Assembly: GCF_947623445.1 (NCBI RefSeq)
Contig: NC_135243.1
Coordinates: 6,884,501-6,948,500 of the forward strand
Reading direction: 5' to 3'
Source of the DNA: Clavelina lepadiformis
Taxonomy: Eukaryota > Chordata > Ascidiacea > Aplousobranchia > Clavelinidae
DNA: 64,000 nt
Both the position numbers and the translations under genes were made by a program. Below the pieces are notes generated by a model. That model did no database searches and had not been told where the DNA came from. It worked only from the letters and a program-made list of their open reading frames with translations. Below are positions 1 through 64,000 of the stretch, one piece after another. The number at the start of each line of letters is the position of its first letter. Within the stretch, counting starts at the first letter, position 1.

Positions 1-775
1 CATAGATGACAATATTTAGCAAAACGGATGAGCTTAGACTTAGATGCTTCTATCAAACTATGCCTAACTATCAAAGAAAAGATGTCGACTTCTTATGATT
101 GAAGAATATTCGAATACGGTTGCAACAAACACTTTTTGATTCCAACTATTTACATATATGGTGATACACTTCTGTTACGTAACATCGCAGTGTTAGTAAC
201 AGATATAGTAAAAACACGTGTTTTGAAAAGATAACGGAAAAATTGTTTTATTTAAGTACGTTTTGAGCCCTTTATTATATTAAAAAAAAGTTATAGGCTA
301 TATAGTATATAGTATAATTCTTGTGACTATCATTTTGTACAATTAGCCAACTACTTAGAGAACAAGAAGGGATGAAGTGGAAACAATTCCTTAACACCGT
401 TTTGATGAGATAAAGAACGAACAAACTTTATGTTTGCTGTATTTCACTAAGCGTCCTCTTCAATTTGTCGGCATTTGCGTAATAAACGGTTACGCGACAT
501 TTATCGTAACACTCCAGCCGAGATTAGCTAACGATGTGTCCTATACTTAAAGGTTTTCTTAAAACACATAAACATATATAAAGATATAATTTAAGCAATA
601 AGATTTGGCATACGCCAAAAAGAATTAAAACTCTTTAGTATTTGTATAGATCAGTGTTGCACGGATCTATTTTTAGAAATACGAGTAGTATAGAGTCGCT
701 ACCCTAGGAACCCCATTACCTGCAGGTTACCGGTTACGAGTAGTTTTAGATCAGTTTTTGCTTTTATTCACGATT
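1..775. other. No gene seen
   Basis: AT-rich sequence with no reading frame or splice pattern that I can support. A hAT-like terminal motif, CAGTGTTGC, occurs near 652, but I found no matching opposite end. Confidence 0.5.
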
Positions 776-1575
776 AAATGATTTTGCACGCGAATAAAAA
801 GAATATTTAAATTAAATTAACTTAGTCATACTTTTGTTGTACTTATAATGTAATAATGGGACATAAAGTGTAGTCAACATACAACGCATAGTGACAACAT
901 ATTTCTCCGTTAGGAGGCGCAAGCATGTGATAAAAAACAGACAACGAAAAAATAATAATTAATAGACAGAGTCGTGATAACTTTTCTTTCTACTTTCCAC
1001 AGTAAGTATAGACGTGTATTTCAAAGCACATATAACAGGTGAAACTTACAGACGGTACACATAATAGAGGTATGGTCAAGGGGGGGTGGTAAAGTTATTT
1101 AAAAGGTCTGGATTGCTTTTACGTAGTGTGGAGATTCTATATTTAAAGGTTCTATGAAAACTGTTCGATAAATTTTCCAAGGAGAGCTGTTGATTTTCAA
1201 TACCACATTTGAGTCTGGTTTTCCATGTGTGGTGATTCGTCGTTGTGATTAAGATAGTGAGGACTTTGTCGGTGTTCGACTCAAATCCCGGGTCATACCT
1301 GAAGGCGCAAAGATCCTCGACATTTTCTTTATTTAGGTTTAAGTTTAAAGTTTTTTCGGCGAGTTTTATTGTTCGTTTCCATTGGATCTGGGTTTGGGAG
1401 CATTTGTAAAATAGATGATGGGCGGAATCTGGTCCAATTTTACAAAAGCGGCAGCTATTGTTTGTTGTTGGTGCGTATACGGTTCTTAGTTCATGTTTAA
1501 AAGGGTAACAATTACCAGGACCGAGATTATAACCTTTGATGTTTAAATCGTTTGGGCGATCAAGTTATTACTAAG
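776..1575 (-). mobile_element. LINE (non-LTR retrotransposon) 3' end, copy 1
   Basis: Read on the minus strand, 1563 to 1076 is one open frame ending in a TGA at 1078-1076. It has the C-terminal zinc-binding pattern common after LINE reverse transcriptases: CRFCKIGPDS, then HHLFYKC. A tail rich in basic and polar residues follows. About 300 bp of 3' untranslated sequence (1075 to 776) follows the stop. The copy is 5'-truncated: upstream of about 1575 the frame meets a stop and the sequence no longer looks coding, so no reverse transcriptase domain remains. The 3' 510 bp is repeated almost identically at 2473-2982. I cannot assign the clade from the C-terminus alone. Confidence 0.75.
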
Positions 1576-1820
1576 CCAAGTATACAGCAAGCTTTAAACT
1601 AAACATACACCCATATAAAAATGTAGCATTACAGAACTTATATTCATAAAAAGGAATTTTTATGTAATAGCGAGAATTTAAAATATAATTCCTTTTGTAC
1701 AATATGTTTGGATAAGAGAGATACTTTTTTGTAAATCGGAATTATTTAGCTTCATTGTTGGATTAATTTAATATTTCGGCCATGTCCACAATATGTTTGC
1801 GGCATAGCGGTAGCGCGTAG

Positions 1821-1860
1821 CAGTGGTTCTCAACCTTTTTTGGCTTACGGCAAACAACCA
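1821..1860. mobile_element. hAT-like transposon terminus, orphan
   Basis: CAGTGGTTCTCAACC at 1821 is a typical hAT terminal sequence. No matching right end or 8-bp target duplication was found nearby, so this is probably an eroded or interrupted copy. Confidence 0.35.
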
Positions 1861-2009
1861 AAAGATTTGGCGGCTCCCGCAGTCAAACCAAAAAGTTTCT
1901 GCATTAAATAAAAATAATTTGCGAAGCCGTTTTCCTGGACTAGTGATTAGCGGTAGCGCTTTACGATAGCAAATCACCAAAGAATAGCAAACGTTTTTGT
2001 TGATGAGGG

Positions 2010-2382
2010 CAAAGTCGTAATTATACTCAAGTCGGACTCGAGTCACTTTTTGCAAATAATTAACTTGGCTCGAGCTCCACTCTTTGAAATTGCATACATG
2101 ACATCACATGACTCGAGACAGTTCTGGTTGAGTAGGTTTAAGCATGAAAGTAAAACATTTTTTTTTCCTCCAAACACATCAAATTATAAATAATTTAAAT
2201 AAAATTTTTTGTCTGCGAATGCGTAAAAGAAATTGCAAAACAAAGTAAATTTATGAAACATCCAAACATTTCTTGCTAAAAGAAACGTTTCTTTTTTTAG
2301 CTTTCCGTATGGCTTGGTTTTAGATATCAAACGACTTGACTTGACTTTCGACTCCTGTTTAATGACCTGGTTATGACTTTTG
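2010..2382. repeat. GAGTC-rich MITE-like repeat, copy 1
   Basis: The ends CAAAGTCGTAAT (2010) and the complement of ATGACTTTTG (to 2382) form a weak inverted repeat. The interior is rich in ACTCGAG and GACTTGACT. The same end sequence and motifs recur at 30704-31038 and in reverse near 57180-57540. No clean target duplication was seen. Confidence 0.4.
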
Positions 2383-2472
2383 ATAAAAGAATGGTTTATG
2401 CAATGTTCTTTATCCAATAAAATACTGTAAGTGGATCGTCAACTCACGGATCTGTCAAATGAGGATTTATGC

Positions 2473-2982
2473 AAATGATTTTGCACGCGAATAAAAAGAC
2501 TATTTAAATTAAATTAGTCATATTTTTGTTGTACTTATAATGTAATAATTAGACATAAAGTGTGTTCAACATACAACGCGTAGTGACAATATATTTCTCC
2601 GTTAGGAGGCGCAAGCATGTGATAAAAAACAGACAACGAAAAAATAATAATTAATAGACAGAGTCGTGATAACTTTTCCTTCTACTTTCCACAGTAAGTA
2701 TAGACGTGTATTTCAAAGCACATATAACAGGCGAAACTTACAGACGGTACACTTATTAGAGGTACAGTCAAGGGGGGATGGTAAAGTTATTTAAAAGGTC
2801 TGGATTGCTTTTACGTAGTGTGGAGATTCTATATTTAAAGGTTCTATGAATACTGTTCGATAAATTTTTCAAGGAGAACTGTTGATTTTCAATAACACAT
2901 TTGAGTCTGGTTTTCCATATGTGGTGATTCGTCGTTATGATTAAGATAGTGAGGACTTTGTCGGTGTTCGACTCAAATCCCG
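2473..2982 (-). mobile_element. LINE 3' end, copy 2 (5'-truncated)
   Basis: Nearly identical to 776-1290 and in the same orientation. It shares the exact 3' boundary and breaks off on its 5' side at about 2982, inside the coding part. The frame still encodes the C-terminal segment that contains NTDKVLTILI. Two copies with the same 3' end and different 5' breakpoints are what independent, target-primed, 5'-truncated insertions leave behind. A local segmental duplication is the alternative. Confidence 0.7.
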
Positions 2983-3234
2983 AGTAGGCCACAGTCTACC
3001 GCAATCCGCCACATTATTCATTAATAAATTCATTAAATACTGTTTTTGGTCTCTATGCTTAAAACTTAAAGTTTACATTAAATACGATTTATTCCTTGCA
3101 TAGGTGGATAAATACACGATTAATGTTTCGATTCACGAATCCGGTCCGCCAAGTACTTCATTTTCTCATATCAGGCCCGCCGACCGAAGAAGTTGCCCGC
3201 CTCTGGTATATACTCTATAGTCTATACTCTATAG

Positions 3235-3554
3235 CAGTGGTTCCCAAACTTTTTCAGCTTGTGGCACACTAGAAAAATTATAAAACGCTCGTGGCACACT
3301 TACAAGAGAAGAAAAGTTGCTTTAGAAAATTACGCTACTCTATTAGCAATGCCATAATTGTTTTCATCGTCACATGTGCTTATTTATCAGCTATTGAAGC
3401 AGTTAGAAAGCTTTTAAGTCGCATATGCTTGTCTGCATGCCTTATTTTAAATATTTATACAGTTCTTTTCCAAAATTTCAAAAAGATTCGCGGCACACCT
3501 GAGAATCTATGGTGGCACACTAGTGTGCCGCGGCACACAGTTTGGGAATCACTG
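3235..3554. mobile_element. hAT MITE with 8-bp target duplication
   Basis: A 320-bp non-autonomous element. The left end CAGTGGTTCCCAAACTTTTT is mirrored by CAGTTTGGGAATCACTG at the right end. The flanks CTCTATAG (3227-3234 and 3555-3562) are identical and 8 bp long, as expected for hAT transposition. The interior repeats the phrase GTGGCACACT and its complement. The open frame across 3291-3578 runs over the element end and is not a gene. Confidence 0.9.
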
Positions 3555-3562
3555 CTCTATAG

Positions 3563-3660
3563 TATAGAAGACTACTAGTATAGAGTCTATACTATATACT
3601 CTATATACCCTATATCTATACTCTCTATATACTCTATAGTCTATACTATAGAGACAGCGT
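3563..3660. repeat. Low-complexity TATACTCTATAG repeat
   Basis: Degenerate tandem CTATAGTCTATACT-type repeats flank the hAT MITE on both sides (also 3203-3234). The MITE appears to have inserted into this array. Confidence 0.6.
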
Positions 3661-4374
3661 GAAAAATCATTTATCGTTCGTCTATGATATTTCTATGACC
3701 GGCATTCCTTAAGTGAAAAATCAATTGCACTGCTCATACTATGGTTGCTGCGATGTAGATTGTAGAGTAAGACCAAATGCAGTACTGTGATTCTAGTTTT
3801 CTACGAAGTATTTACATGCTAAGGGCAACCACCTAATGGTGAAGCCATTTACCCATCCTTTCTGGAAGCGAAAGAGAGAGTGGAAAAGATCCACCGTCAT
3901 GCTTTTCGGCTTACAAGTTCAAAATCACTCATAATTCTTTCGCCTTATGGCTGGTGAGTAAAAGGCTCTAACAAAATGTGCAAGTAGTTGTAAGCTTTAC
4001 CTGAAGATGTCCACACAAGGACATTAAGTATATTGGTTTTTACGGTTACATAAACGTGAAGCAAAAGACAATTCGGAGATAAAAAATAAAACAACGTGAA
4101 AACGTAAGAACGTGTAAAAAGATTTTTATGTGTCTATAATATAGATTATAGAACAATATCATCACCCAAATACGTTCCCACTAACCTGAATAATTTCGTA
4201 AAAGCCTTAAGTCATAATATATTTTCCAATACCTTACACCAATTGTTTATTACACTGTTTTTATATTCCAATTGATAATGCCCATATAATTTTATTCAGA
4301 TTTATTTGCTTTTATTACCGTGTTAATCTTATTTCTGTGATGAAATTAATCATGAACGCCCTAAAGAAGATAAA

Positions 4375-5812
4375 TCATTGCGCTTTGATTGCGTTCACAA
4401 AGTCTTCAAAGTCAATTTGTCCATCTCCGTTTCTGTCTGCTTCCTCCAGAAGATCATTGAGTTCTTCTTCAGTCGGTGAAGACAAGAAATTGGTGATCAA
4501 TTTTCTCAGATCATTCTTGTTGATGTAACCGTCCTGGTCGCAATCGAATACCTGATGCAGGCAATAAATGGAAGATATATGTATAAGATAGAGGGTAAGA
4601 AATTATACTTAGCTTAGCTTCCAAGTTTCTGTTTATAGTCATCAACGAAAGTATTTGTGTTTCAACAGTTTACGCACTAAGGCAAGGTCTACACAGATAT
4701 TTCTCCCCAGGGTGTTTTAACCCTATTTTCCAGGCCTTTTTAGAGCTTGTATTCCTGGGTGGTCTGCTGCTAAAATAGATGTTTAGCGGCAGATATCTGA
4801 TTATTTCTAACGCCACACAACTCGCTTTAACTTGTCTAGAAGCATAAGTTATTTAAAATTTCACATTTGTTTTAAAAAGATACTTTGATTTGTAGTTAAT
4901 CATATATTTTTAATTAAAGAAAAAGTGCAATTTCTTTCATAATCAATAGGCCTAACTCTCTTTGGTATTTCCACGATTTTGGGTATTTAATGACTTCAGT
5001 CGCCTGAGAGTTTGGTGAATCGACATTTTGCTGCGCAATTAGAGAACACTTTCATGTAAGCTAAGTGAGGCAGCAAAGTTACATCAGTGCTTAATTACGC
5101 ATAAAATTAATGCTGTTGTTTGATGTTTTTTCTACATCCCTTGGGAAAATGAAGCAGTTAAAATCGGTTAGCGCCATAAAAGGGGTGATATGCTTGCAAT
5201 AAATAAATAAATATGCAAAAAGTAATTTAACTAACTTTCAATTTTTTACGCCAAACTATTGCAAAGCAAAGTTTAGGAAAAGTCATAAAATTTCTCTGCA
5301 GTTTCTCCAATAGTTTTTTTCCATAAACGGTTGAAGGTGCTCCAACTGCCTTCCGATGTATTTAAAATACAGCACGCTCGATTAGGTATACGAGACGTAG
5401 AATATGCTTGTGTGGAATATATGAGTAGATTTTAAGACTTATCATCACCAAAATCAGTTATCATCATAAAACAACTTTAAATTTGAAAAGCAGATTTTAA
5501 AACTAACAGGGAAATCTCTTCTTTGCGTCTTACTTGGAATGCATCGCGAACTAAGTCATCACGACAATCTTCCAATTGGTTTTCAGCAAATTTTTCGAAA
5601 TCGTCATACTCAATAAAGTCTTTTCCGTTCTTACTAATGTCCTTGATAATGTCATTTAGTTCATCGTAAGTGGCGTAATGTCGTGTAGAATGAAGCGTAA
5701 TTTTCAAGTCTTCAATATCGATCACACCATTTCGATCGCGGTCGAAGAGATTGAATATCGCATCGATTTCGTACTTTCCGCAGCCGTTCACTTTTTCTTC
5801 CGAGATCGTCAT
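4375..5812 (-). CDS. Calmodulin-like EF-hand protein
   Basis: Two exons on the minus strand: 5812-5534 (93 codons from the ATG) and 4551-4375 (58 codons plus TGA). The 982-bp intron has GT-AG ends in phase 0. The 151-residue product is close to calmodulin in length (149) and has four EF-hands. Loops 1, 3 and 4 are canonical: DRDRNGVIDIED, DCDQDGYINKND and DRNGDGQIDFED. Loop 2 (near SKNGKDFIEYDD) lacks Asp at position 1 and Gly at position 6 and probably does not bind calcium. All four loops carry Asp, not Glu, at position 12, which is unusual for this family. It is most likely a soluble Ca2+ (or Mg2+) sensor; a partner cannot be inferred. A poly(A) signal on this strand lies at 4296-4291. I cannot say whether it is a centrin, troponin C or calmodulin-like orthologue. 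Confidence 0.9.
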
Positions 5813-8800
5813 ATATGCTCTTATAAGTATAAGCTACACAGCTGCTAAACTTTGCCGATCTAAATATATATATATCTGACAAGATCAACAGCAATCGCTG
5901 ACATCAATATACTTAATTTCCCTTTGCTGCTATCGAAACTAAACACTTAAACTGTGTAAACACTTAAATTGTAAACTGTTATACAGCTCCTCATTTTGTA
6001 CCTTCAATATACTTGTGATAGACTTGTGTGCCGTATACTCGTAGAGCACGCAGTCATCCATCATTCAAGTGTCCTGCCAAGCGTCTGGTTAATTGATTAG
6101 TTAGGCTACAAAAACTTCGCAGGTGCTTTGGCTTCTATGAGGTGATTTGAATCATGATCGTTTATACGGAATAAAACTACTAGCATTAATACTATGTATA
6201 TTTTTATTTAAACCAACATGACTTATAGTTAACTGATACCAAATAAACTAAGGGGTTAGTGTTTAATCGGAAATGGATGTGGTATCGCATCTTGTTTTTA
6301 TCAGTAATGAACACTATGCCGATTAAATTCTTTCGTTTGGATTTTTTTCAACAGAATTTTGTAAAAGTGATTTAGCATTTTACAACTGAGTTATTGCTTT
6401 AATAACTTTCCACAAAATTTCATAAATAAATAAAGTTTTTTATGTAATTTAATTTCAACAGTAAAGAAGGTTCAATCGAATGGTGAAATTGCCCGTTCAG
6501 TTCTAGCACAGGGACCATGAAGTTATAATAACCTTTAAAATGCTGTGGTCTACCATGACCAAATTTATTATGTGCAATTACAGCTGCGGCCTTATGAATA
6601 AGTTTATCTTTAAAGTATATCTTACTTTGCTGTAACCTACAGTAGGCCTATATATTGTTGTATGGAAGGCTTTTTTGAAACTAATTGATAAAGCGTGGCC
6701 ATATCAAAGACTAAATTAACAATATTTCTCAGTGAAACAACAAACAATAATTAACAAATAAAATAAACAATGTAACCTTGAAAAGACCCGCTGTTGACGT
6801 AATTATTGTTGTATTGCAGCATTAAGATCGTCAACAACAAACCGAAAAAATAATAAAAAACATATTTGATAAAATTTGTCTACAGTTATGAAGAATTTGA
6901 TAACAGGACCAATTGAGGCGAACTGTGATTAAAAAATAAAAATCATTTCAAAGTATGACAAAAAGGCACTTTTGTTCCACTCTACATATAGGCCTGTAGA
7001 TGAGTACATTTGCTACGCTATTGAATAAAAGTTTTCTCCATTAACTACACCGTTTGAAGGAGTTCGAACGATCACGATCACGATCATGATCACGCCTTCA
7101 GATGAACAGAGATGAAAGTTGTGCTTGGATTTTTTGGTCAGGCTGGAGTTCGTGTTTAGGTTTGTAAACACTTTGTGGCTGATCTCGGGACTCCATACTA
7201 ACATTTTTTTTCAATATTAAAAATTTTTATACAATATAATATGACAATACAATTATTTATAATAACTTATTATTTTCAAATGAATTGTCATATCATATGG
7301 GCCGACCTCGGGCATTAGATGGTCGGCTAGTAACCTTCTTTGCTCTAGTCTAGACACTGAAAGGACGTCTCATGCGAACTTCTATGACTCTGTGCAATTT
7401 AATGCTTGACTATAGCAATGACTTTTTCTGGCTGTTGTGAGTAACAGTTCTACTTTTACAGTTGTCGAATAATTATCAACGAAAAAAGGTAAAAAAGGAA
7501 AAGTTTTGTCACTCAGGAGACAAGAAACTCATCAAAAAATCTAAAGTAACATGAAAAGATTAAGTCAATTTCAAATTCAAATTTGAATTGAACTAATTCA
7601 AATGTATTAAAAAAATCAATTCAGTTATGAAAGTATCTCGCTAGAAAAGCAAGTAATTGTGGGACAGCATGATTTCTAGGTAAAAACCCATTGATTTTGA
7701 TCAGAAGCTAATTGAAGCTAATTGATGAAGCTAATTGTTGGACGTGTATTATCCCATATTAATGGGAAGCTTGAAGTAAATTAAAAAAACGTGAACTCCG
7801 TTTTAAATGTTTTGCTTGCGCGAAACTGTAATATAGTAAATATTCACAATGCCATGTGGATTCAGTTTTAACATCTCATTCAGTTTTTATATTCCCAGGA
7901 ATCGTAAAAATTCGTTTGTTACGTTGAGTAAATTGTGATTAGCATCAGCAGAAATTCTGGCCTGGAAATCTACGACAACGCCTTTAAAAACAAACAGAAT
8001 AAAACTAACGGACAAAAACGGCACCGATGTAGGCGATCGAATTTTGGATAAGAAGCTAGTAGGAAAAAGCTGAAATCTGTAACTTTGTAGTTTGCCCGGT
8101 CCAAAGAAGTTGAGCCGATATAACTGAATTGTTACTGGAAAATGATTAGGCCTAATCCACCTTAAGTATAGTTTACGCAGCCCGTTGTTAAAGCAAGGTG
8201 GTAATGTTAGAAGAAAGTACGGTACAGGAAAATAGCTGACCACTGTTTTATATATGGTTAAACTGGGGTTTCGCTTGGATTGCGGAAAGAGATTTGGACT
8301 TGTTTAGGTGAGTATATGCCGTAACAATCGCTGTCTTGGCCGATGTTGATTTTTGAGAAGTGCCGTTACATCGGCATCGGTTCAGCTCTAGTGTGAACGA
8401 CATGTAGCCTACTATGCAACTAATTAAATTATTAATATAGGTATTCAAGTTGGTAACAAGTATGAAGTAACAACGTCTGCATTCTTACTGGATCATTTAT
8501 AGCTAAAAGCAGAGCAGAAACAACATGGCTTGGTAATTAGAAAATAGCTACGTCACAAGACTATTTATTTATTCCTTTTCCAAAGTTGAACAATTATCCT
8601 GCACTAAGTCTTGGAGTTGTTATACCACCAATATCTAACAAACTTGTTATCAATATCGAAATGGCCTAAATCGGGTTTGCTAAGCTTAGTGAAGTGAACA
8701 TAAATACATCTATGACCTTAACCACAAATATCGAAACTATTTCAAGTTGTTTATTTTGCACAATTCTGCTTAAAGTAATAATTATGGCATTTTACATAAA

Positions 8801-9320
8801 CATCATAATCATAGTGATATGAACAATTGCTTGCGAGGAACTGGCAATCCTGTTGCATAGAAATGAAACCAAACATATGGATGACGCAATTTAAAGCATG
8901 AAGTACGTAGCAGAAACATCCAGGTACTAAGACCACAGAAAAGTGAGTTACAGTCTCAAGGCCCAATCAAATTTTCCATAAGAAAGAACTGAAGACATGA
9001 ATGAACGAGTAACTTCAATTAACAAGCAACGAGTTTGAAATAGAACTTTTGAACCAAAGCGTTCGCAACGATTCGAAACGAAAAGCAAATTTTTAAAAAG
9101 GAACTATACATCGGCCATACGCACACTGACAATGGACGTTTTTTCACACAGCCACTAGTGTATAAAGGTCTAGCACACAAGCATACTATACAAAGCAAAC
9201 CACCCTACTCAGTTACATGCCTAAATGAACCATACACACTTTTTGGAACTAATGCATTATAATACTAATAGGAAAATCCACACAACATTAAGGCATATTC
9301 TTCGGACACTTCCTGAGCAA
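5813..9320. other. Intergenic, no gene seen
   Basis: Both strands were read. Open frames of up to about 118 codons occur, but none shows a family motif or credible splice partners. The sequence is AT-rich with no recognised repeat. Confidence 0.5.
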
Positions 9321-11138
9321 TTAGTGATGATGATGATGGTGGTGATGATCAGGATCGTGCCAGATCAGAACTGGAATGTGAGTGTGGTGCAAGACGTAAT
9401 CACTCACCGATCCCATCACAGTACGCCGGAGCAACCCCGCACCCCTGCTTCCCATTACTATGAGGTCAGCCTCCAACTTCTCGGCCATTTTAACGATGGC
9501 GTGAGATGCAGTGGACTTGGTTGTGTCAACGTGTACCTTGCAGTGCTCCAGCTGTAATTTAAGTTCATTAACAGGTAATTAAACATGAAATATGAAGTTA
9601 ATTATTATAAAAACCTAAACTAAATGCAAATCGATAAGACAACATTAGTACTACAACTAGATTACTACATATTTTGAAGTGTGCTGTAAACGACTGAAAT
9701 GGTTTTGCTACGCCGTATTAACCATAGAAGTGACCTGGGCCTCCTTGCATTTTGTCACGTATTTATTTTTAAGGTGTTCGCATCGTTTTCTGTGCTCGGT
9801 AACAATCCTTTCCATTTCTACTTGAGGATAAGCAATAGCATCTAAAAATACACAATGGTTATGTCAATACGACTAATCACTAACGTATAATAATAATTAT
9901 GAGAACATGAATTGAAATGCACCGCATTGCATGTTGCATGCATTCATTCTGTATTTACATTATCAAAGCAACATAACGTTGGTAGGGTGAGCTGCATTTC
10001 ACATAGCAAATGGTTGCAGTGAGTGTCATAAAAGCAGGTATTTTAACATTTTATTTAATAACAAGCTTCGAACAGTATTTATTCTTTTTCATAGCTAGAA
10101 TAAATCAAAACAGTGGATTACTTAATGTCTTTAAATATACACATTGTTACGTGATATAATCATAGGAAAAAAGGAATAAAACAAAGACACGAGGATTTCA
10201 GAAATATAGTCGTATATCCTATATATACTGTGGATTATCAGAGTGTAGAAGACATAGCTAACAACAGGAAATATTGCTAACAATGAGCCTGTAGCGTTGT
10301 TAGGTGTAGGATGAAAGCAGCAAAGACAGTGGAGAAAACTAAACCACATGATACTACACATGATAAAATAATGTATTGTGAAGTTTAGTAGCCCTAACAT
10401 TGTGCATTGTTACATACTACAGTACATGCTTTAACCACCTGCAAATGCAAACGTTGTTCGAACAATATTAGCTTTTATTAAATAAAATGTTTTATCTGCT
10501 TCTGTGGAGTTTATTGCAATTCTTTGGTTGGTAAAATAATAAAATGTTTCTTGTTACATATTCATTAAATATTGCAATAAGCAGAACATAAACAAATAAC
10601 ATCCACACAAAATATACTTTTTTGTCCTCAAAATGTTAAAATCAGTCTAAAACAAAACATGTGCTTGATGTAAAATAATTATGTCGTATCAATCAATTGA
10701 TGTGTCCACCTGCAAACATCATCGCTGGCAATTCGGGTTGCTCTGCTTCATGGCAAACATGAACATCATTTTCTGGTTTGTGAAAATTGGCAACATACCC
10801 TGAAGAAAAACAACACAAAAAATATCATGCCAAAACTGAAAATTGTTCATGAGGTAAATTAAATTATTAATCAACATGATGTTCATGTTCATGATGATAA
10901 AGAACTAAATTATTTTGTCAAATCAAACAACCAACAGCTAGGTTCCAGCAGTTGTAGCGGAGTCACAATGTATTAAATGTGGTTACAAAAATACAGTGTT
11001 CTTGTATATACAGAAACAGAATATGCACCGGTATGTGTTGCACGTTTTAACTGTTTAGACTCATTGTAGAATAGGTTACTTACAATCAAATGTCTTTTCC
11101 GAACGTTCGCTATTATCAACAGCAATGAATACCTTCAT
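9321..11138 (-). CDS. Universal stress protein A-like, copy 1, His8 tail
   Basis: Four exons (minus): 11138-11084, 10799-10710, 9841-9735 and 9551-9321. All introns are GT-AG and all phases join, giving 160 residues. It is a single USP domain. The N-terminus MKVFIAVDNSE is followed by FDWYVANFHKP. Near the C-terminus, GSRGAGLLRRTVMGS fits the G-x2-G-x9-G-(S/T) ATP-binding motif of ATP-binding USPs, followed by VSDYVLHH and PVLIWHD. USP proteins are small, usually dimeric cytosolic proteins linked to stress responses; the substrate is unknown here. The oddity is the C-terminus: eight consecutive histidines before TAA, with mixed CAT and CAC codons. It shares exon structure with the next two genes on the same strand, so the three arose by tandem duplication. 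Confidence 0.95.
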
Positions 11139-14000
11139 TTTATATTCTATGCAAATCCTGTCCTAGCACCTGTTAACCAAATGTATTTTATCAGCAATTT
11201 TCCGTTTTTCTCACACCCACACTGAAAAATTGACTATGTGCTGTTTGGTTAAGAACAAAGTATAAGGATTACTGAGTTCAATGCCCAGTTGACAGCATTG
11301 TGCTGCAATTGGAATATATATATCACTATTCAACAAGATACTATATATATCCAGTAAAAGATAAACGGCCAGTTTTGTTCATGTAATTTTGCCTCTGATC
11401 GTTAGAATTACCCTTTACGACACCTTGTAGTGGACTGTTTTCTCTCTCACTTTACAGATGCAACGAAGCTTATATCTCATGCGTAATTTGTTTGCTAACA
11501 TTTCCCACAACCTCAAAAAAGGTGCATTTAAAGCTTTATAAAACTATAGTTAGATAACAAAATAAACGAGTTTTTCAAGGGTGCTTGGGAAACTCTATGC
11601 CACACATCCAGTCAAAAACATATAAAATTCAGCCTTTGCATGATTAGTAAGTGGCAAAAATAATGAAAAATTTGTGGCTCGCAATTGTTAACATAACCAG
11701 ATTAATGCAAGTTTTAAAAAATGGCGCTTCCTTCTAAAAGTTTACCAGACTTCATAATACATCACCTCTATACATCTACTAATTGCCACTTTGTGCCAGA
11801 CTGGAAAGCATGGCGCTTTGACAAAATCTCGAGAGTTCAGGACAACCAAATCAGGATGACTGCTCAACAGGTGGAGGACGAGTAAATCACACCAGAAAGC
11901 ATGGTATTTGACGAAATATCAGAGGTGCAGGAAAGCCAAAATTGAGGTGACTGCCAACTGAGGGCAGGACGAGTAAAATCTGGATGCAAAATGATAAGTT
12001 TTGCAGTTGGGCGGGCAAAACACAGAGCCTGTGGGCTCCGTTTTTTAAATGTAAACATGGAAAATGTTCGGCTGCAGCAAGCACAATGTTCAAAAATGTT
12101 GAGGGTGTAGTTGCCATGCTTTCCACTATGGCTATTGTGCAGTTTGCAATTTCCTCACCTTAGTTGTTGTTTTTAATACCTTAAAACCTTTACGCTCAAC
12201 AACTCTGCAGATTTAGTGCTGTTAATCTTTCCTGTTCTTTTCTGGTCCATTGCATGCTGATAGATGCTGATATGATTTATTCCTTTTATTTTTTTCATCC
12301 TCTACTCCTATCTTGCTATGTAATTGTATTTACCCAAAGCAAGTGTTATAATTAACTCAAGCTTTTATGAAGAATGAATGCTGTTTGAAACATGTCAGCT
12401 TTTTAAAGTTAAATGTTTAAACCTGCTTTCGAGGCACTCCTTGCAACCACTTGACTATGTATGTAAAATACAACTCAGCCCTACCAAAGCTATTTTCTAC
12501 GCCCATGGTTATTACTATTGAAATAGGCATTCAAATTGTAAAAAATGATACACCATTATGCAACTTGCACTTCTTGTTAAGTGAACAAAATCTCGAGTCT
12601 AGTGCACAGTTTGACTAGCCGGGGTCTAGTATATAAAGGCATCTTGTGGTTGTACACTTTGCACTAGACCTTAGATCTCAGCCATAGGAGCTATACTACG
12701 CCTAATTCATAAGTTAAAAAAATTTAGAGGTTTGTCTGAAATTTTAATTTTTCTGTAAGATGATAACAAATTTCTTAGACTTCAATAATATAAGGCTACA
12801 TGCAATAGGGGTCCGTTGCACTTTTGAACTTCAGCATGCTGCTTACAGGAATGGGACAAAATGACGGGGCAAGGCACAGAAGTTCACAACCACGTGTGTA
12901 CGTCATGCATTGTCATACTAGAACCCTACTTCCCAAATTATGACGTTGTTTGGTTGTTTACTTCTGCACTACACCCAAAAAATATGACGTAACAATCCCT
13001 CAATACATAATCGTTAATCGAAATACGGGAACTCGTACAAAAGTAAGAACTCCTAATAATAGCCTTCTTTGCAGAACAATATCTGCATTGACAATGACTG
13101 CTCGGTCATTGAAAGCTGTCCTCTATCGATGCACATTATTAGCCTACCGGTAGGCTACATTGCATAACTCATAATTATCTGCCTGGACTTACGCCAGTTT
13201 TTACTAAAATACAAAGGTCCGCTTGACAATGTTAATCGTAAAGTCTTGCGTCATAATTGTATCTGGCCTTCGCTTCACAACGTGCAAAATAAAACGTTGC
13301 ATTTCCATGCTGGCTTCACGTGTCGTGCCCTCAGCGGCGAGTTGGTTGCTAAGTAGATCAGCAAACAAACAATTGCAACTTGCAAGAATGAGTCGTGGTT
13401 TTACGAACGCTTTTAAAAGTTATCACGCTGGTAGTTAATGTTTAATTAAATTTCGAAACAAGTCAAGAAAGTATCATGGAACCGGTAAAACGACGGTTAC
13501 TTATTAACTGCTAGCTATTAACTTTTGTAGTAATGAATTTTAATATGTTATCATTATCACGAAGGCTGTCACACGCAGTAAACTGTACTGTGGCTTGAAA
13601 CATAGAGAATTGAAAAGTGAAAAAAGGTTTTCAGCATCCATTTATCTATCGCTCTATCATTACACTATTTGGATTGACTTTCTCTTTGATATAATTAGCA
13701 ATGATTTTTAAAACCAATTGTTGGTAAATGTATAGCATACTGCTTAAAGTGAAACTGCAGTGAAAAAAAAATTTGATGTTTTCGTTGAAAGTGCCTTTTT
13801 ACAGGAAATAAAAATAACAATCTTTAAAAATTTGTTCAAGTACAAACAAAGGTTTTAAGTAATATTGAAACAATCTACATTTTGAGGGTGGCAAAATAGT
13901 CTGCTGGTTGCTCTGAAGCTATGACGTCAAAAATTTTGGTTGAAAGCGCCTTGCTATACTAGGTTGCCTGTATGGAGAGTAAAGACATGGTATCGTTTTC
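11139..14000. other. Intergenic, no gene seen
   Basis: No supportable coding region on either strand. It contains a diverged 90-bp tandem duplication (listed separately) and otherwise unclassified AT-rich sequence. Confidence 0.5.
11799..11980. repeat. Diverged tandem duplication, about 90 bp unit
   Basis: Two adjacent segments share the phrases AGAAAGCATGG or GGAAAGCATGG, then GACGAGTAAATC or GACGAGTAAAATC, in the same order about 90 bp apart. The copies are clearly diverged. Confidence 0.55.
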
Positions 14001-14229
14001 CACCCCATTCGTCTGCTTTCCGCCCATTAAAATGGTCCAGAGTAAAATGGACCTACTTTGAGCAATGGGGTTTCCCACAAACCATATTTCTGCCGAAGTA
14101 AACATCTCCCCATTCCAAATGCATATATCTTACTCTAGGGTAAGAAAGGCATATTTCCTGCCATTCGAATGGGAAAATATTACCACATTTTCACCCATTT
14201 CAATGGGCGGAAAGCGGACGAATCGGGTG
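14001..14229. mobile_element. MITE with about 36-bp inverted ends
   Basis: The left end CACCCCATTCGTCTGCTTTC is mirrored at the right end, whose reverse complement begins CACCCGATTCGTCCGCTTTC. The match continues through CGCCCATT for about 36 bp with few mismatches. CGTTTTC flanks both sides (13994-14000 and 14230-14236), a 7-bp target duplication. The element is 229 bp long with no coding capacity. The superfamily is uncertain. Confidence 0.75.
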
Positions 14230-14236
14230 CGTTTTC

Positions 14237-16561
14237 GTTATTCATTACGTTATGTTTCCTTGCGCAAGTGCTAAATTCCATTTTTTATATTAGCAAATAT
14301 TCACTTATTAAGGTTCAAAGGTTAATATTGTGACTGAACGCACAATATCGATGCTTAATCGCTATATTTACTTTTCATATAGCCTATTGTAATAAGTTAT
14401 ACTTCATTAGTTAACTACTTTTACGACAACAACGCTATGGACGCATTTTCCAGATATTGTCTGGTGTCACAATATTCTGTTCTGATGCCACCAAACCGGC
14501 ACTGCCATAAACAGCGTCTTGTATGATGTGACTACATGTCCGCTGCGTCCCGTACCAATTGCAACCTTCCGATCCATGCATGCAGCATCCAACCTGTTAA
14601 ACTTCGCCGCAATAAAGCCAGCCTTTCCCTTGCTTGTCGGACAACGGAGCCTCTTCCCCTGCCAGAGTGGCAGTAGAGTCGGGTCAACTGGCAAATAAGA
14701 GTAAAGTCAAGTTATATCTGAAAGCAAAAATAATAAAAAATTCACTTTTATCGACAAGAAATGTTTCCAATTTTTACAAATTTGTTTCGTTTTGCGGCGT
14801 CATACGTGTTCGTAGACAAAAAAAAACTTATTTTAAAGTGAAAGGCAAGTCCAAAAACAAGTTGGTCTTAAATCGAAGAGTAGTTGTCACTTGCTAGTAA
14901 GTATGCTGGAGAAAGGATTTTTAAAAATATGTAGTGGTGTTACATAGAAACTATAGATCGGTTTATAAAATATAAACGCTGCTTCAACGTCCCAGTGACC
15001 AACTTTATAGCCATCAACGAGATAGGTGATTCGTTCACGACAAAAATCGTTGCAGCCTTCCACGTAACAGAAACACGTGGTTAGAATGCGCATAGTAAGA
15101 TGTACTGAGTGTTGCTGGTTTTGCCTCGTAAACGCTGTACAGGAATGATAACTTATATAATAGACTAACGGTTAGGTTATGTCGTAGCATATCGATGATA
15201 ACGGTAACGGTATAAAAACTCTGCTGTGGTCATGTCCTATCCATAGAAAGTGTTACGTGTAGGCTAATCATGATTAGGATTTTCTCACACCATAACATCT
15301 GGCTTGCTGGCATTTTAACACTTGCCTAGATATTATCACCTATAACCAAGGTTGCCATACCGTCCTTATTTCTAAGATTTGTCCCTATTTTGAAGGTCTG
15401 TGTCTTAGAAAATATTTTGTCTTTTTTTCTAAGAAAATTCTTATTTTCACTTGCGTCCTTAGTTTTGTCTTATTTTTATGGCACAGGTTCCTATTTTAGG
15501 CAGTTCCACACTTTTAGTATACCGTTTTGTACCAAAGAGATAACAAAATTAAGAACATGCAAATAGTGTCTCGTTTTTCTTTAAGAACATTGATTGCCTT
15601 CTCCTGTAGGCTACGCAGCAGCAAGGCGCTATGCCGCTGCATCACATTTAGATGGATAGCATTTCATGAATTGCCAAATTCATGTATAGTCACTAGCCTA
15701 AATAACAGCAGGATCAGGTACGTATAAAATATCATCGGTAACGATTTTTAATTCTTGTATGACAGGGATTGAAACGCTAAGTTAATTTGGTGCAAGTGAA
15801 AATAAGCTTAACATCCTAATAAGTGCATTACGCCGATATCATTATACTGTTCCATCAATTCCTCATAAACCGCATTTGTGCAAACAAAAAGCCCATTTGC
15901 AAGCTACTGAGAAAACGTCCAAAGTACACATCAAATATCGACGCGTCAGCATTTTGAGTTACAAAAGCACTTAAACAGCCGGTTTTTTGACCTAAACCAC
16001 GACATCCGAGTTAATAACATCCATTATTTGCGCACGTCCGCCGTAATGCTTGTGGCATACGGCGTCGGTGGAAAAACGCACATATGGCTGATGAAAATCA
16101 ATGATACCATGTCGGCATGTTATGCAGATTTATTATTCGGTAAATGAAGACAACACAACACTGAAAATTCCAAGTAATACCAGCTTCATTATCAAGAACC
16201 ATACACAAAATTTTACTTAGAACGTTTTCAAACAATACAGCAGACCATATCAAAATGAACGAGTGAATGGTGAATAGGAACGATCAAATTGTGAAATATT
16301 GAACAATTTTTATAAGTTGCACGCAGTTGAAGACGTATTTAGAATCAATGCATCGACAATCGAATCATAATTCAAACTCAATCTACAAAACAATATTATA
16401 CTCACAATTTTACCGAGTTCTAATGAAATCATCAATCTAAACAAACAAACAAAACGAGGCAATGGTAAAACGAGTTCTGGGTGTTACAAAATCCGTGCGC
16501 ATGTATAGAAATCAACAAACAAACGCAGCAATATCATTCGAGGTTTCGCATTGGTAATCCA
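14237..16561. other. Intergenic, no firm gene
   Basis: A minus-strand frame at 14694-14467 has a non-random look (phrase PLWQGKRLRCPTSKGK), and another lies at 15093-14887. Neither has a recognised domain nor a convincing splice partner. They may be exons of an unknown gene or remnants of an element. Confidence 0.4.
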
Positions 16562-18321
16562 TTAATGCTGGTGATGGTAGATCAACACCGGTCTCTTGGT
16601 GTGGTGAAGTACATAGTCACTGACTGACCCCAGCAGGGTACGTCTGAACACACCCATGCCTCGTGTACCCATCACGATCAGATCAACTCCTAGCGCGTCC
16701 GCCCTCTTCACAATTCCATGGCCTGGGTTGGTCTCTGTTGTGTCAACGTGGACTTTGTAATGGGTTACCTGGATAATAAACAAGAAATAAACAATTAACA
16801 AGAAATTTTACAACTTTTTTTATTAAGTAAATACTACCGACTGGCACTTGAAAGTTCGTGAAAAACGGCTTTTTCTGTACGGGCTGTTGAAATTTATGTT
16901 GGACAAAATTGTCGGACGTCAATATCGTTGCTGTTCACAGAAATCAGTCTAAACTTCAATGCGTTTTTTGTGTCTTAGTTATCGGTAGTTCATCGCGAAT
17001 TCGTACATGGCGTGTTTTCGTTGCCCCTCCCATCGAATAATTCATACACTTTCAGTTCTAGACTGGAGGTTATAAACATTTTGCAGGTCACTGTTAGGTC
17101 GCCGCCAAGAATGAAGGTTGTTATCAGCGAGATCATGACTCCATATAGCTGGTGTCAAATATGAATGTACAACTTCTAATTACAATAAAACCCCGTCACC
17201 ATTTATCTACCAGCATTTTAACTCCCACGTAGATTTTTCGCAAGGAGAGTGGTAGAAAATGTGTTCTTAAAGTGTTACAGTAACAAGCACAAAATAAGGC
17301 TTGGCGGTAATTTTAACAGGCAAGAAAGCGTTTTGGCATTGGCTGCCATCGAGTTCGGCAGTTGCTTTAACCTTCACAAATGCCCCTCAAATCTGTAACC
17401 TAAGGCTTGCTCGTTTTGTTAGTGGAAATGGTTGAGATTTCAGCACTTGTGAAGTCAGGGAATGTAGTGACCTCCCTAAACCTCCCTATTTAGTAATCTC
17501 CCTTAATGTGTTCAACAAATATCCTCAACATTGACTGAACAATAGAATCAATGGCAATATCTATTGCATAATCATTATAGACTCTATTCTAAGCGGCAGA
17601 CTCAGTATCTCAAAACTTAAACAGTTGAAACATTTGTGTGAAGCATATAGTAGGCTAAATATTTTGACCATCACCTTTGTATCCTTGCATTTGTCTACAT
17701 ATCGATTTTTCAGTTTTTCAATTGCTTTTTTATGCTCCGAGACAATACGGTTTATTTCTTCTTGTGGAAAAGCACCAGCACCTGCAAAAAAATTGAATTT
17801 TTGATAGCTACAGTTGATTTAAGCTATTATTTAGTTGTGATATTACCAATTACATGGTAAATGGTAGGCCTACATGGTCGCAAGGGCATACATTGCTAAT
17901 ACATTGGGCATTGTTGTAAAATAACTTTTTTGGGCAGGTTAAAGTACTGCAACAATAAAATGTTACAATTTTAACCAACAAAAGACCAAGTTTATGCCTC
18001 AATACAGGCACTTTTGCAGAGCAATAGCAGTCCTTAGCGCACATACCACCTGCAAACATCATAGTCGGCAAGTCCGGCTGGTCTGCTTCATGTTCAACAA
18101 ACACTTCATTTTCCTCTTTGTGAAAGTTATCAACGTACCCTGTAGACGAAAAAATATGCAGCAGTAGCTCTTTATTACTCAATATTTCTAATGAGCCCAC
18201 CAAGCCTGCTACTCTCAAGTCCAAAATGATTTTAAAGTTCACGTCACTAATACGCTATATACTTACATTCAAAAGTCTTCTCAGCAATTTCGCTTGAATC
18301 GACGGCAATAAGAACTTTCAT
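16562..18321 (-). CDS. Universal stress protein A-like, copy 2
   Basis: Four exons (minus): 18321-18267, 18139-18050, 17781-17675 and 16768-16562, giving 152 residues. Exon sizes of 55, 90 and 107 nt are identical to the neighbouring copies. The start is [11 protein letters not shown], followed by FEWYVDNFHK. The nucleotide-binding loop [15 protein letters not shown] matches G-x2-G-x9-G-S, and the protein ends PVLIYHHQH. The predicted role is a cytosolic ATP-binding stress-response protein. The last exon is 24 nt shorter than in copy 1 because the histidine run is absent, although a short His-rich end (YHHQH) remains. An open frame that reads through exon 2 into the introns (18242-17850) is not a separate gene. 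Confidence 0.95.
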
Positions 18322-18956
18322 TTTGGTCTTGTAAAAGACAATTTGTTCGTTCTAGCAAAGCAGTATCTGGTCCACCTGTTCTTCCACTCACAAACCACAA
18401 ATGAGCTTCTGACCTGAGCGCTAGGGTAATAAACAGCAAGAGCACCGAGGATAAACAAGGGAAAATACCCTTGAGCGAAAAACTATCTACAAATTTCGTT
18501 TAACTTTAACGATTATAAAGTCCTTTACATTAAAAGCTTTAGCATAGAAGAAAAGGTTGTAAAAACTTTATCGGTTTAAATTTTACGGCACTTTTCTAAA
18601 AAGATTTTTCTTGTAATGATAGCTAACGAAAGACAATTGTGCAACGTCCTGTTTCAACCGTTATGAAAACGTTAAGACTGCCTACGTGACTGAACTCACA
18701 TGCCCGAGGTCGCTGAAGATGTCACGTGATACGATCAGATTGCAGCAACAACAATGCTGACTGACGGTAGTTAGTGTGGAAAACAAGTCATTTCCACGAA
18801 TTGGCAGCGACATGTCAAAACAATTGTTGTCTGCGTGAGAAATGGCCCGAATAACATGGAGTAAAATGAAATAGCACGACAACAACAGCGTCAAAGTGGA
18901 TAAGTACGGACTTAATTATGCTCGCAAAGCTGTCAACGAACGCGCTTCATCTACAT

Positions 18957-19327
18957 CATACGTGTCAAACTCCCGACCCGCGGGCCACATCCGGCCCGCT
19001 TTACATTAAAACTTGGCCCGCAATGCTATTTTATACATAGAACTATTTCTGGCCCGCGATATCATTGTATAGTAAAACTTATTTTTCAAGCAAGAAACAA
19101 GATTATAACAAATATTAAAATACAGCAGCACAGCAGTTGCCCCACAATACGACAGAATAAATCGATTTATTCTAACGCTTGTAATCTGGGCTGCTTTTTT
19201 CTTTATTGTTTGTTAATGCTATAATAACGTTTGTTAATATTGTTAATGTTAATGTTTGTTTGCCGGCCCGCGGCGTTAAATAAGTTTTGAGTTTTGGCCC
19301 CTGGTGCGATTGAGTTTGACACCCCTG
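18957..19327. mobile_element. hAT MITE with 8-bp target duplication
   Basis: A 371-bp element. The left end CATACGTGTCAAACTC pairs with a right end whose complement reads CAGGGGTGTCAAACTC. ATCTACAT is exactly duplicated at 18949-18956 and 19328-19335. The interior has GGCCCGC motifs in both orientations near the ends. It is non-coding. The left terminal bases have drifted, so it is not freshly inserted. Confidence 0.85.
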
Positions 19328-19335
19328 ATCTACAT

Positions 19336-20716
19336 CAATTTCCACTTCAGTTTTGCCTACGTGCAGACTATAGTATCGCAACCCTCGGGCAATAAAAGCT
19401 TGGTAAATAATCTTGAACAGGCTTAACATCTTAAGGCCAACAACTAAACGGCCATGGGAATGAAGCGAATGGCCTAGAAACAGATATCAAATCTGTTATT
19501 ATTTGACCCAAAAGCGGATAGATTTTAACCTGCATATTTGCATCGAAACAGATTTTAGATCTACGTTGGTTATGCTCCTTAGGATGGCGCCTAAAATTAA
19601 CAAATCGACCGAAACGCTGGCGGGAGGTTGCTGTCGTAAAATGGTGGGCGTGACTTAGCTGGGTAGAAGGGGCATAGTGATAGGATAACGAGTCGCCAAA
19701 TTACACATTTCAGGTTGTTCGTCCTAGTTTAATTTGTTTGCTAATCGAGCTGATTTCCTGGGGAGCGAGGTCAAGTAACCTTGGTAGACTGGCCTTCATT
19801 AATATCGCCTACTATGTAGTATTAATGAAAGTCACATCAGCCACATGGTGCGTCATGTTGATAAATTAACTGACTTCGGTCGAATGGTATGGTGAAAACT
19901 TAAAATAATACTTCCTGTCGTTTGTTTTCCATCGTTGACTGCGCTGAGCTAAAAGTATGATGCTAACCTCGTTGTAGACTGGTCAAACAAGAAATACACT
20001 CACAAACAGTCAATACTCATAGCAAATGCTTCCCATCGTGTACTGTTGCAGTTAAGTTAAGCCAAACCGTTTGGTGTAAACGGTAAATCAATTGAAAAGT
20101 GAAAAGGTAGAAACTTTCATGTTTGGGTTGCATCATCACAGTAACAAGTATTGAAAACTGTTTATTTGCTGAACCGTTTGCAACTTGCGTTCTACTGTTA
20201 ACAATATTACAAGCAGGCAGAAGTACACCAAAGCAGTAAAAATCCACAACAAGTTAGACAAAGCAGTAAGTAGGGAACTTGACGAAATTTTACAAACATC
20301 ACTTGATAACATTCACAACAGCACAAATTTTGGAGGTCATTGGTATTTGAAATGCTCAATTTGCTACGATTTGGTCAATATATGGAAATGCAGGAAACAT
20401 TTCTTGAAATATCTGCATAGAAGTCCCACAATCAAGGTACACCAGGTTTTAAGTAGTGGTTCAAAAATAGATGTTGACAAAAATGTAGGCTTGTGTGACA
20501 ATATTTACATGCAGTTTCACATAGTATCATTCACATCTAAAATATGGCATAAAATTAATTTTGCACCGTAGCTAAGTAAAAAATATACAGCTTAAAAACT
20601 TTTTAACGGGATTAAGTGATTACTAAGCACATGAAATTTAGTAGCGGGTGTGTAAAATTTATTATGATAATAATATGGTTGAGTAATTTTGCTAAGGTGA
20701 CATAATAACTAACACG
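19336..20716. other. Intergenic between stress-protein copies 2 and 3
   Basis: No gene supported. A plus-strand frame at 20185-20571 (about 128 codons without an early ATG) has no recognised motif. A poly(A) signal for the downstream minus-strand gene lies at 20663-20658. Confidence 0.5.
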
Positions 20717-23700
20717 TTACTGGTCCTGGCCACGACATATTAGCACTGGAACTTTGGAGTGGTGGAGAACGTAATCGCTCACAGATCCAAGAACGGTTCT
20801 GCGGATAGCACCCATACCCCTTGTCCCCATCACAATCATATTGGCGTGGACCTTCTCAGCTTTCTTGCAAATAGCAACACCTGGTTTATCCTGCGTTGTT
20901 TCAATGTCGATACGATGCTTGATCTAGAAAATGTGCAAAAAATTTAGTTTTTATTTTAACCGTTTCTATACCACAGACAAGCATTTCAAGGAAAAAAGGC
21001 TATTGCTGCAAGTATTTATTACCTTTAAGAGGAGTTAGTAGCTAGCACTGATAATATAATCTGACAAGACCACTTCACCAAACAAACCATTTTGGTGTGT
21101 GGTAGATTAAGTTGAGTTACATACCATATGTACATATCGAGTGGTTACAAACAGTATATGTACATGTCATGTGATTACAAGTAGAAATACACCACGATTT
21201 GTGCTATGAAAATCAAACTGACAAATTCTCAGCTCAATGCTATAGTGGACTGAAAATTAATATTTCAAAACTTTACCTTGCTGATTTTGAGACATAGTAA
21301 ATAAAATGTTATGTTATCAATGTGATAAACAGATGGGTTGATTGAAACAGTAATATAACGCAATGCTATCAGTATAGTTATTAGTATTGCACCCATGCAT
21401 CTTTGCTACCTTGTATGATTTACACTTCATGGTGTAAGTATTTTCCAATTCATTTTTTTTCTTGTTGTGATCTGTCATGATGCGGCCAATTTCAGCTGCA
21501 GGAAAAGAAGCCCCTCCTAAAACAGAAGATACAGTTTAGGTTCTGGCTTAAATTACTTTTGTTATATTACATTAGGGTTGTATTGTGCTATTCAACCCTG
21601 CCGATTTATTATTTAAACAGTAAAAACTTCCGAGAACTAACACTGTTAAAAAGAACTAAAGGCAAATTCCTGCAGCTTAATCAAGCTGAAAATAATCAGT
21701 TGTTCAAATTTTAGCTGTTGATATTAGCTGATAATGCAGGGCCCATTAACCTCCAATCATCAGACAAGGTAATGAGTATCAGGCATCAATTGTTACTTTT
21801 GGCATGCAAGATTAAAAATTGCACCAACATGGCTGATGTAAGCAGAAACAGCACAGTACTATTTGTTGCCTATCTAAAGATGACACTGGCTTTGTAGTGA
21901 TCTAATACATAGTTGAAATATAACACTGCGCTCAATACAAAGTAACTCTATTACCAAAACCAATCAGTAGTTGTAACAGCAAATTTTAACTGCAAAAACA
22001 TTTTCCTACTAACCACAATATATTGTAAAGATTGTGTGAATGACAGATAGTGTGGTATGTACGAGTACATATGTATTGTGCAAACAATGGAACTGATGCA
22101 TGTGGTAGTACAAAAAACAACACCAATACAATGGGCCAACAACAACAACAATTATCAGCATACCAATCCGAAAAGTGGATTCCGGGAAACTGTTTATGCA
22201 ACCTACACAAGACAACAGCATAACAAGTACACAAATTGAAAAGTAAGGCTTGAAAATATAAGTTTTTGTATTTTGTAGCAGGATGTTAGAACAAGTTATG
22301 TTGGAATTGGTGCGAAATTCAGGTAAAAAGCGTTACGAAAACACGAAAATTATCAAACTGTAAAACATGTTTCAGTTTCCAAAAATTATATGTCAATGGA
22401 AAAACTTAACATCAAAAACTAATGCTTTTCATTGCAAATAATAATACTGCTGGATGTATTGAGTTTAAAACGCCTGAAGTACAGTGGGAAGAACAGAAGT
22501 ACCTACTGCAAAAATGGTATTTCGATTTTCAAATTTCCAACAGAGTAAAAACCACCATCTTGTTTACATGAATAGCTTTATTCTCAAACAAGAATATCAA
22601 AAATGGTTTTATGCACATCTCGGTGAAGACCATTAGACCTTTCGAAGCGTTCAAACATGTATTCGACTGCTTTTTTCCAAACTGTTGTGCATTTTAGTTA
22701 GACAAATTTTCAGATCTTGCTTCAACTTTTAGCTATTCATACGAATTTGTTTTAGAAAAAAAAGTGCCAATGATACCCACAGGAAAGACTGCGTAATGTA
22801 CCAGCAATGTGCTGTGCACTAAGACTACTTCCAAGAGGAAATAAAAATCAAAGAGTAAGACGAAAAAGACAGCACCCCAAAAAGTTGATATGTCCACCAC
22901 TGATTCATTATATCTATCACGTAGTTCGCAAGTCAAACATAGTGAAACAAATCAAACACACTGAAACATGCATGTATATATACTTAAATTAGTCATAACA
23001 TTTTACCGTATAACGATGAAGCAACTGTATTTACCAGTAGGTATAAACTGTGATCGGCTCTGGTGTTGGAATAGTTATATATACAGGTAGGTATTACTAA
23101 TTACTATACATTTATGAGTTGTAAATTGTAACTTTACATTTTACAATTGAATGAGGAAACTGTATGTAGTATGTTCAATAGCTATCAGTTATTATTATTA
23201 GTTAATAGTTATTTGTTAATTAGGTGGAATAAAGTGAGTGTTTCACCAGAAGATTGCATTGTTTGGGTGTAGTCTAGGTAATAAATTTGGGTTAAATTGA
23301 GATTAGCAAACATGGCAGTGTTTCAGGTTAGTTTGCTACCACATAAAAGAAAAAAAGTTACAATGTACAATTTTTGTATACATAAACATACATAAATAAA
23401 TATCTACATACCTGCAAAAAATACTGTTGGTAGGTCAGGTTGTTCAGCTTCATGACAAACATACACCTCATTTCCTTCCTTGTGAATATTTTTAAAATAC
23501 CCTGAACAGAAAAGTTATGGTGAATAAATTTTGTTACACTAAGTTTTAAGAAAATCTCTCTTATAGTCTTTACATAAATCCTCTTAGTCTGTTAGGCCAA
23601 ACACTGCTCGTGAGCTATATCAACCGAATTGAAAATTTTGCAATGTGCAGCTCATTTTGAAAGTTCGTCAAATTCCAGATTAACTCGATCAAAAATAAGA

Positions 23701-24814
23701 CACATGCTGGCACACACATCACACAAAACATAATAAGGCCACACTAAGTTTTTTGGCACAAACACACAAATTTCAACTCCAGTACAGTGATAAACAAGAG
23801 CCTGACTCGTGTTGACACCAAAAGATAACAAATAAGCTCAATAGGGAAGTATGGCAATTTGCGACGCAAAATTGTACGTGTAAAGAAACATTTTTGTCAA
23901 GATGGCATACACTGCAACCTTAATTTTTTGTTTATTTATTAGAAGTCAGCGTAGTAGCAACCAACTTTTCCTAGTTTGTTTATTATAAATCAACTGGCAT
24001 GAACATGTAATAGTTCGGCATGAACCGTAGTGGAAAGTGTGGCACCTGTTCGCACAAGATTCACCAAATATTTTACTTACATTTATTACATTCACACCAA
24101 TTTATAATAAAGAAAAACTGGTTGTGTGAACGCCAATTTATAATAAATAAACAAAGAATTATGGTTTCAGTGCATGGCATCACCCAAAACTTGCATCTTT
24201 ACACGCATGATTTCTAGTCGAAAACTGCTGTACCTTCTAGCCAGGGACGTCAGGGCTTGAACTTTTTTAAGTCTCATGCATGTAGTGTAAATCATTGTGT
24301 TAAAGTTATTGCTTTTGCATTCATAGTTTCTTGTTGCCCGTTTTTGCAGCATTAAATTTAATGCAATCGTTATAAATACGTGCTTCTATCTGATCATTAA
24401 TATTTGAACAAAGCAGGTTTGTAAATATACCAGTATTAGCCTAGTATTCCTACTGCACTATTACCAGTATTTTTGGCACAGTTTCAGTAACTGGGGTTAG
24501 AATACAAATGCATCCTGTGGTTACACACTTCTGCACGAGACCCAATTAATATTTAAACAAATTAAGTTTGTCCCAAAATACAAGTATTATCTTATTTTTA
24601 CACCATTTAATTGCTTAGCCTAAAAATTATTTAAGCTTTGGGTAAACCAAGCAAACATTTCTTAATTATTTGTAAATCAATACAGCATTAGCAAGCTAAG
24701 CTATGTAGGCTGTCGCGGAAGTGCAGTAGGACTAGGCCTATATTGAGAATGTCACCTACAGTCAAAGGCTTTCTCCGCAATATCGCTAGGATCAACAGCA
24801 ATCAAGACCTTCAT
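20717..24814 (-). CDS. Universal stress protein A-like, copy 3
   Basis: Four exons (minus): 24814-24760, 23501-23412, 21516-21410 and 20923-20717, giving 152 residues. Exon lengths and phases equal those of copy 2, but the introns are longer (1.2, 1.9 and 0.5 kb). The start is [11 protein letters not shown], followed by FDWYFKNIHK. The ATP-binding loop [15 protein letters not shown] fits G-x2-G-x9-G-S, and the end is [10 protein letters not shown], with no histidine tail. This is the most diverged of the three: MMFAG in the middle is VFFAG here. An AATAAA signal sits about 55 bp past the stop. Confidence 0.95.
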
Positions 24815-25394
24815 GCTTTAAGTTAGTTGTAGGGATAACACGATCTGTAGGCGAGAATGGAAAATTCCGATTAAAGTTTGGGAGCTCTTCAGGAACAAAT
24901 CCACAACTTCAAACATAAAATTACTTAGATCTGATCAAAAATAATATTGAACCTATTGAACTACGCCTCTGCTTACCAAACCACTCAGGCGTATAATTTA
25001 AAAATCTTATAAAATTCTGTTTTTTCGTAAAATAAATAGCAGAAAGGGAAACTTGAGAGCAAAACAGTAATTACTTCGAAAAACGTTATTGTAAAAGTTA
25101 CACAAAAATATTGCATTAAAATTATCGGGAACGTAGCGATTTCTCGATTAACCAAATGTCGAAAGTTCAAGGGAACTATTAGAGTCGTAACCTGGGGGAG
25201 CAAGTGTCTGTCCCCGAGCATAGCCATATGAATGCGCCAAATGAGGTCAGAATTAATTATTCATATTACCTACAACATGGCAATGGAATATGATTTTTTA
25301 AGACACTGTAGTAGTGGTTTTCAGATGCCCATAATATAATATTGTAAAATTAAAAGTTCTTTATGATATTATTAGTATTTGTTTTTTATTTCGG

Positions 25395-25651
25395 TTCACT
25401 TCGTTCGTAGTTGATTCGCTAAGACCGCCAGGCTGCGCAATGGTTCAAGCTAGTCATGGTGATTGCAATTCATAAGACATCTTATAAGCAGTAGTATTAC
25501 TTATGTTCTTGGTTATTCGTAATATTGAGAAAGTGTACAGCACCTATAATACAAAACTTTTCTTGTGAGCTATTTTTGTTGTAATATTAAAGCCTTTCGG
25601 CCGACAAAAGGTTAGAGTATTCTAACCCCACGCAACAATGGAGTCAAATAA
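25395..25651 (+). repeat. Dispersed repeat family, partial copy
   Basis: Shares GCTAGTCATGGTGATTGCAA, then CATAAGACATCTTATAAGCA and the hairpin GGTTAGAGTATTCTAACC, in the same order as 34540-34751 and the complement of 61349-61570. It is truncated on its left side compared with those copies. The class is unknown. Confidence 0.7.
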
Positions 25652-27859
25652 TTCAACAAGTAAATTACATTAAGAAACCTTCATAAGTCAAAAGCTGTTC
25701 TTCAAAGTAATACAATCGAGAAATTCATTTGTACCGGCTGCACTGCAATAGCTAGAATAAGACTTTAAGAAGACGCTAATACTCAGGCTTCAGGGCGGTT
25801 TGTTGTGTACTTGTGTGCAGGGACCTCGTTTCAGAGGGGATGGAGAAATAGCCTATGTTCTCTCAACTTTTGAACAATTATCATAGTTTATCGCAGTTGG
25901 AAATGTAACTGCCAACGCATATAACACCAAGTTTGTCCCCTTTTATTTATAATATAATAATAATTATAAAATAATAATTATAATATATAATTATAATATT
26001 TTTCTTATTTTATCGCGTAACCGCTTTACAAACCAAGAGTAATTTTGACCTAATATTAGCACAAAACGGCGTTTGCAGACTGTGACTTGACTTGTGTTAC
26101 CACCATCGAAATTTGTTTTCATCACTGGCTAAAATGTGATACAAGCTATGTTGATGCAAACCTGATTCTTTAACTGATTATCATCGTCATAATCAAATGC
26201 CATACGCTGTATCGATGCGTTGGCAACCAGTCGATACCAAAGTCGCTTTAGGTAAATCTATGAAGCTGTTTTTAGGTTTAGTGCCAGTCGCATTTTTAGA
26301 ATGTTTTCTGAGTTTATCCCAGAGAGTTCTTTATGTACTCCTCGTATCGACATATTTTACAATCGTTGCAAGATCTTTCTACTTTTCCTTTCGGCTTGAT
26401 GTGGCCGAAGAAATATACAACTCTAAGTCTCAGATGTTTCGTGATTGTTGTTCTTAACAACTAAACGTTTGATGTCCGTGTATTGCCATTAGGCTACAGC
26501 TTTTTGAATACGGATTCCAGCCGTCTGTTCCCAACACAATAAGAAGCGTAAATGTTTGTCATTTATGATGTTCAAGCTTTGAATTAAGTCGAAGAGCATC
26601 TCATGCAGTTCTCCGGAAAATGGATTGACGAATCCAATAAACTGTATCGGATTCATCTTCATCTATCTAAATATTTAAATTTTTTGAATAAAGCATGTAT
26701 CTCATAGAGCAAATTTTGCACTTGCTTCACCTGTTCCTCATATAAGTAAACAGGACAACAATGATCCCAGGCTCTTCATTCAAGCCAAACAGCTCCTGGC
26801 CCAAGTTTGGATGAACCACTTTTCAAGCCTGCATGTACATTATCACTTCAAAGGATTAGCTTTGAAAGACAGCATAGGCTTATATACTAGCTACCTCAAA
26901 TTTAAACAGGTTGTGAGACGTCATGTGCTGTAGAACTTGCAAATAATTTCAAAAATAAAAGACGTCTTCGCCTACTTCATAAGTCCATGTCAAAAATTCA
27001 ATTTGCTCTACCGCTTTACATGTTGTAAAAATCGCAATGAAAAGATTATTTTTTGGAGCTGAATATTGCTGTTGCATACGTAATATATTGAATGCATACA
27101 GCATTCTGTACGAAAGTGGCGTTTTATTCAAAGAGAGTAAATCTGGAGGTCAAAAAATGGTGCCGATGTAACTATACTGTAATTGCCAATAAATATCGAC
27201 ATAGGCAAACTTGAATGTTACTAAAACATAGAAACTTTTCCGGGAAGTGTAGCTTACTATTACAAGCGAATTGTCGTTAACTTAATGGGCGGTATCGTTA
27301 CGGGTTAGTTTACTGCAATAGGAAATCTAGAGGAAGTAATAACTAATAGCAGCACATGCAGTTTGCATGTATGATGGGAAGCATTTAAGACTGTTTTTCT
27401 ATTTTGCTACAATGTAGTCAACAGTTTTGTTCAATGTTTCTTAGATAAATTGTTTGTGTTGAGAAGATCGATTTCCAATTCATGCGTCAGCAACCTCGTA
27501 ACCGATATGAAGTTTGCTTTGAAACATTCGATCAACTGAAAAACCTCGGAAATTGCATGTGAACAGCATTTAATTATTGTTATTAATATTTTACTATAAT
27601 ATAACTTATTGCATGTTGCATGTGAGTTTACGTGAGCTGTTTGTGTTTCAGTGTTTGTGAATGTATAGTTTTAAGCAGCATCCAAATACACAGTATACCA
27701 CGCACCAAAACATAATTCGTAGCCACATGGGTAAAACAAAATCAATTTTTAACAAAAGTCGAGAATATACCAGTTGTTCCTAAAGGCTTTTTACAAAGAC
27801 TGCAATAAACGCTTGCTTATAGGTTGCTTGTATCAACAGACAATAATGACAATAATAAA

Positions 27860-27901
27860 TTGCTGGTTGCTGGTTGCTGGTTGCTGGTTGCTGGTTGCTG
27901 G
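27860..27901. repeat. Tandem repeat (TTGCTGG)x6
   Basis: Six perfect units of 7 bp. Confidence 0.95.
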
Positions 27902-28305
27902 TTTATAAAACGACTGTCATTAAAAGGACTTCATAGCAGCACAGTATTCCATCGCAGAGACGTTATTACTTCCTTAACATTTGCTTTTTGACTTCGAAAA
28001 CTCAAAAGCCGAATTGAAATTGAGAGACGGACATTCAAATGCGATTCTAACATTAGAAGTTTACAATACAAAGCAAAAGTAGTAAGGTTTAGTGCAGCAT
28101 AGGCTTTCTAAATAGCTACGAGTACAATATTCTTCTCTCCATGGATTGATCGTGACCGAGACAAATGCCTCTGTTTGTTTGTGGTGTTTTTTCTGTGGGG
28201 CAGGGCAGTTCTTGTAGGGCGGGCAATGTTAACCACGTTAAGTTTTGTTTTCAACTGAGAAAGTTTGCAATGTTTTAACAAAAGGAAGCTGATTTTTTGT
28301 AGGAA

Positions 28306-31300
28306 ATGGCACTTGGAATGAAATTCCTTAAGTGGACACTTTTTATGTTAGTCGCGTTAACTTCTGTGGGAATTTTGTTTGCTTGGCAAAATGGGACGTA
28401 TTTATACAACAAGCAGCCAACAAGACATGAGTCTACAGGTAAGTTTACATATATGCGTGTTGAAAGAGGAAAATGTTTAAAACATAAGCCCATAGGCTAC
28501 ACTGCTTTACTTAAACTTTTCAGATCAAAAGCATGTATAGTTGTAGACTTGTTTAGCAGAAAATAAACAGATTCGAAAACGGGTGTTTTATTAAAACTGG
28601 ATTTCTGTTAAATTGTGAAACAGTTTACTGTAAATACACTGCCGGGTGGACTGGAACATGTTAGCTTATATTTTTTGTAACTTTACTTCCACACCACAAT
28701 AAACGTTATGTACCATTAGAAATTTTGTCTGTGAATGATTTCGGGGGTAATTGTTTGTTTGTTTGGTTAAGTGCACAATCATTCCATGTCCTACATCATT
28801 CCGTTTTCCATTTTTCCCTGACTACCGTGACTCACATTATTTCACATTTCGCATTCACATTTTCTCGTGACTCAAGTCATGCTTCCTAAATGACTCGATT
28901 GATTGACTCGCCTTGACTCGATTTGATTCGACAAATGACGATTTGACGATTTGATTAGATTCCAATCTAAATTTAGGTAAGAAACTCGTACGTTTGTCTA
29001 AAAAATTACACTTCTCTGAAAAGAGTATCAGCCAGACTAATTTTGAGACAATCGCTACGCGTGTGTGACGTCAGAAATGTTTTTTAAGTTAAAACTTAAA
29101 AGCGTTGATCGACCTGACCCTTGTCGTGAGTTCAATTCAAGCCAGAAAAAAGGCTTGGTTACAACAACCTTGACGTTACAAACTGCATAATAAGTAGAGC
29201 TTATAGCAGGTTGGTAGTTTAGCTTTCGGAAAATTAGACTAATTGGTGACCATTTTACCACGGCAAAGGCGCTCACAGCGTGTATACGAGCAGTACACAC
29301 GTGAGTACCATTTTTTATTTCCAAAGTACAATTGCTTTAAACTTCGACATGGATTTAATGCCCCACTAAAGCGAAACGTTTTAATATCTTAACATAACAT
29401 GTAGTGTAGTGTACTAAAGTGGTAGTGGGTACCAATTTTTTAAGTACTCCGCCGACGCCTTTGCAAGGTACTGTTTTCATTTCCGGAAGAGCTTCATATC
29501 ATTACAATTTATTGTGAGCGAGCTTCGAAAAGAACAACTGCTTCCAACTCTTAAAATCTAAACATCATCGGGTTCCAACGTAGGCTGTAAGTCAACAAGC
29601 CTGTTGTAGCATGCTTTTCGGTATAATATTTTGGTTTTAGTTTGCATATTCCTTTAGATATCGGAACAGATGATGTCAGGCCATTTGCTTCAGCCTATAT
29701 TGGTACGTCATATCCGTTAATGACCGAAGTTAAAAATGACACCCTGGTTATCTACAACCGCGTCTCCAAGTGTGCTAGCACCACTATGACATGGACATTG
29801 AAGATGATGCAATTGATAAATCACTTCCACGTTTCAACGGAAAGCATGCCGTTGATTCAAATGGAATTTAATAAGCAGGAGCGGGTAAAATATTTTGAAA
29901 GTTACTATTTTACCGCAAGCAGGTCACACAGCTTGTTTTTAAAGATAGGTTACAGCTACACGGTTACGTTATAGAAGTGCAAAAGGTTGATTTTAGCTAT
30001 TTAGGGTTCAACTGAAATTAGGTTTATATAAAATGGAAGATTTTGGTTGCTATTCGTTATGAAACTGTGAAATATAGCTTCGAAGTTCGAACGTAAGCTA
30101 TATGACTTTTGCCGGTGCACTATCAATAGCTTTGCCAAATAATTTTGCTGTACATTGAAATTAAGTAAAGTTAATAACAAATTTATATTATTACAAGACG
30201 TTATCTTGTCCAGAAAAATATTCAGAATTTGCTATTCAGAAAGAATTTGCGGAAAGAATCTTGTCTCTTCCCCGGGATACTGTATTTGTACGTCATTTTT
30301 ATTTCGTAAATTTTTCAGAGTAAGTAACCTTTATTAACATTTAAATGGAGATCAGATTTTCTGTAGACTTTATTGTTAAAAAAAGTTTAAACGTTCTAGA
30401 TTTGGTCTTCGCAATCCCATTTATATCAACATAATAAGGAATCCGGTTGATAGGTTTATATCTCGTTATTATTACGCAAGATATGGCTTCAAAAAAACAG
30501 AGAAAAGCAACGTACTATGGCCAAAATGGCCCATCTCTTTGAAAAGAATGAATACGGTAGGTGGCTACTCATATCATTTCCTTCAAGTACAGTATAGGAG
30601 TTTTAGAATTTTAGTATATATGTTGTTGATAGGTAACAGGATGGATGTAACAACCCAATTACAATGCTTAAATTGTTTCTAATGACCTTATAAAAGTTAA
30701 GTGCAGAGTCGTAATTAATTGAGTCAAAGGCTTGACAGAGTCCGACTCGAGTTTCTTTTTTCAAAGGATTCAGTTGAGTCAACAGTAAACATATTTAAAA
30801 TGACTTGATTTGACTCGAGTCAGTTTTATTGAATTCAGCGCAGCGACACAAAGTAACCTTTCGTTGTGTCGTATTCTGCGTTTTATATAGCCTTGTTTCA
30901 GGTGTGAGTTGACTCGAATTGATTTGAACCTTAATTAGCCTACCAAATGACTAAAACCGGCTCGGATCACTTTTGTCCTAAAAATACGACCTAAATCGAG
31001 TTAAATGACTCAAATTTGATAATTTAGTTATGACTCTGGTTAATAATAACAAAAAAATGCTAAGCTATTGTTTTTTTCATTAACAGAGTGCTAATACTTT
31101 TTACATCATCGCTATTGTAATTCAGTAGCATTGACAACCGTATACTGTTCATTTCACTAGACTTTGGAAGAGTGTGTATTGACCAATGTGACCAAATGCT
31201 TTGAAGTTGAACTTTATAAACCAATGATGATGTTTTTCTGTGGAGATCATTTCAACCCAAAATGCGGGTAATGTTTGTAATCGTAAGTTTCAGCACCAAA

Positions 31301-32036
31301 CGTTCAAAGACAAAAATGATATCTTTTATTTCAGTTATAGAGAGAAAACAAGATTTGCATTTAACCTTCTCTACATTTGCAGCACTTTGAGTCGTTTTGC
31401 TGTAGAACGATCTATTGAAAATATTCAAAAACACTACCTTGTTGTGGGTTTAGTAGAAGATTTTCCTAACACTTTTAAAGTTTTTGAAAAGCTGCTCCCC
31501 AGGTTTGCGGGTTGCTATGTATAGCAAGTTTGTAGGCTAATATTGTGTAAATTAGGAATTGTCAAATTTCCGCAAAAAAATTTAAAAAAGTTTTATTGTA
31601 TAACTGCCTACAACACTGAAGAATGTTGTCATGGTAGCCTAATGAAATAATTTCCCATTTTTTCAACAGATACTTTGAAGGTTCTTGGAAAAAGTTTCAA
31701 ATTTCTCCAGGTGAGTTGCAAAAGCTGCATCTATCCCAATTTAAAATAATATTGTAGCCTATAGGCTACCTTAGTACATTGGTAATTTCTATAAAACGAA
31801 ACTTCGCCCAATGTTGTACGAATGTGAACAGCAATCTGAATTTATTTCCAGAGAAAAATCTTTCAAAATCTTCCAATCGCAAAGAACCTTCCGAAAATGT
31901 GAAAAAAGTTCTCAAAATAGCTTTAAAAACAGAAATAGAATTTTATGAATTTGTGAAAAAAAGATTTTATGAACAACTGAACAGACTACGAGAACTAAAG
32001 ATGATAAATGATGACAACGACAGCACAACAACATGA
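28306..32036 (+). CDS. UST: Uronyl 2-O-sulfotransferase-like enzyme
   Basis: Eight exons: 28306-28438, 29658-29884, 30240-30319, 30400-30556, 31161-31267, 31383-31502, 31670-31710 and 31852-32036, giving 349 residues with all junctions in phase. The predicted product is a Golgi type II membrane protein with an anchor at about residues 9-27. The 5' PAPS-binding loop reads VIYNRVSKCAST (Lys82). RHFYFVNF carries the histidine (139) aligned with the catalytic His of heparan sulfate 2-O-sulfotransferase. The 3' PAPS segment is PIYINIIRNPVDRF. FFCGDHFNP and LLPRYFEG follow, as in the family. RHxxFxNFSxFG and YINIIR favour UST over HS2ST. The family sulfates uronic acid at position 2 in dermatan, chondroitin or heparan sulfate. 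One oddity: the usual Arg-Asp-Pro is Arg-Asn-Pro (Asn161). An N-glycosylation site is at Asn71. A second in-frame Met lies at residue 5. AATAAA is at 32056. Confidence 0.9.
30704..31038. mobile_element. GAGTC-rich MITE in a sulfotransferase intron
   Basis: Lies in intron 4 of the sulfotransferase gene. The left end CAGAGTCGTAATTAATTGAG matches the complement of the right end, CAGAGTCATAACTAAATT. The interior repeats GACTCGAGT and TGACTTGATTTGACT. The flanks GTTAAGTG and GTTAATAA agree at the first five of eight bases, consistent with an old 8-bp duplication. Related sequence occurs at 2010-2382, about 28855-28990 and 57180-57540. Confidence 0.6.
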
Positions 32037-33111
32037 CATTTACATTAGTGTAGTTAATAAATGATAACTGTACGACGACACCAAAGTAAGAAAGATAATT
32101 TTGTGCGGCCGTGAAAAGCCATTGGAACACTTTATTACCTCAAGACTCTAATAGGCTACTCCTCAATCAATCCTTACTTAATATTATTAAAGATTTGGGC
32201 AAGAAGTGTTTTTAGTGATACAAAGCCAATATACGATTTGGAAATGAATTTGAATTAACATTTTTTTCTGGAGATTAGACCTATATAGCCATTTCTAAAT
32301 AACAATTAAGCATGCTACGTTATAGCGCAGTTATAATAACATGTTTGCCTTTGCCATAAGTTAGTTTGAGAGCTTTTTAGATGAAGTTTGAGTTTATAAG
32401 CAGAGCTTGTCGCTTAGTAACGGAACATTGCAACAGCATTGCTGCATTTGTAAAACTTCACCAGATTTTAAGCTACAAGATAGGAGCGTCATTTGTTTAG
32501 TTGTCGTTGATAACTTCCTCGTGTAAAAAAGCATAATGTTGCATTGCTGTTTTTTATTGGCTAATAAACGTCACGCTTATAAAATAAACTTGCATTATAG
32601 GCTAACACTTTTCCAAATACCATTTTCATGAATGATATATTATGACATACATAGGTGAATGACAACAAGTAGCTTTCTTACAACCCGGAAGCACATTTAT
32701 GGTTAAGTCGTGGAGATAGGCTACTATAAAACCATATGATACTAAAACATGGAACACGCTTATCGTCGCTTTGTTTCTTTATTTTATTTTGCTTCTCCTG
32801 TCACGCATGAATAAGCAGTATATTCGTAGCACCTGTGGGACAGGAAAAGGTATTAGCGGAATGTGGTAAACTAGTGCGGAAATTCTTTTTGCTGAACAGA
32901 AGAGCATGCAAACATGGAAATATTGACGGAAATGTTAGGCTGGGCTAAACTGGCAAGTGTTGGTTATATGTAGAAACCACATTTTAAGATAGTCTAGGAC
33001 TCTAGGCCTAGACCATCGTTTAATTTATTTATCTTTGTAGTTCGAAACATGAAAAAAACTATTTTACATTGGTACTACCTACAATATGCTACAGGTTTAC
33101 TTTTAAGAGAT

Positions 33112-33369
33112 ATGGCGGAGAGTTTGACTGAACTGTATGAAGATCTGTACTCTGATCTGATCTCTGAACTGTATGATAAAAGGTTAATAGAAGAGTTATT
33201 ACAACATGATTTCGAAAATAAATTAAACAATGTTTTGAGTGTAGAAAAACAATTGCTAAGAAATATATGCGTACTTGCGAAAGAATATTCCCTCTCAAAA
33301 TTTGGAAAAGAAACTTTGCAAAATAGTCGGAGAGTTTTGACTAAACAAGCAATGCAGAAATTGCAATAA
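33112..33369 (+). CDS. Possible small helical protein, unknown
   Basis: An 85-residue single-exon frame from ATG 33112, in a frame that is open from 33049. TGCTACAG just upstream (33088-33095) looks like a splice or trans-splice acceptor. The product starts MAESLTELYEDLYSDLISEL, is acidic at first and then basic, and is predicted to be wholly helical with amphipathic leucines. I know no homologue. It may be one exon of a longer gene or a chance open frame in AT-rich DNA. Confidence 0.3.
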   Translation: MAESLTELYEDLYSDLISELYDKRLIEELLQHDFENKLNNVLSVEKQLLRNICVLAKEYSLSKFGKETLQNSRRVLTKQAMQKLQ

Positions 33370-34071
33370 AAAGTATGCTTGTTTTTATGGTCAAGCAAAT
33401 TTATATTTTTGTAATGATTCTCCAATTAATAACGCATATCCACAAATGTCATTGGATATTGTTCACCAATATCATAAACAAAAACGTAGAAGATAAGTTA
33501 ATACCACAACTTGTGGTCTACAAGTAGGCAAATTAGACCTCTATGTGAATGAAATTATAGAATATTTGTTTGGATATGGCATCCCTAAAATTGTCAAAAA
33601 TTCATGGCATGTCGTAGTTTGGCTTCGCACTTGCAGAGTAACAAACCACGTGGCAATTTAATCAAAATGTTGGAGTACAAACAAAATAGTTTGAAATATC
33701 CATTTGAAAAATTTTTATATTTTTTTGAGTTTGTTTATTTGCACTGTTCAAAAGAGTCTTTTCGGGCAGTAAAAGATATTGACTTTGATTTATCGTTTTC
33801 TCTTGTTACCTCATCTTGCCAGACAGTCTTATTGAGAAATTTTTACTGTATGACCTGAACCTATTTATACGTTTGTTGTCTTATACCAAAATATTGTTTG
33901 AAAAATTGTTTCGACATGTCAACAAGCAGTCACCTGGTTTTTATGGTGACTTATTAAAACACATATAACCTTGCATTGTAAACAATTATATGTAACTTAT
34001 TTGTAGTTGTACCGATAACGTAATTAAAAACTATGTAAACGATGTGTGGTGTTTCCTACTGGGTATATTGA

Positions 34072-34435
34072 TTTGTAGCGGCCTGGGTGGTATTTTTAAT
34101 ACCATTACATCATTTCTTGCAAAATTGTTTTCTAGTTATTGATTGAAGTTTATGAAATTGCTTTTTGATCAACACTTCAACAGGTTGTTTTCCAGCATCT
34201 GTGCTGATAAGTTTTTATTGGATATGCCCGCTTCTTAGCGCTAACACTGATTTATATCATAATTATTTATCTTTGTCTCAAAGTGTCAGCTTCGTATATA
34301 TATAGCTATATATATCTCACATTGTCAAAACATTGTTTCGTTCGCTGCACCTGCTACGACTTGCTGCGTTTTTCATGTCGAACATTTTAACTCCCATCAC
34401 TTTCACGTTTTATAAGCTCGCACTTCTTCCAACGA

Positions 34436-34491
<56 letters not shown>

Positions 34492-34751
34492 TTTGCTTAG
34501 TTAATCACCGAAATCAACAGATGAGTTGTCTAAGCTTGGTCCAAGCTAGCCATGGTGATTGCAACTCATAAGACATCTTATAAGCAGTAGTATTACTTGT
34601 GTTCTTGATTATTCGTAACATTGAGAAAGCGTACAGCACCTATAATAAAAACCTTTTCTTGTGAGCTAACTCTGTTGTAATAATAAAACCATTCGGCAGA
34701 CAAAAGGTTAGAGTATTCTAACCGCAAGCAACAATATAGTCAGATAAATAA
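34072..34751 (+). repeat. Dispersed repeat family, long copy 2
   Basis: Collinear with the reverse complement of 61349-62096. It begins TTTGTAGCGGCCTGG and ends past the hairpin GGTTAGAGTATTCTAACC. It has no coding capacity. The GA microsatellite at 34438 has expanded inside it. Confidence 0.75.
34438..34491. repeat. (GA)n microsatellite
   Basis: About 54 bp of GA with one interruption. The sister repeat at 61.7 kb has only CCAGAGAACAG at this position. Confidence 0.95.
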
Positions 34752-35746
34752 TTAAAGTAAATAAATTAAGGTAAATTACGTTGAGATACCCTCACAAGTC
34801 AAAATAGTTTTTCAAATATACTATATGGCCTACTATATGTTTAACAAAATGAATTGTTGTTATATTTTTGCCAAGTAGCGGTACCATTGCCGACGGTATT
34901 TTCAATGTACCGAACACCCACCTCTGAATATTACACACAGATAAATATAGAGATTCCAAATAGGTTTATTATAGTAATACATCCCGAGTCATGTAAAAAA
35001 TAGATAATTAATATGGTGAAGTTTTATAATACCTCTATGAGTTAAGTAAATTTGTAGGCAAATTCAGCTGTCGAGATTTTTCAACCAATCACACCACAGT
35101 TCGCTTTTGTTGGGAACAAAACTTCCGGATTTTTGTCTTCTGATCAGAAAGTTGGCTTTGCCAAGTCTTGTGCGCTTACCTTTTATGTACTTACCAGGCT
35201 TATAGGTTAGCTAGAAAATGGGAAATATAATGATTCGGTTTTTATAATGTTATTTTTACCCTTAGATTGTCATGTGAAGTTAAAGTGGGTCTCTTGTACT
35301 TTTGCTCTCCGACTTAAATGTAACTTTCTATAAGGCCTGAATGTTATAGAGTTATGAAGTAGGCTAATATAAAAATGGTATGACGTAATAATTCCTCAAT
35401 ACTCGATCCTGATATGGGAGTGCAAAAGTAAGGGAGACCCATTTAAAGGAGGTGATAGAAAAAAGCTGTGATGTAACAGTTCCTCAAGAGTAAAGCAAAG
35501 TAGACCAAACAAATCTGCTGATTCGAATAGCGCCACAGCCTTAGCAAGCGCGGTTAATCTAGTAAAAATGATAACATAAACCAAATGTCAACTCTTTGCA
35601 AATTAGCTCGACCATTAAAGCTTTACTTTGTAATACATTTTCACCAAAACGAAGTTGTTTGTAGAACAAACTGAAAAATAACACTTTGATTTGCACAAAA
35701 TAAAATCTAAATTGTTATTTTTCTTTTGGTGCTAAGCAATGCAGTC

Positions 35747-35854
35747 GCATTGCTTGCATTGCTTGCATTGCTTGCATTGCTTGCATTGCTTGCATTGCTT
35801 GCATTGCTTGCATTGCTTGCATTGCTTGCATTGCTTGCATTGCTTGCATTGCTT
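35747..35854. repeat. Perfect 9-bp minisatellite (GCATTGCTT)x12
   Basis: Twelve uninterrupted identical units over 108 bp, the cleanest tandem array in the window. Confidence 0.95.
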
Positions 35855-36666
35855 GCAGTGGCCTAAACCGACCTTAGACTTGACTCATACACCATTGTAA
35901 GAAGCTGTCTCTTATTCTTGTTTGATGCATTTTGGATTGGGATTGATTCCTTGGTTTTAGTAGATATTTTTTTAGAACAAATTTGCACTAAGGCGATAGG
36001 ATCTTTGAGTAAATCATTTTTTTTGTCATGCCAGACTAGAATACGAAGGTTTGTATATATGTAGGCTGTTAGCCTGTTGCGTTGTCTCTGATTAGTCTAT
36101 GAAATATTGGTATATCCCTTTGTTTGCGAAAAATGCAAAGTACGTTGGCAATAATACATGCACCACGTCTGCCAATATTGCAAATAATTGGGAGAATTAA
36201 ATGGCGTTTTCAAAAGGTGCTAAATAGGAGTGTTTTATATGTATTTTTGCTTTAAAGGTTTATTTAAAAAACAAAGGTTTGAAAAAGGAGGTGTCAGTCG
36301 TATAAAAATCTATTTGGACATATTATATTAACGTACACCGTGCACCTGCATTTTAACGCCACTTATTATTTTGTCACTAGTTTCATTGAACTGTATTGTT
36401 TTATCAGTTTTGCAACTGCTGTGTTGATAACCATATATGGTCTGCACTATTGATTCTGTCTTTTTTTTCTCATATATATTTATAGTCTTTATTTGTTCTG
36501 TTATATGATTATTCTGAAGAGGGACCATGTTACTCCAAAATTATTCAAAATTTTTTCCGGCAATTATGATATATGACCTACGAGCCTTTTCTGCATAAGG
36601 TGTGTTGCTAGCAATTACTTAGAATTTAGAGTTATAATTGATTGAATTGAAAATACATCAGGAGTA

Positions 36667-39600
36667 ATGTCACAATGTGAACATCAAGATTGCTGGAGTA
36701 TCGAGTCAATTGGAGAATGGTGGAGATGTGTTATATGTTTTATGGAATATATCCAAAATGATGGTCAGTGAAGAAAATGATCCCTATCACGTTTATATTT
36801 AATAGACGCTTTACATTATCATGCACAAATATTAAGCCATGTTACCTTGATAGTTCTTTTTTTTGGCAAGGTGAACCACTCATCTATCGGGAAAATATTA
36901 TGAAGCAGTTTCTTACTGGCTTAAAGTTTGATTCAAACCAGTATTTTCATGTGCTTGAACAAGATGATGAGCTTTCGTGTCATGTTGTATCGTCCTTGGT
37001 CAACTTCTTCTGCAAACAAAATGATATAACGTTACAATCAATTTTATCTGAAGGTGAGGATACAATCAAATGTTGATCACAACATGATTTCCTTCTTTAA
37101 TATTAATAATTTCAAGTCAAGTGGAGCATAGGCCTTAGTGTGACTAAAAAAGAACTTTTGGCTTGCTTGTGTTTATGTCATTACTCATTACCATGATAAA
37201 GTAGATAATTGATTCAAGTTTTCTTATCTTGAACTTGATAGAAGTATCTATACAGATTTCATGGTTTTATTAAGGTTGTTTGTTGCTCGCGCAAAGATTC
37301 GGTGCCCCAGTAGTTGAGTCTGTTGCTAAAACCATGGTGCAATTTTGCCTTGAAAATGCAAGTCGTCGAATGTATTATTCTTTATACTCATTACTCCTTG
37401 AGCTTATTCATCACATTCCTGCTTTAACTCAGAGTTGTTTACAAAAAGGTTGCTTTTCAATTTAATATGTATTATAATGCAATACTGTTATACATTTATT
37501 AGATTTGCGTACACTTTTAATGTATGAAGACAGCATGTAGCGAGTTCTTTTATACTGATTTTTCTTCTTTTTAGCAGTCTTCATGGAACACATTATCAAA
37601 GGAATAAGTTTTCCTGATGATCAACTTCGCATTTTGGTGATTGAGCTTACATTTAACTTTGTTAGCTGCTGGACAAGCTCACATGACAGTCTAACACCTT
37701 TCAGAGGTCTTACAAACGAGCTCCTTAATTTAATGTCAAAATCTGACACACAGCAGGTGTGGTGTTTACTAAGAAAACACAGTGTCAAGTATCTCTTTAG
37801 TATAGTGCAAATTATGAAATTTATTAGTGTTTCTTTATGTTTTCCTTATCTTTACATTTCCATTGGTTATTGCTTAACATCCATAGGTTCTAACTGGTAC
37901 CATGCATGTATTGGGCATCTGTGCTGGATCTCCTGATTTTCTCTCATTCATAAATTTTACAACAAATCAACCTGATGCTGAAGAAGATAAAGCTATTAAT
38001 TGTACTTCTATTTAATTCTAATAATTTGTCATAGACTTGTGTTTTTTCAAATGCAGCTCGCTGATGTTTGTATTTAACCTTTTTGGTTTCTTATACTAAT
38101 ATTTTTATTTGCCATAATTTTGTTTAGGTTGGCAAAAAATGTTTACTTGTATCAAGCGCATATTTTTACTGAGGAAAGATACTTTAAGTCTTAATGTCAT
38201 TAACTGTCTGCAAGGCATTCTGAATCATACTGAATTGATCCAGCCATTTTTGGATGCAGATTTGGCTGAATTAATGTATGATTCTTTGAAGTCTACCACA
38301 AATGATGGACTCATATTGTGAGTTGTTATGAAGAGTTGATGCAGTGGTTACCTAACTTCTAAAGTTCTAGTTAACTTCTATTTTTGCTGTTATAGGTCTG
38401 CATTTGAATGTTTAATTCTTTTGTCTCAAAGCGAGGAATTTTTCACAAGTTGCCATGCAATGTACGGTAAGAAGTTTAAGACAAAATAGGTAATGACCTG
38501 CTTCTATGCAAGCGGATTTCTAGTAAAGTTCTAAAAAAACTGCAATTTCAGAATTCAGGAATTAATTTATTATTTACTTTTTATTTCTGGCAATATATAT
38601 AATTCAAGAACAATTCTGTTCAGGTATAACATCCGTCTGTAAGAGCATCTTGATAATCTTGCCATTGGATGACCCATTGATAATTTGCAAAGGGTAATCA
38701 TTAATTTACACTAAAATTTAAAACCAAAATGGTATAAATGCTGGTATGGTAATACTACTTGATCTTAAACTGTTTTACAAATATCTCTGATTAAATGAAG
38801 TCAATAAGGTAATGCAACATAAACTTTACATGGTTTATATTTTTAACTTAGATACGATGTTCTGAAAATCCTTTTAGTCCGGTAAGAAATTCTTATTGAA
38901 ATTCATAAAGATGCTTTTGAGTGTTATAAAACAAACGGAAAAAATTAATAATTTGAACTCCTCATAAATTTTAGAATGCTACAAAACTAATTTGTTGTCT
39001 TATGAAATCGTTGTTTATCTCCACAAGTACACTACAAATACATGTGTTTCAGTCAACCTGAGCAAATTCCATTACTTGGAAGCACAAGTACATTTGACCA
39101 AATCTTACAAGTTATCACTGATGGCATTACAAGTAAACATGCTTCAGTTCTGGACCACGTGATGGCAACTACATACAGTGTAATGCGGTCAGTTATCGTC
39201 ATATTAATTAGGCAATAATTATTTCGTCGAATAGCGTAACAGCGTAATGCATTGAATTTCTTACCCAATTTGTTAAAACGATTTTGAGTAAATTAAACGG
39301 TTTTTTGTCACAAGGTAATGCCGAAAGTGTAGAAATTTTGATGTTGCCTATGTAATCCTGTCTGCTGCCCACTCTGTCCCATTCACAGTCCAGAAATATG
39401 TTATGGCATTTACAGTACACGATAAAAATATGTAAACACTGTTGAGTGAACGTTACTGTTATTCTGAAACTTTCAGCCACTTACCTCATCCAATTCCATG
39501 TAAAGACTTAGTGTCTATTTTACATGCGATGGAGTTGACCCTTCCACAACACTTTAACGCCATGGTGAGTCGTTTTCACTTTTCATCAGTTTGGATTTTC

Positions 39601-42600
39601 AGGATGAATTTGTTAAAATTATAAGCTATTTACTGGTGATTGGAAAGTGCTTTAGGAGGTATTTCAGGACTCCTGCTCCCTATGTTTATAGATATATGCA
39701 AGTGGAAATGAGAATTTGGTTGAAAACATGCAGTTTGATGAGGAAGGAGTGTTTTCGTATTTATTTATGTTTATACAGGAATCATTCAGGTAAAGTGCAG
39801 CAATGCGTACAGTAGTTTAGTGTGATGATATTATTAAAAGAGTATCATCATAATGAAATTCTTACAGGATGTTGTAAGAAACTAAAACAGAAAAGCCTGC
39901 AATTTTAAAGATGAAGTTATACTTAAATGTGTTGCAAAAATAATCATATCAAACAATTAATAAAATTATACAGCATATTTTGTACCAGTTGCAAACGTAC
40001 TCATAGCAACAGAACAGTTTAAGCGTTCTTATATAATAAATAAAAAGTCTTCTATTTACATTAAATACTTCAAGGATCATGTGAAAGTATTGTGTGAATT
40101 TTTCTTATAGAGCGGTTATGGGAGAAAAGCAAAATAACCAAGGAACTGATCCTCAACAAGAAGATTTCACTAGTATTTTAGTAAATTCATTGCTTGTGCA
40201 ATGGATTCCATTAGTAAAGGTAAAAATTTTTCTTTTTTCAAAGCTTCTCAATTAGCATGAGCTTTTGTGGTCTTGGAATATTGAGTCTAATATCTGTTAC
40301 CCATTATGTAAACAAATTCTATTACGTTATTCAGTCTTACACTGGTGCATTATGCTGTCTACCTCTCATGGAAAATTTGTTTCTGTGCCTTACAAGTGCT
40401 TTGCAAATTCTTAATGATGCAGATTATAATTTGTGGAAAAAAATAGGTAAAACATTCATTTATGTTGATTTATTAACAGTTGTTAAAGCTGTAACTATGT
40501 TGCCTTTTACCGTTCATGTAATCTTTTAGTTGCTGAAGATCTCATTGAAATTGCCTTAAAAGTCAACAACAAACAACAGCAAATTGAAGGGTACGGTAAT
40601 TGCATTGTTGTTTTTTATATTATTGTCTTGTCTTGTTAAAACAAAAATATATTTTTAAATAAGACAGTGTTTAAGTTTTGTTGTCTTTGAGCATCATTTT
40701 TTATTATTAATGTTTTATAGTACATTTGAAATTTGTCATTAGCAAAAAATTCTATAAAAGTGTAGCTGTTGTCCAACGTAAGAGAATCTTTGTCTAAAAT
40801 TCTTCAAGGTGTGCAAGAAGTAGTAGCACACACAGTTTTCTTTTGGAAACAAGTCTTCAGTTCTTACAACAGTTTGATTTCTGTGATGAAAGAAATTTTT
40901 TAAAGTCTGGATTTTACAATTTAAAAGGTTGAGTACTTTGACTTATCTATCACATTTCCTTAGATTGTGGTTTTAAAGAATATTTGTTGCTTTACTTTCA
41001 TCCCTTTAACATTAAACACCATGCTGTTATCAGTAACAAATGCAACAGTGTATATTGTTAGGTGCACCAAATGAATTATCTCACTATTTGAGTGAAAAAG
41101 CAATGACATCAGATGGAAAAGTTGATCAAAACTTGTTGCACATACAATGCACAGTCTTTACTGTATTTGCTATTATAATTTGGGAAGAAAAATGGTATTG
41201 CTACATTAACATAACAAACTGTTACCATTAAAAAAGTTTTGTTTTAGTAAGTAGAACAACACTTGTTGAATATGATAGTGGTTTACGTGCTTTTTTTCAG
41301 TTTTGTTTCTCTGGATGAATTGTCGGCAGCTTTGACGCGATTTACTTTGCTACATCCTGACCTTTCACATTTTCCCAAATTCTCCCTGAAGTTTCTGCTG
41401 TTGCTTTTATCCGTAATATTATTTCTTTGCAATTGTTTAATTTATCAAATTTAATTTTTTGTTGTTCGAATCTTGCAATTTACATCGTATTTTCAGTCTA
41501 TGTTAAGTTTGTAACTGTATGTTTCAGGTTTGCCAACTGGAATCATTGAATCCAAGTTAGTGTAATGTGTTTAATATCGTATTCGCTACTGTTTGTTGTC
41601 CTTGTTGTGGGTAGACATCGTTCCGGTGTGTACATCATTTATAAGTTATCTCATTCAGTCTAGCCAGGAGAATGTTCTCATATTTTACAGCGTTTCCAAC
41701 AACTTTAATTACTTTTCTTGTCAACGAAGACAGCTTCTATATGTCCCACCCATCATTCATTTCAACAGCTTTGCAATGTCCTGAAAATGTCGTCAATGCA
41801 AAGATAAAACTGAACATGGTAAATCTATTAAGATCTTCATTTTTCTGCAAATGCACTTAGGGTTAACAATACTTGATAGCATCTATAACATTAATAATAA
41901 TTATATCATTTCTTTCAATGAATATCTGTTGTCCAACTTATCTAAAATTTCATCCATGTTTCTAAAAATACATTTGACATGAAATATGAGGTTGCAGTTA
42001 ACCAAACTGAAGCTCCGTTTTAAAGTGTTTTTGTATGTCAGATTACAAGATGGATTTCATTGATTGACATAAAAGATTTTGCTTATCATCCTGGTTCACA
42101 ACTTCTAGTTGGACTCATTCTCCTAAATCGTGCTGTGGCCGATGTGATACTCGTGAGCAAAGCTTCATGACATTATTTCCAGCATAAAATATACTAAATC
42201 TATCGAATCTTCTGAGTACTCCAAAGCCAGAAGTAAAGGTTGATAAAGTTTTTGTATTCTTAGGAGGGTCTTGCAACTAATTCCAGCCAGTGTGAATCAC
42301 ACAAACTAATACTCTTGGTCACTGGAGCTGTCAATGAATCTGCTGAATATTCTGACGAAAATAATGAAAAAGATTCAGACTTTTACAGTTTGGTTTGCAA
42401 ACGACTTCCTGATATTATCAATTTAGAATGGAGTCACATCACGCAAGGTACAAATCTAAAATAATGTATCACAAACAGTCAGTTTTTAAGGAGTTATGAA
42501 ATGCTTGAAAGTAGCATAAAATCTTTGTTTCTTCTTTTGTTTTCATGGTGGAGTTACTTGAAGATTTTATAATGTTGGTTTGCCCTACCTAGACTACCCC

Positions 42601-45111
42601 TTTTTAAAATGCCATAAAAATCACATATTTCAAACTCAATGTCATTCCCAGAATTTTTGTCCTAAAAATTCTCATTTTGGTTACTTTCATAGCAATTTCT
42701 TACTACAATGCCACCTGGAACTTCGACAAACGTCAACTGTTAGTTAGCTAAGCTAAATATCAACATCAACCCTATCGCCCTTTGATTGTTCTAACAAGGT
42801 TTTTAAATGCTCTCATTAGAGTCACATAGATCTTACAGAACCATCGGGTTCTTAGGCTTTGTTGTTTAATGGTTTCATTTGCATGCTCGATTTGGTAGTT
42901 GGATCCGTTCAAGTTTGTTGATTTTGTCGCAGTGAATTTACGACATTGTAAAATTACGTTTAAAAGATAATGTATAGAATATAGATAGAGTTACGATAAT
43001 ATTAACATTAATTTCCTTGTCGTTTTCTGATATATTTAGTTCCGGTGTCACACGCTATGTCATTGATTGCACTTCTCCGTGTTATTGTGAGCAAACAGTC
43101 GAGAGAGGACGGTAGCTTTCTACATCATCGATTTTTGCGTCAAGGTATCTGAACAATTTTAAGTGCTAAATATTGTATTAAACTATTCAGGTTTATTTTC
43201 GATTGGAATTTTCAAACTAACCTAACTTACTAAAACTGACTTGGCTTTAACTCTTTAATGTTGGGTTTCATAACGTTAAAAGACAAGCTATTTCTTGAGG
43301 AAATGCATCTCGTGTGGTAATAACCATTTACACTTTCACTTTCAGTGCTAACATTGGTTACAAGTGCGGTGGATTCAACTAGTGATGCGAAAGATGACGC
43401 CATAATAGCATCATGTATCGACGTTATCAACGATATTTTGAGTTTAAGAACGAAACCTAGCGTCCAGTCTTCAGGTTTGCGAGTATCGCCAGGTAGAGCT
43501 AATAGGCCATAACGGTCAAACAGTGTTTACCTTAACGATGATGTGTAACTTATCTAGAACTTTCAATTGTGTTATCAAACGCCAAGTTTCTAAAATGTCT
43601 TGAAAAACTTCTTGGACTACAACTAGCGATCGAGTCTGAATCCAAGCTGCTACAGTTGTTTGCATTATTGGTTAGATTTGAGCACCAATGTAAAGAAAAT
43701 GTAAGCTATTCAAAATGTTGGATTTTTTCTCTCCACCCTGTAGTCCGATCACGTGCACGTTGTTTTTTATGCCGCATTGGTTGATTAATTCAAAATTAAT
43801 AAGGAAAAAAATTTTTCTTGAAGGCTTCTGCAAGCATCACCTTCAAAGCGGAGAAGTTGTTGAGTTACGTTAGCTTTGGAAACCACCAGAGAATACAAAG
43901 TAATTTCGACTTCATTAATAATTATAACTGTAGGATAACGTTAATTACTATCTCTTAGTACACCCGATGAAGCAAGCTTGTACTTGCGAAAGCTCGTGTT
44001 GGAGAATTAAAAATTTTAAATAAAATTTAATCCTATAGAGTGCCACCATAATTATGTTCTGTTTTAATATTTTGCTATATACTGGGCTAACGCAGTTCAG
44101 CGACGATCAGTTAATTGTTATATAATAACTTTAGCTTCAGCCAAACATCCAAAAACAGTATAAATTGTTGAATTACTGCGAAAACTTGTCAACTTTACCT
44201 TCGTTAACACAAGCTTTTGCTAACACCAAGTAATTTATTACTTTCATCATCAGTTTCGAGTTAACGCGCTTCCACTGAGGGTAGATTTGTTGTAGGAGGC
44301 GTATTTATGAGAAATTAAAGGGAAAATAGCTTATTCATGGGTTTTTTAAAGATTTTGTCAACTCTGCTTAGTTTCCACTCTCCAATTGTGGACTTCATTG
44401 TTGCAATCCGAATTTCAATCTTCCCTCCTCCATTTGAAGCCCCTACCAGCGTCCGTAGGGCAATTGTTATGTCGTGATGACGTCATACTGGCACCTCTTA
44501 ATCGAAAAGCGTTCAACGGCCTTTTCATGTTCGTTTTAAATTGCTCAGCAAAGGTGGGTAGACGTGGTGATATTTCTTAAAGTATAATTTCGCTGATGAT
44601 TATGGGTTAGTTAACTGGGATAGGTTTGCCCGGTCTAAAAAAGAAACACAGAAAGCTCTACTTGACCTGGATAACCTACTTAACAAGTAACATAAAAACT
44701 GAATTTTTTCTGAAAATAATACAGACCACGAACTAAGTAAAGTTATTGATTGCCAGTTAGCCAAAAGGCTAGACTGCAATGGGCCTTGAGTGACGAACGC
44801 TGAGCATTATTTCTAAGAATTTAAAGTGTAGGCTAATTAGCCCACATTGCTTATTCAATATGCGAGAGTTTAATGATAATTTTTCATACTTTTATATGTA
44901 ACTACCTCAGTGTTACCCTGGGATAAAAGAGGCCTCGCTCTCATGCGTCATCGCGATGTTGGATTTTGCGCGTCGGGTCCAAAGCGAGGTTCTCTTCGAT
45001 ATGACGTCATCCCCTTGGTTATCATTCAGCCTCGGTTTCAACGAAGACGAAAATCCGGAGGTGACTAGATTGGCCCGCATTGTGAAAGGGAAAATGGAAG
45101 AGGTCCCTTAA
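36667..45111 (+). CDS. MEI1: MEI1-like meiotic recombination protein
   Basis: 28 exons, all in phase: 36667-36763, 36871-37053, 37275-37448, 37578-37756, 37887-38001, 38128-38317, 38396-38466, 38624-38693, 38852-38881, 39053-39187, 39477-39564, 39692-39789, 40111-40219, 40335-40446, 40530-40590, 40809-40927, 41062-41194, 41301-41412, 41528-41555, 41664-41818, 42042-42152, 42264-42447, 43040-43144, 43346-43474 (or 43492), 43558-43700, 43824-43899, 44372-44553, 44911-45111. The product has about 1130 residues (human MEI1 about 1274) and is built of helical, ARM/HEAT-like leucine-rich repeats with no catalytic motif. Segments that agree with my memory of vertebrate MEI1, in order, are FECLILLSQSEEFF, RQPEQIPLL, FVSLDELSAAL, VILAPL and LFDMTSSPW. 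MEI1 (PRD1 in plants) is needed for meiotic double-strand breaks and synapsis in germ-cell nuclei. The least certain exons are 5 (donor GTACTT), 19 (28 nt) and 26. Confidence 0.8.
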
Positions 45112-46854
45112 CAAGGGAGGAAAGGGAAAAAAGCAGAACCTTAAAACCTAATATTCTCGAACAACCTTAATTTTTCTCTTCAACATTATCATCAACATAT
45201 CATCATTCAACATTTCATCATAAAAATGTTTTTATTTTTTGTTTTTAGCTTACCTATCTTCGTGACTACTAATTCAATTAATTATTACCAAAAAAATTGT
45301 CTTCGGCGGTATTTCTTCGCAAAAAGCTTAACTTAACCACGATATAGTTATTAACATTTTGAATAGGAACGTCTACCAGCTGTAAGCAAAGTAATACAAA
45401 AGAAAAGGTCGCATTTTAAAGGTAATAGCTGGGAATGTACAAGTATATCGTTACTGAGTGCAAAATGAAGGCACCAGCCAAACGAAAAATTCTGCTCGAG
45501 GGTGTTGCTTCTTTTACTTTGCAATTCACGTGTGTTACGACTGTTGCCTTTTTATCGAATTCGATGGTTAGAATTAGCATGAGTCTTAAACGTAGATCTA
45601 TTTGAAATTTTTCAATTAAAGATACACCGCCGTGCACAGTCGTAAGATTAAAATATATAAGTCTGTGGTATTTAGTGACGGGATGTTGCGGGCTATTGAC
45701 GCAAAAACCTTGCCTAAAGCATCTCAACTTACTTAACAATCAACCCAAAAAATACCGGCGCATTGTTTAAAAGATGTGTGTGACTTAGCAATTTAAACCC
45801 TGCAATTCGCCGCCAATTAGAAAGTGCAGGGAATAAACTAAATGGTAGCTTGGCAGACTTTCGAGATTTATAACGACGTGAGAAACGTGTTGTTAATTTC
45901 GCCAGTCGCTTCTTGCTCTGTCAAGGGAAACCGTAGATTGCGTTTTTGGAAATAATCTAGAATAGATAACATGCAGTTTAGGGGTGTGTTTGACATTCTT
46001 AGACTTGACCTGAAGGACCTGACCTGTTTTGATTGCTTTTAGTCGTAAGTGGAACGCATCGAACGATATTTAGGTTAGGTCCAAACTTGATAAACTGTGT
46101 GATTTCATTATCAAAAGATAACATAAGTCGTCCCCATTTTAATTAAAATGTAGCCAATGCTTTGTGCAATAAATAGAAAATAGAGGTTATAACAAACTCG
46201 ACCAAGTGTTAAGTTTTGGCTAGTTGCAGAAGTGTAAATTTTGAGAAACCTTTAAAGAAATTTAAGAGAAAGTTTCGGATCCTCAAAACAGCTTAAAAAC
46301 GCATGCCAGGATTAAAGCATCGAATTCTAGAAGTAAAAAACGGATAAGTTAAATAGCTCAAACCAAACTAACAGCTTTTCGTTTTCATACAGATTGACTC
46401 TTCCATATATATTTCAGCCTGCATACATGCGTACAGTTGTGCACTTGACCCTAAAAGAACGTCCGTTAGGGTATTTTTTTTCTAGCTCAGTTTAATTAAA
46501 AATATTCACACCCAGAGAGGCCATAAACAATTCGGATAACTGGTATATTTATTACTTTAATTATTAAGAAATAAAAAGTATTTCTACGTTTATTCTGTTA
46601 ATTATCATCTAATAATTCACTACGTAATTAACATTCACCAACCATACATCTTTCATATGTTTATGTAAGATTGTCAGTACAACATGCTTTTGTTATTATT
46701 CGGCCAATTTAATCCATTTTAACAGTTTGTTGCAGGAAGATTTAATTGAGTAGTTTTTTTGTATTAATTTGTTTACAAAAATAAATCCTTTGTTTGTTTA
46801 TTAATCGGCTTTTGCCGTGATTTATTGTTGCGATAACCGAACGATGTGGTCATT
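45112..46854. other. Intergenic, no gene seen
   Basis: AT-rich. Minus-strand frames such as 45739-45416 lack any recognised motif. This stretch probably includes the 3' end of the MEI1-like transcript and the promoter of the next gene. Confidence 0.45.
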
Positions 46855-49800
46855 ATGGCAAGAAAGGAAGTTGTTATTCTGACATCGGTTGCTGCCATAT
46901 TTAGCGTTGACATCACGGCTGCATGGAATAATTCTTACCAAAAAAACGATGGTAAGGGATTGGTAAAGGTTTAGCTGACTTATTATTATCAACCTATAAG
47001 CTTATTAGGCGATAAAAGATGTGTGTGTGTGTTTTTTAGGCCTATGTCATAAGTGCTACAAATATAGGCTAATTTTTCAAAAATTATTTCGGCCACTCTA
47101 CTACCTTAGTATAATTATATAATGTAGTTTTGTACAAACTAAGTTACGAGCCAGTTTTATACGATTTTGCTTCTTTTCGATTGTAAGATTTCGACTGCGC
47201 AAGGCTCATAATTTTGTCCGTAAGAGGACGCTAAACAAGCAATAACGAGCAAGATTGCATTTTGGTTTTCAAGTCAAAGATATCGCAATTAAACTAGAAT
47301 TGCAGCGAGGTGTTTATTTTTCGATGACTAAACAACCAATGATACATTAAAATAGCTTACTTCGTGTAACATTTTAGATAAATATTATAGTAAGCCTTAG
47401 TTATCTTTAATGTTCACATTTAAGCTAGGCTATGTTATAGCGTTGGTTTATAAGCTCATCAGAAAGTTTTGCAACAAATCCGGTTTGATTTCCGTTTATA
47501 AATAATAATTTTCAAGTTTTTCTCATGTTTAAAAAAAGGTTCTGAATACACAATACCGAGCCAGGTATGTTGGCCTAAAAACTGAAGCCAAACTCAAGCT
47601 ATACATTTTGATTAACTGATTTATTACCGAAAAGATTTTCGCTTATTATGTTTCACTTAAAATTTACGGGACAACTGGTTTTGTTTATACGCCTACGGTA
47701 GATCATCACCTAAGATATCTATCTATTCAGCGCACAGTCAAGCGTCACCACAAAGTAAAAAATTTACTCTTACTGATGTGGTTGTCGGGAGATGTTTGTA
47801 GCAACCGTTGTGAATAGAAAAATTTAAGATTGCCTGCAGCAAAATTCGTGAAAGACGACTTAGTAAGGCTTAATAATATTTTAGTTGTGATTTTTCTGCG
47901 AGCGTTGAAACCAAAAACTACATTTCCGCAAGGAATCAAGATAGCCATTAGCATATAGTTATTTAGTTTTAAAAATACTTTCAGTTCGTAACAGTGGAGT
48001 GAGAACTAACTTAATGTTACGAATACATTACTATGTCATCAGACTATTACCCATATTTGCTTACTATTTTCAGTGTACGTTGTTTTACAACATTTTGATT
48101 GTTGTTTCATTGCTTGTAGTTATTTGGCATTTTTAGTAAAAATGTAAATTTACAATTAAACCAAACGCTTTCATGATGAAAAAAGTTTCATGAGGTTTAT
48201 AGCTACAATGCTAAGGTTAAATTTTTTTATTAAATTTATCTTCACGTTACATAATACTAAGTTCCATAACTTATAAGTTGTATAAGTTTTAGCTATTAGA
48301 GTTTAGATACTATTCAGACAGTCATTTTTTTAAGAAAAATGTGAGTGTACCCGCGCAGAAACGTAGCTAAGAGTACATCTTTTTTGGGACGGACATCTTG
48401 GGGGACATGTTTCCCCAGACGAGCCTGTGAAGCGCCAAATGACATCATATATTTTCATAATACTTACAAAATATGAAGTTTGTTGGTGACAATGATGCAT
48501 AATTCTCTAGTATAGTAGCAGTTTTCAGTTTTCAAGAGCCCACAATACAACATTGCAAAAGGAAAATTTAAAATGGTTGTTGGTAATGACGTGATTATGA
48601 TTTTTGTTGTTTTTTTTCTGTTCCCCTCTGTCACAGTTGATCAGTAAAGGCTGTAGAACAGTCAAGCTGCGTATATGTAATGTTGCTCGCATTAGCGTAT
48701 TGAAAGGGGGCACTGGGTCATGCCCCTCACAAACCCAATATTGATCCTAAATGCGTTTTCACGTTGTTTTTCGTCTTTGTTAGCATTTTCTTGTTTGCGA
48801 TTGCTTATCGGTTATAACCTGGGAAAACATATTATAATACGTGAGTTATAAGGTACCTGTACCGAATAAGGCCCGGTCCCTAATAAGGCCCATTGCTCAT
48901 ATTTCGCAAACCCGTGCAAATAAATGAAAGATTTTTTCCCTACATAAAAACTAATATAAATTCATGATGGTTTACCAGATTTCATCCTTGTCACGTGATC
49001 AACCGATTCGCTAGAGCACAACAAAAATTTGATATTTGCAGTTAAGGTGGTTTTGTTAATTTAGAAAAAAAGTAAGTGAGAATTTGGCCGGTTAAATGAA
49101 CTGTTGTCAGCCGGCTGAAGTTTTCATGTAACAACCAACTTAGTATCGAAAAGGATAATGCACTTTTTTTTGCTAAAATTTTTCTGATGATAAAAATGTG
49201 ACATTTTTTTCGTGGATGCCACATGCGCCTAATAAGGCCCATACAAGATGCTTGGCTAATTGATGTCCAGACTTCAAGAGTGGTTCCAGTCATCAGTTGG
49301 CAAATTGTTGCAGTTACTTTGATGCGGCTAGTGGAATCTTTTTAAATGTTTGTACAACTTAAAATGTGAAATTTCTAATAATGTTATATGTTGTCTATTA
49401 CTATGTTTTGAATCAAAATACTCACAAAATTGGTGGGCCTTATTAGGAGCCTATGCTCCTAATAAGGCCCATTTTTTTGAATTTTTAATTTCTTTATAAA
49501 AATTTTTTGGGGGGTTGTCAGGTATTGTGGTTTTAATATGTTGTAGTCATATACCCTCACTAATAGAATACGATTTTTCAGTCTATTCTCATTTATGGTT
49601 CTTGATTTATTTTCAAAAAAGTGTTAGGTGGGCCTTATTCGGTACAGGTACCCTTACGACGTTTGAGAAAACTTTAAAATTTGTTGTATAATACGGTGTT
49701 ACGAAATAGTTTTTTACAATGTTTTAATTGTAGGCAATTGTATCTATAAATATTACAATACATTATCTTTAAAAGCGTATGTTGATACGTAGTTAAAGGC

Positions 49801-52800
49801 CTAAAATGTTTGTGCCCCTCGCATTTCGGGTGAGATTGCGATGCATGAGAGTTCGGCAGATTCCTCTATAGCTCGCTCTTCTTATGGGAGTGAGAGGAGC
49901 AAAAACTGACCCTGTCTCTCATTCCTTGGCGCTAAAATCCCTAGCTACGCTTCCGTAACCGCGTAGTGTGTCCAGTGTCATAAAAATACTGCTTGAGCTA
50001 TGCGCTTAATCATTCTCAGATTCGAGCTAGGCTCTTTCGTAGGTTCCTACACAAAATCGTTTGTAAAACGTGATGAGCTAATGACAAAACACGTTTGAAA
50101 TTGTTTGTAATTAGTTCCATTAAAATTTTTTTCTCAAAGAAAGCGACTGATGTCGCACTTCTGCTGGTATTAAAAATAACTGTTTACATCATAATTTTTT
50201 TGACTGTTGGACAAAGCTGCTGGACGATGACACGTCAGATTCGTGATACTACAAACAGAGGTGAGCAGCTTTGTTGTCGACAGTTGCCGAAAACGTACTG
50301 CATTGTGTATGGAAGTTATTTTACTACCACGTAATAACTGCTTGCAGATTTGAGCTTGCATGGTATAATTGTAGCCGACTGTTCAACTGTTTTAGACAGT
50401 TCCCTCGTGGTAATAAACAACCAGTTTTCTGGTAGCTGCCGAAGCGTAGTAGTCCCGTTTGCTGAGACCTATTATAACGTTCATTGTTCGCCGATTGCAT
50501 AGGTTTTCAGTTTAAACAGTAGCTGTTTTAGAAAAGATTCAGCAAAATTTCTTTTTTTTTGCTGGAGTTATATGCACATTACTTGAAAGATTATTCATAA
50601 AGTTTGTATGAAAAATTAAATCAGTTAAATGATGAAAACTTTACTCTAAACGCTTATGCTATATCAGACATGCCACAATGTCAAGTGGACGAAAGAATTC
50701 AGATGCGGCTAATGCTGGTAGGATTGTTATAAGTTTTTTTTAAAGGACCAACTTGTGTTATTTTCCATTCGGTTTCTTGAGCTGCATGTCGTATGAAATC
50801 TTTTTAGGGGTTCATTTTAACCAAGAGATATGTAATTTCTGAATATGTAACCTTTGGTGGATACATTTAACAACAAGCAAAATCAAGTTTATAATCAAAT
50901 CTTGGTTAAATTATAGTTTTGACATGATTGAAATGGTATGTCAGCTACAGTAGTTCAGTAATCCTGGTGAACAGTTTTAAATTCTGGCAACGCAATCTAA
51001 AAAACAAAAAAAGAATGTGTGTGTCTATCGAAACTTGCACAATGTCTAGCACGGTAACCGGGGCCGGAGAACCATCGCCGGGTTTAAGTCGTGCAAGCAC
51101 TTTCCTCCGTCCGAGGATAAGCATCATCATACCATATACTGTGCAATATGGTTGAAAACAATAATGTACCGCGCCCACTAAATTATATGAGATTTTGTAA
51201 ATACCGTGTGTGACACTGTACCCATTACGAACGATTATGACGAAAATAAACAGTGCTTCTTGCCTAATTTTCTGATAATTAGCCAACGAATGTTGTTTCT
51301 TCTGACAGCGAACGTTTAAGCAAGTCGCATACCTTTACCAGTTGAACACGTATCTCAAGAATTTGTTGTAGCCTCCGGCTTTATTGTTACGTGGTTGCTT
51401 GTTGTTTGATGACAGCATCATAGAAAACGTTGTTTTACTGGTTCATTTACTTCTTTGAATATAACAATCATTACCGAAATTGAAGATTATCGTCAGTTGT
51501 GTTTATTCGACAGTGTTAATTATAACTAACACGTGTACTGTATTGCGTGATTTTTTATTGTTAAGCAATGACTGTTTTAGGGCAATGACTTAAGGCCATA
51601 ATGGCATAACACGAACATTATTGCTTTGCCATTCACCAGAAAGTATACCCAGTGGCCTAAATGGCAATATCACTTCAATAAAGCAGATAGGCTACGCCAG
51701 TGCTTTTCAACCTTTTTGAGAACCATCCGCACATTTTTTTTCGCAAAAATTTCATCCGCACTTTAAACCAACCGAAAATTATTACACAAAAGAAAATGAA
51801 GAGACTTAACCCTTTTTCATTCAAATGAAGAGACTTAACAACTTTTATCAATGACTCGGTTGCTGCTGAATGTTTCTGGCAATTTCAGACCAGTTAGGCA
51901 CAACTTCTTGCTCCAAAGCTCCCCGCATTAGGTCATCAAGCGTCTCATCATGAAGACAATTCCTTTTCTTCGTTTTGATGTCAACCAGTGCACTAAAGCC
52001 CTTTTCGGCCAAATAAGTTGTGGGGTTTTGTACAAGAAAAAATAATAATTCCAAGTCAGAAAAAGTAAAAAATATGCACAATTTTCATCCGCACTCATCC
52101 GCACCGCGTTTGTCATCCGCACTGCAATTTTTTTCAACCGCACAAGTGCGTACCGTCCCACAGGTTGAAAAGCACTGGGCTACGCTATACGCTACCTAAC
52201 CGTACCATTAAATGACGATCGGCTTTTAAGTAAGTCATTCGATGCCAGTTGATCAAGTTTTTCGTCTTTAACAGACCACAACGTCCTAACCATTTTCTTG
52301 CCGATACTGGCAGTGGCTTTGGTAGCCTGCGCCGCAGCATGCTTCTGGATGGAAAGACGAAGACGAACAAAGCTAAAGAAAGGAGGTGAGATATTCTTGT
52401 GGGATAAAAATGGGTATCGTTTGATTGCGAATCGGTTAAAGGCAGTCTGTAGATCAAATGTTATTCATTTTGAAAGCAATTTTATTTATAAACTGCTCCT
52501 TGTTGCAAGTTGGAATCAAAAAAGATGTGTCACCGTTACTAGCGTTTATGAAGCTGATATGATATGTTTTAGTGTTTAACGCACAAGATGACCACATAAG
52601 TGACACCGACTCCATTGCAACGTCGGTCAGTTCAAGATATCGACCTTACATGATGCCCACGCCAACGACAGGTAATCATAGTAGGCCTACTTGTTTCGGT
52701 CTTTGAAGCTTACGTGGCTGTCACCTGTTCTTTGATAGACGCACAGGTCTACTCTTGCCAAAGGGTTATGTCATTTCAACTTTGTTTTGTGTAGGTCGCG

Positions 52801-54105
52801 TGTATAGGTCTGGTTCGCGAGCAGGATCCGTCCGAGGTGCTTATGATCTTGATTCCAACTACGGCGAACCACCACCTTACAGGTAAAATTTATTTGTGCG
52901 AGTTATTTTCTGAAAATACCTTCGATCATCCTCATGGAGTGAAGTGGAAAACAGCCATTAAAGCGAGACTTTTGGACTGTGGTTATAAGATATTCATGTG
53001 TTTTTTAGCGGTAGTTCAAGGCGGTCGTCAGTCGCTAGCTTGAAGGCATTACGCGAGGATGGGTACACCCGCAAGGGAGCAACAAACGACGGCTACGCGT
53101 CATCTCGGTCATCTCTCAACCGGTCCAGGTCGATGCTCGACGTGCGGGATGATTTTGGATCTGCTCCACTGCGGAGAACACGCTCCTCCAGCAACATCCA
53201 AACTCGTTATGATGACGACTTCCCTGACGTGCGATCATCTTTGCAATACGCGGAAGATCGCGGCCAACAGCGTTCTAGACAGACCTCCCCCGCCACGTCC
53301 GAATGGTCTGTAAGAACGGCACCGCAGATGACTAATTACACGGACTACGCCCCCGGAAGACCGTCATCGGTTGCATCACTTCCAGTCAGAGGTCGACGTA
53401 GCAACATGCGACGATCACTTTCACAGCCTAACTTGAGTCAAAGCAGCCTGACGAAGACGGGCACTTATCCTCAAGGAATACTCAAGAGGCAGAACAACCA
53501 GGGACCATCTTCGGATTCCGGTATCAAGGACTATTACGCCGACAGAGATTCTGGTGTTGGGGCGTCACCTAATCAAGTGAGTAAGGAAAGATTTGAAGGG
53601 CAATTTGTTAACACTTTGAGTATGGCATTTACAAGCTAAAAACCGTCTGACACTTTATCCTTTTGTGTTTGCCGCATTTGAACGTTGAACAGATGGTTCT
53701 ATTATGCGTAAAACGTTTTCAAAAAGTCCCATTTTTGTAAATTAATGAGTTATTTTATTGCCACAGATGGAAGAAAGCACAAGACCCTCCACGCGACCAT
53801 CGTCATCATACGGAGCAGCTAGGGGGCGCTACGATCCTTATTACCATGATGCAAGTGGGAATTACCCAACTTACCCCGGAGTAAGGGGTACGGGGAATTA
53901 TGAAGATCCGGTTTACGCGGTATCTGCTGGGGTTGCTTACCCAAAATACGGTACAGCCCCAAGAGATTGGAGTAACCAGTACCCATCGAATTATGACCCA
54001 TACAGTTACGGACCTAATTATTGGGACCATCAAAACGGTGGGACCGCCATGCAACAGTCACAGGCTGGCCATGACCCATTTGGCTACAACAGCATGATCT
54101 ATTAG
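46855..54105 (+). CDS. Single-pass membrane protein, Arg/Ser/Tyr-rich tail
   Basis: Six exons: 46855-46951, 52275-52385, 52588-52671, 52795-52882, 53009-53576 and 53767-54105, giving 428 residues with all phases consistent. The N-terminus has a hydrophobic stretch (VVILTSVAAIF, likely signal peptide), then a very short ectodomain with one N-glycosylation site (NNS). The transmembrane segment lies near residues 36-57, followed by the stop-transfer run ERRRRTKLKKG. The long cytoplasmic tail is first Arg/Ser-rich with basophilic-kinase-like sites (RRSSVAS, RRTRSSS, RRSLSQPNLS). It is then Tyr/Gly/Pro-rich (YDPYYHD, NYEDPVY) and ends NSMIY. I do not recognise it; an adhesion or scaffold receptor is a guess. 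Extra ectodomain exons in the 5.3-kb first intron cannot be excluded, and exon 1 is the least certain part. AATAAA begins 5 bp after the stop. Confidence 0.75.
48852..49652. mobile_element. DNA transposon remnant with TAATAAGGCCC motifs
   Basis: Lies in the first intron of the preceding gene. The inverted ends start GGTACCTGTACCGAATAAGG on each side. The motif AATAAGGCCC, or its close variants, appears six times in both orientations. A perfect hairpin with 16-bp arms and a 4-bp loop lies at 49435-49470 (left arm GGGCCTTATTAGGAGC). No clear target duplication was seen. The minus-strand frame 49293-49042 shows no transposase motif that I can name. Confidence 0.65.
51698..52177 (-). mobile_element. 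Internally deleted hAT element with transposase C-terminus
   Basis: 480 bp with ends CAGTGCTTTTCAACCTTTTT and its mirror (GGTTGAAAAGCACTG). It is flanked by a perfect 8-bp duplication, GGCTACGC (51690-51697 and 52178-52185). The minus strand (52081-51848) encodes AEKGFSALVDIKTKKRN and, at the end, ARNIQQQPSH. This is the dimerisation C-terminus seen in hAT transposases of the ZBED5/FAM200-like group. The catalytic part is missing. It sits 97 bp upstream of the second exon of the membrane-protein gene. The subterminal region repeats CATCCGCAC. Confidence 0.85.
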
Positions 54106-54953
54106 GTTTAATAAAGTTATTTTATGTTTATAAAGTAAACAGAAGTTACTGTTCTTCCAAAACTTCAGGCTACCGAAAAGCTCCATGGGGTGAAAGGCTT
54201 TGACAGCAGTTCCTAAGAGCAGAAGTCTATGTGAGACTTTTTGCGTCGAAATTTGCCTTTTAAACCTCGAACGAAACACTGTAGTTATTATCAGAGATAC
54301 ACTACTGTTGTTAGGTTTTCAAAACTAAATTTTCTATGGCCATCAAATGCTTTACATTTTGCAGATGACTTACAGTTGTGAAATGATGGCAAGTTTCAAA
54401 AGACTATGGCTATTTCGAAGCATTTTTAAAATTGTTTTGGTGGAGCTAAATATAATCAGCCTGACTTGCTGTTCTCTTGTAGAAGTTTTTATGCTTCTGC
54501 ATATTTTTATTGAAATGAATCGTGGCACCGACATTGTACTTATGTTATATCTCATGCTTTCTTTAGGTATTGTTTACTTGTCAAAGTTTATTTGTATAAA
54601 GAATATTCGTCCGGTGTAGTTTGATTGTATTTATATTCCGTATTTACTTCCATTAGAAAATATTAGGCCTATCATAAGAGTAGGTCAATGGATGTACTGG
54701 ATAATGAAGTCCTACGCAGCTTCTACTTGCACAAAACATTTCTAGCGCTAAACTGTACAGATGTTTATCTGCTGATGACTTAGGTTGGTTTAATATAATT
54801 ATATAATTTTAATTGGTTAAGATATTTCGTTTTACCTCGCATCCTTCTTACCACAAAAACAGTTGCCATCGCTATAATGTATTCGTGTGAAATTGTGAAT
54901 GAAGTAAAACAGCACAAAGTTCAATTTTTACAATTTATGTATATCAAGAAATG
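54106..54953. other. Space between two convergent genes
   Basis: An 848-bp tail-to-tail interval. AATAAA at 54110-54115 serves the plus-strand gene. Frames here on both strands are short and lack motifs. Confidence 0.6.
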
Positions 54954-57900
54954 TCAAGTAGCAGAACTTCGCTCGTTCTCATCCTAAAGAAAAAAAATTC
55001 AAAAGTTATAAAAAGTCGGCCATTCATGAAAAGCCAACTGCAAAAATCGACGCTCAGTCTGCATGGTTATATCTAGCCTCTAGCTTTTACATACCACGTA
55101 TATTAACCCTCTAGCGCTACACAACGCAAAGTATTCCCAAAAACTTTTGCGCTTACCGTGGTAATACCAGGATCCTGATCAATAGTGTTTTCAAGGTTGG
55201 GACTTCCCGGGTATATTTCACCGATATTATCTTCTGCCAAAAATGGGCTATTTGCACTTTCATCAGGAGTCGGTGAAACAGAAGTGTGTCGATCGTTGTC
55301 CTCTTCGTGATGAATTACGGCCGCTTCCCTTCCCTTTTCTTTGTTTTCCGCAAGTTTAGGGGAAAGTGAGAAGTTTCTAACGTCTGACGGAGGGGACTGT
55401 ATAGAAACAAATTTTTTCAAATATATTGTTTTAACTTAACTACTGTATATAATAGTGAACAGGGAATTTTAAGATCGATGCCAGCAAAATGTATTTGACC
55501 TCGCGTACAGTGGATGCGTCTGCACAGTATAATGAAAAACCGTATACAACGGATAAAAAGTCTGGTTCGAATAATTTCTAAATTTATTTAGTGCGCTCCA
55601 GTCTCCGATATATTGGATCCATCATCGTATATAACGTATGAATTCTCCATTCCGTTCGAGATAAAACAATGCAAATACATTGTCCATAACGGATTCATTC
55701 ATCAACACAAAAAGATCGTTGATTAATCGCGTAATAGTTACAATAGTTGAGACTAATTCTTTTAGTATAAATCAGTAAATGCTAAGTCACGGTGTTATGC
55801 AGTAATATCCAGCATCTTAAAAATATTTTGATGAGGCAATGGTCGTGCCTGATGCAAAACCATCAAAAATTTCGATGTTTTTTGCGAAGAGTAAAATCTG
55901 AGCGTGGTCTGCTGTCTGCGTTTTCCGCCAGTCCTTTAGGTTTATTTATCAAAGTAAAGAATAAACAAATAAACTAACTGCCATTTGATAAAGAAATTTT
56001 CTGATAAAGCTTAAAAACGACGTTGCAACCATAAACGATCAACCCTAAGGTGTCTTCTAAGTTCCAACAGTGTAAGCTATATATATAGGTTCGCCGTACC
56101 GAAATAATTCTCAGAAAGGAACAATGAAACTAAAATACTCTTTTATCTGACTGTGATATTGTGATACATCTCGAAATTTGTTTTGCAGTCAGTGCAATGC
56201 AGTGTATACGCACCACAAAGTGGCCTAGGAAGCTAGAATCTAGTACCCGCTGTCATTTTGTGCATGACGATTTTGCATATAATAAAATGTATAGACATCG
56301 CGTTGGTTCTGACTTATTCAATATATACGCTAGATTTACTGAACTTTCAAAAAAACGACTTAAGAAAGCTTAATAATAATTTAGTTGTATAGTTTATCTA
56401 TACAATGTAAACGTTAAAATAGGAATACATATTTCTCGCTTAAGATGTAGCCGCTGATATTTACAAGCTATAAGCAGAGGGGTAACATGTGACTTTAAAT
56501 AATTTCAAGCGCCATTACTATACATTACATCTTACTCCCTTTTGCGTATTACTAAACTTATACGGCGTATAACTTGTTGCATGGCGCAAAATATTATATT
56601 TCAAGGAACCTGTGCAACGAAAGCCTGTGAACCGTTGTCCGCTTTTCTTTCTTTGTCCTCGGACGTTTCGGGGGGATATGAAGTCAGTTTTTCATTACCC
56701 GTTGTTGTAATGTCATTTGTTGATCTCTCGTGTTGCTTTGGACTATGGTTCGATTCGATTTGCTCTCCTGCAGGAATCGAACTCTGTACCGTAAAAAAAA
56801 AACACAAAGAAAGTTTGACGATTGCTTACTTTTGAAAAAAAAAAACATCCAGCTATTATGTATCTAATGTAACACAAACGTTTCCGGAGAGGCCTACTTG
56901 TTCGCCGGAAGGACAACTAGTAACAACTTTGTCAGTGCTTTTCAATTTGTGTATAATTTGTGAAGCCGTAGAGTCGACCGGTTTCTAAAGGTTGAAAAAG
57001 TCATGCAACTCAACTGACGCTATACCTGATACCTCGTACATAGTATAGTTCCACAATTAAAGATTTCAACAACACCACTAACATCGACCTGACATGTAAC
57101 ACTGAACAAGACCAACCCGAAAGAGCCAATACCTCTTGTAACAAATACAAGCAGCGTAAGATGTAGTAGAGTAATCATTTCATCAAACTCGAGTCACTAC
57201 ACTCACCAGTCAAGGTTATACGTACGATTCACAAGTCGAATTTTTTGTTAAATGACACTTCAATTAGGTTGAGTCATTTAATATCCAAAATCAAGCCATA
57301 GAGAAAGCCAATGTTTCGAGTTTCTATTGAATTGCTATCATTTAAATTTCTTTAGGTGTTTTGTGGAGCATTCTGCAGCAAACACTTGTGTTTGATCAAA
57401 ACAAGGGGAGTCTACTTTCGGCTTTATGCTGAAATCAAGTCAACAGGAACTGACTCATGCATAGTCAATTGGTAATTTTCATGAAAGGGTCTTAAGTAAA
57501 GACTCTAATCAAAGTAACTCGAGTCAATTACGATTCTTGATAAATAATGTTTTCACCATACCTTCGGATTCAATGACACGTCATTAGTTACAACAGGTAC
57601 TAATGTCTTCCACCGAGTTTTGCGGAAAATGAAAAGAATCACTACCAAGTATATCAACGAATACAGCAGTAAAAATGCCAGCAAAGTATTTAGAGCTAAG
57701 CCAGGTTTGTCGCCAACATTTTCCTCCAACGCCTCCATCAACTTTCTCATCTAAAACAAAAAAAATTCAATAAAATTTCCAGTTGCTATATAGCCTAAGT
57801 GAAACTTGCTGACTGTAGCACAATGAGAATTTTTCAATCTTGTAAAGAATTACAGAGTTAAGCTACTAAAACACAAAGCTACAATATGTTAGTCTCACTG

Positions 57901-58069
57901 CTTCTTCCCGGTATGTTTCGGGGTCAAGCTGGCTACCTCCTTGGGTAGAAGCTGTGGCGTTAACAACTGAATTAGCTGCGGTATAAGCGCTTGAATAAAC
58001 TGAGGTATAAGGACTTGAATTAGCAGTGGTATAAGCACTTGAATTTGTACTGCTAATGGTGGTAGTCAT
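54954..58069 (-). CDS. Type III-like single-pass membrane protein, unknown
   Basis: Five exons (minus): 58069-57899, 57750-57562, 56783-56610, 55396-55157 and 54983-54954. All introns are phase 0, giving 267 residues. The N-terminal 45 residues are almost only Ser, Thr, Ala, Asn and Tyr (repeats of SSAYT, SSPYT, NSSAY) with N-glycosylation sites at Asn9, 17 and 37 and no signal peptide. A charged helix (YREEAMRKLMEALEEN) precedes one transmembrane segment at about 75-99, then FRKTRWK. That charge pattern predicts N-outside, C-inside topology. The rest is a hydrophilic, acidic, Ser/Pro-rich, probably disordered tail ending in DENERSSAT. The small glycosylated N-terminus, single helix and basic patch recall KCNE potassium-channel subunits in layout only; the KCNE signature after the helix is absent. 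The function is unknown. Confidence 0.75.
57180..57540. repeat. GAGTC-rich repeat in an intron
   Basis: Lies in the second intron of the minus-strand membrane-protein gene. It holds ACTCGAGTCA and TTGAGTCATT motifs. Its right end, read in complement, starts AATCGTAATTGACTCGAG, resembling the left end at 30704. The left boundary was not resolved. Confidence 0.45.
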
Positions 58070-58964
58070 ATTGTTCCAATAGTACGATACCTGTGGTTTA
58101 AAATTGGCAGTGTATTAAATAAACAAAATTTAATACCTAGATGTAAAATATAAAGAAAAGAGGTACGGTAAGGTTTCTGTCACCTTCATATAGGCTTGGA
58201 AAATATACCGGGTAGCCTAAAGCTTACTTAGAATCTACAACAAAACGTAGAATATATTTCATTTAACGGCGTAAATCCAAATCTAAACTATTAAAATCCA
58301 AAAAAGCTTACCTTGCAGCAAGATTTTTCAATCAATAATAATAATCAACCAGATGTCAAGCAAATACTGCGTACAGTTCAGGGTTTTATTTGGTCTAGAC
58401 TTGGATTTTACAAATTTTAGCGACTACGTTACTTATTGTGTGTAATAATGTCATTTGTCATTGGTCAAATGTGGTTTGATTATGAGCGAATAAAAACCTG
58501 TTTGGTATAGCAGAATTTGCTTGCACAGTATTCTATTGGCAGTTGGCACCACATGAATAATTAGAAAAGAAAGTGACTGCTTCAACTAATTCTAATCACA
58601 TGGTTTCATCGCTAATATGTCACGTTACCCGTTGTTAAGAAAAGGCGGTAGCGTTTGGAGAAAGGATACGTAAAAGTTGATTTTAGTTATTCAGAGTTCA
58701 ATTTATGTTAGGTTAAGGAAACTAATAACACTTCAAATCAGATTAACAAGGAACTAAATAAAAAAACAGATTCCAACGAACAATTTTTAGTGATAGACTG
58801 ACAAAAATTCGAAAAATTGTCGTTGTACGCGATTGCGAGCTACAATTGTAGACGCATTACTCATTAGTCATTAGTATTGTATAAGTCGTGGAAAAAGCGT
58901 TTTGATTGTTAAACTGTGGGAAAACTTGTAAGCCAAAGAGTAGCTTGTTTAAACAAAAAGAGAA
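58070..58964. other. Intergenic, no gene seen
   Basis: Upstream region of the minus-strand membrane-protein gene. No reading frame or repeat that I can name. Confidence 0.5.
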
Positions 58965-58973
58965 GTGCTACAA

Positions 58974-60210
58974 GGTTCCACGACATATGGCCGCGGGAAA
59001 ATGACCGCGAACAAACTCACCGGGGACAACTGAACGTGACGTAAATTGACCGCGAACAAACTGACTGGGATGTAAATTGACCGCGAACAAACTAACCGGG
59101 AACAGACTGACCGGAATGAAAATTGACCGGAATGAAAATTGACCGGGAGGTAAATTGACCGTGCAAGTGCTGAATTATTGTGTTTAAGTTGATGGTAGTA
59201 TATGATATGTAAAGTAAATATTTGTTTGTAACTATTTCCTTTGTTTTTAACAAAATTTTTTTTTTTATTTCAATACACATTGAAACATTTATTGAAATAA
59301 ACAGAAATATTTCCGGAAATACGAGAAATACGAGTAACAACATTAAAAGAAGTTCACTGCAAAACACATATGACACTACATAATGGTTCCACGACATATG
59401 GCCGCGGGAAAGTGGCCGCGAACAAACTCACCGGGGTCAACTGAACGTGACGTAAATTGACCGCAGACAAACTGACTGTGACATAAACTGGCCGGCGATC
59501 AAATTAACCGTCGATAAATTGGCCGGCGATCAAATTAACCGACGACAAATTGGCCGTCAAAAGGTCAAAATTCTAATTCACTATCTAGTCACTTCTGTTT
59601 ATTTCAATAAACGTTTCAATGTGTATTGAAATAAAAAACAATTTTGTTAAAAACAAAGGAAATAGTTACAAACAAATATTTACTTTACATATCATATACT
59701 ACCGAGTTTAAAATTTTGACCTTTTGACGGCCAATTTGTCGCCGGTTAATTTGATCGCCGGCCAATTTATCGACGGTTAATTTGATCGCCGGCCAGTTTA
59801 TGTCACAGTCAGTTTGTCTGCGGTCAATTTACGTCACGTTCAGTTGACCCCGGTGAGTTTGTTCGCGGCCACTTTCCCGCGGCCATATGTCGTGCTCCCC
59901 TACATAATAAGGGCACTAAAATTTACACAAACTGTTATTTGACAAATCAGTCAACCTTGACTGCAATACACATACTTAATTGGCTGAGATGAAAGCTGAT
60001 GCGCGACTAGATAGTGAATTAGAATTTTGACCTTTTGACGGCCAATTTGTCGACGGTTAATTTGATCGCCGGCCAATTTGTCGACGGTTAATTTCATCGC
60101 CGGCCAATTTACGTCACGGTTAATTTGATCGCCGGCCAATTTGTTGCCGGTCAGTTGTCCACTACCAGTTGTCGCCGGTCAGTTTGTTCACGGCCATATG
60201 TCGTGATCCC
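58974..60210. mobile_element. Foldback-type element A1 with 9-bp target duplication
   Basis: The left end GGTTCCACGACATATGGCCG is mirrored by CGGCCATATGTCGTGATCCC at the right. GTGCTACAA is exactly duplicated at 58965-58973 and 60211-60219. Both subterminal regions consist of degenerate repeats: GACCGCGAACAAACT-type on the left, GGCCAATTTGTCGACGG-type on the right. The centre is AT-rich and non-coding. Element B is inserted at 59385-59899, so A1 itself is about 713 bp. A 9-bp duplication with long inverted ends fits Mutator-like or foldback elements. Apparent open frames here are repeats read as codons. Confidence 0.88.
59385..59899. mobile_element. Foldback-type element B nested in A1
   Basis: 515 bp made of two nearly perfect inverted arms of about 185 bp (59385-59570 and 59717-59899) around a 146-bp AT-rich loop. 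The left end GGTTCCACGACATATGG is mirrored on the right, with drift only in the first five bases. CTACATAAT is duplicated at 59376-59384 and 59900-59908. The loop is the reverse complement of part of the A1 centre (CAATACACATTGAAAC region). B is therefore a shorter relative inserted in the opposite sense. Confidence 0.9.
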
Positions 60211-60247
60211 GTGCTACAAAACCTGCAAGTGATTTGTAGGCAGTAGG

Positions 60248-60911
60248 GGTTCCATGACATATGACCGCGGGAAAATGACCGCGAACAAACTCACCGGGGA
60301 CAACTGAACGTGACGTAAATTGACCGCAAACAAACTGACCGTGATGTAAATTGACCGCGAACAAACTAACCGGGAACAGACTTACCGGAATGAAAATTGA
60401 CCGGGAGGTAAATTGACCGTGCAAGTGCTGAATTATTGTGTTTAAGTTGATGGCAGTATATGATATGTAAAGTAAATATTTGTTTGTAACTATTTCCTTT
60501 GTTTTTAACAAAATTTTTTTTTTATTTCAATACACATTGAAACATTTATTGAAATAAACAGAAATATTTCCGGAAATACGAGAAATACGAGTAACAACAT
60601 TAAAAGAAGTTCACTGCAAAACACATATGACACTACATAATAAGGGCACTAAAATTTACACAAACTGTTATTTGACAAATCAGTCAACCTTGACTGCAAT
60701 ACACATACTTAATTGGCTGAGATTAAAGCTGATGCGCGAATAGATAGTGAATTAGAATTTTGACCTTTTGACGGCCAATTTGTCGCCGGTTAATTTGATC
60801 GCCGGCCAATTTATCGACGGTTAATTTCATCGCCGGCCAATTTGTTGCCGGTCAGTTGTCCACTACCAGTTGTCGCCGGTGATTTTGTTCACGGTCACTT
60901 CTCGTGATCCC
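60248..60911. mobile_element. Foldback-type element A2 with 9-bp target duplication
   Basis: A 664-bp sister of A1, nearly identical in the left arm and centre. It is flanked by exact GGCAGTAGG duplications (60239-60247 and 60912-60920). Across the site where B entered A1 it reads CACTACATAATAAGGGC without a break. The right arm has fewer GGCCAATTT repeat units than A1. Confidence 0.9.
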
Positions 60912-61348
60912 GGCAGTAGGCTACGTGTCTTTGCATACATAACAGCTGACACTTTCATTAAGTCTTTGCACTACCTGTCTACTACACAACAATAACTGTA
61001 ACCTGTAATAAAAACAACGCTTGTGTCCACTGTCCAGTATTTAATTCCTCGTCAAAAAGATGTACAATTTCGATTGTTATATTACATTTCCATATTAATA
61101 TATACCACCGGTATATTTTTTCTACAGCATTATTTGTTTGGCTGTCACTATTTCCCAGGAAAAATCGTATAATCAAAGCTATTTTTCATAGTTTCTTGTT
61201 AACCTAACTTAAATGTCATTACATAGAAACGTAAATCTAACCGAAATTTAAATTTAACTTCAATTTGGAGAGCACTTCCACTTATCTTAATTTATGTTAT
61301 GAGTATCTTAACTTATGAGTGTGTCTTCACTAATTTACCTGTTGAAAT

Positions 61349-62096
61349 AATTATCTGACTCTATTGTTGCGTGCGGTTAGAATACTCTAACGGTCTAACC
61401 TTTTGTCCGCCGAAAGGTTTTAATATTACACCAGAAATACTTTAAAAGAAAAGGTTTTTGTTGTAGATGCTGTACATTTTCTCAAAATTGCAAATAACCA
61501 AGAATATAAGTAACACTACTGCTTATAAGATGTCTAATACATGAGTCGCAATCACAATGACTAGCTCAGACCAAAGCGATTTAAACAATTCTTTAAACAA
61601 GTTTAAATCTCTTTGCTCAGACAGATCGTCTGTTTATTTGACTCATTCAAGAAGTTAACGCTTTCTATCTCGATGATCCACTCGACTAAATCTGTTCTCT
61701 GGTAGAAGAGCGAGCTAATATAACGTGAAAGCGATGGGAGTTAAAATGTTCGACAAGAAAAACGCAGCATTTCATAGCATGTGCGGCGAGGAAAACAATG
61801 TGAGTAACATGTAGTTAAAGCTGACACACTGAGACATAATAAATAATCAATATAAAGTTAAGAAGCGGGCATTTCAAATATAAACTTCTTATCAGCACAG
61901 CTACTGGAAACAACCTGGGAAACTACTAAAATAGATTGTTCATGATAAGTTATTCAGGGCAAGTTTCCAAATATCAAAGGACAGTTGAAGTGTTTATCAA
62001 AAACCAAGTTCATAAACTTCAATCAATAACTAGAAAAAACTTTTCCAAGAAATGATGTAGTGGTATTAAAAAAGCCAACCAGGCCGCTACAAATTA
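61349..62096 (-). repeat. Dispersed repeat family, long copy 3
   Basis: The reverse complement of this segment runs collinear with 34072-34751, from TTTGTAGCGGCCTGG to GGTTAG...CTAACCGCACGCAACA. It is about 750 bp and non-coding. Indels of tens of bases distinguish the copies. Confidence 0.75.
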
Positions 62097-62138
62097 AACC
62101 CTAAATAACTTAAATAGACTTTTTGCATACCAATTTTC

Positions 62139-62212
62139 CAGCCCATTCGTCAAGGATTAGCCCATAGGAAAGGAAAAAAGGAATGCACGGATTTAGCCAT
62201 TCGAATGGGCTG
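62139..62212. repeat. Short inverted-repeat element
   Basis: CAGCCCATTCG at the left is mirrored by CGAATGGGCTG at the right, 74 bp apart. The ends resemble those of the MITE at 14001-14229 (CCCCATTCGTC), so it may be a deleted relative. No target duplication is clear. Confidence 0.4.
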
Positions 62213-62627
62213 AAAGGAATAATTCCATCTTTTAAAGTAATCGTTGTAAGGCTAATCGTGTTGGAATGAGTAATCCATTTTGTCGCATACGGCTATTCTA
62301 AAGCCTACAAGCCTTATGTAGATAGCCTGTAAGCAGTCTATGACGCAGTATGACAAATTTTACGAGGACGGTTGAATTGATATCTTGTTTTGCTTTTGAC
62401 TCGATGAGATGGTTGTCATTTCTTGAACGGTTTGCTTCTGCTGTTTGTTTAATTTCTGTCTATACAAATTGCTAACTGATAATTTTCCATTTTTATTTAT
62501 TCTCAGACACGAAGGCTTTCACCTTCGGGCAAAGCTTACTGAAAGTTACATAGCGCTGTAGTAACCAGTGAAATCGATCACATAAAAAGGAAAGATCGTA
62601 AACATTACAACAGTATATATATGTGGC

Positions 62628-63994
62628 GGTGGTCGGACGATTCAACCCACGGACGATTCAACCCCGGACAATTCAACCCACGGACGATTCAACCCAGGAC
62701 GATTCAACCCCGGACGATTCAACCCACGGACGATTCAACCCGCGGACGATTCAACCCGCGGACCATTCAACCCGCGGACGATTCAACCCACGGACGATTC
62801 AACCCGCGGACGATTCAACCCACGGACCTTTCAACCCACGGACGATTCAACCCACGGACGATTCAACCCTGGACGATTCAACCCCGGACGATTCAACCCA
62901 CGGACCTTTCAACCCACGGACGATTCAACCCCGGACTATTCAACCCACGGACGATTCAACCCCGGACGATTCAACCCGTTTATAAAAACGTCTACGCAGT
63001 TCGTTATCAGGCACGGATGCCGCTTTTACCACTATACCAATACACATCTTGTGTTGAAATAAAAACAAGTTTATGTACCGTGTTGTAACTAGTAGGCCTG
63101 CTTAGCGAAAAATAAAGCCTACACGTCGATTAAAAGTCAAACCTGTTTGTTGATTGGAATGAAGATTGCACGCAAAAAAAGTCTACATGGTCAATTTTTT
63201 TTAACCTGCTCAGAATGCTATCACAAAACAAATTTCAGTTTTGTGCGACGTGTAGTACAGAAGTTATTAGGCCAATATAAAGTCAATTGTTTCGTTAGGT
63301 CAAGATACGGTCAATTGTGTCTTTTAGGTCAAAATCTATTAAACTTGTAATTTTGTAATATTATTCTTTTTGTAATAGTACCCTTTTCAGCTTTGTGTTT
63401 TATACGTGCTGTGTTTGTGTTCAGGTTCATGTTCTTAAGCTTGCCTGTAAATAAAAAAACTTTCTTTCTAATTAATCGATGTATAAACAGGTATCTATAA
63501 AAATATCTGTAATTTGTGTACATGCAAAAAAATAAATAACTTACACACATTTACGTACGTGAGTCGAAAGCTAACTAAATTATGCATTTTGTCTTTTCAA
63601 AAATTTCAAAAATGTTAACTTAATGCTAAAAGGAGAACATTTTATATACTAACCGATCTACAATGGTCAATACAAAAAATAATAGCAGTTGGGTTGAATC
63701 GTCCGTGGGTTGAAAGGTCCGTGGGTTGAATCGTCCTGGGTTGAATCGTCCGGGGTTGAATCGTCCGCGGGTTGAATCGTCCGCGGGTTGAATCGTCCTC
63801 GGGTTGAATCGTCCGCGGGTTGAATCGTCCGCGGGTTGAATCGTCCGCGGGTTGAATGGTCCGCGGGTTGAATCGTCCGCGGGTTGAATCGTCCGCGGGT
63901 TGAATCGTCCGGGGTTGAATCGTCCTGGGTTGAATCGTCCGTGGGTTGAATCGTCCGGGGTTGAATCGTCCGTGGGTTGAATCGACCTGGAACC
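62628..63994. mobile_element. Foldback element C with minisatellite arms
   Basis: The left arm (62628-62981) is about 22 units of a 15-16 bp repeat (GGACGATTCAACCC plus 1-2 variable bases). The right arm (63691-63994) is about 19 units of the same repeat in the opposite orientation. The ends read GGTGGTCGGACGATTC and, in complement, GGTTCCAGGTCGATTC. The 0.7-kb centre is AT-rich with no supportable gene. ATATGT follows the right end at the window edge and ATATGTGGC precedes the left end, so a 9-bp target duplication is likely but cut off. Long open frames over the arms are repeat artefacts (RTIQP or DDST periodicity). Confidence 0.82.
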
Positions 63995-64000
63995 ATATGT

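Follow-up and report, generated by a model that had tools for sequence, protein, structure and literature searches.

The window, a stretch of 64,000 nucleotides from chromosome 4 of Clavelina lepadiformis (C4:6884501-6948500), contains three related short elements, named A1, B and A2, and, near its right end, a second element of foldback type from another family (Table 1). An earlier note made from the letters of the window had claimed that A1, B and A2 each carry an exact 9-bp target duplication, and a reading of the sequence together with a script check confirmed it. The note had also placed B inside A1, with the unbroken target of B in A2. The alignment agrees: A1, after removal of B and of one copy of CTACATAAT, matched A2 at 647 of 664 aligned columns (97%), plus 49 gap columns. 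It follows that B was inserted after A1, whereas the order of A1 and A2, which the note's claim to read the insertion order from one sequence would include, does not follow. A1 and A2 lie 37 bp apart (60211-60247) in the same direction. Elsewhere in the family, the target of B was found intact in 53 matches to the 16-base stretch around it (at most 2 mismatches; fetched loci, partly overlapping).

Table 1 Foldback elements of the window and their target duplications. Positions are counted from the first nucleotide of the window.
Feature	Position	Strand	Description
A1	58974-60210	+	1237 bp including B, non-autonomous; tips GGTTCC and GGGATC
Target duplication of A1, GTGCTACAA	58965-58973 (left), 60211-60219 (right)	.	
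B	59385-59899	+	515 bp, inside A1; tips GGTTCC and GGGAGC
Target duplication of B, CTACATAAT	59376-59384 (left), 59900-59908 (right)	.	
A2	60248-60911	+	664 bp, non-autonomous; has the empty site for B
Target duplication of A2, GGCAGTAGG	60239-60247 (left), 60912-60920 (right)	.	
Second foldback element	62628-63994	+	1367 bp, different family; right tip GGTTCC read inward
Target duplication of the second element, ATATGTGGC	62619-62627 (left), 63995-64003 (right)	.	last 3 bases outside the window

Copies and target duplications in the genome

The genome searched comprised 209.06 Mb in 95 contigs. A 19-base end motif, searched with at most 2 mismatches, gave 272 matches and its reversed control 0, and the internal deletion junction of B gave 70 matches, 68 of them exact, with 0 for the control. 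Each DNA search scored its best 40 candidates, so that young copies are favoured. The best 40 full-length B copies showed 0 mismatches (24 copies) or 1 mismatch (16 copies) over the 515 bp. These short, non-coding and nearly identical copies, which share their ends with a coding partner described below, are MITE-like.

The genome search with the element end and the test for 9-bp duplications, both proposed in the earlier note, were then carried out. Among the best 40 B copies, 36 were flanked by exact 9-bp duplications, two by exact 8-bp ones (L071, L072) and two by none (L059, L062); in a chance control, 0 of 1,560 left/right pairs of flanks taken from different copies were identical. The A-type rows held 28 loci. 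No bounded copy was present at L007 and L102, and L006 and L098 are one place, where the test took a neighbouring 513-bp copy with an exact duplication; 24 remained. Exact 9-bp duplications were found in 18 of these 24 and no duplication in three (L101, L109, L113), and L103-L105 have one common 8-bp duplication with the same flanks, which probably counts as one event, the three loci probably being segmental copies. The identical 12-base flanks of L103, L104 and L105 (C4, 2.0-2.5 Mb) would be useful for dating. Of the 12 long copies with a tip at either end (1,087-2,607 bp in length), 11 showed exact 9-bp duplications and one, L041, a duplication of 10 bp. Where several end pairs were possible, the script chose the one with fewest mismatches, and these counts are slightly biased toward matches. 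The 9-bp target size given in the earlier note is hence that of most copies, with exceptions of 8 bp, 10 bp or no duplication, of the kind that the note itself had named as counting against it. The lengths found correspond to the target duplications of 8-11 bp, mostly 9, reported for the MULE superfamily (PMC6446971).

The 67 exactly duplicated sites showed a weak preference for a preceding T and a following A and, within the 9 bp, for G at position 1 and C or T at position 9. A strong target motif was considered and rejected, these 67 sites holding weak preferences alone and single sites being unpalindromic (27-46% complementary over four position pairs). On C1-C4, the 96 listed exact ends formed 7 neighbour pairs closer than 3 kb; 2,000 random placements gave 0.26 such pairs on average and never more than 4. 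In some cases, a pair may consist of the two ends of a single element, and the clusters may reflect insertion-tolerant regions. When the 200-bp flanks of 38 B copies were compared, L061 and L062 were found to lie inside coding-type elements, and the B of the window lies inside A1. The flanks of L062 end at positions 389 and 347 of the long copy, so that about 41 bp were probably lost at the target. Ectopic recombination was rejected as the origin of the unlike flanks of L059, as neither partner junction was found with at most 1 mismatch.

Several odd copies were noted. L005 and L101, about 6.5 kb apart on C9, have opposite orientations and a common 12-base left flank, ACGGTAAATTAC, while the right flank of L101 differs; this is perhaps a rearrangement with its breakpoint in or at the element. 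At L051:1986-3824, one tip is flanked by AAGAATAAG and another by the reverse complement of AAGAATAAG, which suggests an inversion through the element arms. No telomere repeats were found in the first 300 bases of the contig start L055, and the start of L056 consists of N.

A longer copy with a FLYWCH-MULE gene between the same ends

The MULE domain (PF10551) gave 141 matches in the genome, and the MULE loci that were fetched fall into several groups. In the group considered here, both young tips are present around the gene in 11 of 17 fetched loci. Four of these copies (L039, L040, L045 and L046) are exactly 2,598 bp long, at 99.7-99.8% identity to L040, and L042, L047, L041 and L052 are 2,567-2,607 bp long and about 98.5-99.7% identical to L040. 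Of the 11 young coding copies, 4 (L040, L045, L046, L047) retain an unbroken frame of 472 aa, counted from the first M, and 7 have a broken or shortened one; among the A-type relatives, L043 has a frame of 472 aa and L044 one of 471 aa. The longer copy with a MULE transposase between the same ends, which the earlier note had predicted, is therefore present in the genome as the copies of about 2,598 bp.

The 472-aa protein exhibits a FLYWCH domain at residues 4-64 (Pfam, 1.2e-13) followed by a MULE domain at residues 191-286 (PF10551, 2.2e-10; 41.3 bits, with a cut-off of 27.6). The MULE/DDE transposase lying between the element ends is the mark of the MULE superfamily, and the N-terminal FLYWCH domain joined to a MULE domain that of the Phantom/Muta clade. 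Residues D194, D256, C279, H282 and E388 are invariant in four proteins, one of them from a second family and 35% identical. By analogy, they may be read as the DDE and CH residues of the Muta1 kind, the catalytic residues of Muta1 being reported as D214, D283 and E419 (PMC5225508). A search for relatives of the transposase by solved structure found none at E up to 1.

Two arrays of MULE matches were seen besides. At C9:2577932-2612116, five MULE-domain matches lie about 8.5 kb apart on one strand, as if a MULE-bearing unit were tandemly repeated, and at C2:11879229-11919433 six MULE matches of equal score and frame length lie on one strand over about 40 kb.

Tips, arms and origin of the short copies

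The two ends of L040 match over 192 bp, with mismatches only at positions 3-5 and 189, and the arms of B match over 192 bp except at 3-5, 158 and 189. Such long terminal inverted repeats are typical of MULEs, though not universal. Because the arms of L040 mismatch at positions 3-5, the element has two unlike tips, GGTTCC and GGGAGC (GGGATC in the A-type). The end GGTTCC, given in the earlier note as the element end, is accordingly one of the tips, and a second, different one, GGGATC or GGGAGC, has to be added. In the arms of L040 and A1, the periodicities at 15, 16 and 31 bp were stronger than in any of 200 shuffles; in the right arm of A2, this holds for 15 and 31 bp and not for 16 bp. Folded as a single strand, B gave -263.7 kcal/mol, versus -62.4 ± 5.1 kcal/mol in 100 shuffles (z = -39.7). 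These elements thus have long arms made of short tandem units and able to fold back, and of the two lineages between which the earlier note hesitated, Mutator-like or foldback, both labels apply, the first by the MULE gene and the second by the arms.

B corresponds to positions 1-209 (99.5% identity) and 2292-2598 (100%) of L040 and is a plain internal-deletion product of the 2598-bp element. A2, once reversed, corresponds to a related long copy reduced to its two ends; the identities are 82 and 87%, with a 25-bp piece at 100%.

Mosaic arms and turned interior of the young lineage

The GGTTCC and GGGATC arms of the A-type copies differ in sequence, and 45 sites separating them were defined on A1, A2, L004, L043 and L058. 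Up to position 90, all 13 sites of the young 5' arm (L040) are of the GGTTCC type, and from position 98 on all 32 are of the GGGATC type, so that a single switch between positions 90 and 98 fits all 45 diagnostic sites; none of 20,000 permutations was as clean. The young 3' arm exhibits the same mosaic at sites 35 to 188 and keeps the other tip. Further in, it is of the GGTTCC type at 189 and 195 and of the GGGATC type at 191 and 192, five other sites being neither or gaps, which places the end of the copied stretch near 188-192. When 62 sites were derived anew, all 11 young coding copies had the mosaic, except for gaps in L041_5 and L047_5 and a single odd site in each of L041_5, L045_3 and L050_3. 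B has the same mosaic arms, as its identity of 99.5 and 100% to L040 shows.

The two arms are distinct in all 21 further A-type copies, with scattered exceptions at one or two sites and alignment gaps. For this count, L104 and L105 were omitted as segmental copies of L103, and L004, A1 and A2 were set apart as site-defining copies; sites 186, 188 and 189 were not used, as they are misaligned in nearly all GGTTCC arms, those of the defining copies included.

The orientation of the gene differs too. GGTTCC lies 5' of the gene in the young lineage, whereas at the A-type MULE loci it lies 3' of the gene in L043, L048, the first gene of L050, L051 and L058, and GGGATC lies 5' of the gene in L051, L057 and L058. 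A tip was also searched for at the A-type MULE locus L044, and none was found there. The young coding interior is thus turned round relative to the tips in comparison with the A-type. L054, a copy of 1,087 bp without the gene and with the tip GGGATC, retains the A-type pairing of tip and inner arm, and the mosaic is already present up to position 120 in both of its arms; from this combination, L054 appears to be a surviving intermediate copy.

Second foldback family

The second foldback element of the window has arms of 297 nt, 96% alike, built from 16-bp units of the GGACGATTCAACCCRC type. Most of the 155-aa open frame at 62621-63088 is a read-through of one of these arms. Its right-hand interior gave 28 partial matches in the genome (40 candidates scored), and for 7 of these a MULE match on the same strand starts 821-860 bp further upstream. 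From these coordinates, the second family probably has a coding partner likewise. In the first-fetched MULE loci, no arrays linking them to this family were found. A 136-bp inverted repeat (95.6%) flanks the second element, at 62146-62281 of the window and at L118:351-485 (about 64350-64484 in window numbering); this is perhaps an older element into which the second one was inserted.

Transposition model and alternatives

From the observed ends, duplications and nesting, the arms and tips common to short and long copies, the intact frame and the derivation of B by deletion, we are highly confident of the following joint reading: A1, B and A2 belong, as non-autonomous elements, to a foldback MULE family and are moved by cut and paste and in trans by the 472-aa FLYWCH-MULE transposase of the copies of about 2,598 bp, and the exchange of arms came before the latest spread. 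The 472-aa protein would be the mover of all three elements and would cut with a 9-bp stagger, and each 15-16-bp unit of the arms may be a transposase site, bound via the FLYWCH domain.

The elements could instead belong to another superfamily with long repetitive arms, such as P-element/Galileo or hAT, and be Mutator by looks alone, given that Galileo of the P superfamily also has foldback-like arms (PMC3573991). We regard this as extremely improbable in view of the FLYWCH-MULE gene between the same tips and of duplications that are mostly of 9 bp, versus 7 bp in Galileo; the P-type transposase of the P-element superfamily and the 7-bp duplication of Galileo are not what was found. Hardly more credible is that the A1-A2-B cluster comes from a segmental duplication or an assembly error and not from three insertions. 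The likeness of A1-minus-B to A2 (97%), their closeness and their common direction would suit such an origin, as would L103-L105 on the same chromosome, which have common flanks and look segmentally duplicated; nevertheless, A1, B and A2 each have their own, different 9-bp duplication. That the young copies were moved by some other MULE family, such as the 451-aa one of L013, with the 2,598-bp copies as passengers, is unlikely, yet somewhat less so than these two. The number of MULE-domain matches in the genome and the several groups among the fetched loci leave room for another mover, but the young coding copies and B have identical tip and arm sequences, and the frame is unbroken in 4 of 11 copies, though recent copying alone could explain the latter.

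The arm mosaic itself can be followed site by site; the sequences suggest that the exchange preceded the latest spread, and we infer its direction from parsimony. A conversion between the two unlike arms of an A-type ancestor would have made their outer parts alike, a crossover inside the matched stretch would then have turned the interior, and a further conversion would have lengthened the match before the spread, with the order of steps, the timing and the cause of the spread being conjectural. We put forward only tentatively, as a possibility on the doubtful side, the fuller proposal that the latest spread followed this rebuilding of the ends, in which the arms recombined between 90 and 98, the interior was turned and the arms became alike except for the tips and one further site, one tip of each kind being kept because the transposase needs both; ancestor-like, intermediate (L054) and derived forms would then stand side by side. 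A need for unlike tips fits with Tm1, for which one reported copy has the same outer motif at both ends and no target duplication (PMC3169594). The reverse direction, with the mosaic arm of the young lineage ancestral and the A-type arms diverging later, seems to us improbable, although less so than any of the alternatives weighed above. It gains from the fact that the direction is drawn from parsimony rather than from an outgroup arm sequence. Against it, either A-type arm agrees with the mosaic in one segment and departs from it throughout the other, the further A-type copies (21 of 21) retain two distinct arms, and the second family, by coordinates, has GGTTCC 3' of its MULE neighbours, like the A-type.

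Comparison with known systems

The survey in PMC6446971 reports limited evidence of MULEs in chordates, with one accepted sequence, from Ciona savignyi. The best matches in the open-licence PMC literature on tunicate MULEs and Clavelina transposons contained no earlier description of the present family. It provides a chordate MULE family with intact coding copies in a group where MULEs are poorly documented, and these copies, together with at least 40 short copies identical or one base apart, make recent and perhaps current activity testable. Its arms are in addition a site-by-site record of foldback arms being exchanged and made alike. Phantom group 20 of the same survey includes Tunicata and is similar, with 8-10-bp duplications, terminal repeats of 18-613 bp and FLYWCH in some members (PMC6446971).

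The plan of the Clavelina family matches those of Tm1 and Muta1/Muta5, and it therefore belongs to a known kind and not to a new one. Tm1 of Meloidogyne, a Mutator/Foldback element of the Phantom subclass, has a coding element of 2593 bp (2598 bp here) and a FLYWCH and MULE protein of 496 aa (472 aa here), 9-bp duplications and two unlike terminal motifs outside the arms as in Clavelina, those of Tm1 being of 7 bp, and tandem units of 13-15 bp (15-16 bp here), a likeness by description and not by alignment; short MITE-like derivatives, nested elements and a paralogous empty site are likewise reported for it (PMC3169594). Tm1 differs by a gene with introns and by a single coding copy in a family judged inactive (PMC3169594), whereas the Clavelina family has one uninterrupted frame, several coding copies more than 99% identical, 70 B junctions and a history of mosaic arms.

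Muta1 and Muta5 of Aedes aegypti have, as here, long arms, made of 12-bp units with 3-4-bp spacers (a period of 15-16 bp) or of 15-bp units, a FLYWCH zinc finger, a DDE transposase, 8-9-bp duplications, those of 8 bp occurring in Muta1 also, and many non-autonomous derivatives; Muta1 is termed foldback by its authors (PMC5225508). They are longer, by description, with 3198 bp and 504 aa for Muta1, and Muta1 is proven active in yeast, where Muta5 failed although it had looked active (PMC5225508), while the Clavelina family is known from its sequence alone. Galileo, of the P superfamily, resembles the Clavelina family in its long repetitive arms and chimeric copies and differs in its unrelated transposase and 7-bp duplications (PMC3573991). 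The authors of that report proposed arm exchange as a source of new subfamilies and bursts (PMC3573991); in Clavelina, by comparison, the partners were the two arms of a single type of element, and the exchange can be read site by site, with an intermediate.
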